From positions 2,651,001 through 2,715,000 of the forward strand of contig NZ_CP134696.1 in the NCBI RefSeq assembly GCF_031851795.1: 64,000 nt of DNA, given 5' to 3'. Under the pieces are notes generated by a model. That model was given only the letters and a program-made list of their open reading frames with translations. It ran no database searches and was not told the DNA's origin. Every line of letters begins with the position of its first letter. The first letter of the stretch is position 1. The stretch is from Pontibacter sp. G13 (lineage in GTDB: Bacteria > Bacteroidota > Bacteroidia > J057). Shown here piece by piece: positions 1-64,000 of this stretch. The translations under genes were made by a program, and so were the position numbers.

Positions 1-697
1 GCGACATGCGTATGTATGCCATTGTTCGTGATGACTGGGAAACCCTCAAAAAGGGTGATATGAAGGTATCCACGAACCCATCCCCTGCCCGATCTACCTG
101 ATTTCAGATGATTCAGCGATGGAAGATGATCAAAAAATTCGTAAATCATTTACAGTCAGGTAATCCAGGGGTAAGCCATCTTGTGTAGTATCTCAATCAG
201 GTGATTGCACCTGTTGAGGCTGAAAGCGTATGGATGATCAGGTCCTAAAACCATGCCTGAAGCGATACAAACAGCTTTTTGGCACAAACGATCTCCACGA
301 TTAGTTCAGCCCAACTTGCGATGGATTGTTGAGAGGTACATGTTTCGGAATATCAGCTTTGTCATTTCAATACAGCCTATATGACTCACATCCCTGTTCC
401 GCCATTCGCTCATGCCCATTCTGGAAATCAACGCTTTGACCAGTATCGAGCCTCACTCTTGATGCGCTCCCGCTACATGTCTAGACAATCGAAAATCTCC
501 ATGCGCCGACACGGAAATTGCCGAACGTCACGCTGGCTCCTTCGAAAAGCATAGCAATCAGTCGGTACGTCGATCTGAAAATAGCTGTTATTCCTTTGTT
601 TTATGAAGGGAGCTTGAATTCGCGCCTCTCTGCGAACCGGTGGCTCCCATTAGGATGGTCTCCTGGCGATTTGCCTGGGGCCTCGAATGATTCCTTC
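1..697. other. Intergenic region, no intact gene seen
   Basis: No complete gene could be supported in the first 697 bases. One open frame runs in from the window edge on the + strand (bases 3-101, 32 codons, beginning DMRMYAIVRDDWE) and could be the C-terminal scrap of a gene lying outside the window, but it matches no family I recognise. An open frame extends from 518 into rtcB, but its first 60 residues do not look like RtcB, so this stretch is treated as upstream DNA of rtcB. Confidence 0.4.
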
Positions 698-2113
698 ATG
701 GCAAAAATTAAGAAAAAGCACTTGCTCAGAATTGGGTTCGAACAAAGTGATTCGATCAAAGAAGCACTTCTAGCTGTCCAACACGAATCCTTGCAGCGGA
801 AGGGACGAGAATCCATCCTGCAGACTTTGCAGGTAGTGCTTCAAGATCCAGAAGCCTTTTTGAACCATCAAATATTGGCACCAGTGGCCAAACAACTGGT
901 GCCAGACGCACATACAGATAATCCCGATGCGCCTATTTTTCCGGAACTTAGAACGGAACCCGTTCCCACGCAGATCTATGGCGGACAGGGAATCGAACGT
1001 GGCGCAAGGGAGCAAATAGAAATCAGTGCCATGCTCCCCATTGCGAGAGCCACTGCATTGATGCCGGATGCCCACCAAGGATATGGATTGCCCATCGGCG
1101 GAGTACTTGCGACCGAAGGTGCCATCATTCCTTATGCAGTGGGCGTAGATATTGGATGTCGAATGAGCCTTTCGGTCTTTCCGATCAAAGCCAATCGACT
1201 GAATGGCAGTCATCATGCGTATGAGAATATGCTCAAAGCTCATACAACTTTTGGCGCGGGCAGAGGGCCTGCGGAGCCCATGCAAGCCGAAGTGTTGGAA
1301 GATCCGCTGTTCCGTGAAATTGCCATCGTCAAGCAACTTCATGGCAAGGCCATCAAACAGATTGGCTCCTCCGGATCTGGGAATCATTTCGTGGAATTTG
1401 GTGAAGTGGAAATCCTAGACCCAGACAACGAATGGGGGCTTCCGACGGGCACCTATGTAGGATTGTTGTCTCACTCAGGTTCACGAGGACTAGGGGCTGC
1501 AATCGCCCAGCACTACACCCAAATTGCGATGGACAAGACTCGTTTGCCCAAAAAGGCCAAGCAATTGGCATGGCTCGACCTAGCTTCTTCGGCTGGTGCA
1601 GAGTATTGGGAAGCCATGAATCTTGCAGGTAGATATGCTTCCGCATGTCACGACCATATTCATCGTAGGATCAGTCGTGATCTGGGAGAAAAGCCACTGT
1701 TCAAGGTGGAAAATCATCACAACTTTGCATGGAAAGAGCGCTTGGCGGATGGCACCGAGGTCCTGGTTCATCGAAAAGGCGCCACTCCAGCGGCAAAAGG
1801 TGAGTTGGGTATGATCCCAGGATCCATGACCGCTCCTGGCTTCATCGTCAGGGGGAAAGGCAATCCTCAATCCCTTGGGTCCGCTTCACATGGGGCAGGA
1901 CGATTGATGTCGAGATCGCGAGCCAAGCAGTCGATCACCAAGCACCAGATGAGAAAGATCCTCAAAGAACACAGGGTCACCCTCATTGGAGGTGCAGTGG
2001 ATGAAGCTCCGATTGCCTACAAGGATATCCATCAAGTCATGGCCGCACAGCGCGATCTGGTGGACGTAATCGGAATGTTTCAGCCGAGAATCGTCCGGAT
2101 GGCTACAGAATAA
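698..2113 (+). CDS. rtcB: RtcB family RNA-splicing ligase
   Basis: RtcB joins RNA 2',3'-cyclic phosphate or 3'-phosphate ends to 5'-OH ends, using GTP and Mn2+, in tRNA splicing or RNA repair. The metal and nucleotide signatures are all visible: DAHQG at residues 124-128, GVDIGCR at 149-155 with the metal-binding Cys154, GSGNHF with His230, LLSHSGSRGLG with His259, VENHHNFAW with His340/His341, HRKGATP at 358-364, and SHGAGR with His398, equivalent to the guanylylated histidine. The protein has 471 residues, normal for the family. I chose the ATG at 698 because the 60 codons upstream resemble nothing in RtcB and the protein then starts MAKIKKKHLL. No rtcA or archease neighbour is present. A strong terminator follows directly, so the gene is probably monocistronic. 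Confidence 0.95.
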   Translation: MAKIKKKHLLRIGFEQSDSIKEALLAVQHESLQRKGRESILQTLQVVLQDPEAFLNHQILAPVAKQLVPDAHTDNPDAPIFPELRTEPVPTQIYGGQGIERGAREQIEISAMLPIARATALMPDAHQGYGLPIGGVLATEGAIIPYAVGVDIGCRMSLSVFPIKANRLNGSHHAYENMLKAHTTFGAGRGPAEPMQAEVLEDPLFREIAIVKQLHGKAIKQIGSSGSGNHFVEFGEVEILDPDNEWGLPTGTYVGLLSHSGSRGLGAAIAQHYTQIAMDKTRLPKKAKQLAWLDLASSAGAEYWEAMNLAGRYASACHDHIHRRISRDLGEKPLFKVENHHNFAWKERLADGTEVLVHRKGATPAAKGELGMIPGSMTAPGFIVRGKGNPQSLGSASHGAGRLMSRSRAKQSITKHQMRKILKEHRVTLIGGAVDEAPIAYKDIHQVMAAQRDLVDVIGMFQPRIVRMATE

Positions 2114-2132
2114 ATTAGTTGCTTGTTAGTAA

Positions 2133-2167
2133 AACTGAGGCCGTCGCTTGGGCGGTCTCAGTTTTTT
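2133..2167 (+). terminator. Rho-independent terminator of rtcB
   Basis: An 11-bp stem (AACTGAGGCCG at 2133-2143 pairing with CGGTCTCAGTT at 2153-2163, one G-T pair) is closed by a 9-nt loop and runs into a T tract. It lies 20 bases after the rtcB stop and just past the 3' end of the convergent kinase gene. Confidence 0.85.
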
Positions 2168-2180
2168 CGTCTCTCAACAC

Positions 2181-3539
2181 CTACTGCCCTTGTTGGCCTC
2201 CTTTTCGCTGACGAATCGAGCGAGCATATCTTCCCAGCAGCGAATACAGCTCTTCCACATTGACGGGCTTGGACAGATAGCCGTCCACCCCAGCTTTCAT
2301 GAGTTTTTCTTTGGTATCGACGAAGGCGTCTGCCGTGAGGGCATAGATGGGAATCTGCTTGTTCAGAACTTGGGTTTTTCCGCTTCGAATATGATGGATG
2401 GCTTGCAAACCGTCCATTTCCGGCATGTGGAGATCCATCAGCACCAAATCAAAGTCCGAACTACCCAAATGATGTAATGCCTCCAATCCGTTGTTGGCAA
2501 TGACAAATTGAACGGATCTTCTCGTAAACAACTGCCGCATGAGGAATTGATTGATAGGCGTATCTTCTGCCAGCAATACCTTGAGGTCAGCGAGATTTTC
2601 ATCCAGGATCTTCCTTTCCGAAGTTGTTTGATCCACGCTTGGCACATGGATGAAAGGCAACTCGAAGTGGAAAGTGCTCCCCACCCCGGATTTGGACTCC
2701 AGCCATATCCGTCCTCCCTGCAATTCTACCAATTGCTTGACGATTGCAAGTCCAAGTCCAGTGCCGCCAAATTTTCGGCTCGTCCCGGATTCCGCCTGAG
2801 AAAATGACTCGAATACCAGGGCTTGCTTATCCGCAGGTATGCCAATTCCAGAATCTCGTACACAAAAATGTATCCGGATCTTTTGCCCCTTTTGGTGGGT
2901 TTGGCTCGCCTGAATCGAGATTCCCCCTCGCTCGGTGAACTTGAACGCATTACCGACCAGATTGATGAGGATTTGGGTCAATTTGCCGGGGTCCCCTTGA
3001 ATCGATTTGGGCCAAGCCTCCCCGACCACCAAATTCAGTTGGAGGCCTTTCTCCTGCGCCTTGAACTTGAAGGTTCCGATGAGGTCATTCAAGACTTTGT
3101 CGAGATCGAAGGGGATGGATTCGAATTCCATTTTTCCTGATTCGATCTTGGAGAAATCGAGAATTTCGTTGATGATATTGAGGAGGTTATTGCCTGCACT
3201 TTGAATGGCTTTTGCATAGGTGAGCCCCTGAACGTCATCAACATCCCTGACCATCAGATCTGTCAGGCCAATAATCGCATTTAGCGGCGTACGAATCTCA
3301 TGGGACATTTTGGATAGGAAATCAGATTTAGCCACGGTAGCTGCTCGGGCCTCCTCCATGGCTTGCTGGATCTGCTCGGTGCGCTCCAGCACTTTCTGCT
3401 CCAAGTCCGAATTCAGGGACTTCAGCTCCTCATTGGCATAGAACAATTCCCGAGACTTCTTCTCCAGAATGTCCTCCGCTTGCTTTCGAGCCAGTCGTTC
3501 CCGCTTGAGAATTCGCTTTAAAGTATCCGCCTCACTCAT
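2181..3539 (-). CDS. Cytoplasmic hybrid histidine kinase with receiver domain (H-NOX partner)
   Basis: This is a soluble hybrid sensor kinase of 452 residues. In order it has an N-terminal coiled coil (about 1-70) with no membrane segment or PAS domain, a HisKA domain with phospho-accepting His80 in SKMSHEIRTPLNAI, an HATPase domain (N box with Asn197 in NLVGNAFKF, G1 box DSGIGIP at 229-235, G2 box GGTGLGLAI at 258-266), and a C-terminal receiver domain with Asp369 in LVLMDLHMPEMDG and Lys in YLSKPV. There is no Hpt domain, so the phosphorelay partner is probably elsewhere. The gene starts 6 bp after the H-NOX stop, so the two are co-transcribed. The lack of any sensor domain fits a kinase whose input is the separate H-NOX protein, as known for H-NOX/HahK pairs; that pairing is inferred from context. 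Confidence 0.92.
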   Translation of the reverse strand: MSEADTLKRILKRERLARKQAEDILEKKSRELFYANEELKSLNSDLEQKVLERTEQIQQAMEEARAATVAKSDFLSKMSHEIRTPLNAIIGLTDLMVRDVDDVQGLTYAKAIQSAGNNLLNIINEILDFSKIESGKMEFESIPFDLDKVLNDLIGTFKFKAQEKGLQLNLVVGEAWPKSIQGDPGKLTQILINLVGNAFKFTERGGISIQASQTHQKGQKIRIHFCVRDSGIGIPADKQALVFESFSQAESGTSRKFGGTGLGLAIVKQLVELQGGRIWLESKSGVGSTFHFELPFIHVPSVDQTTSERKILDENLADLKVLLAEDTPINQFLMRQLFTRRSVQFVIANNGLEALHHLGSSDFDLVLMDLHMPEMDGLQAIHHIRSGKTQVLNKQIPIYALTADAFVDTKEKLMKAGVDGYLSKPVNVEELYSLLGRYARSIRQRKGGQQGQ

Positions 3540-3545
3540 AGATTA

Positions 3546-4088
3546 TCAGACCACCTTAGACAGGGTAAACTTTGAATGGGTTCTAGCTTCGTTGAAGTCT
3601 TCTCGGTGAATATGAATCTCCTCTCCAAAATGGGCGATGCTCCCCTCGATCAGCCCCTCTGCCAGATCTGCCATCCCACGAGAAGAGTGATAGACCATCT
3701 CCAGAATATCTGGGCCATTGAATTGGATATCGAATCTGGGCAACTCTGCATCTGGATACAGCTTGGCCACCTCGACATGAATGTAATCCTCGATCTTGGA
3801 GAGGAAATCGAATACCGAATCAGACTCCTCGAAAAAGGTTCCATAGCGAGAGGAAAACGTTTTCATCAGATGCTTGCCAAACGCATTGAGGAGGGTTGGC
3901 AAGGGTACTTCAGATTTCTCGGACAGCCTTGAGACCAGTGACACCATTTCCATGTGATCATAGGTACCTACTGCGGTATAAATTCCTCCTGATGGCAAAT
4001 CACATTCATTGACCAAATCATCCGCCATGTCAAAGCCAAAAGTATCCTCGACCATGTCGAAGAATTCTGTGAAGACTATTCCTTTCAT
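3546..4088 (-). CDS. Heme NO-binding (H-NOX) sensor protein
   Basis: This 180-residue protein matches a stand-alone H-NOX domain, a heme sensor of nitric oxide (O2 in some lineages) that controls partner kinases or cyclic-di-GMP enzymes. It begins with the family's typical MKGIVF. The proximal heme ligand is His104, in the conserved context IHVEVAKLYPDAELPRF, and the heme-propionate clamp Y-x-S-x-R is Tyr133-Ser135-Arg137 in MVYHSSRGMADL. It is the first gene of a two-gene operon with the hybrid kinase 6 bp downstream. Whether it binds NO only or also O2 depends on a distal-pocket tyrosine that I cannot place reliably without a structural alignment. Confidence 0.93.
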   Translation of the reverse strand: MKGIVFTEFFDMVEDTFGFDMADDLVNECDLPSGGIYTAVGTYDHMEMVSLVSRLSEKSEVPLPTLLNAFGKHLMKTFSSRYGTFFEESDSVFDFLSKIEDYIHVEVAKLYPDAELPRFDIQFNGPDILEMVYHSSRGMADLAEGLIEGSIAHFGEEIHIHREDFNEARTHSKFTLSKVV

Positions 4089-4306
4089 AAATCTGGGTTA
4101 AAGCGTCGATGCTTGCGGTATTTTACTTTTTGAAAATTCGCCAAACACAGAACAGAATGCCAGCACTTTCCAGCTGCAACCTTTCGATGTAAGAGCTGCA
4201 TTCAGATTGAATTCCTGAATATTTCCCCTCTTGGCAATTGCAGGTTATTTCATCCAAGTACCTAGAAAAGTGAGGATCATTTTCCCTTCTTCTGACATAG
4301 ATTTTG

Positions 4307-4320
4307 TTAGACTAGTCTAA
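4307..4320. promoter_or_regulatory. Palindromic operator upstream of TonB receptor
   Basis: The perfect 14-bp palindrome TTAGACTAGTCTAA lies 39 bp upstream of the receptor start codon, in the 271-bp divergent gap between the H-NOX and receptor genes. A close variant lies before the DUF4856/imelysin/HTTM/TonB operon (20435-20451). The shape resembles operators of metal-dependent DtxR/MntR-family repressors, so iron or manganese control of both loci is inferred. No regulator gene of that family is in the window. Confidence 0.6.
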
Positions 4321-4359
4321 AGTCATATTTTTGGGTACTCTAAAAATCTTTTTAAGTAG

Positions 4360-6666
4360 ATGAAAAAATCTGCACTCACCCTGATCCTCTCACTCTTTTT
4401 TGTAGCAGGATGGGGACAAACAGGCAACATACATGGAATGGTCGCTTCCTCAGGGAGTCCTGTCGGATACGCCACCATTTCCCTCATCAACAATGACTTA
4501 GGAACCACGAGCGGCGCGGACGGAAATTTCTCGCTGGCGGATGTTCCCTATGGAGATTACCAGCTGGAAGTATCTTCCTTTGGATACAAAGTATATCGCA
4601 CAGACATCTCTTTGAGCGCTTCTCAACCAGAGATTTCCCTACCTATCGAGCTTGCCCAAAGTAGTTTTGTCCTGAATCAGGTCGTGGTGACCGGTACAAG
4701 AACCTCCAAAAGGCAAACAGAATCCGCCGTCATCGTCAATGTGATCAACTCCGAGATGATGGAAAACCTCCAAACGTGTAACCTGTCAGAAGGGCTCAAA
4801 TTTCAACCGGGGCTTCGGGTAGAGACGGATTGCCAGACCTGTAATTACACGCAGCTTCGGATGAATGGACTTGGAGGTGGATACTCTCAGATTCTGATCA
4901 ATGGCAGACCCATTTTCAGCCCGCTGACAGGACTGTATGGGATGGAGCAGATTCCGACCAACATGATCGAGCGTATCGAAGTTGTGCGAGGAGGGGGATC
5001 GGCCCTGTACGGATCGAGTGCCATTGGAGGAACGGTCAACGTGATCACCAAGCTTCCCAAAACCAACGCATTTGATGTCGGATACACCTATCAGCAGATT
5101 GGGGCAGCGTCGGATCATATTGTCCACGGAAATGCTTCCATTGTCAATGAAGAAGCCAATGCTGGTATGACCCTATTCCTCCAAAATCGGAATCGAGACT
5201 GGTACGATCACAACGGGGATGATTATTCGGAGTTGACGAAGCTGGACAATCGATCTATTGGGCTCACAGGGTTCTTCATGCCCACAGCTAACCAAAAACT
5301 AGAAGCCAGTGTCAGCTTCCTCAAGGAGTACCGATACGGAGGCGAAATGGTCGATCGACCTGCGCACCTTACGCAACAAGCCGAAGAACGCACCCACCGA
5401 GTCCTCATAGGAAATGTTGACTATCAATTGAATTTCAATGAAGATCACAGCTCCTTGATCGCCTATGTAGCCGGGCAATTCACGGACAGAGATCACTACA
5501 CGGGTATTTTCCCTGATGACTCTACCGACATCCTCACGCATCTCGCCAATCCTCCATACGGGACCTCAGAGAATTACACCTTGCAGGGCGGTGCACAATT
5601 CAATCACCGCGTCAAAAACTTCCTCGGAGGATCGAATGTCCTGACATTGGGAACCGAATATATCTCTGACGATGTGCTGGATGTCATCGAAGCCTACAAT
5701 TACCGGATCGACCAGACGACCCAGAACTTTGGCGTATTTGCGCAGAGTGATTGGCAGATTCTCCGCCAACTCAACCTCCTTGCCGGTCTTCGAGTCGACA
5801 AACACAATTTTGTGGATCGTGCCATCCTCTCTCCTCGTCTTTCCTTGCTGTACAATCTTCGGGAAAACACCCAATTCAGATTAACCTATGGAACCGGATT
5901 TCGGGCTCCACAGGCTTTTGATGCGGACTTGCACATCGCTTTTGCTGGAGGCGGGATTTCTCGGATTTCCTTGGCTGAAAATCTCCAAGAAGAGCGTTCT
6001 CAATCTTGGAGCGGATCGATCAACTTCGACAAAGGCAGTGAAAATTGGATTGCAGGATTCACATTGGAAGGTTTTTACACACATCTTCAGGATGCTTTTT
6101 ATCTACATCCACTGGGAGAAGATCAGTTCGGAGAGCGCTTCGAAAAACGCAATGGAGACGGAGCGACCGTTCAGGGCGGCACCTTGGAGATCCGGGCCAA
6201 TTGGAAAAAGAAATACCAACTAGAGGGAGGATTCACGATTCAGTCTAGCCGCTTCGATGAACCCGTGGAAAACGTGGAAGGGCTACCCGCAAGGCGGGAA
6301 TTTCTCCGGACTCCGAATCAGTATGGATATGCGATGTTGACGCTGAATCCCATCCCCAGATTTCAGGCTACGATCAACTGGGTCTATACCGGGTCGATGG
6401 AATTGGCACACTTCGCAGGTGCGCCAGAGCAGACCGAGGATGCCTACAAGACCTCCCCAGCATTTTCCGAGCTGAGCTTCAAGGCTGGGTATACCATCCC
6501 TTTGAAAGTATTCAACACCAACATGGAAATCTATGGGGGCATCAAAAACCTCTTGAATGCCTACCAAGAGGATTTTGATACGGGTAAGAACCGAGATAGC
6601 AACTATGTCTATGGCCCGGGAATGCCACGAACCTTCTTTGCGGGTATCCGGATCAAATCCCTGTAA
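4360..6666 (+). CDS. TonB-dependent outer-membrane receptor
   Basis: This 768-residue protein has a signal peptide (MKKSALTLILSLFFVAGWGQ), an N-terminal carboxypeptidase-regulatory-like domain (about 22-105), a TonB-box-like VVVTGTRTSKR segment near 110-120, a plug domain, and a 22-strand barrel ending in an aromatic C-terminal strand (FFAGIRIKSL). The plug holds a CxxC pair in ETDCQTCNYTQLRMNGL and the conserved IERIEVVRGGGSALYGSSAIGGTVNVIT motif region. It imports a siderophore, metal complex or other ligand across the outer membrane using TonB energy. The upstream palindrome, shared with a probable iron operon, points to metal regulation. The ligand cannot be deduced; the CxxC plug is compatible with a metal or metallophore substrate, but that is a guess. 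Confidence 0.92.
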   Translation: MKKSALTLILSLFFVAGWGQTGNIHGMVASSGSPVGYATISLINNDLGTTSGADGNFSLADVPYGDYQLEVSSFGYKVYRTDISLSASQPEISLPIELAQSSFVLNQVVVTGTRTSKRQTESAVIVNVINSEMMENLQTCNLSEGLKFQPGLRVETDCQTCNYTQLRMNGLGGGYSQILINGRPIFSPLTGLYGMEQIPTNMIERIEVVRGGGSALYGSSAIGGTVNVITKLPKTNAFDVGYTYQQIGAASDHIVHGNASIVNEEANAGMTLFLQNRNRDWYDHNGDDYSELTKLDNRSIGLTGFFMPTANQKLEASVSFLKEYRYGGEMVDRPAHLTQQAEERTHRVLIGNVDYQLNFNEDHSSLIAYVAGQFTDRDHYTGIFPDDSTDILTHLANPPYGTSENYTLQGGAQFNHRVKNFLGGSNVLTLGTEYISDDVLDVIEAYNYRIDQTTQNFGVFAQSDWQILRQLNLLAGLRVDKHNFVDRAILSPRLSLLYNLRENTQFRLTYGTGFRAPQAFDADLHIAFAGGGISRISLAENLQEERSQSWSGSINFDKGSENWIAGFTLEGFYTHLQDAFYLHPLGEDQFGERFEKRNGDGATVQGGTLEIRANWKKKYQLEGGFTIQSSRFDEPVENVEGLPARREFLRTPNQYGYAMLTLNPIPRFQATINWVYTGSMELAHFAGAPEQTEDAYKTSPAFSELSFKAGYTIPLKVFNTNMEIYGGIKNLLNAYQEDFDTGKNRDSNYVYGPGMPRTFFAGIRIKSL

Positions 6667-6667
6667 G

Positions 6668-6720
6668 AGATCATTTCCCTCACACATTTAACCGCTGGGC
6701 ATCTATGCTTGGCGGTTTTT
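6668..6720. repeat. Left 53-bp direct repeat flanking the insertion sequence
   Basis: This segment is identical base for base to 8407-8459 on the other side of the insertion sequence. The match can be read as 53 to 55 bp depending on where the element's ends are drawn, because G6667/G8406 and C6721/C8460 also agree. It contains the receptor gene's terminator, which has therefore been duplicated. Interpreted as an unusually long target-site duplication. Confidence 0.9.
6690..6720 (+). terminator. Terminator of the TonB receptor gene (left copy)
   Basis: AACCGC (6690-6695) pairs with GCGGTT (6712-6717), with an inner GCAT/ATGC stem, and runs into a T tract. An identical copy stands at 8429-8459 as part of the right direct repeat. 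Confidence 0.75.
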
Positions 6721-6754
6721 CCTGTCTTCGGCGCTAATTTGCTAAATTCTATAG

Positions 6755-6787
6755 AAATCAGTCCCTGAAGCGTTCAGGGACTGATTT
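6755..6787 (+). terminator. Perfect hairpin at the left end of the insertion sequence
   Basis: AAATCAGTCCCTGAA (6755-6769) pairs perfectly over 15 bp with 6773-6787 around a GCG loop and is followed by T-rich DNA. It lies between the left inverted repeat and the transposase start. It would stop or mask transcripts reading in from outside, a known way for insertion sequences to limit transposase made from external promoters; that role here is inferred. Confidence 0.75.
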
Positions 6788-6833
6788 TTAATTTTTTTTG
6801 GGTGGCTCGAAGGGAATGAGGTTAAATTGAAGG

Positions 6834-8372
6834 GTGTTTGTCCGCAAGAAAACCCGCCCTTCCGGCACCGTATGTGTACAGGTCATTGATAAGAGCAGTG
6901 GCCGTTCAAAAGTGGTCCATACTGTCGGCCATAGCGATTCTCCAACTGAAATTGCTCGTCTGGTATCGGCCGGACACGCTTGGATTGCTCGGCATGGTGG
7001 TCAATCTGTCCTCGATTTCAACTCTGGGGATCCTCCCGATTTTTTCGAGACCGTCTCGGAAAGTATTGAGAGTCTGGAACTGGTCGGCCCTGACTTGATC
7101 TTCGGGCAGTTGTTCGACGAAGTCGGGTTCTCCCGACTGGAGGAGCCTCTTTTCCGCGAACTGGTGATCTCCCGGCTCGCCTATCCGGGCAGCAAGCTCA
7201 AGACGGTGGACTACCTATCCCGATATCGGGGTCAATTGATGGAGGTAAGCCGCCTCTACCGATACCTCGACAAGCTTCACGCCGGACAGATGGAGCAGCT
7301 CCAGCAGATCAGCTTTGAGCATACGCGTGAACTGTTCGGAGGAGAGATCTCCCTGATGTTCTATGATGTGACCACCCTCTACTTCGAGGCCTCGGAAGAA
7401 GACGACCTTCGCAGGATGGGATTTTCAAAGGAGGGAAAACATCGCCATCCGCAGATCCTGTTGGGGCTATTGGTTTCCCCGATGGGCTATCCCCTCTCTT
7501 GGGAACTGTTCCACGGAAAGAAATATGAAGGGGAAACCCTGTTGCCGGTCTTGGGGAAATTCGTTCGGCGTTTCGGTATCGAGAATGTGATAGTGGTTGC
7601 CGATTCTGGCCTGCTTTCCAGATCCAACATGGAGTTGATGGAAGATGCAGGATATGAGTACATACTCGGAGCGAGACTCAAGAACGAGTCCGGTGAAATA
7701 AAGGAGAAAATCCTGGACCTCGATCTTGCGGAAGGGCAGGGAGCGTGGCTGAAACGGTCAGACGGGCGAAAACTGCTGGTGACCTATTCCGAAAAGAGGG
7801 CATCAAAGGACGCATTTAATCGCAATCGCGGACTGCAAAAACTTGAAAAGGCGGTCAAGGGAGGTAAACTCGGGAAGCAACACATCAACAACAGGGGGTA
7901 CAACAAGTATCTCAAAATGGAGGGGAGTCTGTCCGTATCGATCGATTATGGGAAGTTCGAACGAGACGCCAAATGGGACGGTCTAAAAGGCTACATCACC
8001 AATACCGAACTCGACGAGGAGAAAATACTTGCCAACTATGCCCATCTGTGGCAGATAGAAAGGGCCTTTCGAATCTCGAAGACGGACTTGCGGGTACGGC
8101 CGATCTACCATCGGGTACAAAGGAGAATCGAAGCCCACATCTGCATCTCGTTTTGCGCATACAAGATATACCGAGAACTCGAAAGGCAGCTAAGTGAAAA
8201 GGGAGCAGGGATCTCGGTCGAGCAAGCCATACTAATATTAAAATCCATATTTGCCATAAATGTTGGCAATCCAGAGACTGGAGAAGTCAGGAAAATTGCC
8301 CTTGTCAAGCGAGAGGACCAGAAAACTCTTCTGAAAACTTTTGGAATCGACTGGCGAAATCTCAGGCCCTAA
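6834..8372 (+). CDS. IS1634-family (DDE) transposase
   Basis: This 512-residue protein has the DDE_Tnp_1 / IS4-superfamily fold pattern. The catalytic residues are Asp178 in MFYDVTTLYFE, Asp257 in VIVVADSGLLS and Glu409 in the C-terminal YAHLWQIERAFRISKTDL signature followed by RPIYH. A long insertion lies between the second Asp and the Glu, as expected for the family. The start is GTG at 6834, giving MFVRKKTRPSG. No frameshift or internal stop is seen, so the element may be active. The gene ends 20 bp before the right inverted repeat. Confidence 0.93.
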   Translation: MFVRKKTRPSGTVCVQVIDKSSGRSKVVHTVGHSDSPTEIARLVSAGHAWIARHGGQSVLDFNSGDPPDFFETVSESIESLELVGPDLIFGQLFDEVGFSRLEEPLFRELVISRLAYPGSKLKTVDYLSRYRGQLMEVSRLYRYLDKLHAGQMEQLQQISFEHTRELFGGEISLMFYDVTTLYFEASEEDDLRRMGFSKEGKHRHPQILLGLLVSPMGYPLSWELFHGKKYEGETLLPVLGKFVRRFGIENVIVVADSGLLSRSNMELMEDAGYEYILGARLKNESGEIKEKILDLDLAEGQGAWLKRSDGRKLLVTYSEKRASKDAFNRNRGLQKLEKAVKGGKLGKQHINNRGYNKYLKMEGSLSVSIDYGKFERDAKWDGLKGYITNTELDEEKILANYAHLWQIERAFRISKTDLRVRPIYHRVQRRIEAHICISFCAYKIYRELERQLSEKGAGISVEQAILILKSIFAINVGNPETGEVRKIALVKREDQKTLLKTFGIDWRNLRP

Positions 8373-8406
8373 AATCCGATTTGGGTGGCTCTGCGCCGAA
8401 GACAGG

Positions 8407-8459
8407 AGATCATTTCCCTCACACATTTAACCGCTGGGCATCTATGCTTGGCGGTTTTT
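8407..8459. repeat. Right 53-bp direct repeat flanking the insertion sequence
   Basis: Identical copy of 6668-6720, including the terminator hairpin and T tract. Removing the insertion sequence together with one copy would restore a receptor gene with a single downstream terminator. Confidence 0.9.
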
Positions 8460-8634
8460 CTGTTGAAGGATCTAGTTTCAGCTGCAGAGAATCCATCCGA
8501 ATATTGCCTAGTCCCCTATCCCGGTCTCACCATCATGAAAGACGGAGTACCCACTTGCGAGGCAGCGTCTCCCCAAGCATGGCGCGAATGGCCCATGACA
8601 ATCTCAGGGCCAATCACGATCGTCAATAGTTCCC
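8460..8634. other. Short gap after the insertion sequence
   Basis: Open frames exist on both strands here (one reads out of the insertion sequence on +, one from about 8628 down to 8536 on -), but neither matches a family I know. I see no convincing gene. Confidence 0.3.
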
Positions 8635-9528
8635 TCATTCCTCATAGGGTGTCACCCAAGATCCCGGCTCCCAAATGATCCGGGTGAAGGCACTGAGGCG
8701 CTCATTTTCGCGGCTTACCGGAATGCCCGCGACAATCCCGATCATGAGATCTCCTTTGATCTCGATCCGCATCTGAGGACGGATCACCATATCGAAATCT
8801 CCATCGTCAAATTCCATATTGAATTCAAACCCCATGAAATTCCTCGTCCCAGGGACCATGTAGTGCAGGTTGGCATTGAGCTCGTAGACCGTGTGGAAAT
8901 CATTGTCAGGGAAGGACTGTTCGATTTGTGGACCAGTGTAAATCAACGTATGATAGTTCTCCCCCCATCTCTTGGCGACGATGAGAAAAGGGTTGTAGAT
9001 ATTGGCTTTGAACAGGGGATTCCCGAAGTTTCTAAACTCTGTGAACTCGAGCTCATTGATGTATCCGAGGGCCATAGAGGTTGCCCATTTTTCATGCACG
9101 AAAAAGGACCATTGGGTGGCAAGTTTCAGGCTCTCCAATTCATCCGAGGGAATGGAGTCGCTGGGCACTCCTGATCGGCCTTGATAAAACAGGAAGGGAA
9201 ATTCGATCTCAAACCCCAATCGATTGATGGGCGCAAATTCATATTCAATCAAGGCACCGTAGGTATCGAAATCTAGGTTATCAGTGATTTCAAGCCCGAG
9301 GTTCCACTCCTTCTCGCCTTTTCGAGCGCCCAGATCTCGGATCAGGTCAATGTAGAGTGGCTCGGCATGAAGCACTTTGACGGGCCCCTCGCCTTCTTCG
9401 AATCGCTCGATGTACAAACTATCCTTTTCCCGATCTGTCAGGGGAGGCTCTTGAGCCAATATGGGCGAGATCCATCCCAACAGCAGACTACCGAGCAAGG
9501 CAATTTTGAGAGGCAGATTGGACGCCAT
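8635..9528 (-). CDS. Predicted outer-membrane beta-barrel protein with HAEPLY motif
   Basis: The product has 297 residues from the ATG at 9528, chosen because it begins directly with a signal peptide (MASNLPLKIALLGSLLLGWISPILAQ); an upstream ATG at 9576 would add 16 residues with no signal character. After a charged linker comes the motif HAEPLYIDLIRDLGARKGEKEW, then alternating hydrophobic and polar strands rich in aromatic residues (EYEFAPINRLGFEIEFPFLF, HTLIYTGPQIEQSF, LMIGIVAGIPVSRE) ending at a probable strand, typical of a small outer-membrane barrel. I recall the HAEPL-type motif from uncharacterised Bacteroidota and proteobacterial barrel proteins but cannot assign a substrate. The gene is transcribed away from the upstream repeat element. 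Confidence 0.7.
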   Translation of the reverse strand: MASNLPLKIALLGSLLLGWISPILAQEPPLTDREKDSLYIERFEEGEGPVKVLHAEPLYIDLIRDLGARKGEKEWNLGLEITDNLDFDTYGALIEYEFAPINRLGFEIEFPFLFYQGRSGVPSDSIPSDELESLKLATQWSFFVHEKWATSMALGYINELEFTEFRNFGNPLFKANIYNPFLIVAKRWGENYHTLIYTGPQIEQSFPDNDFHTVYELNANLHYMVPGTRNFMGFEFNMEFDDGDFDMVIRPQMRIEIKGDLMIGIVAGIPVSRENERLSAFTRIIWEPGSWVTPYEE

Positions 9529-9604
9529 GAACGTAAATTGAGGCGGGAATTTGGGAGAAAATTCACACAAAACCATTGGGGAATTGCCAAAGAACTATCC
9601 CATG

Positions 9605-9833
9605 CAATGTGCGGCTGGAAGGTGTGGCGTGAAGGATGGGAATGGTGCCCCCTTAGGGGCAGTCCGAGGATGGCGGAGATTGAGGTTCAGGCTTGATTCA
9701 AGGGATGGGGAAGTAATCGAGTCTGGCGATCTTCATATCCGAGGACGGAGCTTGCGACCCCATGAACAGCCTGACCCCGCGACTACTATGCCAGCAAGGA
9801 ACCCCATGCCCAGCACGCGGGGGCACGCCCAAA
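9605..9833. repeat. Dispersed intergenic element, copy A
   Basis: This copy begins with a segment (near 9609, TGCGGCTGG...) that is the inverse of part of copy G near 63750, and it ends with the family terminus GGGGCACGCCCAAA. Its left terminus is missing or degenerate. It fills the 9529-9897 gap between two minus-strand genes, and it contains no gene. Confidence 0.7.
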
Positions 9834-9841
9834 ATCTCCAA

Positions 9842-9875
9842 AAGAAAAAGGCCATCTCCGAAGAGACAGCCTTGT
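9842..9875 (-). terminator. Terminator of the 9898-10512 gene
   Basis: On the minus strand AAGGC pairs with GCCTT and an inner TCTC-TTCG-GAGA stem closes a TTCG tetraloop, followed by a T run (the A-rich stretch at 9842-9850 on +). Confidence 0.65.
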
Positions 9876-9897
9876 TTTTTGGATCTATGTGTTGTGG

Positions 9898-10512
9898 TTA
9901 CTCCGCGGAGAAGATCTCGCTGATCACGCGGATGGAGCGATATTCATTGATACGCGGATCAAAGATATCGAGCTCGATGAATGATACACGCACTTGGCGA
10001 TCCAGAAGAGATTCGTACTGGTAGGACAGATCGATGTCAGAAGCGACCTCGGTCAACCAAACGTACTTCTGGGTACTTCCACCAGCTCCTTTGATGTAAA
10101 ATGTCACGAATTGCTCATCCTCGATTTTGGTGACGATTCCTTCATCGGAGGATTCCAACACCTCCTCGTCATCCCCAAATTCAGGATCATCGGACACGGC
10201 GCCATAGAGCATCATGATCGCGGAAGGACAAATGCCGGCCATGCGAATGCCTACTGTCTCTCCGAATTTCTCCATAGACTCGGAATCGGCCATGTTGAAA
10301 TTGAAGTCCTTTTTCAACTTCTTTTCGTAAGGTCCGGAAGCTTCGAGCAGGCAGAGGCCCAATTGGATCTGCATTTCCTCTGCGGAGATGCCTTCTGGCA
10401 AATCTTCCACGCATTGGCAGGCTTCACTGGCGATTTCGTCGAGATAGTCTTGCGAGAATCCCGCCAAAGAGATGCACATGAAAGCTAGCAGACACAGAAA
10501 ACGGGTTGTCAT
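9898..10512 (-). CDS. Secreted protein of unknown function
   Basis: The product has 204 residues with a clear signal peptide (MTTRFLCLLAFMCISLAGFSQ). The mature N-terminus has a CxC pair (SEACQCVEDL) and a further Cys in LGLCLLEASGPYEKKLKKDF, a pattern seen in many small Bacteroidota exported proteins. The C-terminal half (about 120-204) is predicted beta-rich and includes an acidic stretch (DDPEFGDDEEVLESSDEG). I do not recognise the family. It has its own terminator downstream. Confidence 0.6.
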   Translation of the reverse strand: MTTRFLCLLAFMCISLAGFSQDYLDEIASEACQCVEDLPEGISAEEMQIQLGLCLLEASGPYEKKLKKDFNFNMADSESMEKFGETVGIRMAGICPSAIMMLYGAVSDDPEFGDDEEVLESSDEGIVTKIEDEQFVTFYIKGAGGSTQKYVWLTEVASDIDLSYQYESLLDRQVRVSFIELDIFDPRINEYRSIRVISEIFSAE

Positions 10513-10654
10513 TTGGTATGTGGTTTAAATGATAATGGCTGAAAAAACGGTTGTGCGCAGAATCTGATAGGGATCAAATTCCTACGCATGTTAGGATATT
10601 CTGATTCAAAACCCAAATCCCCGAAGGATTCAAGTATCGGACTATCAGTAGTTT

Positions 10655-12493
10655 CTATTCGATAATTCCATGTAACGGACCTCCTGTTGCACACATTTCA
10701 TTCACGCGTTGGGTGACCTTGGGATCTTCGACCAAAGGCGGTGCATGATGAGGTTTGATTCGTGCATCGATCACCAGTGGACCTGCACAGCCCCAATGCT
10801 TGAACTCGGTAAAGCTACGAACTCCGTAGATGTCGTGGCTAGGATTGGAACGCGTGAAGGTCACCCACAGGAAATTGTTGAGTTTGGCCGCTGCGAATGC
10901 GCTATCATCCACGAGCACGATCAAGGGGATTTCCTCCAACCCGGGCATGTCGTCCAAGCTCCGGGCCAATTTCTCTGCTTGCGCTCTCGCATCTTGTGCA
11001 TTCTCAAAAGGAGGTGCCTGAATCATCAGCATTCCTGGCTGGGCAAATCGGGGTTCGCCAAAGCCATCCGGAAGGCGGAAATGCTCGGGTAGCTCGGTCG
11101 CCAAATCGCGTTTTTCAGAGCCCGCGGCAGCAATCACGACTTTGGAACCTTGATTGAGTCCCTCGCCAGAATAGTCGAGGGTATCGATGGTGGTCTTGGT
11201 CTGGAAATGCAAATCCCGTCTCCAATCAACCCGGCGGAGCACATGATCCAAAAATCCTGAAATGTCGTGGATATCCAGATCTGGGCGATCTTGGTGAGCG
11301 GCAATGATGAGGTATTTGGCCAAAGACGCCTGCCCAAATCCCAGTACTGCATTGGCGACGGTCAATAGCTCCTGCGGCTCACGCTCACGATAGGGAACGT
11401 ATCGCTCATTGCCGATGGCCAACAGCAGAGGATGAACTCCTGCTGCATCGACCGCGTGCATCGCTTTGAGTCCCGGTACGGAAACTGGCACCATGTCGGC
11501 GGTCACTTCATGAATCAATTCCCCAAAGGAAGTGTCCTCTTGCGGAGGTCGTCCCACCACGGTGAATGGCCAGATGGCATCCTTGCGATGGTACACGGCA
11601 TCCACCTTCATCACCGGAAATTCGTGAGTCAGGCTATAGTATCCCAAATGATCTCCAAAAGGTCCTTCAGGCTTGGTCGCCTTGGGGTCGATGGTGCCCA
11701 CGATACAGAAATCGGCATCAGAGGACAGTGTATGGCCGTTTTTGCGCACGTAGCGAAAATTGCGTCCAGCAAACAATCCTGCAAACATCAATTCACTCAA
11801 ACCTTCTGGGAGAGGCATAACCGCTGCGAATGTATGTGCAGGCGGGCCTCCCACAAAAATACTGACCTTGAGGGGCTCTCCTCGTTCGCCAGCATGGGTA
11901 TGGTGTACACCGATTCCCCGGTGGATCTGGTAGTGCAGTCCGATCTCCCGATTAGGTTCATACTCGTTGCCAGCCATCTGAATCCGGTACATTCCCATAT
12001 TGGAGTTCATTGCTCCGGGTTTGTGGGGATCTTCTGAATAGACCTGTGGCAACGTCACGTAGGGACCGCCATCCATGGGCCAGGAGGTCACTTGCGGCAA
12101 TTGGTCCATGGAGGTAGTGCCATGCAAGATGGGCGCTCCGAATCGGGACTTCATGGGAAATGCCTTGACCGCGGCAAAGGGAGTTCCTAGATATTTGTGA
12201 GGGGCTTTGAGGACGGCGGTAGGATCGGCCTTGAGTTTGACGATCTTCTTGACTTGGTCAATCGTGGAGCGGAAGATGAAATGGCTCCGTTCCATGGTAC
12301 CAAACAAGTTACATACCGCTGGAAAAGCGCTTCCTTTGACCTGTTCAAACAGGATGGCAGGGGCTTTTTGCTCGTATGCACGCCGTTGGATTTCGGCAAT
12401 TTCCAGATAGGGGTCGACGGGTTGGGAAATTCGGACGAGATGTCCATTTCGCTCAAGATCCCGGACACATTCACTCAGGCTAGCGTATCGCAA
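10655..12493 (-). CDS. UbiD family prenylated-FMN decarboxylase
   Basis: UbiD-type enzymes remove or add carboxyl groups on aromatic or alpha,beta-unsaturated acids using prenylated FMN. The protein shows the family hallmarks: TTLPQVYSEDP-like and GMYRIQ prFMN-binding segments, the HHTHAGERGEPLKV strand, and the catalytic region KPEGPFGDHLGYYS with its Glu and Asp. I prefer the TTG at 12493 as start because it gives MRYASLSECVRDLE, the usual beginning of UbiD proteins; an ATG at 12628 would add 45 residues with no family resemblance. No UbiX flavin prenyltransferase is adjacent. In this phylum such a gene often serves menaquinone synthesis, but the substrate here is not shown by the sequence. 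Confidence 0.88.
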   Translation of the reverse strand: MRYASLSECVRDLERNGHLVRISQPVDPYLEIAEIQRRAYEQKAPAILFEQVKGSAFPAVCNLFGTMERSHFIFRSTIDQVKKIVKLKADPTAVLKAPHKYLGTPFAAVKAFPMKSRFGAPILHGTTSMDQLPQVTSWPMDGGPYVTLPQVYSEDPHKPGAMNSNMGMYRIQMAGNEYEPNREIGLHYQIHRGIGVHHTHAGERGEPLKVSIFVGGPPAHTFAAVMPLPEGLSELMFAGLFAGRNFRYVRKNGHTLSSDADFCIVGTIDPKATKPEGPFGDHLGYYSLTHEFPVMKVDAVYHRKDAIWPFTVVGRPPQEDTSFGELIHEVTADMVPVSVPGLKAMHAVDAAGVHPLLLAIGNERYVPYREREPQELLTVANAVLGFGQASLAKYLIIAAHQDRPDLDIHDISGFLDHVLRRVDWRRDLHFQTKTTIDTLDYSGEGLNQGSKVVIAAAGSEKRDLATELPEHFRLPDGFGEPRFAQPGMLMIQAPPFENAQDARAQAEKLARSLDDMPGLEEIPLIVLVDDSAFAAAKLNNFLWVTFTRSNPSHDIYGVRSFTEFKHWGCAGPLVIDARIKPHHAPPLVEDPKVTQRVNEMCATGGPLHGIIE

Positions 12494-12655
12494 TGGTTTG
12501 TCTTTTGGGCTTTGCAAGATAGTCTTTTCCGGTGAATCCCGATGGAAGGAATTACCGACTACATCCCAAAAATACCGCTGTGCATACTTAGCTCGACAAA
12601 CGGGAAAAACGAATATTTGATGTGGCAATCGGTCATACGAACTGCCGAGCCGGGG

Positions 12656-13159
12656 CTAATTGCCGTGATCGTGGATGGGAGTTTGCCGGTAGGTAAATTC
12701 GTAGTCAGCGGACGGGTAGGCGTACACCTCAAGCATCCCGAACGTCTCGACTTCTCCGGCAGTAATGAGAAACTCCTTGCGATTCTCTCCGATGGATTTT
12801 TCTTCGATCTGGGCATCTGACTCCACGGAAAGTTCATGGCCAAAGGATTCGTGCCCACCATCCAATTCGTCCAATTCCACCTTGGTAAAGGTCAATATCG
12901 TCTGATGGCCGGGTGTCACGGGGAATCGATACACATCCATGTGTTCTCCTCCTACCAGTCCCTTGACTTCCAAGGCCCGCACGCATCCAACGGGATCGAT
13001 CTGGTAGTACGATCTGGAAACTTCTGCCTCTAGGGTCATAACTGGAGCGCAGCAACTACCCAGTAGCAGCAGGAAAATCAATACCCAAAACTTGGAAACG
13101 AGCAAATGGAGTCGGAGGAATCGCATATAGTCAGATATGAATTTCCGGAATATAGACAA
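12656..13159 (-). CDS. Small lipoprotein, unknown function
   Basis: The product has up to 167 residues. A lipoprotein signal (hydrophobic FWVLIFLLLLGSC, lipobox LLGSC followed by a second Cys) places it in the envelope. The ATG at 13126 (MRFLRLHLLV) is a plausible alternative start. The mature part has no recognised domain and is predicted mostly beta (HMDVYRFPVTPGHQTILTFTKVEL), ending in a His-rich tail (TPIHDHGN). The gene lies between the UbiD-family and DUF3108 genes on the same strand. Confidence 0.6.
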   Translation of the reverse strand: MSIFRKFISDYMRFLRLHLLVSKFWVLIFLLLLGSCCAPVMTLEAEVSRSYYQIDPVGCVRALEVKGLVGGEHMDVYRFPVTPGHQTILTFTKVELDELDGGHESFGHELSVESDAQIEEKSIGENRKEFLITAGEVETFGMLEVYAYPSADYEFTYRQTPIHDHGN

Positions 13160-13196
13160 TTTATCACTCCGCTATTCATGTTTCCAGCGTGAAACA

Positions 13197-14009
13197 TCAA
13201 TGCGGAAACTGCGCCGCAAACCGATGCTTGAGGTTCTTCCATTCGATCAAATCAGCTTTGAGATTCCCGATTGCCAAATCGGACTGAATCCGAAGCGGAA
13301 TTCGGTTCTGGTCGTCACTGATCCAGAATTTGATTTTGCTACCATCTGTGATTAGGCCAGCCTCTTCGATCAGCAGGTCAAATCGCAAGGCTTGGTATTT
13401 GTGCTTACCGACCTTGATGACTTCCCGTGCTTCCAGTCTTGCCCACAGATTGAAGGTCTTGCGATCGAGGAAATTGCGCAGGGAGATGAGGTCCCCGGGC
13501 ACCATGTCTTTGGGATTGTAGGTGGCTCGGGCGAAGTAAAAGGCAGAAATCACGTCCTGAATTCCAGGAGGGACATCGTAGGTCGTTTCCTGCTTGTCTC
13601 GCGCAATGTAGGTGGCTTTTTGCTGCGAATGATCAAAATGCGTTTCGGTGTAGCTCTCGTATTTGCCTTCCTGAATCGATCGATTGAATCGCTGGGCCAG
13701 CAAGGTCTCGGTATCCATGTAGGACTCGTATTGATCGCGCAATTTGTAAAACAGATCAAAACTCCCGTTGGTGTATCCCTTGGCTACGAGGTGCATGCAG
13801 GATTTGTCGCGGATATCAAATAAAGTATCCGAGACATACAATTCCCCAAATCCAGCTGTGATCAGCCCATAATGGATTCGGTATTTGAGAAACTCTCCCT
13901 GCCCGAATGCATCATTGTCTACTGGGCCTTCAGGGTGAGAATGAGGGTGAATAAATGCCATGATAGCCGCCAAGAGCGGAATGGAAAAAAGGCTCAAAAA
14001 CCCGTTCAT
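13197..14009 (-). CDS. DUF3108 domain-containing exported protein
   Basis: The 270-residue protein has an N-terminal hydrophobic signal (MNGFLSLFSIPLLAAIMAFIHPHS) and the DUF3108 pattern: GEFLKYRIHYGLITAGFGELYV near residues 38-58, a central YDVPPGIQDVISAFYFARA segment near 145-165, and a C-terminal KIKFWISDDQNRIPLRIQSDLAIGNLKADL stretch. The family is predicted to be a periplasmic beta-clam protein, and no enzymatic role is established. It ends about 40 bp before the small lipoprotein gene on the same strand, so co-transcription is possible. Confidence 0.85.
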   Translation of the reverse strand: MNGFLSLFSIPLLAAIMAFIHPHSHPEGPVDNDAFGQGEFLKYRIHYGLITAGFGELYVSDTLFDIRDKSCMHLVAKGYTNGSFDLFYKLRDQYESYMDTETLLAQRFNRSIQEGKYESYTETHFDHSQQKATYIARDKQETTYDVPPGIQDVISAFYFARATYNPKDMVPGDLISLRNFLDRKTFNLWARLEAREVIKVGKHKYQALRFDLLIEEAGLITDGSKIKFWISDDQNRIPLRIQSDLAIGNLKADLIEWKNLKHRFAAQFPH

Positions 14010-14180
14010 GAGATAGAGGTTCAGTCAAACATCTAAGCGTCAAGGTCTTTGGTGGGTGGTGGGTAATATCTATACAGGAATATACGGAAATTACCCCCGA
14101 GAAGTACCCCGGAAGGAAAATCTCCTTATATGGTTAGGTAGGAAATACCGCGGCAAAAGTAAAAGGATGCGCCGCTGGAA

Positions 14181-16652
14181 TTAGATCCGCACGCCCAAGG
14201 TCAAGTACCAAGTGCGTCCATCCGATGGAATGATACCCGGGCCGGGATAGCCAGTGGCACGGCGTGTGAAGTAGGAAGCATCCAACAGATTGTTGATTCC
14301 CCCTTGCGCTTCCAGCCATTTCCATGAATAACTCAGCGAGAAATCCATCACCTGATAGCTCGGAATTTTGCCGACTACGGCTGTGGACGAGGTCTCCGCA
14401 TTGGTCGCATCGGTATAATGCTCGTGGACATAGGAAAACAGCAAATTAGCTTTAAGCCCCTTCCACTCCGCATTCACCCCAGAACGGAAAATGACAGGAG
14501 GAACAAGCTCTCGTCGCTTGTTTTGGATGGAAGGATCGTCCGTATTGATGTATCGGCCATCCAAGACGGTCAAATTGCTGAATACCGAAAGGGAAACGGG
14601 AAGATAGCCCGGATGAATGATTCGCAGCAGATCTACCTCCACAAGCGACTCTACCCCGATGGTGCGAGAGTCTGCGATATTGGTCCTGAACTTGTAATCG
14701 AGATACAGCGGAGGCTGATCCGCCTTGACCAACAAGCCGATCTGGTCGTTGTAGCGCAGATAGAAAGCGGTTACATCCACATACAACATTCGATTGATGC
14801 TGCCCCGAAATCCGAGATCCATGTTGTAGCCCCGTTCGTCTTGAATGTTCTCATCGATGACGAAGTTGGGATTGGACACCCGAATGTCATTGAAGAGGAC
14901 GGGGCGGTAGTTTTGGGAGAAATTCGCATACACCTCCCATTTGCGGGAAGGCTTGAAGCTTGTTCCCACTCCAAAGAGTACCAAGGAACGGATGTTCTTT
15001 TTCTCGAATGGCTCTTGATTTCGCGCGACCACATTGCCGGCAAAATCGAACACAAACGATTCGATGTCTCCAGAAGCCTCCGTGTGAATATGTTCAAAGC
15101 GAACTCCTGGGGTGATGGTCCATTTTGGTCCGATTCGGAAAATATGCTCTGCGAATGCGGAGTAGTTTTGATTGGGGAGGGTAAATTCGAATGGCTGAGT
15201 ATTGAGCGGGATGGAGCCTCCGGATTCCAGAATATGGTCGATGGATTGGTACCGAAAATCGGGATCTGCGCCATCGCTTCCCAACCCTTGGCGTTGGCGG
15301 GTATTGGACAAATAAGCCCTTGCTCCCACTACGAATGTGGCAGAATCACCGAACAAATCATACGTATGGAGGAGCCGGGCTTCAGTCCCGATATTCTGGA
15401 ATCGGTCGACGATCAAATCCCGATGGCCGCCCATATCTGCGACATTGATGCGAGAGAGAATCCCCAACGCGTCTCTCTGAGCGACCAATCCGAATGCACG
15501 GACATTCAAGCGGGTACGCTGACTGAATGCGTGATCTAGCGTCAAGGAAGGCATGTGCCAATCCACCTGAAACCAGTTCCGCTCCCGGCGAGATTGGGTA
15601 GGATCTTCTTCAAACCAACGATCGGTCAATCCACCTGCCTGCTGGGCCAAGTAATCCATGAACGTGTACTCCATCCGGAGGTAAGTCTTGGGAGTCAAGG
15701 CGATTCCCACGGAACCATAGGCTTGATGCTGATCAAAGGCAGAATTGCAGCGGTAGCAATCGCCTTCCTTGTATTGGTAGTATCCGTAGTAATTGACTTT
15801 CCCGAGCGTGCCGCCAACGCTGTTGAATGAATTGAAGAGCCCATAAGAACCGATGGTCTGGAGGCTGTGCAATTCGAACTTCTTGTCTACGGGTCCGGAT
15901 TTCATCACGAAATTGGCCATCCCCCCAAATTGAGGGCCATATTGGAGGGAAGCTGCGCCTCTCACGATTTCGACGCGATCTACGGCCTGCATGGGCGGAG
16001 AGTAGTAACTTTCCGGATATCCGATGGCTTCAGCGGCGATGTCATAGCCATTTTGGCGGGTGTTGAAATTGGCACTTCGGTTGGGATTCAATCCGCGGCC
16101 ACCGATACCAATTTGGAGTCCTCCACAATCACTTTCCCAGATATTGAGGCCGGCCACCCGCGAGAAGATTTGGCGCGCATTGTTGGTGGCCTTGTTGGCG
16201 GCCAGGCGATCCAATTCGATGACCTCCGTCTTTTTGCTTTCGTAAATGCTGGTGCCGGAATAGGCTTCCAACTTGGTCAGGCCAAAGCTCCGATCGGTCT
16301 CGGCTTTCAAATCTACCGATGCCAACGTGTAGCCCAATGCAGTCAGACCACGATTCCAGGTATGTGTTCCTGCACTGACTTGTACAGAATCCATATATCG
16401 ATCAAATCCCGGTGCTGACACGACAATGGTGTAGGTTCCCGGCGCAAGCTTAAAGGAGAATCGCCCTTCATCGTCGGTCAATTTCCAGACCGCGGTTTGC
16501 TGAATAGCCACAGTGGCGCCCGCAACCGGCAACTGATCTTCTCCCACGATTTGCCCTTCCAAGGTAGATTGGGCCCACAGATTCCCAGAGGCTCCCAAAG
16601 CCACCCACAAGCAGATCAGATTGAATTGTACAAATCGTCGAAGAATGCTCAT
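14181..16652 (-). CDS. FecA-like TonB-dependent receptor
   Basis: This 823-residue receptor has a signal peptide (ending GNLWAQ), a carboxypeptidase-regulatory-like domain (about 30-110), a plug and a large barrel. The plug has IGIGGRGLNPNRS and DRVEIVRGAASLQYGPQFGGMANFVMKSG, which resembles FecA-type ferric-citrate receptors. Two cysteines pairs (DCGG in the plug, CYRCNS in an extracellular loop near residue 295) are notable. It is the last gene of a four-gene operon whose other members (DUF4856, imelysin-like and HTTM proteins) recur together in Bacteroidota, so it is probably the outer-membrane import step of an iron-acquisition system. The exact ligand is unknown. Confidence 0.92.
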   Translation of the reverse strand: MSILRRFVQFNLICLWVALGASGNLWAQSTLEGQIVGEDQLPVAGATVAIQQTAVWKLTDDEGRFSFKLAPGTYTIVVSAPGFDRYMDSVQVSAGTHTWNRGLTALGYTLASVDLKAETDRSFGLTKLEAYSGTSIYESKKTEVIELDRLAANKATNNARQIFSRVAGLNIWESDCGGLQIGIGGRGLNPNRSANFNTRQNGYDIAAEAIGYPESYYSPPMQAVDRVEIVRGAASLQYGPQFGGMANFVMKSGPVDKKFELHSLQTIGSYGLFNSFNSVGGTLGKVNYYGYYQYKEGDCYRCNSAFDQHQAYGSVGIALTPKTYLRMEYTFMDYLAQQAGGLTDRWFEEDPTQSRRERNWFQVDWHMPSLTLDHAFSQRTRLNVRAFGLVAQRDALGILSRINVADMGGHRDLIVDRFQNIGTEARLLHTYDLFGDSATFVVGARAYLSNTRQRQGLGSDGADPDFRYQSIDHILESGGSIPLNTQPFEFTLPNQNYSAFAEHIFRIGPKWTITPGVRFEHIHTEASGDIESFVFDFAGNVVARNQEPFEKKNIRSLVLFGVGTSFKPSRKWEVYANFSQNYRPVLFNDIRVSNPNFVIDENIQDERGYNMDLGFRGSINRMLYVDVTAFYLRYNDQIGLLVKADQPPLYLDYKFRTNIADSRTIGVESLVEVDLLRIIHPGYLPVSLSVFSNLTVLDGRYINTDDPSIQNKRRELVPPVIFRSGVNAEWKGLKANLLFSYVHEHYTDATNAETSSTAVVGKIPSYQVMDFSLSYSWKWLEAQGGINNLLDASYFTRRATGYPGPGIIPSDGRTWYLTLGVRI

Positions 16653-16743
16653 AGAGAAATTGCTTTCAAAAATCGCCGCGAAATTACATCATTCTCTTTA
16701 ATTGCCTAAATCACAGCCATTTTTAGTCTTGATTTCGGGTAGA

Positions 16744-18132
16744 TCATTCCTGAAACGGGAGGACCCACTCCTTTTGCTTCCAACTGTCGTGTACTTGAGT
16801 CAAATCCACCTCGGGATCGACCAGTAATTTGCTCCGCCGCCCATTCAGCGTGACGTACACTTCCGCTCGAACTTCCGGCGCACATAGACCTTCCGATTCG
16901 TAGTGGTCCGCCAAAAAATGTGCGAACTGCAAGATCATATCGGGCTGCATGGCCATCTGCTTTTCCTGATGATCCTTGAGGAATTCGGCATTGTCCACCA
17001 CCCCCTCTCGGCCTGTACAGGTATCCTTGACATAGAAGGTGGCTGTTCCCGCCTTTTCCATCAGCATCACGCGCCAAGAGAATCGGTAGCCCTCCTCGTT
17101 CCAGAAGAGATTGCCATCATACAGCAGGTATCTCCACGGAAACACCAATTGGAACACCACATGGAGGATGAGGCAGCCCCTCAGCACATTCCCCCAGATC
17201 GGAGCGGTCTGGTAGGTACGCCCTTGTATCGCTGGTTGCTTGACTCGGAACCAGCTCCGCCATGCATGCAGAATTCGCAAGTGAAATTCCTCCGAGAAAA
17301 ACACCAGGGTAATGGTGATCATGATGGTGGGGAACATGCCGATTTGGAATAAGTATCCAGTCACCCCATGAAAAAACAGCACCGCCAGATAAGCCAACCA
17401 ACGGGTAGGCTTCCAAGCCAGTCCGATGACGATGAAAGTGTCGTACAACATCCCCGCCCATGAGAACAGGTAGGCCGTGATCGGATAGGCAAATGTCCAA
17501 CCCAGAATGGGCATATCAGTATGCGCGGGCAACCAAATCCGAAGGGGCATGGCATCCAGCAGCCATTCGGAGTTGATCTTCGCCAATCCCGCATACACGT
17601 AGACAATGGCAATTTGGATCTGGAGAATCAGCAAGGTCCATCTGGGCACATGGGTACAGGCCCAAGACGGATGGCGCTTCACATCGAGGGAAAAAGCGCG
17701 ATGCGCTGGAACCACCACCATCAGGAAGGAGAAAATGCTGATGAAATAGTAGTGGTTGAGATAATAGGTGAGATCAATGAGTTCTGTGTAGGTAAACAGG
17801 CAGGCATGAAGCAAAGCGGCCAATCGGTAATGCCAGCCCAGAATGATCGCGACACAGGCAGCAATCATGATTCCATACACGGCGTACATCCCACCAACTG
17901 AGAATGGCTCCACCCAATGGAATCCAACATACTTGAAATGAATGGCCGCATCCGCAAAATGGTTTTCTACCCAACCGAGTGCCAAAAACCGAACACTACT
18001 GATCAACATCAGCAATCCGAACAGCACCCGCAAAACCACCAGGGGAGCGATGTGTATGGGCGCTTCCAACCACTGCTGGAAACGCCCCATAAATCCTTGG
18101 GAATGGAGGTTGGATATACCCTTAGTCTCCAT
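16744..18132 (-). CDS. HTTM (gamma-carboxylase-like) integral membrane protein
   Basis: This 462-residue protein has the HTTM domain, related to the membrane part of vitamin K-dependent gamma-carboxylase. Several hydrophobic helices run from about residue 25 to 330, including the conserved stretch WHYRLAALLHACLFTYTELIDLTYYLNHYYFISIFSFLMVVVPAHRAFSLD and the downstream YVYAGLAKINSEWLLDAMPLRIWLPAH. A soluble C-terminal part of about 110 residues follows. Its start overlaps the imelysin stop by 11 bp, so the two are translationally linked. Gamma-carboxylation of a partner is a formal possibility from homology only; the function of bacterial HTTM proteins in these operons is not established. Confidence 0.88.
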   Translation of the reverse strand: METKGISNLHSQGFMGRFQQWLEAPIHIAPLVVLRVLFGLLMLISSVRFLALGWVENHFADAAIHFKYVGFHWVEPFSVGGMYAVYGIMIAACVAIILGWHYRLAALLHACLFTYTELIDLTYYLNHYYFISIFSFLMVVVPAHRAFSLDVKRHPSWACTHVPRWTLLILQIQIAIVYVYAGLAKINSEWLLDAMPLRIWLPAHTDMPILGWTFAYPITAYLFSWAGMLYDTFIVIGLAWKPTRWLAYLAVLFFHGVTGYLFQIGMFPTIMITITLVFFSEEFHLRILHAWRSWFRVKQPAIQGRTYQTAPIWGNVLRGCLILHVVFQLVFPWRYLLYDGNLFWNEEGYRFSWRVMLMEKAGTATFYVKDTCTGREGVVDNAEFLKDHQEKQMAMQPDMILQFAHFLADHYESEGLCAPEVRAEVYVTLNGRRSKLLVDPEVDLTQVHDSWKQKEWVLPFQE

Positions 18133-19201
18133 CTCCGCTATTGAAAGTGATGGCGATTCCCAGTAGGGAAGACATGTCGCTTTTGAAGAATCGCGTATTC
18201 TTTTGGAGTTCGGTATGCAGATCGTTTACCGGAGTTGGGTCGGTCGAGATCTGGTCAGCCAACCGCCCGTCAGGCAGGTTCGCCAATGAAAGCTGAATGG
18301 CCTGAAGTTGCGTTTCGGTGTCTTCCACCAATTCTGGGCCACCGGTAACAGTCAACAGATAGGCGCGATAGCCATTTCCATTCCCTCGCCAGATAGCCTC
18401 AATAGATGCCAAGTGGGCTTCCAGCAACTCAGTCGAATACCCCGAATAATAGGCTTCAACCAACTGAGGCTCAGGTCCCGTCTGCCCTGGGCGAACGCCC
18501 AAAGGAAGGCCTACCTTGAAATTCTTGGCGGCTTCGAAGCTTTTGACAAATTCGTTGTAGAGCGCCGAGGTGGAACTTCCTGCATCGGTCCCATTATTGT
18601 CCACAAAGGTGCCGCGATAGTTGGGCCACGCATCTTGGACTGCATCTACCTGTTCGGCGAGATGTTGGGTAACCGCCCGCAGGTATGCGCCACGATCCGA
18701 GGATTGATCAAAGGCTGCCAGAATAGCTGCATCGTCATCGGCAAGATTGAAGACCAAATACTCGATGGCATAGAATCCTCGCGTATCTCGGTCGAAGTTC
18801 TCCAGCAGGGTATCAGCATCTGTGATGTAGGACTCCAACTGAATTTCATTGACTGGCCAGGTTCCAATCTCTTCGAGCAGCGTCCCAAAGGAGGTCTGCG
18901 CCGGACCGAAATTGTAGGTATTCGCAGACTCCCAAGCCAATGCTGCGGCTTTCCAGGAGGTTTGCAGCTCATCGAGATTTGATTGCGTAGGCGCCTGCGA
19001 AAAGGTCTGGGCCGCAGCTTGCAGGTCATCGGATACATCTCCCAAAGCATTGTATGCCGGGATGATCATCTGATCTGCATATTGTTCCAGCATGGCCTTG
19101 CGGTCAAACGAATCCTCCGGATCAACCGGATCATCGCCGCAGCTGAAGAACATGCCCATCGAAAGGGCGAAAAGGCTAGTTTTCCAAAAAGATGCGCGCA
19201 T
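18122..19201 (-). CDS. Imelysin-like (M75) lipoprotein
   Basis: The product has 359 residues from the ATG at 19201, which starts directly at a lipoprotein signal (MRASFWKTSLFALSMGMFFSCG, lipid Cys near 21); the longer reading from 19246 adds 15 residues without signal character. The helical imelysin fold is recognisable, with conserved TFGPAQTSFG-like and GFYAIEYLVF segments. In classical imelysins the second motif is GxHxxE; here the His is replaced by Tyr (GFYAIE), so peptidase or metal-binding activity should not be assumed. Imelysin-like proteins are linked to iron uptake. It is the second gene of the operon, between DUF4856 and HTTM. Confidence 0.88.
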   Translation of the reverse strand: MRASFWKTSLFALSMGMFFSCGDDPVDPEDSFDRKAMLEQYADQMIIPAYNALGDVSDDLQAAAQTFSQAPTQSNLDELQTSWKAAALAWESANTYNFGPAQTSFGTLLEEIGTWPVNEIQLESYITDADTLLENFDRDTRGFYAIEYLVFNLADDDAAILAAFDQSSDRGAYLRAVTQHLAEQVDAVQDAWPNYRGTFVDNNGTDAGSSTSALYNEFVKSFEAAKNFKVGLPLGVRPGQTGPEPQLVEAYYSGYSTELLEAHLASIEAIWRGNGNGYRAYLLTVTGGPELVEDTETQLQAIQLSLANLPDGRLADQISTDPTPVNDLHTELQKNTRFFKSDMSSLLGIAITFNSGDGD

Positions 19202-19291
19202 AATATATTCAGCATCAAAGGCCCGGTAGCAAAGCCACCGAGCCATTTTGAATGATAAGCTATATGGGAACCGATTCCCTATTCATCTTTC

Positions 19292-20410
19292 TTAGCGTCC
19301 TTGAACGGAGATCCAGTTGCTCTTGAAGCTCTCCAATTCAGTTTCGGAGAATCCATATACCGCAGCCAATGACTGAACAGCAGTTTCCAACTTGGATACT
19401 TGGTTGAAAGCATCAGTGATCAGCAGGTAGGAAGTTGGCGTTCCATCGTATGGCGCATTCATCAAGGCAAGTACAGCATCGATCTGAGCATCGGAGATGA
19501 TGCGGTACGGAGAAGAAACGGTACGCAAGCCGTGCAAGAATCCAACAGACTCACTGTATGAGTGAAGCGCACTTCCCAAGTCTTCGTCGGTAGGCGTAGT
19601 GGCAGAGAATTTGCCGATCGCGCTGTACAGGTAGTTGATGACTGTCGCAGCGTTGCCAGCCTCCCAGTTGGTGAAGATGGTTTCCAATGCAGCGGAAGCT
19701 TCCGTTTCGTAAACAGTCTCTTCATCTGCGTAGGCAGCCTGCAATGCGCGGAATCCTTCTCCCATGTTGGTGTAGAATCCGTTTCCATCATTCTGGTCGC
19801 GTCTTGCTACATACTTGGCCATCAACACATCAGGATTGTCGTGCAAGTCTCCGTTGTCGGAGTTGTTGAAATCTGGATTGGCACCGAACAAGGCAACCAA
19901 TTTGTCAGCTGTAGTGGCGTTTGGCTCGGAAGCAACAACAGCCGCTTGATTGTACAATGCAGCCATGTACAAGCCTTTTTCGAATACCTGCTGAAGTTCA
20001 AGTCCGTTTTCGTCGAACAAGTACCCACCGAATACACCGCCGTCTCCTTGCGTGGCATTCAATGGATCAAATGTATTTCCGCTGGAAGCTGCGAGATTGG
20101 CAATCCATCCCTCAGTTCCCATGATTTTGTCTTGGTAGTAAGTGGTGGTTACTGCCTGCAAATTGGGCGTGTAAAGCGCCTCTACATCAGCAGCAGCTAC
20201 GGTTGCTCCGCTACGACCTGTTTTCATCAGGCTAGCGAGTGCGTTCACGTCGTCGATCAATTCCAATTCTGAAGCGGCATTCACTTCAAAGCTGTTACCG
20301 TCATACGTATCAGGCACTACAAACGGAGCAGGCTCTTCGTCACAGGAAGTCAGCATGAGGGCGGCAGAAAACATGCCCATCACAAACAGTCTAGATCTAT
20401 TCAAAATCAT
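19292..20410 (-). CDS. DUF4856 lipoprotein
   Basis: This 372-residue protein has a lipoprotein signal (MILNRSRLFVMGMFSAALMLTSC, Cys at 23) and the DUF4856 pattern, including the opening PDTYDGNSFEVN, GVFGGYLFDENGLELQQVFEKGLYMAALYNQA in the centre, and SALHSYSESVGFLHGLR toward the C-terminus. It is the first gene of the operon and sits 25 bp downstream of an operator-like palindrome. The family has no proven biochemical role; its constant companionship with imelysin, HTTM and a TonB receptor suggests a surface or periplasmic step in iron handling. Confidence 0.88.
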   Translation of the reverse strand: MILNRSRLFVMGMFSAALMLTSCDEEPAPFVVPDTYDGNSFEVNAASELELIDDVNALASLMKTGRSGATVAAADVEALYTPNLQAVTTTYYQDKIMGTEGWIANLAASSGNTFDPLNATQGDGGVFGGYLFDENGLELQQVFEKGLYMAALYNQAAVVASEPNATTADKLVALFGANPDFNNSDNGDLHDNPDVLMAKYVARRDQNDGNGFYTNMGEGFRALQAAYADEETVYETEASAALETIFTNWEAGNAATVINYLYSAIGKFSATTPTDEDLGSALHSYSESVGFLHGLRTVSSPYRIISDAQIDAVLALMNAPYDGTPTSYLLITDAFNQVSKLETAVQSLAAVYGFSETELESFKSNWISVQGR

Positions 20411-20434
20411 CGGACAGAAGTTTTTTCAGGTTTA

Positions 20435-20451
20435 TTTAGACTAGTTCTAAA
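20435..20451. promoter_or_regulatory. Operator-like palindrome before the DUF4856-TonB operon
   Basis: TTTAGACTAGTTCTAAA has 6-bp arms TTTAGA/TCTAAA around CTAGT. It shares TTAGACTAGT with the 14-bp palindrome at 4307-4320, which lies before the other TonB receptor gene. It ends 24 bp upstream of the first start codon of the operon. The pair suggests one metal-responsive repressor, probably DtxR/MntR-like, for both loci. Confidence 0.6.
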
Positions 20452-20899
20452 GGATGGGCGCAAATAGGCCATACCGACTCAAGTCTCCAATACCCACGCT
20501 TGGGTAATTTTATCTACCTAATACCTAAGATTGGGTACCCATGTACCTAACTAGGATAAAATCAGATCCACGTCATGAGCCTGCGACAACCGTTCATGCG
20601 CCCGAAATACCATTCATATAATGAACCCGCCTGTTCAATCCGATTTCCCAAAGGTTTCAAGAAATCCCCCTAGCAGATGCCCGACACAATGACCACTTTT
20701 GGTGCATGCTCCTATTCGATCACTTCGGATAGACGGCTAACCTATCTGGTATCATTAGTTGTGGTTACGGGCAGCTCCCAACGAGGAGCTGCTTTTCCTT
20801 TTTGAGATACCCGACATTGCTTCCTCAACGGTTCGGATGTAGATTGCCCCCGATTTTTGCACTTCTTCTAATCTACCTTGGTCTAACTATCTCTGACTC
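20452..20899. other. Divergent intergenic region with an orphan terminator-like hairpin
   Basis: No gene is seen in this 448-bp gap between the DUF4856 operon and the isoprenyl diphosphate synthase gene. GCAGCTCC (20771-20778) pairs perfectly with GGAGCTGC (20785-20792) around CAACGA and is followed by TTTTCCTTTTT. It is oriented as a + strand terminator, yet no + strand gene precedes it, so either a small RNA ends here or it acts as an attenuator or insulator for the downstream gene. Confidence 0.45.
20771..20803 (+). terminator. Orphan rho-independent terminator
   Basis: 8-bp perfect stem, 6-nt loop and a T-rich tail, 97 bp upstream of the isoprenyl diphosphate synthase start. No + strand coding gene ends nearby. 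Confidence 0.6.
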
Positions 20900-21874
20900 A
20901 TGAAGACCGCCGTTGACTACAAACAGCGCATCGAATCCCACATCGACAGCTTGGGATTGGCCTCACGCAAACCCCTGAATCTATACCAACCGATGGATTA
21001 CTTGCTCAAACTCAAGGGCAAGCGTATCCGTCCCACCTTGGTCATGCTCTCCTATGAAGCAGTCTCCGGCCGTCCAGCTGAGGAAGTGCTCAACATCGCA
21101 GCATGTGTGGAGCTGTTCCACAACTTCACCCTGATGCATGACGACATCATGGACCGTGCCCCAGTGAGACGTGGCATGCCTTCGGTTCACATCAAATGGG
21201 ACGAAAATGTGGCCATCCTCTCTGGAGATGCCATGTTTACCATCGCGACCGAGTTGGTGATCGAAGACAAGCCAGCATTGGCAGCTCCCCTCCTGAAAGC
21301 GTATTCGGAGGTGGCTCTAGGGGTCTGCGAAGGCCAAATGGAGGACATGGATTTTGCGACGCAGACGACGGTGGAGATCGAGGATTACATCGAGATGATC
21401 CGCAAAAAAACCGCCGTGCTCCTCGGTGGATGCCTACAATTGGGGGCCATCGCAGGGGGCGCGGATGAAGAGACGGTTTTGGCGCTCAAGCAATTTGGAG
21501 AGACGCTCGGCATTGCCTTCCAGCTTCAGGACGATTTCATGGATGCATTCCCACCAGAGGGATTTGGCAAGCAGGTCGGAGGGGACATCTTGGAGATGAA
21601 GAAAACCTATCTCTACCTCAAGGCGCTTGAATTGGCCGATGCAGATACCGAGGCGCGACTCCGGGATCTCTACGAATCTCCACACGAGGATGCCGATGCC
21701 AAAGTACAAGCGGTGCTGGAGATTTTCCGCCAATTGGAGATCCCTGCACATACAGAATCACTCATCGAAGAGTCCTTCCAACAGGCCATCCAACTGGGCG
21801 AGCAACTCCAAGCGCAGATGAATATGGAAGGACTCAAATCCTACCTCCAAGTCATCGCCAAGCGTACGATCTAG
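20900..21874 (+). CDS. Polyprenyl (isoprenyl) diphosphate synthase
   Basis: Chain-elongating trans-prenyltransferase that condenses isopentenyl diphosphate with allylic diphosphates for quinone side chains or other isoprenoids. The 324-residue protein has both aspartate-rich motifs: the first DDIMD at 81-85 followed by RRG, the second DDFMD at 211-215 in FQLQDDFMD. Other family blocks are GKRIRPTLV near 40-48 and the KKT of MIRKKTAVLLGG. Residues just before the first motif (ELFHNFTLMH) set product length, but I cannot read the chain length from them. The gene appears monocistronic, followed directly by a dispersed repeat element. Confidence 0.93.
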   Translation: MKTAVDYKQRIESHIDSLGLASRKPLNLYQPMDYLLKLKGKRIRPTLVMLSYEAVSGRPAEEVLNIAACVELFHNFTLMHDDIMDRAPVRRGMPSVHIKWDENVAILSGDAMFTIATELVIEDKPALAAPLLKAYSEVALGVCEGQMEDMDFATQTTVEIEDYIEMIRKKTAVLLGGCLQLGAIAGGADEETVLALKQFGETLGIAFQLQDDFMDAFPPEGFGKQVGGDILEMKKTYLYLKALELADADTEARLRDLYESPHEDADAKVQAVLEIFRQLEIPAHTESLIEESFQQAIQLGEQLQAQMNMEGLKSYLQVIAKRTI

Positions 21875-21900
21875 ACTTGGCTTTTGAAACTATTTGATGA

Positions 21901-22136
21901 TTTGGGCGTCCCGAGGCGATCTGACATGTTGGGTATATCCCGAGATGTTGGGTCGCCTCGGCGGGCTTTGCAGGGGTCCGCTAACGCTTCCGTCCTCGGA
22001 TCTTGGGCGGACCTTGGAGCGCCGAGTCTTTCCTGATCTTTCATCCTATTTCCCCAAAATGGGTTCATCTTCCTCGGACCTCGCCTGAAGGCTCGCCCTT
22101 CCAATCCCTGACGCCGCCGCAGACAGCCGCACCCAT
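21901..22136. repeat. Dispersed intergenic element, copy B
   Basis: It begins with the family terminus TTTGGGCGTCCC and includes the blocks CGGCGGGCTTTGCAGGGGTCCGCT, TCCGTCCTCGGATC and TCGGACCTCGC...ACGCCGCCGCA that are also in copies D and G. The right half of the full-length form is absent. It fills most of the gap between the prenyl synthase and the XRE regulator genes. Confidence 0.75.
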
Positions 22137-22151
22137 ACTATAGGAGATAAT

Positions 22152-22173
22152 AAGTTGCCTAGTTAGGCAACTT
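22152..22173. promoter_or_regulatory. Perfect palindromic operator before the DUF2442-XRE gene
   Basis: Two 10-bp arms, AAGTTGCCTA (22152-22161) and TAGGCAACTT (22164-22173), are separated by GT. The site lies 41 bp upstream of a gene for an XRE-type DNA-binding protein, so it is probably that protein's own autoregulatory operator, as is usual for antitoxins. Confidence 0.7.
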
Positions 22174-22214
22174 GCATTAACTTAGGAAAAGCCCAAAACA
22201 ACTAATCCACATCC

Positions 22215-22739
22215 ATGAAGGGATTGAGAAGCATACCACGGATTCTTAAAATTCATGAAATTTCAGGCTATCAAGCCTCCCTATTATTCAACAATGGGGA
22301 GTCTCGGATGGTAGACTTCAAGCAATTGCTATCTCAGGTGCTAGGGATCACACCAGGGACAGTAGGATTTGAACTGCTGGAAAGCCCTCAGAAATTCCGG
22401 CAAATGGAGATTATCGGCACTACCGTTGGATGGGCCGGTATGGGGATATCCAGCAAAGATGAACAGGGCATGGAGGTGTTTTATCCCTTTGAATTAGATC
22501 CCGTCCTCCTTTTTCAGCATAGCACTTTGGATCCTAAGCGAACCATTCAAATAGGGCCCAAGATCCGACACGCACGGATGAATGCTGGACTCACCCAAGC
22601 GGAACTCGCTCATCGGAGCGGAACTTCCAAGCACTACATTTCCAAGTTGGAGAATAACAAATCGGACATCGAGCTGCTGACCCTGAAAAAAATAGTCGAA
22701 GCAGGTTTGGGGAAGTATCTCCAAATCGAAATCATTTAG
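22215..22739 (+). CDS. DUF2442-like domain fused to XRE helix-turn-helix (orphan antitoxin-like regulator)
   Basis: This 174-residue protein has two parts. Residues about 1-95 resemble DUF2442 (RILKIHEISGYQASLLFNNGESRMVDFKQLL), a domain found in antitoxins paired with DUF4160 or RelE-like toxins. Residues about 112-170 form an XRE/Cro-type helix-turn-helix (IGPKIRHARMNAGLTQAELAHRSGTSKHYISKLENNKSDIELLTLKKIVEAGL). The perfect palindrome upstream supports autoregulation. No toxin gene is next to it: both sides are dispersed repeat elements. It may be a solitary antitoxin or a domesticated regulator. Confidence 0.82.
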   Translation: MKGLRSIPRILKIHEISGYQASLLFNNGESRMVDFKQLLSQVLGITPGTVGFELLESPQKFRQMEIIGTTVGWAGMGISSKDEQGMEVFYPFELDPVLLFQHSTLDPKRTIQIGPKIRHARMNAGLTQAELAHRSGTSKHYISKLENNKSDIELLTLKKIVEAGLGKYLQIEII

Positions 22740-22825
22740 CTGTATGAAACCCCTGTAAACTCAGCCGAAAACCGCATCAGTTCATCCAACGCCTGTTGGC
22801 CTTGCTCAACGGATTTCTTCATTGC

Positions 22826-22993
22826 GGTGCGGCTGGCCTTGTAGCGGCGTAAAGTGCCTGAATGGTGAGGCGCAGCCGAAGTCCCGGAGCTCGCGGAGGG
22901 ACCGGAGCGACAGCGGAGTCCGGAAGGGACTGACCCGGCGACCTGTATGCCAAGGGTCGTTCAATGGTCAAGCTCGCCGGGATACGCCCAAGA
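22826..22993. repeat. Dispersed intergenic element, copy C
   Basis: Right half of the family: it starts with the core GGCTGGCCTTGTAGCGGCGT (22831-22850), shared with copies D and G, and ends with the terminus GCCGGGATACGCCCAAG. It fills the gap between the XRE gene and the DUF433 gene. Confidence 0.75.
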
Positions 22994-23040
22994 TATTTGT
23001 ATAATTCCCTATCTTAAGACATCGCCAGAAAAGGAACATC

Positions 23041-23280
23041 ATGAAACCAACTCCCAAATATTTAAATAGGATCACAATTGATGCAGAAATTTGCCACGGA
23101 AAGCCTTGCATCCGGGGGATGAGATGGCCGGTAGAGGTGGTATTGGACTTGATGATGTCTGAAATGACTTTTGAGGAAATCATCGACGACCACCCTGAGC
23201 TTCAAAAAGAAGACCTCCTCGCATGCCTTGAGTATGCAAAATTGCTGATTTCCGGGACATCCATCACTTTTGCAGCATGA
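23041..23280 (+). CDS. DUF433 family antitoxin
   Basis: The 79-residue protein matches the DUF433 pattern: RITIDAEICHGKPCIRGMRWPVEVVLDLM followed by a helix-turn-helix-like TFEEIIDDHPELQKEDLLACLEYAKLLI. DUF433 proteins are the DNA-binding antitoxins of VapBC-like modules with a DUF5615 PIN-fold toxin. Its stop overlaps the start of the toxin-like gene (ATGA), the usual antitoxin-first arrangement. Confidence 0.9.
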   Translation: MKPTPKYLNRITIDAEICHGKPCIRGMRWPVEVVLDLMMSEMTFEEIIDDHPELQKEDLLACLEYAKLLISGTSITFAA

Positions 23281-23594
23281 AGTTAAAGGCTTTATGTGAT
23301 GTCCACATTTCTCGTCGTGTGGTAAAAGCCATCCAGAAGCAAGGTTTCGAAGCTGTTCATGTCACAGATATTCTTGAAGGGGATAGAACGAAGGATTCCG
23401 CCATCAGTAACTACGCCAATGAATTTGGATTCACAGTCATTTCCAAAGATGCAGGCGACACTGATCGCAATCCTCAAAAATCACTATCTTACCCTCATGC
23501 CATCCATTCATGCACATCTATTGAAATCCATCAAGTCCAGCGTCTTGGCTCTGAGTCCCCAAGCCAAGGTGATTCTGTATGGGTCAAGAGCTAG
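23277..23594 (+). pseudogene. Truncated DUF5615 PIN-like toxin
   Basis: The first 60 or so residues match the N-terminal half of DUF5615 PIN-like nucleases (LCDVHISRRVVKAIQKQGFEAVHVTDILEGDRTKDSAISNYANEFGFTVISKDAG), with the first acidic residue (Asp8) and the mid-domain KD. The expected C-terminal half, which carries the remaining acidic residues and the helix after the PxGV.xxR strand, is missing. After SKDAG the frame runs on for about 45 unrelated residues that overlap the start of the next gene. The end of the domain seems to have been lost when the MNT/HEPN module was joined on, so toxicity is unlikely. Confidence 0.75.
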
Positions 23595-23814
23595 AGGGGA
23601 TGCCCACGAACAATCTGATTGGGATCTTTTGATCCTTACTCCAGAGCCGGTTTCGGTTAAAGATGAGCAGCAGTTTAGGCATCATCTGTTTGATCTGGAA
23701 TTGGAGTATGGTCAAGCATTTTCTGTCATGGTGCGGTCTCAAGCGGAGTGGAAAAGCAGGTATGCCGTCACCTCGCTTTATGCCAACATCGCCAAAGAAG
23801 GAATCGCGGTATGA
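23497..23814 (+). CDS. MNT-type nucleotidyltransferase antitoxin
   Basis: This 105-residue minimal nucleotidyltransferase shows the GS motif (YGSRARGDA, Gly29-Ser30) and the DxD pair (Asp41, Asp43 in SDWDLLI). In MNT/HEPN modules this protein inactivates the HEPN RNase, in studied cases by AMPylating it. The ATG at 23497 gives the standard family start; the open frame extends upstream but without similarity. It overlaps the truncated DUF5615 gene by 98 bp in another frame and its stop overlaps the HEPN start codon (ATGA). Confidence 0.9.
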   Translation: MPSIHAHLLKSIKSSVLALSPQAKVILYGSRARGDAHEQSDWDLLILTPEPVSVKDEQQFRHHLFDLELEYGQAFSVMVRSQAEWKSRYAVTSLYANIAKEGIAV

Positions 23815-24197
23815 CCCATTTTGATCAGACTGAATATGTGAAATATCGCATGAAAAAGGCTCGGGAAGCGCTCTCTGCGGCCCACTTACTGGCTGAGCAC
23901 CAACAATGGAATGCCTGTATTAATCGCCTATATTATGGTTGTTTCTATGCCGTTACTGCCTTGCTCATATCTCAAGACATTCATGCCAAGTCCCACGCGG
24001 GAGTCAAAACTCAGTTTTTCCAGCATTTCCTGAAATCTGGTCAAATCGAAAAATCATTCGGTTTACTCTATGCCGATTTATTTGATTGGAGGCAACGAGG
24101 TGATTATGGAGATTTCTTTGATTTTGAGGCAGAAACAGTGGAGCCCGTCCTGCCTCAGGTAGAAGCTTTCCTAACTGTTATCCAGAAGCTCCTATAA
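23811..24197 (+). CDS. HEPN-domain (UPF0332) toxin
   Basis: The 128-residue protein matches the UPF0332/HEPN family: a helical bundle with NRLYYGCFYAVTALLISQDIHAKSHAGVKTQFFQHFLKSG and the signature RQRGDYGDF at 94-102, where HEPN RNases place their Arg/His-type active site. It is the presumed ribonuclease toxin of the MNT/HEPN pair, translationally coupled to the nucleotidyltransferase by a 4-bp overlap. MNT-first order fits known pairs. Confidence 0.88.
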   Translation: MTHFDQTEYVKYRMKKAREALSAAHLLAEHQQWNACINRLYYGCFYAVTALLISQDIHAKSHAGVKTQFFQHFLKSGQIEKSFGLLYADLFDWRQRGDYGDFFDFEAETVEPVLPQVEAFLTVIQKLL

Positions 24198-24223
24198 CTT
24201 ATAGGGCGTTCCTCCAAGCCCAG

Positions 24224-24745
24224 ATGGATACGCCCAAACAATCCGCCCCGATCGGCTATTATTTCCGTACCTTTGCACCACCAAAAACTAAGGTTACCCG
24301 CATGAAATCCACGCTTGCCGCATACGGAATCGAGCTGCTCCCCAGCGCCATCTACGAATTTTCGCCGCAATCCCTCCCCTGGTGGAATCCCGATCAGCCT
24401 AGCCGCATAGATCTGGAAATGCATCAGGCCCCCAATCAGCCCAATGTCTACCAACTCAGCGTGGCCTTGACCACCGAAGTGGAAGGAGAGGCTGAACGCA
24501 TCATGGTGATGTTGATTCTATTGGATGGAGACCAATTGGCCCATCCGGTACTGGTCGCTCAGGCGTTGGGCGCACAATTGGGTCTCGAAGGGAAACATCC
24601 GTTTTCGGAGGAGCAAAACTCCTTCGTGGTGGAATCTATGGAGGAAGCCCAATCTGTATTGACCTCCACCTTGGATCTGATCGAGGAGCCGGCCGATGTG
24701 TTGATCTACGACATGAAGGAGGGAGATCCTGAAGGGGAAGAATAA
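24224..24745 (+). CDS. Conserved hypothetical cytoplasmic protein
   Basis: The product has 173 residues from 24224; an internal ATG at 24302 (MKSTLAAYGIELLPSAIYEF) may be the true start and gives a more compact 147-residue protein. It has no signal peptide and no membrane segment. The acidic C-terminus (DVLIYDMKEGDPEGEE) and the helix/strand mix suggest a small soluble domain. I do not recognise the family. It starts 26 bp after the HEPN gene but has no visible link to the toxin pair. Confidence 0.55.
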   Translation: MDTPKQSAPIGYYFRTFAPPKTKVTRMKSTLAAYGIELLPSAIYEFSPQSLPWWNPDQPSRIDLEMHQAPNQPNVYQLSVALTTEVEGEAERIMVMLILLDGDQLAHPVLVAQALGAQLGLEGKHPFSEEQNSFVVESMEEAQSVLTSTLDLIEEPADVLIYDMKEGDPEGEE

Positions 24746-24748
24746 TTC

Positions 24749-25666
24749 CTACTCTACGTTCACCTGATCGATTTCTAGAAATGCCTCAAACGAAAGGGAC
24801 TTCCCTTCAAGGCGATATATCTCCCGGACGATGGCTTCACGGCCCACGGCATTGAATCCGTGGCTGAGGCCATCGTCTCTGGTTTCGCGCATCACGCTCG
24901 TCTGCGTCGGCCGCCACACGCCTGTATCGCTGTAAAATCCGCCTTCGAAAATGCCCACATCTTCGTAGCCCGAAAGTCCGAAATAGCGCTTCCACTTCAC
25001 CTGCTCAGGATCATCCGTGATGTCGAGGTTGGAGTTGACGCCTCTTGTACCGGGATCTGCCAGTAGCTCCAAGGGCGCTCCTTGGCCGTATTGGTACTCA
25101 TCGCCAAGATTGCCGAAACTATGCCCGACTTCGTGCAGCATGATGTCGGGTTGATCCGCCGGAAAATAGGCCGTCTTGTTGCCCCCAAATCCATTCACAG
25201 GCCGCCGGACCGCAAATAGTACTTGCACCTGCTCCGAAAATCCCTCAATTCCCGTGGCGGCTTCCACATATCGCGCTAGTTTCTCTCCATCCATCTGACT
25301 GCTCGGCTGATCCCCATAGTTGAATGCCGTGGAGCTATCGGTGCTAGCGGCGTAGATGATCGACACATTGAAGTGGTCCCGAAACTGACTGAAAGGCGCT
25401 TGGCCAAACAGATACTCAATATGCTGTATCGCAGTCGAGCGATAGATGCCTCCGTCTTTGCGAAGCGTTGCCCGCGTATATCCATCCGCGACAAAAACCA
25501 CAAAAATCTGGTTGTCATCGTACTGCTGGATCACCTCCACTTCGCCTTCCTGATAGTAGCGAGTAGCGTCGGTATAGTCGGGAATGATCGGATCGGGGGA
25601 TGAACGCTGGCAGGAGAGCAGGAAACTCAAGACCCAGCCAAGCATGCAGAAGGTGCGAATATTCAT
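24749..25666 (-). CDS. M64 (IgA-peptidase-like) metallopeptidase lipoprotein
   Basis: The 305-residue protein has a lipoprotein signal with Cys19 (VLSFLLSC) and an M64 peptidase domain. The zinc site is HEVGHSFGNLGDEY: His178, Glu179, His182 and the downstream Asp189. The upstream block IFVVFVADGYT near 54-64 is also typical. M64 enzymes were named for an IgA-cleaving protease, but environmental members have unknown substrates. The gene converges on the preceding + strand gene with only 3 bp between stops. Confidence 0.9.
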   Translation of the reverse strand: MNIRTFCMLGWVLSFLLSCQRSSPDPIIPDYTDATRYYQEGEVEVIQQYDDNQIFVVFVADGYTRATLRKDGGIYRSTAIQHIEYLFGQAPFSQFRDHFNVSIIYAASTDSSTAFNYGDQPSSQMDGEKLARYVEAATGIEGFSEQVQVLFAVRRPVNGFGGNKTAYFPADQPDIMLHEVGHSFGNLGDEYQYGQGAPLELLADPGTRGVNSNLDITDDPEQVKWKRYFGLSGYEDVGIFEGGFYSDTGVWRPTQTSVMRETRDDGLSHGFNAVGREAIVREIYRLEGKSLSFEAFLEIDQVNVE

Positions 25667-25751
25667 GGGAATAAGGATTTAGGGCTTACTCAAGAACTGC
25701 CAAGATCGTAAATTGTTCGCAACTTAGAATATTTCACACATTAAGCTTGTC

Positions 25752-26141
25752 ATGAAATCACCTGCATTCCTCCTTCTGATTCCGCTGATGTTACTCACCA
25801 GCTGCATCGGCGACAAACAGATGCTCGTCACCTATTCCATCAAAAACAAGACCTCCGACACGCTTTGGATAGGCTACCCCGGCAACTTTGAGTACCTCCC
25901 CTACTCGAATCTATTCGAGCTCCCTCCGACTATTGCGCTCGCACCCGGCTCCAAAAAACACATTGCCTATACCCCATGCATTTGTGCATTCGGAGATTGT
26001 CAGGGGAATATTCAGGACATTCTCAGCAACCAAGAGCCATTTCTGGTATTCGGGGATTCGCTCAGATATCTCCCGCTGCCTACCCGCTGGGCCGATTGGA
26101 AGATCAAGAAGCGTCAGGCGACGATGACCATGCGGAAGTAG
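25752..26141 (+). CDS. Small lipoprotein, unknown function
   Basis: 129 residues with a lipoprotein signal (MKSPAFLLLIPLMLLTSC, Cys18). The mature part (KNKTSDTLWIGYPGNFEYLPYSNLF...) is probably beta-rich, with a CICAFGDC segment of three cysteines near residues 76-83 that could form a disulfide or bind metal. No family was recognised. It is divergent from the M64 peptidase gene. Confidence 0.6.
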   Translation: MKSPAFLLLIPLMLLTSCIGDKQMLVTYSIKNKTSDTLWIGYPGNFEYLPYSNLFELPPTIALAPGSKKHIAYTPCICAFGDCQGNIQDILSNQEPFLVFGDSLRYLPLPTRWADWKIKKRQATMTMRK

Positions 26142-26224
26142 CGAAAGCAGAATTGGGCCCATTTTCACCATCAAACGCCCATTCCTCACCTTCTACAGAT
26201 CTGCGGACCTTTGTTGATTTGTGT

Positions 26225-26659
26225 ATGAAACATTCAACAAACATTCCCGCACAGCAACAGCTCAATTCCTCCGTCCCGGACCATTCTCGCAAGGCCATCC
26301 TTGCACGCGGTTGTGACCCGGAATTGTCAAGGGCTTTTGCCAAGGCAATCCCCCCACAGATCGGAAACCCGGTCTACGTGCCCACTACCGATGATGTAGA
26401 CTTCTTCGAGAAACTGAAATCTCAAGCATGGTCTGTGATCTATTTTGCCCCCGGTGCCTGTCGGTTTGACGCAGCCAAACGCGCGATTCCCGGTAGCAAT
26501 CAGGAGACTCGCTCTTGGAGTCTGGAGGACTATCGTGCCCTAGTCCGGCAGCATCAGGGAGCCACCGTGCCGATCGTCGAAAGCCTCTATGAGCATGAAT
26601 CTTTGGAGCGATTGATCGAGGCGCTTGCAGATGCCCCCGAAGTATCTGACCAGTCTTGA
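26225..26659 (+). CDS. Conserved hypothetical protein
   Basis: 144 residues from the ATG at 26225. The frame is open further upstream, but that part overlaps the lipoprotein gene and looks random. The core is VPTTDDVDFFEKLKSQAWSVIYFAPGACRFDAAKRAIPG followed by SWSLEDYRALVRQHQGATVPIVESLYEHESLERLIEAL, a compact alpha/beta pattern I associate with an uncharacterised conserved family. It has no signal peptide. A hairpin-rich repeat element follows. Confidence 0.6.
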   Translation: MKHSTNIPAQQQLNSSVPDHSRKAILARGCDPELSRAFAKAIPPQIGNPVYVPTTDDVDFFEKLKSQAWSVIYFAPGACRFDAAKRAIPGSNQETRSWSLEDYRALVRQHQGATVPIVESLYEHESLERLIEALADAPEVSDQS

Positions 26660-26691
26660 ATTCATACTTTTTAGGCAGTTACATGCGCTCG

Positions 26692-26729
26692 GGCGGTGAT
26701 CTTTGACAAATCACCGCCTGAGCTTTTTG
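26692..26729 (+). terminator. Probable terminator after the 26225-26659 gene
   Basis: CGGGCGGTGA pairs with TCACCGCCTG around a TCTTTGACAAA loop and is followed by AGCTTTTTG. Confidence 0.65.
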
Positions 26730-26745
26730 AGGGTCTTGAGCATGA

Positions 26746-27213
26746 TTTGGGCGTCCCCCGGCGTGCGGGCATTATGAAAATTCCCTGAGACAAGCGTCGC
26801 CGGGGCGGGCTATTCAGGGGTACGCTGGCGCTCCCGTCCTCGGATCATTTGGCGAGCGTTGAATATCCAAGTCAGCGCATTGCATTTGTCCAACATGGGC
26901 CCAATTTCCCCCTTTCCTCGGACCTCGCTGACGCTCGCCCTTCCTATCCCTGACGCCGCCGCAAGCCTGCCCACTTCCATCCTGAATCTGTGCGGATGGC
27001 CTTGCAGCGGTGTGAAGCGCCTGAAGGATTCAGTCGGTGGAAAGCAGGAGCAGAGTTGGGGCGACCAGTTGCTCCAGCATCTCCCCTCTACCAGATGAAC
27101 CCATATTCCACCGACCGAGCGAACAGCGAGTCCGTAAGGTGCTGACCCCGCGACTCAGCCTGCCAAGCGACATGCAGAGATCCTAGCGCGGGGACACACC
27201 CACATACGCCCAA
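26746..27213. repeat. Dispersed intergenic element, copy D (full length)
   Basis: About 468 bp from the left terminus TTTGGGCGTCCCCCGGCG to the right terminus ...CATACGCCCAA. It contains every block seen in the shorter copies: CCGTCCTCGGATC, CCTCGGACCTCGCTGACGCT, TCCCTGACGCCGCCGCA, the core GCGGATGGCCTTGCAGCGGT, and GACCCCGCGACT. The outer ends are inverted repeats of each other. Confidence 0.8.
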
Positions 27214-27337
27214 TCAGCCAAGCCCATCTTTTCCCAAATATGTAAATTCCCTATTTCGAAGTAAGAAGAATGCACAAGGTGTCCGAGAGACTATTACCAA
27301 AACTGGTATAATTGAATAAATAGTCAAAACACCCGCC

Positions 27338-27976
27338 ATGCCATTCTCCTATATGTTGGAAGCCCCTGTGGCCCTCTCTCTCATGTTGATGATCATCGCC
27401 TTCGGATCGTGGGCGCTGGTAGACGAAAACATCCGCGACAAGCACACCTTGATTCCGTACGACATGATTGTCTACAAGGAATTCTACCGGTTGATCACGT
27501 CGGGATTCATCCACGGGACGTATCTGCATTTGCTGTTCAATTTGATGACGTTCTACTTCTTCGCGTTCATATTGGAGTATCGGGTAGGCCACGTCAATTT
27601 CCTCCTGATCTATCTGTTGGGGCTATTGATCAGCAACCTCGCCACCACTTTGAGATATCGCACCGACACCAGTTACGAAGGCAGTATCGGGGCATCAGGA
27701 GCGATCAGCGCGGTAGTATTTGCGGCGGTCATCTCCAATCCCTACCTCAAATTTGGGTTTCCCATCCTTTCCGACAAGTACGAGGCATTGCGGATCCCCG
27801 GGATTTTGGTGGCTGCGGTCTATCTGATCTACACGGGCTACAAATACCTCAAACCTCAAGACGACAATATCAACCACACGGCTCACTTATGGGGCGCTAT
27901 CGCAGGCATAGGGTTGACCTTTGTATTGCATCCTCGTGTGCTGGTGATCTGGGAGCGATTCCTCCACACGTGGTAG
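27338..27976 (+). CDS. Rhomboid family intramembrane serine protease
   Basis: The 212-residue protein with six predicted membrane helices shows the rhomboid catalytic dyad: Ser120 in GSIGASGAIS and His183 in NHTAHLWGAIAG. The HxxxN-type motif of helix 2 is HLLFN (His64, Asn68). Rhomboids cut single-pass membrane proteins within the bilayer; the substrate is not evident. The gene stands alone, with 174 bp before murB. Confidence 0.92.
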   Translation: MPFSYMLEAPVALSLMLMIIAFGSWALVDENIRDKHTLIPYDMIVYKEFYRLITSGFIHGTYLHLLFNLMTFYFFAFILEYRVGHVNFLLIYLLGLLISNLATTLRYRTDTSYEGSIGASGAISAVVFAAVISNPYLKFGFPILSDKYEALRIPGILVAAVYLIYTGYKYLKPQDDNINHTAHLWGAIAGIGLTFVLHPRVLVIWERFLHTW

Positions 27977-28150
27977 AAGAATTTCAGGACTCGCAGGGTC
28001 CGGTTGTGGTACTGGGGAACACATACCCGACCAAACGGCGAGATACCCTCGGAATGGAAATCCATCCGGGGGATTTTGGTTTGCGGGGATGTCCATTGCT
28101 TATTCTCGTAATAATGCTGAATTTCGCTGACTCACTGCCAAATCCTATCC

Positions 28151-29167
28151 ATGCCTCACATTGAGACCGATTTCTCCCTCAAGCCCTACAATACTTTCGG
28201 GCTCGCCGTGAATGCCAAATGGTTCCTATCCATCGAGTCCGAGGAGGACATGCGCAATTTCCTCATCGACAATGGTCCGCATGGTCGCGAGATCTTGATT
28301 TTGGGGGGAGGCAGCAATGTCCTTTTCACGCAAGATTTTGAGGGAATCGTGCTCCATAACCGCATCCAAGGACGAGAAGTCATCCGCGAAACGGACGACC
28401 ATGTATGGGTCAAACTCGGAGCTGGGGAGAACTGGCATCAGTCAGTCCGCTACACGATCGACCAAGGATGGGGCGGAATCGAGAACCTTTCCTTGATTCC
28501 CGGCTCGGTCGGTGCGGCACCTATCCAAAATATCGGAGCTTATGGCGTGGAAGTGAAAGATGTATTCGACCATCTGGAAGCCATCCATCTGGACACGGGG
28601 GTCATTCACTCCTTTGATCGGGCAGCCTGTGAATTTGGCTATCGAGACAGCATCTTCAAACGGGATGCAAAAGGCTCATTCATGATTACCCGAGTGGTCT
28701 TGAAGCTCGCCAAACAACCTGTCTTGAACACCTCTTACGGCGCTATTTCACAAGAATTGGCCAAACGCTCGGACGCTCCCACGATTCGATCTGTGAGTGA
28801 GGTCGTGTGCGAGATCCGTTCTTCCAAATTGCCCGATCCTGCCCAAATCGGCAATGCAGGAAGCTTTTTCAAGAATCCAGTAGTCTCGCAGGAATTGTTT
28901 CAGGCGATTCAGCAGAAGCATCCCCAAGCCCCCCACTACCCACAATCGGACGGACAGATCAAGGTCCCAGCAGGATGGCTCATCCAAACAGCCGGATTCA
29001 AGGGCATGAATCGCGGCACGTATGGCGTACATGATCGTCAGGCATTGGTCTTGGTAAATTATGGCGGGGCGAGTGGCCAGGAGATTTTCAATCTATCCAC
29101 GGAGATCCGCCAAGCCGTGCATGATCAGTTTGGGATTTGGCTGGAAAGAGAGGTGAATATCATCTAG
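28151..29167 (+). CDS. murB: UDP-N-acetylenolpyruvoylglucosamine reductase
   Basis: MurB makes UDP-N-acetylmuramate in peptidoglycan synthesis using FAD and NADPH. The 338-residue protein has the FAD-binding segment ILGGGSNVLF near 54-63, the GSVGAAPIQNIGAYGVEVKD block near 118-137, the catalytic proton donor Ser in GNAGSFFKNPVV near 235, and the terminal AGWLIQTAGFKG. Its length and the Tyr-loop region (CEFGYRDSIFK) fit type I MurB as in E. coli. It starts LKPYNTFGL, the expected family opening. No other mur gene is adjacent. Confidence 0.96.
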   Translation: MPHIETDFSLKPYNTFGLAVNAKWFLSIESEEDMRNFLIDNGPHGREILILGGGSNVLFTQDFEGIVLHNRIQGREVIRETDDHVWVKLGAGENWHQSVRYTIDQGWGGIENLSLIPGSVGAAPIQNIGAYGVEVKDVFDHLEAIHLDTGVIHSFDRAACEFGYRDSIFKRDAKGSFMITRVVLKLAKQPVLNTSYGAISQELAKRSDAPTIRSVSEVVCEIRSSKLPDPAQIGNAGSFFKNPVVSQELFQAIQQKHPQAPHYPQSDGQIKVPAGWLIQTAGFKGMNRGTYGVHDRQALVLVNYGGASGQEIFNLSTEIRQAVHDQFGIWLEREVNII

Positions 29168-29322
29168 CTTGATGCCTTTCATCCATGTCCAACAGCTACT
29201 CAGCAGCATAGTTGGACGAGTGAGTCTTTGAACGCGCATTTCAGCTATGCGAAAGGTTATTTTTGATTAGGTAATCCACCATTCGAAGAGACCGCTCATT
29301 TAGTTCCGATTGCTGAAAAGCT

Positions 29323-31389
29323 ATGATCCAAGCCACATCACCGTCCCAAATCCCCGCCATGCCTCAAGTCCAAACCTACATTGAGGTCCTACAATATCGA
29401 GCCGCCCACCAAGGCGACAAGCTAGCCTTTGGGTTTCTGGAGAAGGGAGAAACCCTCACCCAGACCTTCAGCTACGCTGAATTGGACGCGCAGGCCCAAG
29501 TCATTGCTGCTTACCTCCAGACCAAATGCCAGCCCGGCGATAGAGCCATGTTGGTGTATCCATCGGGATTGGATTACATCGCGGCATTCTTCGGATGTTT
29601 GTATGCTGGAGTCATCGCGGTCCCGATTTATCCTCCCCAGATGGGACGTCAACAAGATCGAATCTTCACCATTCTGAAAGACAGTGAAGCTTCCATTTGC
29701 CTGACGACCGGGCATATTCTGGAGATGATCGGCAAAGGGGCTCCCGAGCTACTTTCAAACGATCACATCGAATGGCTGGACAGCACACAGATCCCTGCCA
29801 ACCAAGGAAATAACTGGGTTGACCCTGAGGTATCGGCTGATCATCTGGCATTCCTTCAGTACACCTCTGGGTCGACTGGAACGCCCAAGGGTGTCATGGT
29901 TTCGCACCGCAATCTCATCGCGAACCAGCAAATGATTTCCACCGCCTTCCAGACCAGTGAAGACAGCGTGGTCGTAGGTTGGTTGCCGCTTTACCACGAT
30001 ATGGGATTGATCGGAAATATCCTCAATCCAGTCTACAATGGAGGCTCCATGTATCTCATGACTCCATTGGCATTTCTCCAACGTCCCATGAGGTGGCTGG
30101 AAGCTGTCCAGACCTACAAGGGGACCCACTCCGGCGGACCTAACTTTGCCTATGAACTGTTGGTCGCCAAATCCACAGTGGAAGAGATCGCTCAGTTGGA
30201 CCTTTCCTGCTGGGAGAAGGCATTTTGTGGAGCAGAACCCGTAAGGGCCGATACACTCAAGAAGTTTTCGGATCGATTTGCTTCAGCCAAATTCAACCAG
30301 AATGCCCTGTATCCCTGCTTCGGGATGGCGGAAACCACCCTGTTCGTTTCTGGGAAATCAGGTCAGAGTGAAAACATCATCCTACACGTCGATCAGACCG
30401 ATCTCGCCGAGAACCGAATTTCCTTATTGTCCCCAGAACATCCCAATGCAATCCCGATGGTCAGCAATGGGACCAAATGGCTGGACGAAAATTGGGCCAT
30501 CGTCGATCCTGAGACTTGCACCACAAAAGCTCCTTTGGAAGTAGGCGAGCTATGGGTATCTGGACCACACGTAGCTGAGGGCTATTGGAACAAACCCGAG
30601 GTTACGACTGAGACTTTCCAAGCGAAGACCAGCGATGGAGCGGGGCCTTTTCTACGAACGGGCGATCTGGCATTCATCCACGAAGGCAATTTGTATATCT
30701 GTGGCAGGCTCAAAGACCTCATCATCATCCGAGGCAAAAACCACTATCCACAGGATATCGAACATACCGTATTCTCCAGCCATCCTGCGCTCAAGCAGGG
30801 CGGCACTGCGGCGTTCTCCGTCAATATGAATGGTCAGGAGGAATTGATCGTGGTGCAGGAAGTGGAGCGCGGAGCATTGAAGAAAATCCCCGAGGATGAA
30901 GTTTTCCAAAGCATCCGAATGGCGGTTTCGCAAGCCCATGACCTCCAAATCCGCTCGATCGTCTTGATCAAGCAGAGATCCATTGCCAAAACTTCCAGCG
31001 GAAAAATCCAGCGCAAGGCCACCAAACAGGCTTTTCTGGATCGCTCATTGATGATCGAGGCTCAATGGGATGGATTGGCTTCTTCCTCAGAAGTGGAGTC
31101 TCCCGCATCTCCCGCCGAAGCGCCACAAACAGAAGTTTCCACTGCCACACTTCGGGCATTCATCGTGACATGGCTGGCAGGGAAACTCCAGATTGCCGAG
31201 TCTGATATCGATGCAGAAGAGCCATTGAATGCCTATGGCGTAGACTCCATGATGACCGCCGAATTCGAGAAGGCCGTGTCTGAGTTTATTGGGGTGGAAT
31301 GGCCAGTGACCGACTATCTGATGCACGAACCATCCATTCATGAGATTGCCGTAAGAGGCATCGAATTCAGAGAAGAGAATCAGGCATAA
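29323..31389 (+). CDS. Fatty acyl-AMP ligase fused to an acyl carrier protein domain
   Basis: The 688-residue protein starts with an adenylation domain of the fatty acyl-AMP ligase type (AMP-binding signature YTSGSTGTPKGVMVSH near 179-194, PLYHDMGLIGNIL, and the C-terminal GRLKDLIIIRGKNHYPQDIE). A Ser/Pro-rich linker (about 580-605) leads to an acyl carrier domain with the phosphopantetheine Ser near 642 in YGVDSMMTAEFE. FAALs activate fatty acids as acyl-AMP and load them onto a carrier domain, feeding polyketide, lipopeptide or lipid pathways. Here the carrier is in cis, but no PKS or NRPS gene is nearby; the SDR downstream is the only candidate partner. An internal ATG (MPQVQTYIEVL) could be the start. 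Confidence 0.9.
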   Translation: MIQATSPSQIPAMPQVQTYIEVLQYRAAHQGDKLAFGFLEKGETLTQTFSYAELDAQAQVIAAYLQTKCQPGDRAMLVYPSGLDYIAAFFGCLYAGVIAVPIYPPQMGRQQDRIFTILKDSEASICLTTGHILEMIGKGAPELLSNDHIEWLDSTQIPANQGNNWVDPEVSADHLAFLQYTSGSTGTPKGVMVSHRNLIANQQMISTAFQTSEDSVVVGWLPLYHDMGLIGNILNPVYNGGSMYLMTPLAFLQRPMRWLEAVQTYKGTHSGGPNFAYELLVAKSTVEEIAQLDLSCWEKAFCGAEPVRADTLKKFSDRFASAKFNQNALYPCFGMAETTLFVSGKSGQSENIILHVDQTDLAENRISLLSPEHPNAIPMVSNGTKWLDENWAIVDPETCTTKAPLEVGELWVSGPHVAEGYWNKPEVTTETFQAKTSDGAGPFLRTGDLAFIHEGNLYICGRLKDLIIIRGKNHYPQDIEHTVFSSHPALKQGGTAAFSVNMNGQEELIVVQEVERGALKKIPEDEVFQSIRMAVSQAHDLQIRSIVLIKQRSIAKTSSGKIQRKATKQAFLDRSLMIEAQWDGLASSSEVESPASPAEAPQTEVSTATLRAFIVTWLAGKLQIAESDIDAEEPLNAYGVDSMMTAEFEKAVSEFIGVEWPVTDYLMHEPSIHEIAVRGIEFREENQA

Positions 31390-31446
31390 CGCCAATCCAC
31401 CTTGACGGGTATGTCATAAAATCTCCGATTTCGTATTCAAATCATC

Positions 31447-31490
31447 ATCCCGTTGGTAGCAATTGTGACTTGCCGCCAACGGGATTCCTT
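31447..31490 (+). terminator. Terminator of the FAAL-ACP gene
   Basis: ATCCCGTTGG (31447-31456) pairs perfectly with CCAACGGGAT (31476-31485) around a 19-nt loop, followed by TCCTTTATT. It separates the FAAL-ACP gene from the SDR gene. Confidence 0.7.
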
Positions 31491-31623
31491 TATTCGTGCC
31501 CATGAGATCTGGCCAACCTGTGAGGAGTGGTTAGTAATTTCTGAAAAATGCAATTACATCTCGAACGTAGTAAGGGTAAATTGAATGTCTGAATGAGGGA
31601 ATCATCCTCCAAATCATCTCAAC

Positions 31624-32517
31624 ATGGCAAGTAAAGTTGTAATCACCGGAGCCGGCGGCGGCTTCGGCAAGCTCACCGTCAAATCCCTACTAGATGCTGG
31701 ACATCAGGTCGTGGGTACCATGAGAGCCGTGAATGGCAGAAACAAGGAAAAGGCCGCAGAGTTGACCGCAATGGGCGCCCAAATTGTGGAAATGGATGTC
31801 ACGCAGACTACAAGTGTAGAAGCAGGCATAAAAGCGGCATCCGAGCAGTTGGGCGGACTGGATGTAGTCATCAACAATGCAGGGGTAGGCGTTATCGGTA
31901 TGCAAGAGCACTTCACCCCAGAGGATTGGCAGAAGGTATTCGAAGTGAATGTCTTTGGTGTCCAGCGGGTAGTGAGAGCAGCAGCTCCCATGATGCGTGC
32001 CCAACAATCTGGTCTACTCATCTATGTGTCTTCCCTCTTGGGTCGAATGTGCATGCCTTTTTACGGACCCTACAATGCCTCCAAATTTGCCTTAGAAGCC
32101 TTGGCTGAAAACTATCGGATAGAACTTTCGTCATTCGGCGTGGAAAATGCCATCGTGGAACCGGGTGGATTTGAAACGGAGTTCTTTGCTAATCTGATCC
32201 AACCGAGTGATCAGGGTCGTGCAGAATCCTATGGAGAATTCATGGAAGCTCCTGCACAGATGGGCCAGAGCTTTGGAGCGGCGCTAGCTGCCAACCAGGA
32301 ACAAGATCCACAAAAGGTCGCAGACGCCATTACTTCGTTGATCGATATGCCTCGGGGCAAAAAACCCTTCCGTACGACAGTGGATTACATGGGCATGGGC
32401 GACCAAGTAGTGAAACTCAATGAGGTTCAAGAGCAGGCGATGAGTGGAGTATTTGGCGCTTTTGGCATCGGTAACTTGCTGAACGTAGGGTCTCAAGCTC
32501 CTGCTGATTCCAACTAG
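31624..32517 (+). CDS. Short-chain dehydrogenase/reductase (SDR) family oxidoreductase
   Basis: This 297-residue classical SDR has the nucleotide-binding TGAGGGFG motif at 8-15, DVTQ near 58-61, NNAGVG near 88, the catalytic Ser in IYVSSLLG, and the Tyr150/Lys154 pair in YGPYNASKFALEAL. An Arg (TMRAVN) after the second strand would favour NADP(H). The substrate is unknown. Its position after the fatty acyl-AMP ligase could mean a reduction step on the same acyl product, but a terminator and 230 bp separate them. It converges on recG with 6 bp between stops. Confidence 0.9.
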   Translation: MASKVVITGAGGGFGKLTVKSLLDAGHQVVGTMRAVNGRNKEKAAELTAMGAQIVEMDVTQTTSVEAGIKAASEQLGGLDVVINNAGVGVIGMQEHFTPEDWQKVFEVNVFGVQRVVRAAAPMMRAQQSGLLIYVSSLLGRMCMPFYGPYNASKFALEALAENYRIELSSFGVENAIVEPGGFETEFFANLIQPSDQGRAESYGEFMEAPAQMGQSFGAALAANQEQDPQKVADAITSLIDMPRGKKPFRTTVDYMGMGDQVVKLNEVQEQAMSGVFGAFGIGNLLNVGSQAPADSN

Positions 32518-32523
32518 GGCTGT

Positions 32524-34626
32524 CTAAGCCACGGACCCAATCATCCCGAATCGAGCTCGATATGCTCTAAGCGCCTGGATCATCATCTGATGTTCAGGCG
32601 CTTGCATTTGGGGGTCAGTCTCAGCAATCTCGAAAGCTGCCGCTCTGGCCTCCTTGAGGATGGCTTGATCCTCTATGATATTGGCCAATTGAAACTCAGG
32701 CAGTCCGCTCTGGCGTGTTCCGAGAAAATCACCGGGGCCCCGCAATTCCAGATCGATTTCGCTGATCTTGAAGCCGTCGGTCGTATCCCGCATGGCTGCA
32801 AGACGCTTTTTCCCATCTTCGGACAATTTGTGTCCAGCCATGAGCACGCAATAGGATTGTTCCGATCCTCGACCTACCCGCCCTCGCAACTGATGCAATT
32901 GGGAGAGTCCAAATCGCTCTGCATGCTCGATGAGCATAATGGAGGAGTTGGGTACATCCACGCCGACCTCAATCACGGTGGTTGACACCAAAATCTGCGT
33001 CTGGTTCTTGACAAACTGCTCCATCTCGATGTCCTTGTCCTCTGCCTTCATTTTGCCGTGCACCAATCCTACCCGGAAATTCGGAAAGGCCCTTTGCAGC
33101 AACTCGTGCCCTTTCTCGGCGGCGATGAGATCGAGCTTTTCGGATTCCTCCACCAACGGATAGACCACATAGGCTTGCCGCCCTTTTTCCAATTCACGAC
33201 GGATAAATCCAAAGACCTCCAATCGTTTGTTTTCATGATGGACGAGGGTTTTGATCGGTTTTCTTCCGGGGGGCAATTCATCAATGACAGACACATCCAC
33301 ATCACCATAGAGCGTCATCGCCAGCGTCCGAGGAATCGGAGTAGCGGTCATGATGAGGTTGTGGGGAAATGGCTGTGCCTTGGCCCAGAGTTTGGCACGT
33401 TGGACCACGCCGAATTTGTGCTGCTCATCCACTACCACCAAGCCTAGTTTTTGGAACTTCACGGAATCCTCGATCAGGGCGTGGGTACCGATGGCGATAT
33501 CCACCTCGCCTGATTCGATAGCTGCCAGATGTGCTTTCCGCTCTTTGGCTTTTTGGCCACCAACGAGCAGCGCGGTTTTCATTCCGGCCTTCTCTGCGAG
33601 CTTGGTCAATTTCTGGAAGTGCTGATCCGCCAAAATGGCTGTTGGAGCCATCAAGGCTGTTTGAAAGCCATTGTCCTTGGCCATCAAAGAGGTCATGAAC
33701 GCCACCATTGTTTTGCCACTCCCGACATCCCCTTGGACCAGTCGATTCATTTGGACAGGTCGCTTGAGATCCGCTCTGATTTCCTTCAATACACGTTTTT
33801 GTGCCCCTGTCAATTCGAAGGGCATGTGCTGGTCGTAAAAATCGTTGAAGTGGGGTCCAATTGTTGGAAAAGGGTTGGCAGCATGCTCTGTCCGAAAATT
33901 GGAGCGTTTGTGCGCCATGAGCAACTGGAAAAAGAACAGTTCTTCAAATTTCAATCTTCTCCGCGCTTGTTTGAGATGCTCAAAGCTCTGGGGAAAATGG
34001 ATATTCGTAAGTGCATCGTGCCTACCCATGAGTCGATACGTCTGAAGCAATTCTTCAGGAAGGTTCTCCTCGATGTGGGCGTGTGCTTCCTCCAACATCC
34101 CGAACATCACGCTTCGGAAACCTCGGGCGTCCAGACCTATTCGGGTCAATTTGTCCGAAGAGGGGTAAAACGGAATGATCTTGAGGACATGTTTGGTACC
34201 TGACTCAGGGCTAATGCGGTCGATCTCGGGATGGACGATCTGGACTTTTCCGTTGAATCGATTGACCTTGCCGAACAGGGCAACTTCCACGCCTACGGGT
34301 AAGCTCGATTCTACATATCTCACTCCCTGAAACCAAGTGAGTCCCAAAGTACCGGAGCCATCCGAGAAGGTGGCCTGGAGGACGCTTCGGCCTCGCTTGC
34401 TGGAATTTTTGGAGACTCCGGAGATTTTACCCACGAGGGTTACATGCGGATCTCCTCCACCGATATCCCGAATCTTCGTGACATTGCTACGATCGACGTA
34501 TTTGCGAGGGAAATAGACCAGGAGATCGCCATAGGTACGGATGTTGGCTTCCTGCTTGAGAAGTTGTGCGCGTTGAGGACCGACACGCTTGAGGTAGGTA
34601 ATGTCTTTTTGCCAGATTTGATGCAT
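32524..34626 (-). CDS. recG: ATP-dependent DNA helicase RecG
   Basis: RecG reverses stalled replication forks and branch-migrates Holliday junctions. The 700-residue protein has the N-terminal wedge/OB domain (about 1-150, PRKYVDRSNVTKI), Walker A GDVGSGKT at 299-306, the DExH box DEQH at 400-403 (VVVDEQHKFG), MTATPIPRTLA, the C-terminal helicase motifs STTVIEVGVDVPNS and QLHQLRGRVGRG, and the TRG region SDGFKISEIDLELRGPGDFLGTRQSG-like motif near the end. Length and motif order are normal. Confidence 0.97.
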   Translation of the reverse strand: MHQIWQKDITYLKRVGPQRAQLLKQEANIRTYGDLLVYFPRKYVDRSNVTKIRDIGGGDPHVTLVGKISGVSKNSSKRGRSVLQATFSDGSGTLGLTWFQGVRYVESSLPVGVEVALFGKVNRFNGKVQIVHPEIDRISPESGTKHVLKIIPFYPSSDKLTRIGLDARGFRSVMFGMLEEAHAHIEENLPEELLQTYRLMGRHDALTNIHFPQSFEHLKQARRRLKFEELFFFQLLMAHKRSNFRTEHAANPFPTIGPHFNDFYDQHMPFELTGAQKRVLKEIRADLKRPVQMNRLVQGDVGSGKTMVAFMTSLMAKDNGFQTALMAPTAILADQHFQKLTKLAEKAGMKTALLVGGQKAKERKAHLAAIESGEVDIAIGTHALIEDSVKFQKLGLVVVDEQHKFGVVQRAKLWAKAQPFPHNLIMTATPIPRTLAMTLYGDVDVSVIDELPPGRKPIKTLVHHENKRLEVFGFIRRELEKGRQAYVVYPLVEESEKLDLIAAEKGHELLQRAFPNFRVGLVHGKMKAEDKDIEMEQFVKNQTQILVSTTVIEVGVDVPNSSIMLIEHAERFGLSQLHQLRGRVGRGSEQSYCVLMAGHKLSEDGKKRLAAMRDTTDGFKISEIDLELRGPGDFLGTRQSGLPEFQLANIIEDQAILKEARAAAFEIAETDPQMQAPEHQMMIQALRAYRARFGMIGSVA

Positions 34627-34687
34627 GGACCGCCCGGTGAAGCCAATTACTTAAAATTACACCAGACGGTCCGGTCTTGCAAATAGA

Positions 34688-35689
34688 TCAATGGTGGGAA
34701 AAGACGCTTAGGATGCGATTGAAGCCTGATTCCACGCCATAGATATATGACCCAGCAGGGATTCCAGAAAGATCCAGCGTCACCTGATGTTTTCCAGGTT
34801 GGTACATTCCCAAGGAATAGCGAACCACCTCGCGACCAGCTCGATCATATATGGCCATCTCGATTGATTGAGGAGTGCTCAATTCAAACTGGACTTGCAT
34901 CGATTGGTGAGCGGGATTCGGAAATGCTGGATAGACGGTCAAATCTCCTCTTCGAAGGAAGGATTCATCGATGTCCGTCAAACTCTGAAATTCCGCGACT
35001 GCATAGATCAGATAGTCCGTATCCAAGTCCCAGCCATCCAACACAGATACCCAAGTTCCATCCGAATAGCGATCCCAGCTGGCGAGATTGGACGAGCATT
35101 GGTCCTGCGTCATGAAAATGGCCACAGTATCTTGAGTAGCGTAAAGGCCACTGATGTCAATAGATGCGAAAAAGCTCGTGTCAGAGAGCAGTTGCATGGA
35201 ATCAAACGGAAAGATGGTTACGGGCAGATCTGTCGGGCTTACCAGAATTCCACTGACCTTCACTGTATCCGAAAGCTGGACTTGATTGACCGGGCCTTGG
35301 GAGCTGGAGGTGTATACTTTGGCAAAGAGGTTTCCATTGCCCACCATTTGGGAGACAGCAAAAAGGCCCCAAACTTCGGTGATATAATACGAGCCTGAGA
35401 TTTCCACGGGAAGTCGCATGGCCTTCTCTGCATCTTGGAAAGAATTGGTTCCAGATACATATCCCCAGCCGTCTGTCACCTCAAACGTGGTGATGACATC
35501 GCTACAGGGCAGATCGAGAGAGGGGGGGAGGATGGTGTCATTGGCCACCGAATCCACTCCACGAGCAGCATCCATATGAGAGATGGATACCATTCTTCTA
35601 ACGGAATGTATTTCGGAGGAACGTGATTGGGCGAAAGTCTGAACAATCAGCAGACTGGAAAATAGGAGCGAACATAAAAGTCTCATCAT
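34688..35689 (-). CDS. T9SS type A sorting domain-containing secreted protein
   Basis: 333 residues from the ATG at 35689, which precedes a good signal peptide (MMRLLCSLLFSSLLIVQTFAQ); an upstream ATG at 35773 adds 28 residues of non-signal character. The central part is an unrecognised beta-rich domain (CSDVITTFEVTDGWGYVSGTNSFQD...). The last 75 residues are a type IX sorting domain: LTVYPAFPNPAHQSMQVQFELS, IYDRAGREVVRYSLGMYQPGKHQVTLDLSGIPAGSYIYGVESG. It should be exported through the outer membrane and anchored or released at the surface. Ligand or activity unknown. Confidence 0.88.
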   Translation of the reverse strand: MMRLLCSLLFSSLLIVQTFAQSRSSEIHSVRRMVSISHMDAARGVDSVANDTILPPSLDLPCSDVITTFEVTDGWGYVSGTNSFQDAEKAMRLPVEISGSYYITEVWGLFAVSQMVGNGNLFAKVYTSSSQGPVNQVQLSDTVKVSGILVSPTDLPVTIFPFDSMQLLSDTSFFASIDISGLYATQDTVAIFMTQDQCSSNLASWDRYSDGTWVSVLDGWDLDTDYLIYAVAEFQSLTDIDESFLRRGDLTVYPAFPNPAHQSMQVQFELSTPQSIEMAIYDRAGREVVRYSLGMYQPGKHQVTLDLSGIPAGSYIYGVESGFNRILSVFSHH

Positions 35690-35800
35690 ACGGGAGGTTT
35701 GATAAAGTGGGATGCGGTGAGGCGCTTTTGCGCATAAACGACAAAGGTAAAGGAGTATTTCGAATCCTGCCAATATCCATTCTATCCTTTGGGGCAGATA

Positions 35801-36445
35801 TCACGATAAAGCCACGGGTTTAGCAGGCACTCCCACATAAGTTTGATTGTCAGGGAGGTCAGAAATAGCTACTGCCCCTGCTCCCAACCTCACCCGATGG
35901 CCGATTGCGATCTCAGGAATGGCTACAGCATTGGTCCCGAATTCACACTCATTGCCCACCTTGACCCCACCACTCAATCTTGCTCCTGGCGACATGGTCA
36001 CAAATTCACCCAATTGGCAATCATGGCCCACACTGGTGTGCAGATTGAAGATTCCCCCTTTGCCGACACGAATATCGGTCGTCAAAATGGAACCTGCGCA
36101 GACGATTGTTCCGATCCCCAACGCAACTTGTTCGCCGATGATCGAGGAGGGATGTATCAAACTTACAGGTTGAAAGCCAGCCTGTAGATATCGGCGAAAG
36201 ATCCTAGAACGAAGCTGGGAGTTTCCTACAGCCACGACAAACCTCCAATCCCGTGGCAATTCCCGTATGGCCATTTCATCATTGCCCAAGACAGACACCC
36301 CTTGAATCAGCTTGCCAACAAGCTCCTCATCGATGAATCCCATGACTTCCTCTGAGGATTGAGATTGCTGGAGATCGCGGACCAATCCGAGGACTTCCTT
36401 TCCGAATCCTCCAGCTCCAATGATGAACAATTTGCTTGGCTCCAT
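35801..36445 (-). CDS. NeuD/PglD-like sugar O/N-acyltransferase (left-handed beta-helix)
   Basis: The 214-residue protein has an N-terminal Rossmann-like PglD domain (KLFIIGAGGFGKEVLGLVRD, GFIDEE) and a C-terminal hexapeptide-repeat left-handed beta-helix (HPSSIIGEQVALGIGTIVCAGSILTTDIRVGKGGIFNLHTSVGHDCQLGEFVTMSPGARLSGGVKVG...), ending in VGVPAKPV. The catalytic His is in TSVGHDC. Family members acetylate amino sugars or sialic acids during surface-polysaccharide or glycoprotein synthesis with acetyl-CoA. No other sugar genes adjoin it, so the substrate stays open. Confidence 0.9.
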   Translation of the reverse strand: MEPSKLFIIGAGGFGKEVLGLVRDLQQSQSSEEVMGFIDEELVGKLIQGVSVLGNDEMAIRELPRDWRFVVAVGNSQLRSRIFRRYLQAGFQPVSLIHPSSIIGEQVALGIGTIVCAGSILTTDIRVGKGGIFNLHTSVGHDCQLGEFVTMSPGARLSGGVKVGNECEFGTNAVAIPEIAIGHRVRLGAGAVAISDLPDNQTYVGVPAKPVALS

Positions 36446-36918
36446 GAATGTTCCTTTTCGTCACCAAAATAACACGATTCATCCATCGAACCTTCGCTTG
36501 GCCAGATGATTCGCAAATGCATGGGCCCCGATGTAGGATTTTCCTTAGAAATGTATTGAATTTCGGAGGAACGGTCCTATTCGGATGTAAGGCCTTTCAG
36601 GATTGGTACAATTCGAATGCTAAAAACACTGGAATTGAATCGCCAAATGGTGTTAAATACGTACGTCAAATGTGGAATAAATCAGGAATCTACGCAATTA
36701 GTCAACCCTCATGGCCCAAAGTAAGGGGTTTTTGGTTTGATTGCGCTATCATTTTGAGAAGGATAGAAAACTCGGCCTTTCATGCTGCGAGGTTAGAGTT
36801 CCAGCCTAAATATTCCTTTGATTATATGTTCAGCTTCATATAAATTGCGTCCCACAGTAACGTGTAAGGTATGCTTGCTTGTCACAACTGCTTCACTGTT
36901 TGGCGTTTATACACCCTC
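36446..36918. other. Divergent intergenic region, no convincing gene
   Basis: The 473-bp gap between the acetyltransferase and the SH3b lipoprotein genes holds one open frame (36448-36843) whose translation is rich in Trp, Phe and Arg, lacks any known motif and begins inside the expected promoter region. I treat it as non-coding. Confidence 0.4.
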
Positions 36919-37917
36919 ATGGGATTGGGGATGATACTTTTGATCGGTACAGGCCTGTTGTCAGGTTGCGATGGAAAAGGTATGCATCCGCCCGAGACCA
37001 CTAGCCCATTCGAAGAGGACGATCGTGGAATCCCCATCGAACGGGTTGCCGTGTGTGTATGGCACCCAGCAGCTGGACTCCGGGTAGAACCCGGCAATAA
37101 GAAATATACACAGGATAAGAAGAACAACTATATCCTCGGAATCCCCTATGGCGAAATGGTCGAAATGTTAGGCGAGGAGGACACTCTTGAGTCCGAAGAC
37201 CGCGTCTACATGAAAGTCCGCCTCAAGGATGGGCAAGAGGGATGGGTGCATGACTACCTGTTTGAAAAGCACGCGAGATTGGCTGCTGTCATCAACGCAG
37301 AAAAGCTTTATCGTCGCCCAGATATGATGACCCTCCGAAAGGATCGCCTAGAAGAAGGAGAGATTGTGGTCGTCATCCAAGACACCTCCAAAGATGCCAA
37401 ACCCGGCCCTTGGACGCATGTCTCCGGCAGAGAAAAACTCAAAAAAGGGTGGATTCGTGAAGGGGAAAGCCTCTCTTATTCCATGAAGGATGTCATGGCT
37501 GGCTTGTACTTCTTCCGCGCTATACGTGAAAATCGCGATCAGGAAGAACGACTCAAGGCCTTTCAAAATATTCTCGATGACCCCGATATGGCGGGCACTG
37601 CGCTTGAGCCATTGATCCAAAGTCATATCGATGAATATACCACCCCTGACACTGCGGAAACAGATGCTGACCCCATTGTCGAGCAGGACAACGGTCAACT
37701 GTTCATGCTAGACGATATCACCCTCATGGCCGTTCCCGGTCCAGATACCGAAAACAACTCGGTCGTAGCTTCTGTCCCCCAAAACGCCATCTGCAACATT
37801 GTACAGCGTGGACAAGAAGCCGAAGTAGCTGGTCATACGGATTATTGGTATCAGGTACAGCATCAGGAAACGACCGGCTGGGTCTTCGGGTACTACACCT
37901 CCAAAAGATCTCTCTAA
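36919..37917 (+). CDS. SH3b-domain lipoprotein (paralog 1)
   Basis: 332 residues from the ATG at 36919, which starts a lipoprotein signal (MGLGMILLIGTGLLSGC). The mature protein has an N-terminal SH3b-like domain (VCVWHPAAGLRVEPGNKKYTQ ... LKDGQEGWVHDYLF), a second SH3b-like unit (LYRRPDMMTLRKDRLEEGEIVVVIQDTS ... KKGWIREG), a helical middle, and a C-terminal SH3b unit (DITLMAVPGPDTENNSVVASVPQNAI ... HQETTGWVFGYYTSK). It has the same architecture as the protein at 54820-55764. SH3b domains often bind peptidoglycan. A strong terminator follows. Confidence 0.82.
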   Translation: MGLGMILLIGTGLLSGCDGKGMHPPETTSPFEEDDRGIPIERVAVCVWHPAAGLRVEPGNKKYTQDKKNNYILGIPYGEMVEMLGEEDTLESEDRVYMKVRLKDGQEGWVHDYLFEKHARLAAVINAEKLYRRPDMMTLRKDRLEEGEIVVVIQDTSKDAKPGPWTHVSGREKLKKGWIREGESLSYSMKDVMAGLYFFRAIRENRDQEERLKAFQNILDDPDMAGTALEPLIQSHIDEYTTPDTAETDADPIVEQDNGQLFMLDDITLMAVPGPDTENNSVVASVPQNAICNIVQRGQEAEVAGHTDYWYQVQHQETTGWVFGYYTSKRSL

Positions 37918-37976
37918 CGGCTGTGATTTGTTTGGCGGCAAACGCCTCAGTACAAATTGGACAGCTCCCCTCACCA

Positions 37977-38014
37977 AACAGGGACTCGCTTATTGAGCGA
38001 GTCCCTGTTCGTTT
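37977..38014 (+). terminator. Terminator of SH3b lipoprotein gene
   Basis: 14-bp perfect stem (AACAGGGACTCGCT at 37977-37990 with its complement at 37996-38009), 5-nt loop, then CGTTTT. Confidence 0.85.
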
Positions 38015-38060
38015 TGATAGTCCTTTGGGTTTATCGAAGGCATTCCTTCGGTCAGCATCC

Positions 38061-38095
38061 AAAAAAGGGCTGAACCCACAGATCTGAGTCAGCCC
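38061..38095 (-). terminator. Terminator of the TlpA-like thioredoxin gene
   Basis: On the minus strand GGGCTGA (38089-38095) pairs with TCAGCCC (38067-38073) and runs into TTTTTT, 25 bp after the stop codon. Confidence 0.7.
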
Positions 38096-38119
38096 CTATT
38101 CTTTCTGAAAAGCGATCGC

Positions 38120-38629
38120 TTATTCTCCTTCAGTCAATTCAAGGACGTGATCGTACAACTCCTCTTCATCGCCGGGGGCGTAAGAAGTGTGCTGATATAC
38201 GACATTGCCATCTCCATCCAGCAAAAAGGTGTGAGGAACATTGACTACATTCATGGCACGCTTAAAGTCGCCATTTTTATCGAGGAGCACTTCGTATGGC
38301 CAGTCCTTTAGATTCACCAAAGGCTTCACCATGTGGGTGTTACGAGCATCGTCGATAGAGATCGCTACGAGTTTTACGCCAGTTTCATCTACCCAATCTT
38401 CATATTCGTCAGCGATGGTATTCAATTCCTTGATACAGGGTTTGCACCAAGTAGCCCAAAAGCTGATGATCATAGGCTTGCCTTCGTTGTTGATTTCGGA
38501 GGTGTTGATGGCAGTACCTTCCAAGTCTTCCAGTACGACGGAAGGCATATTGGACTGCGCAAAAGCTGATCCGCCAAAGAACAGACAGATTACAGCGATC
38601 AGGAAAGTTAAGGATTGCTTCATCTTCAA
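38120..38629 (-). CDS. TlpA/ResA-like periplasmic thioredoxin
   Basis: This 169-residue protein has a signal peptide (MKMKQSLTFLIAVICLFFGGSAFAQ) and a thioredoxin fold with the redox pair Cys62-Lys-Pro-Cys65 in SFWATWCKPCIKEL. The cis-proline loop is VVNVPHTFLLD. Acting outside the cytoplasm, it would reduce protein disulfides, for example in cytochrome c maturation or for cell-surface proteins. It stands alone with its own terminator. Confidence 0.92.
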   Translation of the reverse strand: MKMKQSLTFLIAVICLFFGGSAFAQSNMPSVVLEDLEGTAINTSEINNEGKPMIISFWATWCKPCIKELNTIADEYEDWVDETGVKLVAISIDDARNTHMVKPLVNLKDWPYEVLLDKNGDFKRAMNVVNVPHTFLLDGDGNVVYQHTSYAPGDEEELYDHVLELTEGE

Positions 38630-38712
38630 ATTGCTTAAAGGGGTTGATATGGCTACTAATCACGAATGTTACGCCTTTGCTTCGAATTTCCCCAATTTGT
38701 AGGGGCAAATTT

Positions 38713-41256
38713 TCAGAGATGAATCAGCCGTTTTCGCCAAATTCCCTGTGAATGTTCCACCTCCAATAGGTAGCTTCCACGAGGAATGGACGGGATATCC
38801 CAACGCAGGTGAGGCTCAATTCTTGTATCCCAAGTCGTCGCTGCAATCATTCTTCCTGCCAAATCCCACAATCTGACTTGCATCGGTACCCGAGGTCCGT
38901 CCTCACTTATCTCCACATGCAATCGGTCCTTGAAAGGATTGGGATATAGGGAAAAGGAAGTCTCCGGAAGCACAGGCAATACAGAGGTGGGATTGACAAA
39001 TGTCTCCATCTCCTCCGATTCGCAGCCATTCTGATCCGTAATGATCAACGTATATCTGCCACTCCCCAACCCCGCTATCATCCGAGTAGTATCTCCGGTG
39101 CTCCATAAGTATTCGTAAGGACCTACTCCTCCACTTGGAAAAACCGTGGCACTTCCGTTCCCAAAACCATCATCCGTGGATCGCTGAATATTGGCTGTGA
39201 TGGGAGCAGCTTCCGGAATCGTCAAACTTACGGGGGTCGAACAACCAGTTCCCCAGGTCAGCATTCCAGAGAGGTTTCCGGGACTCAATCCAACTCGACT
39301 TAGGCTGGAATCTCCGTCGTCCCAAACCCAACTCCAGTCATCTGATTTGGCAAATACTTGTACCTGAACTTCTGCATCTGACTGCCCCTCGCAAGTCGGC
39401 GGAGTAACCTCCACTTGCCACTCCGGTACCACCTCGGCAGGAATCTGTCCTTCCCATCTCAGTTGGCACCCTTGTGCGTCGGTCACCGCGACACGCTTCA
39501 GCCCCGCTGACTGCCCCACGAGATTCGCAGTCATTTCCCCATTTTCCCAAAGAAAACTGATAGGAGTGATTCCGCCGATTACTTCGATCTTGGCTTGCCC
39601 TGTAGGATTGGGACTGCAATCATCAGGAATCACCTCTCCCCGCAAAGCCATCCAATTGCCCCCAGCACATCGTTTCCAACCATCTGTGGTATTCGCAGCC
39701 AAGACCTCCTTGCTGGACAAATCCTCTACCCAAGCAATGGTCCGCATTCCTTCATTCCACCAGATCGAGTCAGACGGAATCGGGAAGAGCCAACTTTGAG
39801 TCGCACCGGGAGCAATTCCTGCCAGGGAAATGCCGGCAGTGTCTGGAAGCAGATAGCGCATCACATGCGGAAATTCAGATTCGCCATTGGAGCCAGATGG
39901 AGTTTCGAATGCCAAGGTATCTTGAATGACTGCCACCCTCAATCTCACATGGGGAATATTCCGCTGGAGGATTCGGGTCAATTCCACCTCCACCCCCAAA
40001 CTATTTCCGCCTAGCAGTGTGTCGTGAAGGGAGATTTCAAAAGCGCCCATCAATTCTTGGGCATTCAAGACCTGAGCTTCATCAAATCCATCGGGAGCTC
40101 CTGTAAAGGTCCCCCCCATCGTGCGACGTCCATTGATCCGGACCTGAGGTACCCCCACGATCCCGTGATGTGCGATCCGAGATCTGTGCGCGTCTGGATT
40201 GAATGTAAATACAGGATCATTGTTGGGACTCGGCCACCATCCATGATAGGCGATCGGGATGACCAATTGATCTAGCTGTTGTTGTACGGGAAGAAATTGC
40301 GGGTTTTGATCTGCGCAGGTAAAGCAGTTGTGTTGGGTGAAATGTTCTACGAGAACCCGTTGAGTCTCCTTTTCCGAAACCACCTGAAGGTCAAATGCTG
40401 TAGTATCCGAGCTCGGAGATTCGTCCAGAAAGCCATTGGGTTGGGAGATCCAGCAGGTGCATGTTGCATGCCCGACCTGATCGAGGAATTGACCTTGCGC
40501 ATTGAACCAGACCGTATCAAGCGGTGCCAATGGAAGGTCCCCGATATGTTGGATCACGGGGGGAAGGGTTCCCAGCTGGCAAGCCAAATCAAATCCATAC
40601 ACCCAATCCGAACTTAGATTTTGGATGATCAAGGGCGGATTGAGCGCTCCAACAGGCAATATTTCGGGGAGTGGTCTTGGGGAAATGGCCAGATCCCACG
40701 AAGCGGCCTGACTGATTTCCACATCATCGATGGCTACCCCTGTCCCATAATTGCCCTGATCATCGTGTCTAAATCGAAGCTGGATGTCTGATTGACCTGC
40801 GAATGAACCGAGATCCACTTCATGCATTTGCCATTGATCCAAGGCATCCAGCAAATAAATATTCGTCCAAGTTCCCCCACCATCCAAACTGATGTCCACC
40901 ATGGCAAGTGATCCAAAATAGCCATCGTAGTATGCCCAAAATCGCAGAAACACGCCTGTGGTTCCGGACAAGTTCACACCTGGTGAAATGAGGTCATCTC
41001 TACTCATGTCACAATTGCAGGCATCGTCATTGGAAGCTGCGAATCGGCCATGTTCGGGGATCTGCCAAGATCCCGTGGAGATCTCACCCGTATTTCCTAC
41101 CGTCCATCCTACAGAACCATCCGCCTGATTTCGAGACCATTGCATGGGAAGAGCAGAAGACTCGAAATCTTCAAAAAGCAGGATTTGCGACGATCCGAAC
41201 AATGGAAGGAGCAAAAAAATCAAGCAGGATAAGAGGCGTTTTGGCTTACTGTACAT
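38713..41256 (-). CDS. Large T9SS-secreted protein with Omp28-like and SprB-repeat regions
   Basis: The 847-residue protein has a signal peptide (about 1-23, ending FGSSQ). Residues about 25-180 are a jellyroll/MAM-like domain (LLFEDFESSALPMQWSRN ... DDVEIS). Residues about 315-480 resemble Omp28-type thioredoxin-like domains (VLVEHFTQHNCFTCADQNP with a CxxC, GVPQVRINGRR). Then come two SprB-like repeats ending in WENGEMT...VTDAQGCQ and YLWSTGDTTRMIAGLGSGRYTLIITDQNGC, and finally a type A sorting domain (FSLYPNPFKDRLHVEIS ... PRGSYLLEVEHSQGIWRKRLIHL). It is a likely cell-surface protein; a redox or adhesion role is possible but unproven. Confidence 0.87.
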   Translation of the reverse strand: MYSKPKRLLSCLIFLLLPLFGSSQILLFEDFESSALPMQWSRNQADGSVGWTVGNTGEISTGSWQIPEHGRFAASNDDACNCDMSRDDLISPGVNLSGTTGVFLRFWAYYDGYFGSLAMVDISLDGGGTWTNIYLLDALDQWQMHEVDLGSFAGQSDIQLRFRHDDQGNYGTGVAIDDVEISQAASWDLAISPRPLPEILPVGALNPPLIIQNLSSDWVYGFDLACQLGTLPPVIQHIGDLPLAPLDTVWFNAQGQFLDQVGHATCTCWISQPNGFLDESPSSDTTAFDLQVVSEKETQRVLVEHFTQHNCFTCADQNPQFLPVQQQLDQLVIPIAYHGWWPSPNNDPVFTFNPDAHRSRIAHHGIVGVPQVRINGRRTMGGTFTGAPDGFDEAQVLNAQELMGAFEISLHDTLLGGNSLGVEVELTRILQRNIPHVRLRVAVIQDTLAFETPSGSNGESEFPHVMRYLLPDTAGISLAGIAPGATQSWLFPIPSDSIWWNEGMRTIAWVEDLSSKEVLAANTTDGWKRCAGGNWMALRGEVIPDDCSPNPTGQAKIEVIGGITPISFLWENGEMTANLVGQSAGLKRVAVTDAQGCQLRWEGQIPAEVVPEWQVEVTPPTCEGQSDAEVQVQVFAKSDDWSWVWDDGDSSLSRVGLSPGNLSGMLTWGTGCSTPVSLTIPEAAPITANIQRSTDDGFGNGSATVFPSGGVGPYEYLWSTGDTTRMIAGLGSGRYTLIITDQNGCESEEMETFVNPTSVLPVLPETSFSLYPNPFKDRLHVEISEDGPRVPMQVRLWDLAGRMIAATTWDTRIEPHLRWDIPSIPRGSYLLEVEHSQGIWRKRLIHL

Positions 41257-41361
41257 GATTGCTTAACTTCACGAATTCAGAACAAATGCTAGGTCGGGTA
41301 CATTCAGTCCTTTCAACCGCTGAATCCTAGACCTCGACCGGGATCTTAACCTAGACAGCTT

Positions 41362-42087
41362 ATGAAAAGAATCTTTACCCTCCTCGTGGCGGTAATGACA
41401 GCTATGTCATCCGTCTTTGGTCAGGGAATGGCGTTCGCGGATGAGGACGCCGGTATCCAGGCCGTGCCACTCAATGGCGAAGACAACTCTGGCGAATGGA
41501 AAATCGCATTCAACCTCGTGAACCCTTACGACACTGCGATCACCGTACTCGCCAATCGCGTGGACAACAACATGTTCACAGGACACGGAACCTATTTCTG
41601 CTGGGATCTTTGCTACGATTCCACTGCGAATACTTCCATTGATCCGGTAACCATCCAGCCCAAGGACACCACGCCATTCTTTGCCCAATATATCGTCTTC
41701 CGTCCCAACGAAATTGTCGGATTTTCGACGGTCAAGATGGCATTCACCAATATTTCCAGCGGAGAGACCATCGAGCGAACTTACCAGTTCAGCGTAGGCG
41801 GGGCCATGTCCATCACGCCAGCAGAGCGCGCTCGCTTGCTTTCCTCCCCGTATCCCAACCCTGCCAAGGACCGGGTTCAGGTGGATTTTGAATTGCCAAG
41901 TGGTACGCTCGAAGGTGACCTGAAGGTATACAACCTCATCGGAAAGCAGGTCATGGAACAGCCGCTCCGTCAAACATCTGGTACTGTAACCTTGAATGTA
42001 GAGCAATTGCACTCAGGGGTTTACTTCCTGTACCTGAACACTGCGGATGGCAACTTGACTTCGCAAAAGCTGATCATCGCCAAATAA
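41362..42087 (+). CDS. Small T9SS type A sorting domain-containing protein
   Basis: 241 residues with a signal peptide (MKRIFTLLVAVMTAMSSVFGQ), a beta-rich domain with two cysteines (TYFCWDLCYDS near residue 80) and a C-terminal type IX sorting domain (SSPYPNPAKDRVQVDFELPSG ... VYNLIGKQVMEQPLRQTSGTVTLNVEQLHSGVYFLYLNTADG ... QKLIIAK). The mature part resembles a small immunoglobulin-like adhesive domain; the function is unknown. A perfect terminator follows within 30 bp. Confidence 0.88.
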   Translation: MKRIFTLLVAVMTAMSSVFGQGMAFADEDAGIQAVPLNGEDNSGEWKIAFNLVNPYDTAITVLANRVDNNMFTGHGTYFCWDLCYDSTANTSIDPVTIQPKDTTPFFAQYIVFRPNEIVGFSTVKMAFTNISSGETIERTYQFSVGGAMSITPAERARLLSSPYPNPAKDRVQVDFELPSGTLEGDLKVYNLIGKQVMEQPLRQTSGTVTLNVEQLHSGVYFLYLNTADGNLTSQKLIIAK

Positions 42088-42114
42088 TCCGCTGGATATT
42101 CGGAGATGAACCAC

Positions 42115-42146
42115 AAACGGTGCTACCCAGCAGGGTGGCACCGTTT
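42115..42146 (+). terminator. Terminator between the T9SS protein gene and xseA
   Basis: A 14-bp stem (42115-42128 with 42133-42146, one G-T pair, loop AGCA) is followed by GCTGCTTTTGG. It lies inside a longer open frame upstream of xseA, which supports the later xseA start at 42256. Confidence 0.75.
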
Positions 42147-42255
42147 GCTGCTTTTGGGGGTGGATGGTGGGGAAGTTGTGGGAAATGTGGATCACGCGAT
42201 TTTGCCGAAGAACGGGGATTTTGGCAACTTGCCGGTTCAACAACAGACCTATTCC

Positions 42256-43392
42256 ATGCAATCCGAGCAGCCGGTCCGCTCCGTGGCGGAAGTGACATTT
42301 TTTCTCAAGCAATTGGTCCAGCAACATCCGCTCCTTCAGCAGATTCAAGTTGCGGGTGAGGTATCCAATTTGACCTACCACAGTTCCGGCCACGTCTATT
42401 TTTCCCTCAAAGATCCAGAAGCCCAGATCAGTTGTGCCCTGTTTCGGGGGAATGCCCAAAATGCTCCCCGCATGAAGGTTGGGGACCGGATCATCGCCAC
42501 TGGCGGAATCGACATTTACCCGCCCCGAGGAAGCTACCAGCTCATTGTGAGGCAAATCCGCAAACAAGGCCTTGGCGATCTGTACCAGCAATTCCTCGAA
42601 CTCAAGGAGAAGCTTCAACGAGAAGGACTTTTTGAAACTTCTCGAAAGCAAGTGCTTCCCCTTCTGCCCCGTAAAATCGCCATCATCACCTCTCCCACAG
42701 GAGCAGCTGTACGCGACATCATCAGGACGCTGAGACGCCGCTACAACCTCGGAGAGGCGATCTTGATCCCAACAGTTGTCCAAGGCCCAGCGGGTGCCAA
42801 ATCCATCGTGAGCAGCCTTGAAAAGGCCATTGCGCTGGATGCTGACACCATCATCTTGGGACGTGGTGGCGGGTCCATCGAGGATCTGTGGAATTTCAAT
42901 GAAGAATCGGTGGCAAGAGCAGTCGCGGCATGTCCGATTCCCATTGTAGCCGGTATCGGTCATGAATCGGACTTCACCATCGTGGATTTCGTGGCAGATG
43001 TCCGAGCTTCTACCCCCACGGCAGCTGCTGAACATGCAGCTCCTGACAAAGCCGCGTTATATCACACTTTGGATGATTATGATCGCCAGGCCCGCAAAAG
43101 CCTGCAATACTTCATCGACTTCAAGCGCCAAGTGCTGGACGATTACCATTACCGGTTGGAGATGGCCGTCAAGCAGTCATTTCAGCGAAAACGGCATGAA
43201 TTGGAGAAATTGGAGCTTGCGCTACGGGGGTTGGATATTCGAGAATTGTTGAAGCAAGGCTACAGCCTGACGCTCAAGGATGGCGAAATCCAGCGAAATG
43301 GCGAGAAGATCCATCCGGGCGATGAGATCGAAACGGTCTTTTTGGATGCACGGTTGAAATCCAAAGTCGCTGACAAACACAACCCCTTTTGA
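42256..43392 (+). CDS. xseA: Exodeoxyribonuclease VII large subunit
   Basis: XseA with XseB forms ExoVII, which digests single-stranded DNA to oligonucleotides. The 378-residue product has the N-terminal OB fold (VAGEVSNLTYHSSGHVYFSLKDPEAQISCALFRG) and the C-terminal nuclease part with the conserved IIGRGGGSIEDLWNFNEE-type motif, GIGHESDFTIVDFVADVRASTPTAAAE, and RGLDIRELLKQGYSLTLKDG. I start at the ATG at 42256 because the upstream 50 codons contain a transcription terminator and do not match XseA. Together with xseB 52 bp downstream it forms the ExoVII operon. Confidence 0.95.
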   Translation: MQSEQPVRSVAEVTFFLKQLVQQHPLLQQIQVAGEVSNLTYHSSGHVYFSLKDPEAQISCALFRGNAQNAPRMKVGDRIIATGGIDIYPPRGSYQLIVRQIRKQGLGDLYQQFLELKEKLQREGLFETSRKQVLPLLPRKIAIITSPTGAAVRDIIRTLRRRYNLGEAILIPTVVQGPAGAKSIVSSLEKAIALDADTIILGRGGGSIEDLWNFNEESVARAVAACPIPIVAGIGHESDFTIVDFVADVRASTPTAAAEHAAPDKAALYHTLDDYDRQARKSLQYFIDFKRQVLDDYHYRLEMAVKQSFQRKRHELEKLELALRGLDIRELLKQGYSLTLKDGEIQRNGEKIHPGDEIETVFLDARLKSKVADKHNPF

Positions 43393-43444
43393 GGGATTCT
43401 ATGGTTACTTTCAGCCCCATAATTCCCTGACCTCTTTAGGCACA

Positions 43445-43702
43445 TTGCATAACTTGACCCCAGAAATGGCAGAGCATACCCCAGATACAGAATTTTCCCT
43501 GGAGCAATCCATCGAGGAAATCCGCACACTGATCAACAAGATGCAGCAGGGCGTATCAGATTTTGACGAACAGATCAGGATGTTTCAGGCAGGTACTTCC
43601 AAGATTGAGGCTTGCCGAAACTTCTTGGATCAAGCGGAGATCAAGGTCCAGCAACTTGTGGATGGACAACTGGAGGATATTTCAGACGCACCCACAGATT
43701 GA
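43445..43702 (+). CDS. xseB: Exodeoxyribonuclease VII small subunit
   Basis: 85 residues matching XseB, with the helical core FSLEQSIEEIRTLINKMQQGVSDFDEQIRMFQAGTSKIEACRNFLDQAEIKVQQL. The ATG at 43466 (MAEHTPDTEFSL) is an alternative start. It follows xseA on the same strand and precedes the DUF3127 gene by 67 bp. Confidence 0.92.
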   Translation: MHNLTPEMAEHTPDTEFSLEQSIEEIRTLINKMQQGVSDFDEQIRMFQAGTSKIEACRNFLDQAEIKVQQLVDGQLEDISDAPTD

Positions 43703-43769
43703 GGCCTTTTTTTTCTACCTTTGACTACTTAACGGCAATCATTCTTACATATTCCAAAAGCTCATCAAC

Positions 43770-44222
43770 ATGTCTTACTCCATACAGGGTACCTTGCATG
43801 AAATCATGGCTACCCAACAGGTCACAGATCGTTTTCGCAAGCGCGAATTTGTGATCACCGTTCAGGACAATCCCATGTATCCGCCTAGCTACATCTTGTT
43901 TCAATTGACGCAAGATCGTTGCGAAATGATCGACAATTTCCAGAAAGGGCAGATGATCGCAGTGGATTTTAACCTGCGCGGAAGACAATGGCAGAGTCCT
44001 CAAGGAGAGATGAGATATTTCAATAGTCTCGAGGCTTGGAGAGTCAATCATCTTCAGCAACAAGTTCCTCCTCAGCAGCCTGCCAATCCATTCGGGCAAC
44101 AGCAAGGTGGTGGTTTCCAGAACCCTTCCGCTCCTTCCAACTCCCCGACAGGCGGAAACAATCCGATGTCTGGACCTTTGGACGTAACCACTGGAGACGA
44201 CGACGGAGACCTTCCTTTCTAA
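43770..44222 (+). CDS. DUF3127 OB-fold-like protein with SSB-type acidic tail
   Basis: 150 residues. The N-terminal 95 residues match DUF3127 (IQGTLHEIMATQQVTDRFRKREFVITVQDNPMYPPSYILFQLTQDRCEMIDNFQKGQMIAVDFNLRGRQW), a family found mainly in Bacteroidota and predicted to have an OB fold. A flexible Gln/Pro/Gly/Asn linker (about 98-138) leads to a C-terminal DDDGDLPF. This overall plan (OB fold, disordered linker, acidic tip ending in Pro-Phe) is that of single-stranded DNA-binding protein SSB, whose tip is DDDIPF. Its place after xseAB, a ssDNA nuclease, fits a role in DNA metabolism. That role is inferred. Confidence 0.85.
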   Translation: MSYSIQGTLHEIMATQQVTDRFRKREFVITVQDNPMYPPSYILFQLTQDRCEMIDNFQKGQMIAVDFNLRGRQWQSPQGEMRYFNSLEAWRVNHLQQQVPPQQPANPFGQQQGGGFQNPSAPSNSPTGGNNPMSGPLDVTTGDDDGDLPF

Positions 44223-44536
44223 GATATTTCGGCGGGAATTGTCCCAGTTTCCCTACGCGCTTTTCAGTACGTAACAATTGGGACAGTTCCCCTCGGAAAA
44301 TTGGAATGATATCTGGGTAAATTGGCTCCCAAGCACATGTCTTACGAAGATGTGCGAATTGTAATTGGGGAGAGATTCCCGTATTTTCCCAAAAACTGAC
44401 CACTCGGGGCTGGGAGATTCCATTATCTTACATCATTCCGTGGGAATGTGCATTTCGGATTTCTGTCTGGTGATTTGACTTTTACAGACAATTTCCAAAA
44501 TTTGATTCAGACAGGACCTTAAACGTGTAAATAACT
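44223..44536. other. Intergenic region with a long imperfect hairpin
   Basis: No gene is seen. GGGAATTGTCCCA (44234-44246) can pair with TGGGACAGTTCCC (44279-44291), 12 of 13 positions, around a 32-nt loop that starts 11 bp after the DUF3127 stop. It could end the xseAB-DUF3127 transcript or be a structured 3' UTR; there is no clear T tract. The remainder is the upstream region of the response regulator gene. Confidence 0.45.
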
Positions 44537-44929
44537 ATGGCTGCATACAGAAATGTCATGCTTGTTGATGATAACGAGATCGACAATATCATCAATGAAA
44601 AGATTATCGAGGCCAATAGCTTTGCCGACAACATTCTCGTCTTTCAAACCGGCCAAGAAGCTTTGGATTTTCTGAAGGCAAATCAGAACAACGAAGAAAC
44701 CCTCCCTGAAATCGTCTTTCTGGACATCAACATGCCCATCATGGATGGCTTCCAGTTCCTAGAAGATTTCGAGAAGTTTTCCGAAACTGTCTTGGACAAA
44801 TGCCGCATTATCATGCTCTCCTCCTCTATCAGTCCGAAGGACATCGACCGCGCTGCAAGTAGCAGGTACGTCAAAAAGTACCTCAACAAACCCCTCAATG
44901 CACGGTACCTAGAGGCCATTACCGTCTAA
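44537..44929 (+). CDS. Single-domain response regulator (CheY-like)
   Basis: The 130-residue receiver domain has no output domain. The phospho-acceptor is Asp63 in IVFLDINMPIMDGFQFL; the acidic pair is Asp11/Asp12 in LVDDNEID; the switch Ser lies in IIMLSSSISPKD; and the conserved Lys is in YLNKPL. It is typical of Bacteroidota stand-alone receivers that act in phosphorelays with hybrid kinases. No kinase adjoins it. The hybrid kinase at 2181-3539 would need such a partner, but nothing links them beyond that. Confidence 0.92.
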   Translation: MAAYRNVMLVDDNEIDNIINEKIIEANSFADNILVFQTGQEALDFLKANQNNEETLPEIVFLDINMPIMDGFQFLEDFEKFSETVLDKCRIIMLSSSISPKDIDRAASSRYVKKYLNKPLNARYLEAITV

Positions 44930-45032
44930 CGTTTGAGTTCCCTAACGATTCACCAGATGTTCTTCCGAGATCATCTGGTGTTTTGCTATTCAGGAGCCGA
45001 ACTACCGACTGTAGGAACATATTCTCCACTTC

Positions 45033-45941
45033 CTACTCTACCTCCGACCTAGTTTGGATTTGCAGGGATGGGTCCAGCTTTCTTGCGTGTTTGAAACTCG
45101 CATTGGCTTCCTCCACTCGCTCCAATTTTGACAAGGTCAACCCTCTCCCCACAAAATAGGGAGCTCGAGTGCTGTCCAGCCTGATGGCGTGATCGAAATC
45201 TGCGAGGGCAGACTCAAAAGATTCGATATTGAATTGGACTTGGCCGCGATAGTACCAAGCCGCCGCAAAGGCCGTATCGAGCAGAATGGATTCGTTGAGA
45301 TCCATCAACGCTTCGGCCATGTGAGATTGCTCATATCTGACCAGCCCGCGCCATCCGTATGCCTGAGCCTCCTCTTGGCCACGAGCGATCATGTTGCTGT
45401 AAAGTGAATCGGCTTCCTCGTACCGAGATAGCGCCACCAGCGACTGCCCCTTTAGCACCAGCAAATCGGTATCACTAGAATCAATCGACAGTCCTGCATC
45501 GACAAGAGTCATCGCAGAATCCCATTCGGCAGCTTGGCAGACAGCATAAGCCCACTTGACTCTTGCACGCATGTGCAGAGAATCCATCATCACTACTTCA
45601 GCGTATTGCCCGCCGGCAGCAGAGATTTGGCCTCGATGCCACAATACCGTGGCGTAATTGTAACGATCATCTCTGCGGGTGGAATCCAATACCAGCGCTT
45701 TCGCCAGATCTGCTTCGGCAAGGTCCAAGTGCCCCAACCTGAAATAAGCAAATCCCCTTCTAGCCCAAGGAGCCGCTCTGTGAGGGGAACGTTCTATGCG
45801 GTGGGTTTCCTGAGCGACCCACTTCTCCCAGTGCGCCTTGGAACCATCGATTTCGGAAAGGGTATCGGGAATCGGGTGGCAAGCAGCCAGAGCACCAAGT
45901 AGGGCAATGAAGACAAAAATCCGATGCATGTGAAAGGGCAT
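45033..45941 (-). CDS. TPR-repeat lipoprotein
   Basis: 302 residues from the ATG at 45941 (MPFHMHRIFVFIALLGALAAC, lipid Cys), preferred because the earlier ATG at 45977 adds charged residues before the signal. Six or so tetratricopeptide units fill the mature part (APWARRGFAYFRLGHLDLAEADLAKALVLDS, YNYATVLWHRGQISAAGGQYAEVVMMDS, AAWYYRGQVQFNIESFESALADFDHAIRLDS and others). It is probably an envelope scaffolding or assembly protein anchored to a membrane. It has no operon partner. Confidence 0.88.
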   Translation of the reverse strand: MPFHMHRIFVFIALLGALAACHPIPDTLSEIDGSKAHWEKWVAQETHRIERSPHRAAPWARRGFAYFRLGHLDLAEADLAKALVLDSTRRDDRYNYATVLWHRGQISAAGGQYAEVVMMDSLHMRARVKWAYAVCQAAEWDSAMTLVDAGLSIDSSDTDLLVLKGQSLVALSRYEEADSLYSNMIARGQEEAQAYGWRGLVRYEQSHMAEALMDLNESILLDTAFAAAWYYRGQVQFNIESFESALADFDHAIRLDSTRAPYFVGRGLTLSKLERVEEANASFKHARKLDPSLQIQTRSEVE

Positions 45942-46078
45942 ATTGGAGATGCGCCGGATTGCCCATCTCCAACTCACATGATCCCATTTCTACGGGAAAT
46001 CGTGAAACTCAATTCTTGGATGCTCTTAGTTTCCGAGGGTTCGTGAAATACCTACCGGAAAATTGTCCCCCTCCTAGC

Positions 46079-46300
46079 CTACCCCGCAAATCCAAGCGTA
46101 CCTTTCTCCTTCACCTCTTTCGTCAATAATACCACGGTGTAGTAGATGCCCTTCTCTGTACTGCTGGGCATCATGTATTTGATGACTTCTACTTCCTCTT
46201 TGGGGATGTGCTGGTATACTTTCTCTGTGATGTCTAGCGAGCCATCTGAAAACTCCTCATTGGAGACATAGATGGAAATGATGCGTTGTCTATCTGTCAT
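46079..46300 (-). CDS. Small conserved hypothetical protein
   Basis: 73 residues with no signal peptide: an N-terminal strand/helix pattern (RQRIISIYVSNEEFSDGSLDITEKVYQHIPKEEVEVIKYMMPS) and a hydrophobic strand (GIYYTVVLLTKEV) near the end. It has normal base composition for its neighbours and a free-standing position, so I think it is real, but the family is unknown. Confidence 0.5.
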   Translation of the reverse strand: MTDRQRIISIYVSNEEFSDGSLDITEKVYQHIPKEEVEVIKYMMPSSTEKGIYYTVVLLTKEVKEKGTLGFAG

Positions 46301-46512
46301 GTTCTCTGAATTAAGCGGTGAATTTTCAGGTTCATCTTGAACTTATTCAAGCTCACGGGTCTTCTATAGCCGTTTTGCCGTCTAAGCTTATATACTCGAC
46401 CCCTAGTGGTGACATTCCGTGACAGCAATTCAATGTCCAAACTTCGATGTTTGCACATTATTTCTTCCTTTCATGGTGAAAATCCTCTGGATTATTTGTA
46501 TACTAGCATATT

Positions 46513-46983
46513 ATGAATCTCGAAGACGCCATAAAACAAAAGGTTCCATTCAATTCCGCAAGAGAGCGAGCAGCCGTGAATTTGATATTCACCCATAACT
46601 GGCTGGTAGCCAAAACCAAAGAGCTATTCAAGCCTTATGACATTACCTCCCAGCAGTTCAATGTGCTGCGTATTCTTCGTGGACAGTATCCCGAGCCGAT
46701 CACTACCTCTGAGATCCGTTGCAGGATGCTTGATCGGATGTCCGATGTCAGCCGAATTGTAGATCGTTTGGTCAAGAAGGAGTTTGTGGATCGACATATT
46801 TGCCAGAGTGATAAACGACTGGTGGACGTCGTGATCAACTCCAAGGGTTTGGCACTTTTGGAAGAAATGGACAATGTCAATCTGGAGATTCAAACCCTGA
46901 TGGACAATCTGACCGAGGAGGAAGCCCAGACCCTCAATGAATTGCTCGACAAGGCTCGTTCCAACCAAAAACTCGGGTGCTAA
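46513..46983 (+). CDS. MarR family transcriptional regulator
   Basis: The 156-residue winged-helix protein has the MarR DNA-binding core (LFKPYDITSQQFNVLRILRG ... TSEIRCRMLDRMSDVSRIVDRLVKKEFVDRHICQSDKRLVDVVINSKGLALLEEMD) and the Asp-Arg pair of the wing (SDKRLVDV). The C-terminal helix is for dimerisation. Its target is not evident. It converges on the disrupted phytanoyl-CoA dioxygenase gene: the intended stop of that gene (46980-46982) overlaps the MarR stop. Confidence 0.92.
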   Translation: MNLEDAIKQKVPFNSARERAAVNLIFTHNWLVAKTKELFKPYDITSQQFNVLRILRGQYPEPITTSEIRCRMLDRMSDVSRIVDRLVKKEFVDRHICQSDKRLVDVVINSKGLALLEEMDNVNLEIQTLMDNLTEEEAQTLNELLDKARSNQKLGC

Positions 46984-47669
46984 TTCAGAGGCAACGATTC
47001 TACCCATTCCATTCCCGCAGGCAGTGGCTTTGAACTGAATTCCAGGTGAAAGATCCGCCTCCTGCCGGGATGGGTTCGTTTTCCGGAGCTGTGTAAAATC
47101 AAAGGACTCATCTAGCAGGCGCTGCCTTCAGCCCCAGTCACAAGTTGAAATTTGCGTTCTATCCATCTTTTTTGGGTAGGCACATCGAGTACACCATTCG
47201 CATGACTACCCTCGATGACCTGCAATCCTCCCTGGCTTGGGCCGCATTCGTCCAGATGAATTCGCAGGGTCCTTTGGTCAGACAGGTATTCATCCGGCAG
47301 TTGGACGTAGCACAATCCATCTTTCGGCTTCCCTAATCGCCAATCTTTGGGCACGGTACCTGAGACGACTCCGTAGAGGTCTTGGTGCCAATTGACTGCC
47401 CAATTCGCCTGATCGGGCTTGTCCATGTACAGGCTTTTCACCAACCGGTAGGAATCCCCAATTTGGCTAGCCACCCAATCCCAGAGTCCCACTTCTTGAA
47501 ATGCCTGAAACAGATCGGGATATTTCAGGCTTAGCTGCCGGTCGGCGTGGATAGAAGTTCCTGCTAGACAGTTTTCCCAGATGGCAGAAATGCGCCTTAC
47601 CTCTTGCCGACTCCATAACTCAGACACGGTGGAATAGCCAAGATCGAAGAAGTGTTGAGGAAGATTCAT
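46980..47669 (-). pseudogene. Phytanoyl-CoA dioxygenase family gene interrupted by one in-frame TAG
   Basis: The first 185 codons encode the N-terminal part of a PhyH-type Fe(II)/2-oxoglutarate oxygenase, with the HxD pair His95/Asp97 in AVNWHQDLYG and the VIEGSH strand. A TAG at 47114-47112 then stops translation after GAEGSAC. In the same frame the next 43 codons read MSPLILHSSGKRTHPGRRRIFHLEF and so on, exactly the expected rest of the family, including the second facial-triad His (position 193) and the 2-oxoglutarate Arg. The stop replaces a hydrophobic residue, usually Leu (TTG to TAG is one change). It is a recent nonsense mutation, a read-through site, or a sequencing error. Confidence 0.85.
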
Positions 47670-47784
47670 GTTATAGATTGGGAGGGTTTTATGGTCGTAC
47701 CGAGGAAAAAGTTCTGAAAGATCGGTAATTTTCGGGTGCTGGGTGAATCACTCCCCCGAAATCATTCCAACCTCTAATTGATCT

Positions 47785-48579
47785 ATGCAAGATTTTCAAT
47801 CAGCTGTTCTGGAACGAAGCCATGAGATTCCCGTGGTGGTGGACTTCTGGGCCGAATGGTGTGGTCCCTGCCGCGTGTTAGGGCCTGTAATCGAAAGCTT
47901 GGCACAAGACGCCGCAGGCCGATGGGAACTAGTCAAAGTGGACACAGAAGCTCATCAGGAGCTCGCTCGTCAATATGCTATTCAGAGCATCCCAGCGGTC
48001 AAGATGTTCTATCAGGGAGAAGTCATCGCCGAATTTGCAGGCGCTTTACCCAAGTCTCAAATTCAGCAATGGTTGGATAAAAACCTGCCGGACCCACGAG
48101 CTCAGCGATTGGCAGAATTGTCAGCGATGCTTCGAGGTGATCAGAGCCAATCAGCTCACGAAGCACTGAGAGAATGGGTACAACAGGATCCGAGCTACAT
48201 ACCGGCGAGAATTTCACTTGCATTCGCGGATCTAGCTGATGCGCCCCAGACAGCTTTGGACATGGTATCTGACATTCGCCCGGGTCATCCACTATTCGAC
48301 CAAGCTTCAGACCTAAAGGCCTTGGCAGAGGTACTCATAGGAAATTGCGAAGATTCACTTGCAGACTCTTTGAAGCCCTATCTCGCCACTGCCCAGACAG
48401 GAATCAAATCTCACAATTGGGAATCAGCGTTGGAGGCATTGATTCATTTGATCATGATCAATAAGCCTTGGTGCAACGAATTGAGCCGGAGAGCTACCGT
48501 GGCGATTTTCCGAATGCTCGGCGAATCCCATCCTATCACCAAGGAATTCCGCCCCCGATTTTCAAGAGCATTGTATTGA
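47785..48579 (+). CDS. CnoX/YbbN-like thioredoxin with helical C-terminal domain
   Basis: 264 residues. Residues 1-105 form a cytoplasmic thioredoxin domain with active site Trp25-Cys26-Gly-Pro-Cys29 and the cis-Pro loop SIPAVKMF. The remaining 150 residues are helical TPR-like repeats (HEALREWVQQDPSYIPARISLAFADLADAPQTALDMV ...), the layout of the YbbN/CnoX chaperone-redox proteins. Unlike E. coli YbbN it keeps a full CGPC. The hairpin array begins 63 bp after its stop codon, so its mRNA 3' end would carry the hairpins. Confidence 0.9.
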   Translation: MQDFQSAVLERSHEIPVVVDFWAEWCGPCRVLGPVIESLAQDAAGRWELVKVDTEAHQELARQYAIQSIPAVKMFYQGEVIAEFAGALPKSQIQQWLDKNLPDPRAQRLAELSAMLRGDQSQSAHEALREWVQQDPSYIPARISLAFADLADAPQTALDMVSDIRPGHPLFDQASDLKALAEVLIGNCEDSLADSLKPYLATAQTGIKSHNWESALEALIHLIMINKPWCNELSRRATVAIFRMLGESHPITKEFRPRFSRALY

Positions 48580-48642
48580 GCGTAATCCGCAAACATCCCA
48601 AAAAATCGGACGAAGCCAAATACCAAAAACTCTCCGCAGATA

Positions 48643-49000
48643 TTGGCGAAGCCAATGCAAGCCTAAAAAGGAAATATTGGCAAAGCCAAGGAGAAGAAAC
48701 TCTCTACAATTTTGGCGAAGCCAAACCAAGCCAGCCCAAAAGAGTTGGCGAAGCCAAGGAGAAGAAACTCTTTACAATTTTGGCGAAGCCAAACCAAGCC
48801 AGCCCCCAAAAGAGTTGGCGAAGCCAAAGCAGCCCAGCCCAAAAAGAGTTGGCGAAGCCAAGGAGAAGAAACTCTCTACAATTTTGGCGAAGCCAAACCA
48901 AGCCAGTCCCCAAAAGAGTTGGCGAAGCCAAAGACCAAACCTGATAAGGAAGTTTGGCGAAGCCAAAGCAGCCCAGCCCCAAAAGAGTTGGCGAAGCCAA
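48643..49000. repeat. Array of eleven short hairpins with 33-35 bp period
   Basis: The 13-bp unit TTGGCGAAGCCAA (5-bp perfect stem, GAA loop) starts at 48643, 48677, 48712, 48745, 48780, 48815, 48849, 48884, 48919, 48954 and 48988. Ten are perfect; the second has AAA instead of GAA in the loop. The spacers are 20-22 bp and fall into classes: A (GGAGAAGAAACTCT...) three times, B (ACCAAGCCAG...) three times, C (AGCAGCCCAGCC...) twice, plus single ones. A half-unit at 48610-48619 looks like a decayed member. ACTCT in class A can pair with AGAGT at the B or C junctions, so nested hairpins are possible. Confidence 0.9.
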
Positions 49001-49114
49001 CCCCCCGGCCACAGCGCGAAGGCAAAAATGCCAAGCGTCACCCAACATCCCTTTGCGCAGAGATCGTGTTCGGAGACAAGGAAGCGATGACGAAGTTTGG
49101 TCCGGCCAAATGAG

Positions 49115-49191
49115 GAAGAGCTGACGCCGTATCCGGGCACGAGATCAAGCAAAGAAGAGGTGACGTTGTATCCGGACACGAATCAAGCAAA
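49115..49191. repeat. Two-copy tandem repeat
   Basis: 49115-49153 and 49154-49191 are imperfect copies of a 38-39 bp unit sharing GTATCCGG and ATCAAGCAAA, directly after the hairpin array. Confidence 0.65.
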
Positions 49192-49249
49192 ATGCCGAGC
49201 ATCCTCCATTGGGACACTCGGCTATGACTCGCTAGGTAGTTAGGGTAAA

Positions 49250-49651
49250 TTAGGCCAGCTTATAAGCTCGTTCGAGCTTACGCCATGCAGCTTCTAGGTG
49301 CATCATACAGGCATTCCAGTAACTTCTATCTCCCCTGGTAATGGTCAGATTCAGGATAGCGCTTTCATCTCGAAAGTCTTCCAGCGTCCATTGGATAAGT
49401 TCCCGCTGAATTCTGATTCCGTCTTCACAATCAGCTGGACCAGATTTGATCAGATCCAGAATAGTCTGAAGCATTACCCGAGACATATTACCTGATACAC
49501 TCGCCACCTGATAGTTACCTGCCTCAATGACAGAGATGGTATCTTCGACCGCTCTCCGAAAAGCTAGGAATGGACTTTCGGCTACCGCTTTTCTGCTCCT
49601 GGCACGTTCATATTGGTCTGTCAAGTTGTTGAGGGCTTGTTGGTTATTCAT
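49250..49651 (-). CDS. Hypothetical helical protein
   Basis: 133 residues from the ATG at 49651 (MNNQQALNNLTDQYERARSRKAV). The open frame continues 42 codons upstream, but that part crosses promoter-like DNA. It is predicted to be all-helical and soluble, with segments LAFRRAVEDTISVIEAGNYQV, MLQTILDLIKSGPADCEDGIRIQRELIQWTLEDFRDESAILNL and a basic C-terminal end. I do not recognise the family. It might be a small regulatory or bundle protein. Confidence 0.55.
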   Translation of the reverse strand: MNNQQALNNLTDQYERARSRKAVAESPFLAFRRAVEDTISVIEAGNYQVASVSGNMSRVMLQTILDLIKSGPADCEDGIRIQRELIQWTLEDFRDESAILNLTITRGDRSYWNACMMHLEAAWRKLERAYKLA

Positions 49652-49818
49652 GATTCCAGCGGTTGTTTTGGTTGGTATAATCATGTGGTTATTGTGTTTC
49701 AATCGTTGTTTCGAAAGACACATAGAATACGCCCAGCCCTGCCGACAAGTTCCGCCAACAATCTGTACTTCAGGCAATTAGATAAAATGTATAGGGAGAT
49801 ATAGTAAAAGGATTCTCT

Positions 49819-50463
49819 TTAGTGTTGGCCTTTGACCCGATCCATGAGCATTTCGATCAAAAAGGAGACTGCATCTTCGATTCTTTTTCGCCCAGCTTCG
49901 GAGGAAAGGTCGATGGTATCGTAGGTGGGATGCTCGGAGGCATGGAGTGTGAGGTAATAGATTCCGCCATTGAGGACGGCGGCGAGCGCTTCCAGATCTA
50001 GCCCACTTTCGGAGAGTGGTTTCTCGAAGTATTGGAACATCCGCTTAGAGTTTTCCTCCCGTTCTTCGGCGATGGCTTTGGTCAGGTCATTGCGTTCCAC
50101 CAGCTCCCATTTGAGCAATTCCAGCAATTCTTTATTGTCCCAAAGATGTCGGAGCGCGCCGATGTGCAACTGAGTGGTAATCTCCTTGATATTCTCGAAA
50201 CTCAGCTTCTTGAGGTCTTCCTTCTTTTGGGCTTGGATCCAATAGTCCTGCTGGGCCGTGTAGGCTTTCAGCAACCCATCCAATCCGCCGAAATAGCGAT
50301 AGATCAAGACTTTGTCTACGCCGGCTGCCTTCGAGATGGCATTGACGCCGATCCCTTGGAATCCTTCTTCCCGGATGACCTTGCCTACTGCCTCTAGCAG
50401 CAATTGCATGGTCTGGGCTTTGTTGCGAGTCCTCTTTGTGGTGGGTTTAGCAGATTTGTCCAT
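49819..50463 (-). CDS. TetR family transcriptional regulator
   Basis: This 214-residue protein has an N-terminal TetR helix-turn-helix (KAQTMQLLLEAVGKVIREEGFQGIGVNAISKAAGVDKVLIYRYFGGLDGLLKAY) and a helical ligand-binding domain. The N-terminal 15 residues are very basic (KSAKPTTKRTRNKA). It is divergent from the coiled-coil protein gene at 50673, with 209 bp between them, which is a candidate site for autoregulation; I saw no clear palindrome there. Confidence 0.92.
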   Translation of the reverse strand: MDKSAKPTTKRTRNKAQTMQLLLEAVGKVIREEGFQGIGVNAISKAAGVDKVLIYRYFGGLDGLLKAYTAQQDYWIQAQKKEDLKKLSFENIKEITTQLHIGALRHLWDNKELLELLKWELVERNDLTKAIAEEREENSKRMFQYFEKPLSESGLDLEALAAVLNGGIYYLTLHASEHPTYDTIDLSSEAGRKRIEDAVSFLIEMLMDRVKGQH

Positions 50464-50672
50464 GAGTCGAGTAGATGAGCCTATTCAATATACAGGTTAA
50501 CTCCCGAATGAACAATGGGATATACCGACTTGACGGAAGAACATTGCCGTGTTTGATGAATATGTGGTACTCGCATCCGGAAGTTTCGGGAAAATGGATG
50601 TGGATCAGGTGCCCCATAGCAGGGAAATGAATAATTTTCTAAATTTACCGAAATCCGTTCTATCTTGTTTAT

Positions 50673-52019
50673 ATGATGGGAAGTATTGCTCGTACTTGGG
50701 CCCTTACGGCCTGTATCCTGGGGAGTGTCTGGGCCCCGTTGACTGCACAGAACCTTTCGGACTCTGTCGCTACCGTATATCAGAACTATCTGCTCCTCCA
50801 GACCCAAAACAAAGCCCTGCACGATTCCCTCACGGAATTGACCGAGGGATTCACGCAACTCGCTGGTCAGGTAATTTATCTGGAGACTGAAAGCCGGACA
50901 TTGCAGGATTCGCTCCAATATTTCACCTCAGAATATCAGGAAGTGGAGAATCAGCTTTCCAGCTTGAATGCCGATTTGTCCAGCAATTTGGATCAGGTCC
51001 AGAAGCTGACCAAGGCAGACATCCTGTCCAAGGAAGGCAGATTGAAGAATCGCCGTCATAAGATCGTCTCCACAGCCAAATTCGTCAAAAACGCCACCAA
51101 TAGCTTCGACGCCATCGATGCTGCCCTTGCGACGACTGACTACCTCAATGTCGTCACGCAACTCAATAGCCCTACCAACGATGACCTCGGCTTCTCTTTG
51201 GACCAGGAGATCATGCGGATGCTGGATGATATGATCATCAAAGGCAATCCCAAGTTCAATGACAAGCAACCGGACAAATTCCGAAGCATGATCCAGAATA
51301 TCGTGGCCAACCCCTTCAGCGCGGCGGTCTCAGGGTTTGTGCCAGCTTTGAACTCCATTCGCTCTGTCCTGGAACTGGTCACCTCGGTTTCCATTCGCGA
51401 GCGATCAGTCTCGGTCAAAGAATACCAAGCATTCAAAGATTCCTTGGGGATGTACACCCAGCACTACCAACACTTGGCGCGTGCGACCTACGAATTCCAA
51501 GGCGTCATGGACAAGCTTCGAGTCAAGCACGAGGCCCTTCGAACTGTCATCAACACCTACACCTTGGAGCGTATCCAAACCCTCGTTCCGGGCGTGGTAC
51601 CTGACAACGATGCATACCAGCTGGACGAGCTCCGATACTCCTATTATGAGTATGATCAGGTTGGATACCGGGTGGATGAGGTGATCTACGAGTACCGGGA
51701 CACACGAGGCCGGATCAACTATCAGGACGCACTCAACGATGCACGCCTTGCCTATCCGCTGTACGCGTTGACACAGGCTCAATTCATCGAGCAAGAGTTG
51801 GCCAACATCACCAACCAGTACGTCTCCGCATACGAGCTTTACCATCAGCAGCTCCGGCAAGTCTTGATGGCCAGCAAGAAACTCTCCCGCGAACCAGCCA
51901 AGGTCGACACCAAAATCACCGAGCTAGATGAAAAGCTCTCTCGCGTGATTTCCACCTTCCGCAAGAATGTCAAGGCCCGCGAGGTCCACATGGCCATGCA
52001 GGAGATCCCGACATACTAA
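50673..52019 (+). CDS. Exported coiled-coil protein of unknown function
   Basis: The 448-residue protein has a signal peptide (MMGSIARTWALTACILGSVWAPLTAQ). Residues about 30-115 are a strong coiled coil (NKALHDSLTELTEGFTQLAGQVIYLETESRTLQDSLQYFTSEYQEVENQLSSLNADLSSNLDQVQKL). The middle has NPFSAAVSGFVPALNSIRSVLELVTS near 215-240, and the rest is helical with many Tyr. It is likely periplasmic or surface associated. I do not recognise the family. A perfect 14-bp terminator hairpin follows. Confidence 0.65.
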   Translation: MMGSIARTWALTACILGSVWAPLTAQNLSDSVATVYQNYLLLQTQNKALHDSLTELTEGFTQLAGQVIYLETESRTLQDSLQYFTSEYQEVENQLSSLNADLSSNLDQVQKLTKADILSKEGRLKNRRHKIVSTAKFVKNATNSFDAIDAALATTDYLNVVTQLNSPTNDDLGFSLDQEIMRMLDDMIIKGNPKFNDKQPDKFRSMIQNIVANPFSAAVSGFVPALNSIRSVLELVTSVSIRERSVSVKEYQAFKDSLGMYTQHYQHLARATYEFQGVMDKLRVKHEALRTVINTYTLERIQTLVPGVVPDNDAYQLDELRYSYYEYDQVGYRVDEVIYEYRDTRGRINYQDALNDARLAYPLYALTQAQFIEQELANITNQYVSAYELYHQQLRQVLMASKKLSREPAKVDTKITELDEKLSRVISTFRKNVKAREVHMAMQEIPTY

Positions 52020-52041
52020 TCATTCATCTTACCGGAAGCAG

Positions 52042-52080
52042 AAGCGCCCAAATGATCGAACTTGGTCATTTGGGCGCTTT
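52042..52080 (+). terminator. Terminator of the coiled-coil protein gene
   Basis: AAGCGCCCAAATGA (52042-52055) pairs perfectly over 14 bp with TCATTTGGGCGCTT (52066-52079), 10-nt loop, 22 bp after the stop codon. Confidence 0.8.
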
Positions 52081-52105
52081 GGCATTCAGGGGAAGATCGG
52101 ACAGG

Positions 52106-52293
52106 TTTGGGCGTATCCCAGCGTTCGGAGCCACATGTCCTCGCTTGAACTGGATGGTCGCTGGGTCGGTCCCGCTCCGGAGCTCGCTACGCTCGGTCGG
52201 AGATCTGGAGGCGAGACATCGCCGCCTCCAGATCTCCGACTCCTCCCAGAGGTCGGACTCCTACGGGCACCTTACGCCCCTGCAAGCCATCGC
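52106..52293. repeat. Dispersed intergenic element, copy E (short)
   Basis: It starts with the family terminus TTTGGGCGTATCCCAGCG and ends with GGCACCTTACGCCCCTGCAA, the inverse of the core block seen in copies C, D and G. Its middle includes a long palindromic hairpin centred on GGAGATCTGGAGGCG...CGCCTCCAGATCTCC (52198-52241). Confidence 0.75.
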
Positions 52294-52301
52294 TTTTTCA
52301 T

Positions 52302-52574
52302 TCAATGATCATAATAGTGTCCGAAACAAGAAGCGATCTCCAAATGATTGTTCCGAATTCTATAAATCATTCTATGCTTACCGGTAATTCTTCGTGACCA
52401 CCAACCACTCAGATCTCCCTTCAATGCTTCTGGTTGTCCAATACCGTCATTCGGATTATTGAAAATATCAGAAATCAATTCCCAAACCTTCGAGGGATAC
52501 TTGGGATTTTCTTTTTTCAATCGTCCGATATCTTCAATAGCCTTCTTGCTGAGCAGTATAGGGTAAATCCTCAT
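52302..52574 (-). CDS. yoeB: YoeB family mRNA interferase toxin
   Basis: The 90-residue protein aligns closely with E. coli YoeB across the catalytic half: GQPEALKGDLSGWWSRRITGKHRMIYRI, with Glu49, Arg61/Arg62, His67-Arg68, and the C-terminal CFGHYYDH carrying His86-Tyr87. YoeB toxins bind the ribosome and cut mRNA at the A site. All key residues are present, so it should be active. Its start overlaps the stop of the upstream 255-residue gene by 4 bp (ATGA), the normal toxin-second arrangement, but that upstream protein is not YefM/Phd-like. Confidence 0.93.
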   Translation of the reverse strand: MRIYPILLSKKAIEDIGRLKKENPKYPSKVWELISDIFNNPNDGIGQPEALKGDLSGWWSRRITGKHRMIYRIRNNHLEIASCFGHYYDH

Positions 52575-53338
52575 GAATTCAGCAAATGAGCGAGTTCGGA
52601 ACTTGAAATTGCATTTGGAGGGAGGTATTCTAACTCTAATGTTGCAGCTAAAATTTCCATTCGATTAATGAGGGGTACATGCAGTTCATCATTTGGACTC
52701 CAATAGCCGGTGAATATGGAATATGCACCAAACCTGATAATCGCATCCTGAAGGAAAGGAATAATCTCCTGCTCAATCCGAGAAGAGGATACGCTGAGCT
52801 GTTTTGTGAAAATGAGATCAGCGATAATCCATCCTAGCTCCAGCTGCAGAGATGCATCCATCCACTTTTTCACAAAACTTACCTTGGGGGATGGATGATA
52901 GGCTAGTTGCTGGATTGTACCGTAATCAGGCTTTATGAACGAAGTTTCCTCCGCCGGACCTTGAGCGTCCATATTTTTCCCATCCCAAATAGGGGAAACG
53001 ATCTTGCGGTGTATTTCAACAACTTCCTCCACCGCTTTCAAGAGTTCAGAGTAAGGAGCACATTCCATATCTACCGTTTGTCCGCCTACTAAACTGGGGA
53101 CAAAATCTTCCATACGTTTGTTATGCCCCTTGAGCCAATGGAAAATTTCAAATCGTAGATCAAATACTTGGGTAATCAGGGATTCTGCAACTTCCCCTAC
53201 TTTCCCATCAGGAACCCGAGCAACGATGAGATCTACCAGATCAGCAATCTCCTGCTCGATGGATTTTTGAGCGAGAATACGCTTGTCGAGATTGGCAAAA
53301 GCTACAAATCTGGCAATGGGTTCATGAATGGCAAACAT
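52571..53338 (-). CDS. Unknown 255-residue protein upstream of YoeB (candidate non-canonical antitoxin)
   Basis: It lies exactly where the YefM antitoxin gene normally lies and is translationally coupled to yoeB, but it is three times longer than YefM and lacks the Phd/YefM N-terminal DNA-binding fold. It is soluble and mostly helical (KRILAQKSIEQEIADLVDLIVARVPDG, EVAESLITQVFDLRFEIFHWLKGHNKRMEDFV, LKAVEEVVEIHRKIVSPIW, DASLQLELGWIIADLIF). The C-terminus NAISSSELAHLLNS is where antitoxins often carry the toxin-binding helix. I know no family for it. It may neutralise YoeB, or be an unrelated gene after loss of yefM. Confidence 0.7.
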   Translation of the reverse strand: MFAIHEPIARFVAFANLDKRILAQKSIEQEIADLVDLIVARVPDGKVGEVAESLITQVFDLRFEIFHWLKGHNKRMEDFVPSLVGGQTVDMECAPYSELLKAVEEVVEIHRKIVSPIWDGKNMDAQGPAEETSFIKPDYGTIQQLAYHPSPKVSFVKKWMDASLQLELGWIIADLIFTKQLSVSSSRIEQEIIPFLQDAIIRFGAYSIFTGYWSPNDELHVPLINRMEILAATLELEYLPPNAISSSELAHLLNS

Positions 53339-53740
53339 ACAGATCGCATTAGCAATACTTCGAACATCTTATTCCAAATTAGTCAAAATCCCAAGCAATT
53401 GCGAGCCGTACATCCCGCGCTTTGATCATGTCCTCATTTGATAGCTGCCAATCCTGCAACGACCCGAGAATCCAAGTGCGTCAGGCTCATGATACGCCGG
53501 ATTCAGCCCTTCCAATCAACTCCATTCCTCTCCCAAAAACATCCATCCTGCCCAGACCTGCTGTCTAGCTACTATCCTCGCACTCACCGAAATCGTTTGC
53601 GCTGAGGATTCAACAATTCGCACACATTTGGGGTTGGCTGAATGCTGTTTTCGTCTTAGTTTTGTCTGTATCGCCCCCCTTCTCTATCATCAGCAAACTA
53701 CATGTTCGTCTGAATACAGGCTTCTAAACTAACATCTCGT
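53339..53740. other. Divergent intergenic region, nothing supported
   Basis: The 402-bp gap between the YoeB operon and the ROK kinase gene should hold both promoters. A short minus-strand open frame ends at 53379, but at about 33 codons with no clear start I do not call it. No repeat or terminator stands out. Confidence 0.4.
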
Positions 53741-54727
53741 ATGAAATCCGTTGCCATCGGCATAGACATTGGTGGAACCAATACCAAGTATGGAATCGTG
53801 GATCCACAAGGCAACTTGCTCGCTAGTTCATCCATCTCCACCAGTCGCGACAAAACCGTCGAAGAATACGTCCAATCCGTCCATGATGCCATTCAAGTAC
53901 TGATCCAAGAGCTGGATGAGGAACTGGAAATTCAAGGAGTCGGAATCGGAGCACCCAACGCCAATTATTACACGGGCACCATCGAGTACGCACCAAACTT
54001 GGCTTGGAAAGGCGTGGTGCCTATCGCCGATCTATTCGGAAAATTCTTCGATGTCCCGATCGTGATCACCAATGACGCCAATGCGGCTGCAGTCGGTGAA
54101 ATGATCTACGGAGGGGCCACCGGAATGAAAAACTTCTGTGTGATCACGCTCGGAACTGGGGTAGGAAGCGGATTCGTTGTAAATGGTGATTTGGTATATG
54201 GCCATGATGGTTTCGCAGGTGAGTTCGGTCACGTAACCGCCATTCCCAAAGGACGACTCTGCACCTGTGGACGTCTGGGGTGTGTGGAAACCTATGCTTC
54301 CGCCCGGGGAGTAGTTTTGACGGTGCAAGAACTGCTGGCGGGATCTACCGAGCCGAGTGCATTGCGCAAAATTCTTCCAGAAGACTTGACGCCCAAAGAT
54401 GTATTTGATGCAGCCGAATCCGGCGATCAAATTGCCATCGACACCTTCAACCAAACAGGCAAGATCCTCGGTCGATCACTCGCAGATCTGGTAGCATTCC
54501 TTAGCCCGCAGACCATCTTCATCTTTGGTGGAGTGGCTCGTGCAGGAGATTGGATCTTGGAGCCTACCAAGCGCTACATGGAAGACCACTTGCTGGCCAT
54601 TTACAAAGACAAGGTCAACATCGTTCCCTCCAAGTTGCCGGAAAGTGATGCCGCCATCTTAGGAGCGAGCTCGCTTGTCTGGCAGGAGATCCAGCGAAAC
54701 ACCCCGAAAATCATGCAAAACAACTAA
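53741..54727 (+). CDS. ROK family sugar kinase (probable glucokinase)
   Basis: The 328-residue ROK protein has the ATP-binding GIDIGGTNTKYG near 8-19, the catalytic Asp in VITNDANAAAVGE, the second ATP motif TLGTGVGSGFVVNG, and the ROK zinc motif GHVTAIPKGRLCTCGRLGCVETYAS (His and three Cys). It has no N-terminal helix-turn-helix, so it is a kinase rather than a repressor, most likely phosphorylating glucose or a similar hexose. It stands alone with its own terminator. Confidence 0.93.
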   Translation: MKSVAIGIDIGGTNTKYGIVDPQGNLLASSSISTSRDKTVEEYVQSVHDAIQVLIQELDEELEIQGVGIGAPNANYYTGTIEYAPNLAWKGVVPIADLFGKFFDVPIVITNDANAAAVGEMIYGGATGMKNFCVITLGTGVGSGFVVNGDLVYGHDGFAGEFGHVTAIPKGRLCTCGRLGCVETYASARGVVLTVQELLAGSTEPSALRKILPEDLTPKDVFDAAESGDQIAIDTFNQTGKILGRSLADLVAFLSPQTIFIFGGVARAGDWILEPTKRYMEDHLLAIYKDKVNIVPSKLPESDAAILGASSLVWQEIQRNTPKIMQNN

Positions 54728-54766
54728 GCCAGAGACACTGCTTCTCTGAGTTTCTTTAGAAATAGA

Positions 54767-54791
54767 AAAGGCTGCTCATTGAGCAGCCTTT
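54767..54791. terminator. Bidirectional terminator between ROK kinase and SH3b genes
   Basis: AAAGGCTGCTC (54767-54777) pairs perfectly over 11 bp with GAGCAGCCTTT (54781-54791) around a 3-nt ATT loop. It has A's before and T's after, so it can serve both convergent genes. Confidence 0.8.
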
Positions 54792-54819
54792 CCTGTATGA
54801 ATGAAGTTCCTTTGAGAAC

Positions 54820-55764
54820 TTATTGCTTCTTGGAGGTGAAGTGACCGTAGATCCAGCCTTCCTGACCTTCAAATTCGATCATGTACCAGTAGTCATTCAT
54901 GTCGCGGATAGCTACTTGCTCGCCACGCTCAAGGATGATCGCCACATCTCCAGAAGACATCTGGAATACGACGTTCTCTGCTTCGTTATTAGGCTCCTCG
55001 CGTACGTTGACCTTTTCCGCTGTCACCATTAACTGGTTGGCAGGAAGATCTTGTCCGGGCGCTACTTTGGCCATCAGCTCATCAGCCATTTTGGCGAGTG
55101 GAGATCTTCCGAAAGAAGCGTTGCCAGCGATCAGCTCCAATTTCTTGGTTTTCGCATCTACAGAAGATTCAGCCAACGCTTGATACAGCATGATACCAAC
55201 AGCTACGTCCATCTCATCCATAGAGAATGAACCCGTGTTGTCCTGAATCCAGCCAGTTCTTTTCTTTTCGCGACCGATCACTTCGACCCATCCGGCCTTG
55301 TCGCCTTTGATCAAAGCGAAGATCTCGCCTTTCTCGATCTTCTTGCCATTGAGGGTGGTCAGGTCTGGGCGATCAAACAGATCGATATCCTGCAATGCAG
55401 CACAACGCTCAGCATCTACTGCGAACAGGTATTCGTATGCGTAACCTTCTTTGCCGTCGGAAAGACGCATTTCGAGGTAGGTCTTTTCGTCAACTACCTC
55501 AGATTTCCCTGTCAACTCGACTACTTCGCCGAATTTGATGGTAGCGAGGTATTTGTTGCCTTTCGCGCGTCCGGGATCTTGACGCAATCCCACTTCTGGC
55601 CAGAGGTTGAAAGCCATCGCAGAAGACTCTTCAGCTTCAGTCTCTGCTGCAATTTCCGCAGCTGCTTCTTCAGGGTTGTCCGTGGATTCCGCATCGTCGG
55701 AACAAGCAGTGAATGCGAAAAACATCGAGAGAACCAATAGGGTAAGGGTATTCCAATTTTTCAT
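54820..55764 (-). CDS. SH3b-domain lipoprotein (paralog 2)
   Basis: The 314-residue lipoprotein (MKNWNTLTLLVLSMFFAFTAC) has an acidic Ala/Glu linker (about 24-48) followed by the same layout as the 36919-37917 protein: SH3b-like unit (FNLWPEVGLRQDPGRAKGNKYLATIKFGEVVELTGKSEVV ... GKEGYAYEYLF), second unit (LFDRPDLTTLNGKKIEKGEIFALIKGDKAGWVEVIGREKKRTGWIQD), helical middle, and C-terminal SH3b unit (VNVREEPNNEAENVVFQMSSGDVAIIL ... GWIYGHFTSKKQ). The closing GW(V/I)(F/Y)G(Y/H)(Y/F)TSK is shared, so they are paralogs. Probable peptidoglycan-associated function. Confidence 0.85.
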   Translation of the reverse strand: MKNWNTLTLLVLSMFFAFTACSDDAESTDNPEEAAAEIAAETEAEESSAMAFNLWPEVGLRQDPGRAKGNKYLATIKFGEVVELTGKSEVVDEKTYLEMRLSDGKEGYAYEYLFAVDAERCAALQDIDLFDRPDLTTLNGKKIEKGEIFALIKGDKAGWVEVIGREKKRTGWIQDNTGSFSMDEMDVAVGIMLYQALAESSVDAKTKKLELIAGNASFGRSPLAKMADELMAKVAPGQDLPANQLMVTAEKVNVREEPNNEAENVVFQMSSGDVAIILERGEQVAIRDMNDYWYMIEFEGQEGWIYGHFTSKKQ

Positions 55765-55956
55765 GGTACCGTTTTGTTGTTTTCGGGCAATTTATAAAAA
55801 AACGGATAGTGTACGTACCGGAATCTCGAAATTTAATGAAACAGGTGTTTATACCCGATTTCGCCTCATTCGCAGAATCAAGATTTACCACAAGTTCCTC
55901 CGGTTGACCTAAACAATTTACTTGCAGACATTTACGGATTCAATCTCTCAAACTCC

Positions 55957-57072
55957 GTGAACGACCGCAACCTCCACCTTATCGCGTTGGCCATGACCAA
56001 GGGCCTTGGTCCTGTCACCGTCAAGCAGCTGATCGCTTACTGCGGTAGCCCCAAAGCCGTATGGACTGCCCCCAAAAGAAAGCTGCTCAAAGCTCCGGGA
56101 ATTGGGCAACATGCCATCCAACTTGTCCGAAATTCTGCCACCCTCATGCAGGCGGAGCGGGAGCTCAATTGGTGCCAAGATCAAGGGGTGGAAGTCTTGA
56201 CCTATCTCGACGCAGCCTATCCCCACCCCTTGAAATATATTCACGATGCTCCGCTTGTGCTATTCAAGAAAGGCCAGATCGACTTCAACCGTCAGCCCGC
56301 AGTAGCCATCGTCGGTACCCGAAAAGCCACCGACAGAGGCAAAGAGTTGACGGAGCAATTTGGGCGGATGTTCTCTCAGGCAGGGTTAAATGTAGTGAGT
56401 GGGCTTGCCTATGGGATTGATATTGCCGCTCACCGGACCGTCCTCAAGCATGGGGGAATGACCACCGCGGTTTTGGCACATGGACTGGATCAAATCTACC
56501 CTTGGCGACATCGGCACAAGGCAGAAGAAATGCTGGAGCGTGGGGGTTGGCTTTCGGAATACTTTACCCGAACCAAACCTGAAGCTATGCATTTTCCAGC
56601 CCGGAACCGGATCATCTCGGGAATGTGTCAAGCCGTCTTGGTGGTGGAAGCAGCCGAAAAGGGCGGAGCACTGATTACAGCGAGATACGCCTTTGAGCAA
56701 AATCGGCAGGTGTATGCCATTCCCGGCAGGATTGGAGATCCCTACGCCATCGGATGCAATGAATTGATCAGGAGACATATTGCCCAACTTGCCACCAAAC
56801 CTGAAGAGGTGTTGGAAGGGCTGGAAATCCAATGGAATCCCGCCTCCGATCCCGCTCCACAATTGGCCTTGGAGTTGGCACCTCCACAGGAGCCCCTGAG
56901 CCCCGATGAATCCAAAGTCCTCAACCTGCTGGCACAAGGGTCATTCACCATCGACCAGATTACCGATCGAACGGGCATTCCCATATCTAGGCTCAATCCC
57001 CTCCTACTCACCCTAGAGTTCAAGGAACTGCTCAGGCAGACACCGGGAAAGAAGTTCAGACGCGTGATTTAG
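55957..57072 (+). CDS. dprA: DNA-processing protein DprA
   Basis: DprA loads RecA on incoming single-stranded DNA during natural transformation. The 371-residue protein starts with a GTG and has an N-terminal SAM-like region (TKGLGPVTVKQLIAYCGSP), the Rossmann-fold core (AVAIVGTRKATDRGKELTEQFGRM, VVSGLAYGIDIAAHRTVLK, HFPARNRIISGMCQAVLVVEAAEKGGALITARYA) and a C-terminal DML1-like winged helix (SPDESKVLNLLAQGSFTIDQITDRTGIPISRLNPLLLTLEFKELL). Length and motifs are normal. No other competence gene is nearby. Confidence 0.96.
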   Translation: MNDRNLHLIALAMTKGLGPVTVKQLIAYCGSPKAVWTAPKRKLLKAPGIGQHAIQLVRNSATLMQAERELNWCQDQGVEVLTYLDAAYPHPLKYIHDAPLVLFKKGQIDFNRQPAVAIVGTRKATDRGKELTEQFGRMFSQAGLNVVSGLAYGIDIAAHRTVLKHGGMTTAVLAHGLDQIYPWRHRHKAEEMLERGGWLSEYFTRTKPEAMHFPARNRIISGMCQAVLVVEAAEKGGALITARYAFEQNRQVYAIPGRIGDPYAIGCNELIRRHIAQLATKPEEVLEGLEIQWNPASDPAPQLALELAPPQEPLSPDESKVLNLLAQGSFTIDQITDRTGIPISRLNPLLLTLEFKELLRQTPGKKFRRVI

Positions 57073-57078
57073 AGGAAG

Positions 57079-57111
57079 AAAAAAAACGGGGAAGCCCAAA
57101 AGAGCTTCCCC
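57079..57111 (-). terminator. Terminator of the 57131-57727 gene
   Basis: GGGGAAGC (57088-57095) pairs with GCTTCCCC (57104-57111); read on the minus strand it runs into a run of eight T's. Confidence 0.8.
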
Positions 57112-57130
57112 AGTATGGATTCTATCGAAT

Positions 57131-57727
57131 TTACTCGACGATCATCAGGATGTTCCGAATGCTTCTAATCTCTTTGATGATCCGGTACCTGAAATACCCC
57201 TCCTCCAAGAAGGCTCCATCTTCTCCCATTCCTCCCCCCTGGCCGAATCCGTTATTGGGAAAAAGCCATCTATATTTCTCAGGAAGGTCAAGAAGATTTC
57301 TTCCTCGGAGATCTTCGACGAAATCAGTGGCAATCCGGTTGATGGCCAGTAGAGCGATCCGGCGATTGGCCGGATTGGAACATTCGGGATCTTTGACCAG
57401 CATGATTGCGGCATATCTTTCCAGCCTCGTCAACATGCTTTCTAGCGGTTCTGAAGCAAAAAAGGGCGCATCAAGTGAGGACTGAGTATTGGAAGACAGA
57501 TCGCTCAATTGGGCCTTCGGCGGAAAGATCTTCCAAGTATTTCCCAATCTTTGAAAATCATAAAATCCTTCCTCTTGCCATTCAGTTTGCCCATTTTCAT
57601 TAAAATCAGCACTTAGAACTCCGAAAAAACCGTCAAAGCTCTGGCCCATGGAAATGGTTGACAGAAACAAAACCCCCAGCATAAATACTGAATGCTTAGC
57701 TTGCTGACTCAGGCGTGTAGTATTCAT
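57131..57727 (-). CDS. Secreted protein of unknown function
   Basis: 198 residues with a signal-like N-terminus (QQAKHSVFMLGVLFLSTISMGQ). The mature part begins with SFDGFFGVLSADFNENGQTEWQEEGFYDFQRLGNTWKIFPP, which is probably beta-rich, followed by helices containing NRRIALLAINRIATDFVEDLRGRNLLDLPEKYRWLFPN, and it ends in a Gly-rich linker and helix. The family was not recognised. It has its own terminator and converges on dprA. Confidence 0.6.
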   Translation of the reverse strand: MNTTRLSQQAKHSVFMLGVLFLSTISMGQSFDGFFGVLSADFNENGQTEWQEEGFYDFQRLGNTWKIFPPKAQLSDLSSNTQSSLDAPFFASEPLESMLTRLERYAAIMLVKDPECSNPANRRIALLAINRIATDFVEDLRGRNLLDLPEKYRWLFPNNGFGQGGGMGEDGAFLEEGYFRYRIIKEIRSIRNILMIVE

Positions 57728-57883
57728 GAATGATAAAATTTTTGGAGTACTATATTTTTATAAACACTTACCGATCATTTTGGATAAGGTGGCATTTTTT
57801 CGTCATTTTCTTCTCAAAAATCAGATTTAGCTTTTCGGTGATCAGTCCGCTCCTCCTGATTAACATACTTCGATCTTCCTCCC

Positions 57884-58615
57884 ATGACGCCTAAACTCCT
57901 CATTCGCTGGTACCGATTTCGTCCCCCGCAAATCCCCGAATCCTATGATCAAGTACTGCGGAGGTTTTCGGAATATTACCGTGATCTAGGGCCAGAACTA
58001 AAGACTCGATTTCGGCATCGACTATTTCTCTGGTTGAAATGGGCAAGGTTCGAGTCTGAAAATCTACCGGCTATCACAGACGAAATGCGGATCTTGGTGG
58101 GAAGTGCATTTGTACAAATCACCTTTGGGTTGAAGGAATATCTCTTCCGCGAATTCCGGCACATCGTCATTGTCCCACAGGCCTATTCGTATCGTTGGGC
58201 AGCTGGAAAAACCTTCATGGGAGATGTCAATGCCAAAAAGCGGCGGATCACACTGTCGTGGCCGCACGTTCAGACGGGTTTCGAAATACCAGATGACGCC
58301 GCCAATGTCGCGCTTCATGAAGTGGCGCATGCCTTGAGTTTCGAGCAAAAACTCAGGACCGAGGACGAACCCCTTTTCAAGTCTCAAGCATTGGCTACTT
58401 GGGAATCAGAGGCAAGAGCGACGATGAAGGCCATTCGGTCGCAGAAGGTCCTGCGGGCGTATGCCGGAGCAGATCAGGAAGAATTATTTGCGGTCAGTGT
58501 GGAGACTTTTTTTGAACAACCTCAGGCATTTCAACGGGAATTGCCAGAGCTTTACGCCGCGATGTGCCGCCTATTAAATCAAAACCCGATCAACGCCGAA
58601 GCGCCAATCGGGTAG
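57884..58615 (+). CDS. MtfA-like zinc metallopeptidase
   Basis: This 243-residue protein matches the MtfA (DgsA anti-repressor)/M90 peptidase family. The zinc motif is HEVAH (His145, Glu146, His149) in NVALHEVAHALSFEQ, and the third ligand is probably in the conserved EELFAVSVETFFEQP near 206-220. In E. coli, MtfA binds the glucose regulator Mlc; homologs elsewhere are peptidases of unknown target. It stands alone here. Confidence 0.9.
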   Translation: MTPKLLIRWYRFRPPQIPESYDQVLRRFSEYYRDLGPELKTRFRHRLFLWLKWARFESENLPAITDEMRILVGSAFVQITFGLKEYLFREFRHIVIVPQAYSYRWAAGKTFMGDVNAKKRRITLSWPHVQTGFEIPDDAANVALHEVAHALSFEQKLRTEDEPLFKSQALATWESEARATMKAIRSQKVLRAYAGADQEELFAVSVETFFEQPQAFQRELPELYAAMCRLLNQNPINAEAPIG

Positions 58616-58641
58616 GTAAATATCTTTCAAAGCCTGTCAAA

Positions 58642-60084
58642 TCAGGACTCGGAACCCAAGGGCTTGATCCTGTAAACCAACCCCGGCTGCTCCACAGATA
58701 CATACAGGAAACCATCGGCTCCCATGATCACATTGCGGACGCGGCCGATGTTTTTCATCAATGGCTCCTCGTGTACCACTTGACCATTCTTGATGACCAC
58801 ACGGTTGAGGTACTTGAATCGAAGTGAGCCGACCATGATATTTCCATCCCAGGCGGGATACTTGTCGGAAGTGACCAAAGCCATTCCACATGGAGCGATG
58901 GAAGGTACCCAATAGTGTACCGGCTGCTCCATTCCTTCTTTCTCCAACTCGCTCGTAAAGATGGTTCCGTCATAGTTGATTCCGTAGGAAATCACGGGCC
59001 ATCCATAGTTCACCCCTTGCTTGATCAAGTTCAATTCATCGCCACCGCGTGGTCCATGCTCGTGTTCCCAAAGCTCTTGGGTAGATGGATTCCAGATCAA
59101 TCCCTGCGGGTTACGGTGGCCATAGGACCAGATCGATTTGATCGCCGTAGAATCATTCACAAATGGGTTATCAGCGGGAATGCTTCCATCATCATTCAGG
59201 CGGTGTACTTTGCCCATTGGATTGGCGAGCGATTGGGGATTCTCATCACGGTTTCCGCGATCACCTACTGTCAAGTACAGAAATCCCGCATCATCGAATA
59301 CCATACGCGATCCGAAATGGTAACGCTTGTCCGTGTAAGGCTTGCCTCTGAAGATCTCTACAGATTCAGTCAATGCACCGTCCTGATAAGTATAGCGATC
59401 CACAGCAGTGCCAGTGAGCGTATCTCCATCCTTGACTTCCAGATCGGAATAGCTGATGTACACCCAGTGATTGTTCTCGAAATCCGGGTGCAGGAGGATA
59501 TCCAGCATGCCCCCTTGCCCTTTGGCGCGGACGGTTGGAACTCCTTCAATCTCCTTCGTTTCGCCTTCGCTGGCGAGATAGATCTTGCCGACTCTATCCG
59601 TGACAAGCAAATCTCCAGATGGCAAAACCGCCATCCCCCAAGGATTCTTCAAACCAGCAGCAACCGTATCGAGCTCGAACGTCAATGCTTCTGTCTCGAA
59701 GGTGTCTGATTCCAGCTCGATGTCCTTGAACCCGTATTGCTCGACGTGTTCAATCCCGGTGCGGATATATTCAGCCAACAACTGAATTTGAGAATCAGCC
59801 AAAACCGCTCCCCATGCGGGCATACCTGCATCGACATAGCCTTCTGTGATCGAGTGGATCAGGCTGTCAAGTTCGTTGCCATGCTTCCACTTCCTGTCGG
59901 TAAAGGCGTACATCTGCTCACCGTGACAGCTAGAGCAATAGGTTTTGTAGTTCTCCTTGGCTTCAGCAAAGCGTGGATCTTCTACAGGTTGGGCGGTTGA
60001 TTCGGAGTCTGTTTGGGTTGGTTCCATGGTACATGCAGCAAGTACACACAAAACCAAAGTCGCCAAATACGTAGCGTACTTCAT
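58642..60084 (-). CDS. Lipoprotein cytochrome c fused to a PQQ-type sugar dehydrogenase
   Basis: The 480-residue protein has a lipobox with Cys18, a cytochrome c domain with CSSCH at 50-54 and an axial Met in YVDAGMPAWGAVL near 87, then a six-bladed propeller of the soluble aldose sugar dehydrogenase (YliI/GDH) family from about 125 to 475. Propeller signatures are NPWGMAVLPSGDLLVTDR, GGMLDILLHPDFENNHWVYISYS, SYGHRNPQGLIW and HGPRGGDELNLI. Fused heme would pass electrons from sugar or aldehyde oxidation to the respiratory chain. The substrate and true cofactor (PQQ) need experiment. Confidence 0.92.
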   Translation of the reverse strand: MKYATYLATLVLCVLAACTMEPTQTDSESTAQPVEDPRFAEAKENYKTYCSSCHGEQMYAFTDRKWKHGNELDSLIHSITEGYVDAGMPAWGAVLADSQIQLLAEYIRTGIEHVEQYGFKDIELESDTFETEALTFELDTVAAGLKNPWGMAVLPSGDLLVTDRVGKIYLASEGETKEIEGVPTVRAKGQGGMLDILLHPDFENNHWVYISYSDLEVKDGDTLTGTAVDRYTYQDGALTESVEIFRGKPYTDKRYHFGSRMVFDDAGFLYLTVGDRGNRDENPQSLANPMGKVHRLNDDGSIPADNPFVNDSTAIKSIWSYGHRNPQGLIWNPSTQELWEHEHGPRGGDELNLIKQGVNYGWPVISYGINYDGTIFTSELEKEGMEQPVHYWVPSIAPCGMALVTSDKYPAWDGNIMVGSLRFKYLNRVVIKNGQVVHEEPLMKNIGRVRNVIMGADGFLYVSVEQPGLVYRIKPLGSES

Positions 60085-60309
60085 TGGAATACAGTAAGTC
60101 TGATTACAGTTGAGGTTATATCTCCCGTTGTATGATGAGTCTGATGGAAGGTTGAAGGAGAACGGACAAAGTCAACAAGCGCCCCAATAATTTCATCCAA
60201 CCTAGACACCTGCCCAAAATACCCAATTGATTCGAAAAATCCGGCATTCCCTGCAGCTCCTTCTGGGATTCGCAAGAACGAATGCCTAGTCCTCAATTCA
60301 GGCTTTTGA

Positions 60310-60571
60310 TGGGCTTGGGACATTGCTCGGCGAATGCCGCTCCAACGATCTGCACGCAGATCAATTTCTGCCTTCAATCGCCTCGCTTCCACAGCATGGC
60401 ATCCGCGTGAAGGATCGGAATGGCGCGACGCTAGGAGCGGTCCGACGCACGCATCTTGGATCGATCTTGCTCCCAAAGCTGGAAGATTCTCCGGGAATGC
60501 CCACCGGAGGACGATCCCCATGCAGAGCCTGACCCTTGAGCAAGCATCGCGCGAAAGGGGCACGCCCAAAT
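60310..60571. repeat. Dispersed intergenic element, copy F
   Basis: It ends with the terminus AAGGGGCACGCCCAAA and includes GCGTGAAGGATCGGAATGGCG and GGTCCGACGCA, matching copy A. The left terminus is diverged (GGGCTTGGGACATTGCTCGGCGA). Confidence 0.65.
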
Positions 60572-60589
60572 CCATCTCCCCCAAAAGCA

Positions 60590-60617
60590 ATGCCGGCCCG
60601 AAAAATCGAGCCGGCAT
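60590..60617 (-). terminator. Terminator of proS
   Basis: ATGCCGGC (60590-60597) pairs perfectly with GCCGGCAT (60610-60617); on the minus strand it is followed by TGCTTTTGGG, 28 bp after the proS stop. Confidence 0.65.
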
Positions 60618-60644
60618 CTATGAGTCTGTGTGATTATTACCTGA

Positions 60645-62132
60645 CTAGTAAGCCTTTGCGAACAATACACGCTGCGTGGAAGGCTTGCCAGAGTAGACAC
60701 AAACGCCTTCTTCCTGTGGATTGTCGATCGGGATACAGCGAATGGTCGCCTTGGTTTCGGCCTGAATCGCTTCCTCGGTCTCGGTAGTTCCGTCCCAATG
60801 CGCGTACAGGAATCCGGGGATATCGTCCTCAAGCGCCTTTTTGAATTCTTCCCAAGTATCGACCGTGCGGGTCTTTTCCTCGCGGAAGTTTTTGGCCTTG
60901 TTGTAGAGCGTCTCCTGAATTTCATCCAACAGTGGAACTACCACAGTGGATAGATCTTCGGGCAGCTCGATCACCTCTTTGGTCTGGGTATCACGACGAG
61001 CGAGCTCGATTTTGCCATTCTGCAAATCGCGTGGTCCGAGCGCCAGACGCAACGGAACCCCTTTCAACTCCCATTCAGCAAATTTCCAACCGGGCTTCTT
61101 GGTATCGTCATCGTCGATCTTGACGCGGACGCCCGCCTTTTTGAGTTGGGCAGCCAATTCGCGGCATTTGTCGAGCACCATGTCGCGCTCTTCGTCCTTG
61201 CGGTAAATCGGAACCATCACGACTTGGTGAGGGGCCAATACCGGAGGCAGGACCAATCCGCTATCGTCAGAGTGGGTCATGATCAATGCGCCCATCAAAC
61301 GGGTGGAAACGCCCCATGACGTCGCCCAAACGAATTCTTCCTTGTTGTCCTTGGTCGCGAATCGCACATCAAATGCCTTGGCGAAGTTCTGCCCCAAGAA
61401 GTGGGAAGTACCGGACTGAAGCGCCTTTCCATCTTGCATCAGGGCCTCGATGGTATAGGTGTTCAATGCTCCAGCAAAGCGTTCTCGCTCGGTTTTCACG
61501 CCTCGTACTACAGGAATCGCCAGCGTCTGCTCGGCAAAATCTCCGTAGACATTGAGCATTTGTTCGGCCTCGGCTACCGCTTCTTCTTCGGTGGCATGAG
61601 CGGTGTGCCCTTCTTGCCAGAGGAATTCGGCAGTACGGAGGAACATCCGGGTCCGCATCTCCCAGCGCACGACGTTGGCCCACTGATTCACGAGGAGTGG
61701 AAGGTCGCGATAGGATTGGATCCAGTTTTTATAGGTACTCCAGATGATGGTTTCGGAAGTAGGACGTACGATCAATTCCTCCTCCAATTTGGCTTCGGGA
61801 TCGACGACTACGCCTTTTCCATCTGGGTCGTTTTTGAGTCGGTAGTGAGTGACGACGGCGCATTCCTTGGCGAATCCCTCTACGTGGTCAGCTTCTTTGG
61901 AGAGGAAGCTTTTGGGGATAAACAGCGGAAAATATGCATTGACGTGTCCGGTCTCCTTGAACATATCGTCGAGGATGCGCTGCATCCGCTCCCAAATGGC
62001 GAACCCGTACGGCTTGATCACCATACAGCCACGGACATCGGAATTTTCGGCCAGATCGGCCTTTTTGACGATTTCATTGTACCACTCGGAGTAGTTTTCG
62101 GCCCGGGTGGTCAGATGCTTGGATTTTGCCAT
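60645..62132 (-). CDS. proS: Proline--tRNA ligase
   Basis: Class II synthetase charging tRNA-Pro. The product has 495 residues from the ATG at 62132 ([29 protein letters not shown]), the usual family start; the ATG at 62168 adds 12 residues. Class II motifs: motif 1 near [17 protein letters not shown], motif 2 with the [12 protein letters not shown] / [24 protein letters not shown] region, and motif 3 later, followed by a C-terminal anticodon-binding domain and a short C-terminal extension ending in Tyr. The absence of the editing INS domain and the terminal Tyr mark the archaeal/eukaryotic-like ProS form, common in Bacteroidota. Confidence 0.96.
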
Positions 62133-62300
62133 GCGTCGGGTATCGTTTGTGCGTGTATGGCCTTGCAATCAGCGGATCTTGTGCGTGATTCCGCAAGGCC
62201 TAAAGCATGCGGTTTGTGCAAACAAGGTGCAATATTACGAGGGTCTTGGGGCAAAACAAAATGAACACGAACGGCAATTGAAGATTTCCCAAGTCGAGGA

Positions 62301-63380
62301 TCAAGTGAAGGGATTTCCGCGCAATTTCTCGATCAGTCCCTGCATATCGTCCGGCAGATCTGTATGGAACTCCATCCGCTCGCCGGTGATCGGATGATCC
62401 AACGCCAGATACTTGGCGTGAAGGGCCTGACGTGGGCAGATGCTGAAGCAATTGGCCATGAATTGCTGATACTTCTTGGTATTGGGGCCACGCTGAATGG
62501 TATTCCCGCCGTACTCCCGGTCGCTAAACAGGGTATGCCCAAGATACTTCATGTGCACCCGGATCTGGTGTGTGCGGCCCGTTTCCAATTTGCACTGAAC
62601 CAATGTCGCCAGTCCAAATCGCTCCAACACCTTGTAATGCGTGACGGCATGCTTGCCGATCTCCCCATCTTGATAGTTGAAGTACAGCTTACGGTCCTTG
62701 GGGTGGCGGCCGATATGCCCCTCGATGGTGCCTTCATCTTCCTCCACATTGCCCCAGACGATGGCTTGGTACAGCCGATCCGTCGTGCGGTCGAAAAACT
62801 GCTTGGAGAGATGGGCCATCGCGTATTCTTTTTTGGCGATCACCAGAATCCCCGTGGTGTCGCGGTCCAGGCGATGGACCAATCCCGGACGCGCGTGCTC
62901 TGAGCCTTTGGCGACAGGCAGATGTTCGAAGTGGTGGAGCAGACCATGCACCAAAGTACCCGTACGGTGTCCGAAACTCGGGTGACACACCATCGCAGCG
63001 GGCTTGTGCACAATCAAGAAATCATCGTCTTCATATCGGATATCGAGATCCATAGCCTCAGCCTCCAATTTGGGCGTCGGCGGAAAGGGCAGCATGAGCT
63101 TGACCTTGTCGCCAGCCTTGACCTTGTAGGAGACTTTGACCTCCTGGCCATTAACGGAGATGGACCCCGTGCTGGAGGCATTTTTGATGCGTGAGCGGGT
63201 GGTAAATGGCAGCAGATTGGATAGAAACTTGTCTACACGCAAAGGCTTCTGCCCTTCCGCTGCAATCAGAGAATAATGATCATACAGGGTATCATCGTCC
63301 CGTGCGTCCTCGGAATTGTACAATTCCTTGTCGCTATGATGTCTGACAAAATTCTCTCGTTGGTCTCTATTTCGTCCCAT
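62301..63380 (-). CDS. RluA/RluD family pseudouridine synthase
   Basis: The 359-residue protein has an N-terminal S4 RNA-binding domain (RVDKFLSNLLPFTTRSRIKNASSTGSISVNGQEVKVSYKVKAGDKVKL), the catalytic motif HRLDRDTTG with Asp172, and the C-terminal ETGRTHQIRVHMKYLGHTLFSDREYGG. By architecture it is RluD-like, modifying 23S rRNA uridines near helix 69, but closely related RluC or tRNA-directed types cannot be excluded. An acidic and charged N-terminal extension of about 45 residues precedes the S4 domain. It sits upstream of proS on the same strand, with 169 bp between. Confidence 0.93.
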   Translation of the reverse strand: MGRNRDQRENFVRHHSDKELYNSEDARDDDTLYDHYSLIAAEGQKPLRVDKFLSNLLPFTTRSRIKNASSTGSISVNGQEVKVSYKVKAGDKVKLMLPFPPTPKLEAEAMDLDIRYEDDDFLIVHKPAAMVCHPSFGHRTGTLVHGLLHHFEHLPVAKGSEHARPGLVHRLDRDTTGILVIAKKEYAMAHLSKQFFDRTTDRLYQAIVWGNVEEDEGTIEGHIGRHPKDRKLYFNYQDGEIGKHAVTHYKVLERFGLATLVQCKLETGRTHQIRVHMKYLGHTLFSDREYGGNTIQRGPNTKKYQQFMANCFSICPRQALHAKYLALDHPITGERMEFHTDLPDDMQGLIEKLRGNPFT

Positions 63381-63543
63381 TGCCTACCATTAATGAAGCT
63401 ACGACCCCGAAGGCCATCCCCGGAGTCGCGCCACAAAATTACACAAATATTCTTCGAGATACCGATATCGGTGAAATCTACATGCGGGAAGTCTCTATAC
63501 GAATGCTCGGTCTTCAGGCAATCTTTTGGTTGAGAAGGAGGAT

Positions 63544-63965
63544 ATGGGTGTGCCCCCGCGATCAGACCTTCTGTTCCATGCCTGGCAAGATGGTCGCGGC
63601 GTCAGGCTGTCCATGAGTCCGCTATCGCTCCCGTCCTTGCATGTGAGCCGTATGAACCGTGAGATGTTTCCCGAAATACATGTGAAGCTGAGGATCGGAT
63701 CGATTTCGTCGGACCTCGCTGGCGCTCGTCATTCCCATCCTTCACACCGCACCTGCCAGCCGCACATAGAAATCTGAAGTGCGGATGGCCTTGCCGCGGC
63801 GTAAAGTGCCTGAAGTGGCCGACCTTCGGGAGGAGTCTCCAGTCTGCGGGTGGCGACCTCTCGCCCGCAGACTGGAGACCGAGCGCAGCGAGCACGGAAG
63901 GGACTGGCCCGGCGCATCGATGTTCAAGCGTCATCCGATGGTCCGATCGCCGGGATACGCCCAAG
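63544..63965. repeat. Dispersed intergenic element, copy G (nearly full length)
   Basis: About 420 bp from the left terminus GGGTGTGCCCCCGCGA to the right terminus CGCCGGGATACGCCCAAG. It contains TCGGACCTCGCTGGCGCTCG, TTCCCATCCTTCACACCGCA, the core GCGGATGGCCTTGCCGCGGCGT, and a strong internal palindrome around CCAGTCTGCGGG...CCCGCAGACTGG (63839-63872). Confidence 0.8.
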
Positions 63966-63994
63966 AAAAAAGCCCACCGAATAATCGGCAGGCC
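63966..63994 (-). terminator. Terminator at the window end, minus strand
   Basis: On the minus strand GCCTGCCGA pairs with TCGGTGGGC around a TTAT loop and runs into TTTTTT. It should end a gene that lies to the right of the window. Confidence 0.65.
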
Positions 63995-64000
63995 TCCATA

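Follow-up and report, generated by a model that had tools for sequence, protein, structure and literature searches.

Tandem C-GAA-G mini-hairpins beside a dispersed structured module in Pontibacter sp. G13: a possible self-templating minisatellite next to a MITE-like element

BOX elements of Streptococcus pneumoniae are modular dispersed repeats that carry an internal module in variable copy number and that have inverted ends, target duplications and extensive predicted RNA structure (PMC3049150). BrickBuilt elements of Porphyromonas gingivalis, a member of the Bacteroidota, combine an intergenic MITE-like element with a minisatellite and have no Rfam match; their repeats are 23 nucleotides long, follow one another without spacers and form long stems (PMC4596501). 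These are the closest known kinds to the element reported here, which shares the BOX features listed and is likewise an intergenic MITE-like element plus minisatellite of the Bacteroidota without an Rfam match. As in both, a repeat block of variable copy number is attached to constant modules (seven arrays). It belongs to another phylum than BOX and apparently has another sequence (judged without an alignment), and its repeated part is a hairpin of 13 to 15 bp. BrickBuilt differs from it in that separate mini-hairpins on linkers are found here, with stems that differ from locus to locus and with a covarying module. What sets the present element apart from both kinds is its turn, fixed while the stems covary, together with the A/C-rich linkers and the location of the repeats outside the structured core; in the open-licence literature we know of no element with such a turn on such stems.

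Sponge RNAs of the CsrB/RsmZ type show GGA loops on variable stems; the arrays described below resemble them in their repeated fixed loops and variable stems but are without GGA loops. Each array unit has the C-GAA-G turn of the DNA mini-hairpin d(GCGAAGC), for which a melting temperature of 78 C is given and which is familiar as a chemical and aptamer motif (PMC4686876), unlike the arrays here. Neither natural tandem arrays of d(GCGAAGC) nor arrays of this plan were found in the open-licence literature. The promoter hairpins of the phage N4 virion RNA polymerase also have a short stem and a GAA turn and are recognised as extruded single-stranded DNA, but they are single promoters in a phage (PMC12633501), whereas the present arrays are chromosomal.

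The window analysed in this study is a stretch of 64,000 nucleotides from Pontibacter sp. G13 (NZ_CP134696.1, positions 2,651,001 to 2,715,000), and its relevant features are collected in Table 1. A first-pass annotation had described eleven regularly spaced hairpins, and their number, positions and spacings were found exactly as claimed. Ten are exact copies of TTGGCGAAGCCAA and one, TTGGCAAAGCCAA at 48677, is a loop variant with one mismatch. They start at 48643, 48677, 48712, 48745, 48780, 48815, 48849, 48884, 48919, 48954 and 48988, that is, 34, 35, 33, 35, 35, 34, 35, 35, 35 and 34 bp apart. When up to two mismatches were allowed, the motif matched 15 times in the window (eleven of these being the array), as against a mean of 2.0 and a maximum of 6 in 100 shuffles; exact matches numbered ten in the window and none in the shuffled sequences. 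The spacers recur in classes, as had been seen before, with periods of about 35, 69 and 104, and the proposal that the array is non-coding agrees with a period that is not a multiple of three and with its mixed frames. The complementarity of ACTCT and AGAGT, proposed to enclose a hairpin, is present in the array, but the hairpin enclosed is not fixed, as it can be either neighbour. The GAA strand is rich in A and C (0.65). RNA folding gave a z of −6.69 for this strand and of −1.90 for the opposite strand, and DNA folding gave a z of −5.08. The minimum-energy RNA fold joins some units to each other, as identical palindromes can pair with one another, so that the eleven hairpins do not stand out cleanly as separate structures.

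Short palindromic repeats with spacers of 20 to 22 bp recall a CRISPR array, a re-reading that had been kept in reserve for the case that the spacers matched phage or plasmid DNA. The spacers recur within the array, which effectively refutes this reading; the repeat is only 13 bp long, and none of the four main spacer classes was matched exactly in viral contigs. Plasmids and phages likewise gave nothing by blastn, a search that is hardly sensitive to a single match of 22 bp. We regard the chance of a CRISPR-like array as negligible.

Table 1. Features of the array locus, in positions of the window
Feature	Coordinates	Strand	Basis
Thioredoxin/TPR gene, upstream, co-directional, incidental neighbour	47785..48579	+	Pfam PF00085, PF14561
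Decayed twelfth CGAAG unit preceding the array	about 48605..48621	+	unit listing
Array of 11 C-GAA-G mini-hairpins (TTGGC-GAA-GCCAA), period 33-35 bp	48643..49000	+	motif count, RNA fold
Linker of about 50 nt, array to module	49001..49049	+	last hairpin 50 nt ahead of model start
Conserved structured module (TTTGC...GCAAA core 49052-49153): long hairpin, covarying stems, conserved G/A-rich internal loops	49050..49155	+	cmsearch, blastn, covariation
39-bp tandem duplication of the module 3' half; possible second 3' arm	49115..49191	+	repeat analysis
Small convergent ORF, stop 87-88 bp beyond the model match, no Pfam family	49250..49657	-	ORF call, Pfam

Outside the window array the exact 13-mer TTGGCGAAGCCAA is absent from the whole 7.67-Mb genome (7,674,920 bases), which suggested a local accident until a pattern that kept only the paired GCGAAGC core exposed two further arrays, with outer stems AAAGC/GCTTT and TGGGC/GCCCA. 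Eight arrays were found in this genome, all with a constant C-GAA-G turn and with a stem sequence that differs by locus; the earlier provision that a motif present nowhere else would be a local accident is therefore inapplicable, as the exact motif is local but the plan occurs at eight loci. Seven of the loci are palindromic arrays, at 599644, 1596477, 1968421, 2699716 (the window), 4500254, 5013991 and 5060038; these stand beside the structured module described below and hold 4 to 22 CGAAG units. The eighth (L146, 5063539-5064408) consists of about eleven GGACC-GAA-GGTCC hairpins, mostly about 75 bp apart, and no module was detected at it at E values up to 10. More wide-spaced arrays may have been missed, because this one was seen only in a sample of 864 kb, made up of the window and 40 stretches of 20 kb (25 around module matches and 15 spaced controls). 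A genome-wide scan for three CGAAG at gaps of 15 to 45 bases, in which no palindrome was required, gave 84 rows, as against 100 in the reversed control, so that the count itself is without excess; it was sorting these rows by eye that brought out the seven loci listed above. The turn itself is the commonest one among the 956 hairpins with a three-base loop and a stem of at least 5 bp in the 864-kb sample (67 C-GAA-G hairpins versus 24 for the next turn), a sample that is not random, most of its stretches having been picked around module matches. Of these 67, 53 lie in the seven arrays upstream of the module and 10 in the eighth; the remaining 4 are in other places, and not one falls in the 15 control stretches (300 kb). 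Many array units contain GCGAAGC itself. The A+C content of the GAA strand is 0.59 to 0.70 in all eight arrays, compared without a matched intergenic control, and this strand has no replichore bias (four arrays leading, four lagging).

Pairing of the stems was assessed on a set of 53 distinct 17-base units around CGAAG from the eight arrays. Of these units, 49 are complementary at stem pair 2, 46 at pair 3 and 44 at pair 4, as against 22-26% at the same pairs of 2066 other CGAAG sites in the rest of the sample; these unit counts are not independent events, because duplication relates the units within one array. C-G, G-C and T-A predominate at the second pair, with similar variation at the third and fourth. 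Paired cells make up 85.7% of the array stems versus 56.5% after shuffling, and the covariation score is 0.669 versus 0.176, values that none of 500 shuffles reached; slid versions scored at most 0.173. Two of the five measures, the number of double-change pairs and the number of pair types, were not above the shuffles, because no more than five pairs entered the test. Matched-pair differences between stems are found inside single arrays as well, the left arms being, for example, GGCC, GGTC and ATCC in array 4500254 and GATC, GGTC and GCTC in array 5013991. Wobble intermediates are almost absent (2 G-T and 3 A-C in 159 cells), which might reflect no more than the need of very short stems for stability. 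The stem covariation could also come from selection on function rather than from mutation. An energy ranking of the 64 triloops was uninformative, the parameter sets scoring all C-G-closed loops alike.

The first-pass annotation had overlooked the structured module downstream, the arrays with other stems and the convergent downstream gene. The module, first noticed as a sequence common to three arrays, is about 105 bp long and lies on the same strand as the array in seven of seven cases, the last hairpin being 39 to 108 nt before the model start; by our own arithmetic, the chance of such linkage is about 3e-4 per array. Blastn with the module returned 46 matching pieces in this genome, and a covariance model built from 17 copies returned 47 matches (E up to 0.001, the weakest at 29-40 bits). 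The window copy, one of those 17, matched at 49043-49162 with 101.9 bits and an E value of 1.2e-26. After matches less than 3 kb apart were merged, there were 27 module loci, 7 with an array and 20 without. At two places the module is tandemly amplified, with five matches 189 bp apart at 4923766-4924639 and twelve matches, mostly about 114 bp apart, at 5293792-5295370.

The 17 full module copies have a mean column identity of 77% and differ by indels of one or two bases. From the outside inwards, the outer stem of the shared fold leads through an internal loop rich in A and G (AGAGAT / AGATCAA) into a stem of about 10 bp that ends in GGA/TCC; beyond it lie a conserved internal loop, the third stem, a step of CGAG/TGAG and the hairpin at the tip. 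The internal loops, by eye, are presumably akin to tandem G-A and loop-E motifs. RNAalifold placed 34 pairs on the 17 copies, 19 of them with double changes. In our own structure of 34 pairs, 90.6% of the cells are paired and 21 pairs have double changes (0 of 500 shuffles), and the covariation score is 0.380 versus 0.130 shuffled (0 of 500; the 17 copies of this genome). Among 41 distinct copies from relatives, which were aligned to the model and so lean towards it, double changes occur in 25 of the 34 pairs. On the module strand, G-T exceeds A-C by 45 to 16 in this genome and by 147 to 36 in relatives; this excess, roughly three- to fourfold, indicates that the module strand is the one maintained, which fits an RNA. 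No Rfam family reached its gathering score; the best weak matches scored 21.7 bits where 40 are required, at a place outside the module, and 17.7 bits where 70 are required. The module thereby adds to a Bacteroidia family a structured element not described before, which covaries strongly and often sits at gene 3' ends.

These results bear on whether the arrays, hairpins included, are a plain tandem-duplication accident of no consequence. Their unit classes do recur as in ordinary minisatellites, and tandem growth is common in this genome. However, eight arrays with unrelated stems have the turn and the paired arms in common, and seven of them adjoin the same module. Linkage, pairing and covariation already make such an accident unlikely, and we consider it quite improbable.

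Besides its own genome, the module model matched 7 of 59 relatives. Six of these are among the 12 of the same family, with 3, 4, 3, 23, 33 and 1 matches (23 in G007 and 33 in G009), and one, matching weakly, is among the 47 others. A class-wide draw of 295 genomes with stricter filters gave five matching genomes including the genome itself, two of them outside the family and weakly matched. A DNA pattern scan of a named genome collection (84,980 species) gave 27 contigs, every one of them from three Bacteroidetes/Bacteroidia metagenome assemblies (J049, MAG_02 and HKST-UBA03). Like a MITE, the module is short, dispersed, multi-copy and non-coding, and in G007 and G009 it is the middle of an element of about 155 bp with inverted ends and T-runs. 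The flanking-duplication test was tried on 35 of 42 copies, of which 21 were anchored automatically and 14 were not; 14 of those anchored span 155-156 bp, and 7 are cut or mis-anchored. Ten of the 14 full-span elements, all from G007 and G009, have identical flanking trinucleotides (five TAA and five TTA), and the other four are one base off. In the copies of the Pontibacter genome, which are more diverged than those in relatives, inverted ends and TAA/TTA duplications were not established by eye. Among IS5-like elements, TNA duplications are a typical feature of the IS1031 group. An IS4/5-type transposase gene (PF13340, PF01609) ends 12 bp before one module copy and was not found at the others. 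The only close match to it was the gene itself, with relatives at 43-44% in G003 (one) and in its own genome (two), four weak matches, and none in G007 with its 23 module copies. This gene is not established as an autonomous partner, being not common to the other copies and having no relative found in G007. No link to Y1 transposases (REP/BIME with RAYT) was seen: neither of the two PF01797 genes (1435526 and 5488564) lies at a module locus.

The search of the genome and its relatives that had been proposed earlier revealed the plan elsewhere in the same genome, but neither the exact motif at any other place in it nor an array in relatives. Around the modules of six relatives, 40 stretches yielded 11 single C-GAA-G hairpins, and none held an array. 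A CGAAG scan of this genome, 8 of the 12 family members and 4 members of the order (G009-G012 not included) gave matches in 9 of 13 genomes and, by eye, no array of this plan beyond the genome itself. Its counts were not clearly above the reversed control (19 versus 17 in the genome itself) except in G013 (28 versus 6), where the rows look like coding repeats, and in G002 (17 versus 8), where they belong to a 24-bp repeat of another kind. Pairs of GGCGAAGCC were sought in 100 genomes including this one and were found elsewhere only in G007 (one pair) and G020 (two pairs), again without an array. Array and module were unmatched in plasmids, phages and viral contigs. As a separate observation, the 24-bp tandem repeat of G002, CGAAGGAGCCTGCCCTGAGCTTGT, occurs at many places and on many contigs of that relative.

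Pfam was run on all 16 neighbours of the eight arrays. The upstream neighbours are DUF2490, S9 peptidase, GH3, thioredoxin/TPR, DUF3817 and OmpA genes and two without a Pfam match; those downstream are of sugar epimerase type, NmrA type, DNA polymerase III alpha, FabH type, zinc dehydrogenase and gamma-glutamyltranspeptidase (this last following the eighth array, 5063539-5064408), with two unmatched. A crude ORF call made the upstream gene co-directional at only five of the eight array loci and the downstream gene convergent at all eight, with the stop within 90 bp at seven. Because the upstream neighbours differ in family and are co-directional at only five loci, the suggestion that the array protects the thioredoxin mRNA finds no support, and the thioredoxin gene is one neighbour among many; the constant neighbour is the convergent downstream gene. 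Among 40 module copies in relatives, also by a crude gene call, the downstream gene is convergent in 27 and co-directional in 11 of 38; stop codon and element end often overlap. In the DNA polymerase III alpha gene (L137 10749-15191 on the minus strand, the same as L045 8067-12512), residues 768-1065 match the intein splicing domain PF14890.

The constant convergent gene, with its stop within 90 bp in seven cases, would suit a bidirectional terminator or insulator between genes, a barrier that the array would lengthen. In relatives, T-runs seen by eye follow the element's hairpin on both strands, and the elements often abut stop codons. Such T-runs, as an intrinsic terminator would show, are absent after the array hairpins (by eye) and after the module of the window, and at one locus an apparent separate terminator (by eye) already precedes the element. 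We judge this explanation very unlikely.

The reading that we favour, tentatively and at slightly less than an even chance, is that of a self-templating mini-hairpin minisatellite beside a modular MITE-like element, the stems being kept at the DNA level and the module at the RNA level. The array would be the part that varies within a composite intergenic element of mobile origin, which has the order: tandem C-GAA-G mini-hairpins; about 40 to 110 nt; and the structured module of about 105 bp. The module would form the central part of a small non-autonomous (MITE-like) element, one that lands where genes end and in many cases on the stop codon itself, and it is probably kept as a folded RNA on the module strand, because its compensatory stem changes are rich in G-U pairs. 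Beside it the array would have grown as a minisatellite by tandem duplication, and this largely bears out the earlier idea of a mobile short repeat expanded by slippage, the array being part of a dispersed, mobile-derived element. Its hairpins would probably be maintained at the DNA level: their turn is that of the exceptionally stable d(GCGAAGC), and an array hairpin, when single-stranded, would snap shut and promote slippage. Because one arm would template the repair of the other, the two arms of a stem would change together and the turn would remain constant. One known mutational route, template switching at imperfect inverted repeats, extends the identity shared by the arms (PMC7202029, PMC3820800). 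This minisatellite reading is favoured because the stems are nearly free of wobble pairs, because they change in matched pairs and because the turn is exceptionally stable as DNA; the near-absence of wobble in the stems, set against the G-T-rich module, is why the former are placed at the DNA level and the latter at the RNA level. The arrays, their constant turn, paired stems, module linkage and polarity, module covariation and flanking duplications in relatives were observed, and transposase-driven mobility, hairpin-templated maintenance and an RNA role of the module are inferred. Counting against this reading, the only eight arrays found lie in one genome, one array has no module, and 20 of the 27 module loci have no array. 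The absence of replichore bias runs against simple lagging-strand slippage, which might predict a bias. Eight arrays with 53 distinct units offer a natural, replicated case in which an exceptionally stable DNA turn is fixed and the stem varies in matched pairs, and they make it directly testable whether such hairpins persist by selection or by hairpin-templated repair.

Next in rank is a functional RNA, in which a putative transcript of the GAA strand, its hairpins spaced by unstructured A/C-rich sequence, would show its fixed C-GAA-G loops to a hypothetical RNA-binding protein in the manner of a CsrB/RsmZ sponge, with the module as a stable 3' end. Consistent with it are the constant loop on variable stems, the A/C-rich GAA strand of all eight arrays, the much lower fold z of that strand in the window, the strand bias of the module given by G-U pairs, and the placement of array and module on one strand in seven of seven cases. 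However, an upstream gene is co-directional at only five of the eight arrays, units pair with one another in the minimum-energy RNA fold, arrays were not found at the modules of relatives, and the C-GAA-G turn is special as DNA rather than as RNA. A functional RNA of this kind therefore seems to us possible but doubtful. Behind it we place 5- to 6-bp DNA hairpins that negative supercoiling might extrude on the GAA strand as putative protein sites, a candidate landing pad or decoy between genes. Supercoils accumulate at convergent gene 3' ends, and all eight arrays precede one. The N4 P1 promoter hairpin shares the plan of a 5-bp stem, a GAA loop and a C-G closing pair (PMC12633501). We nonetheless hold extruded sites to be unlikely. 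Taken more broadly, tandem mini-hairpins with one fixed C-GAA-G turn, freely covarying stems and an A/C-rich strand, anchored to a mobile structured module, might constitute a new multi-site platform, either an RNA sponge or supercoil-extruded DNA hairpins, for a putative dedicated binding protein; this, too, is a minority possibility in our view.

Another dispersed repeat, R, of about 130 to 210 bp and with a palindrome at its centre that is specific to each locus, occurs in the window at 52159-52291 (plus strand) and 63778-63917 (minus strand). It was excluded as a part of the element described above, as it sometimes adjoins modules but is mostly independent of them, with 31 clusters of matches in the 864 kb sampled.
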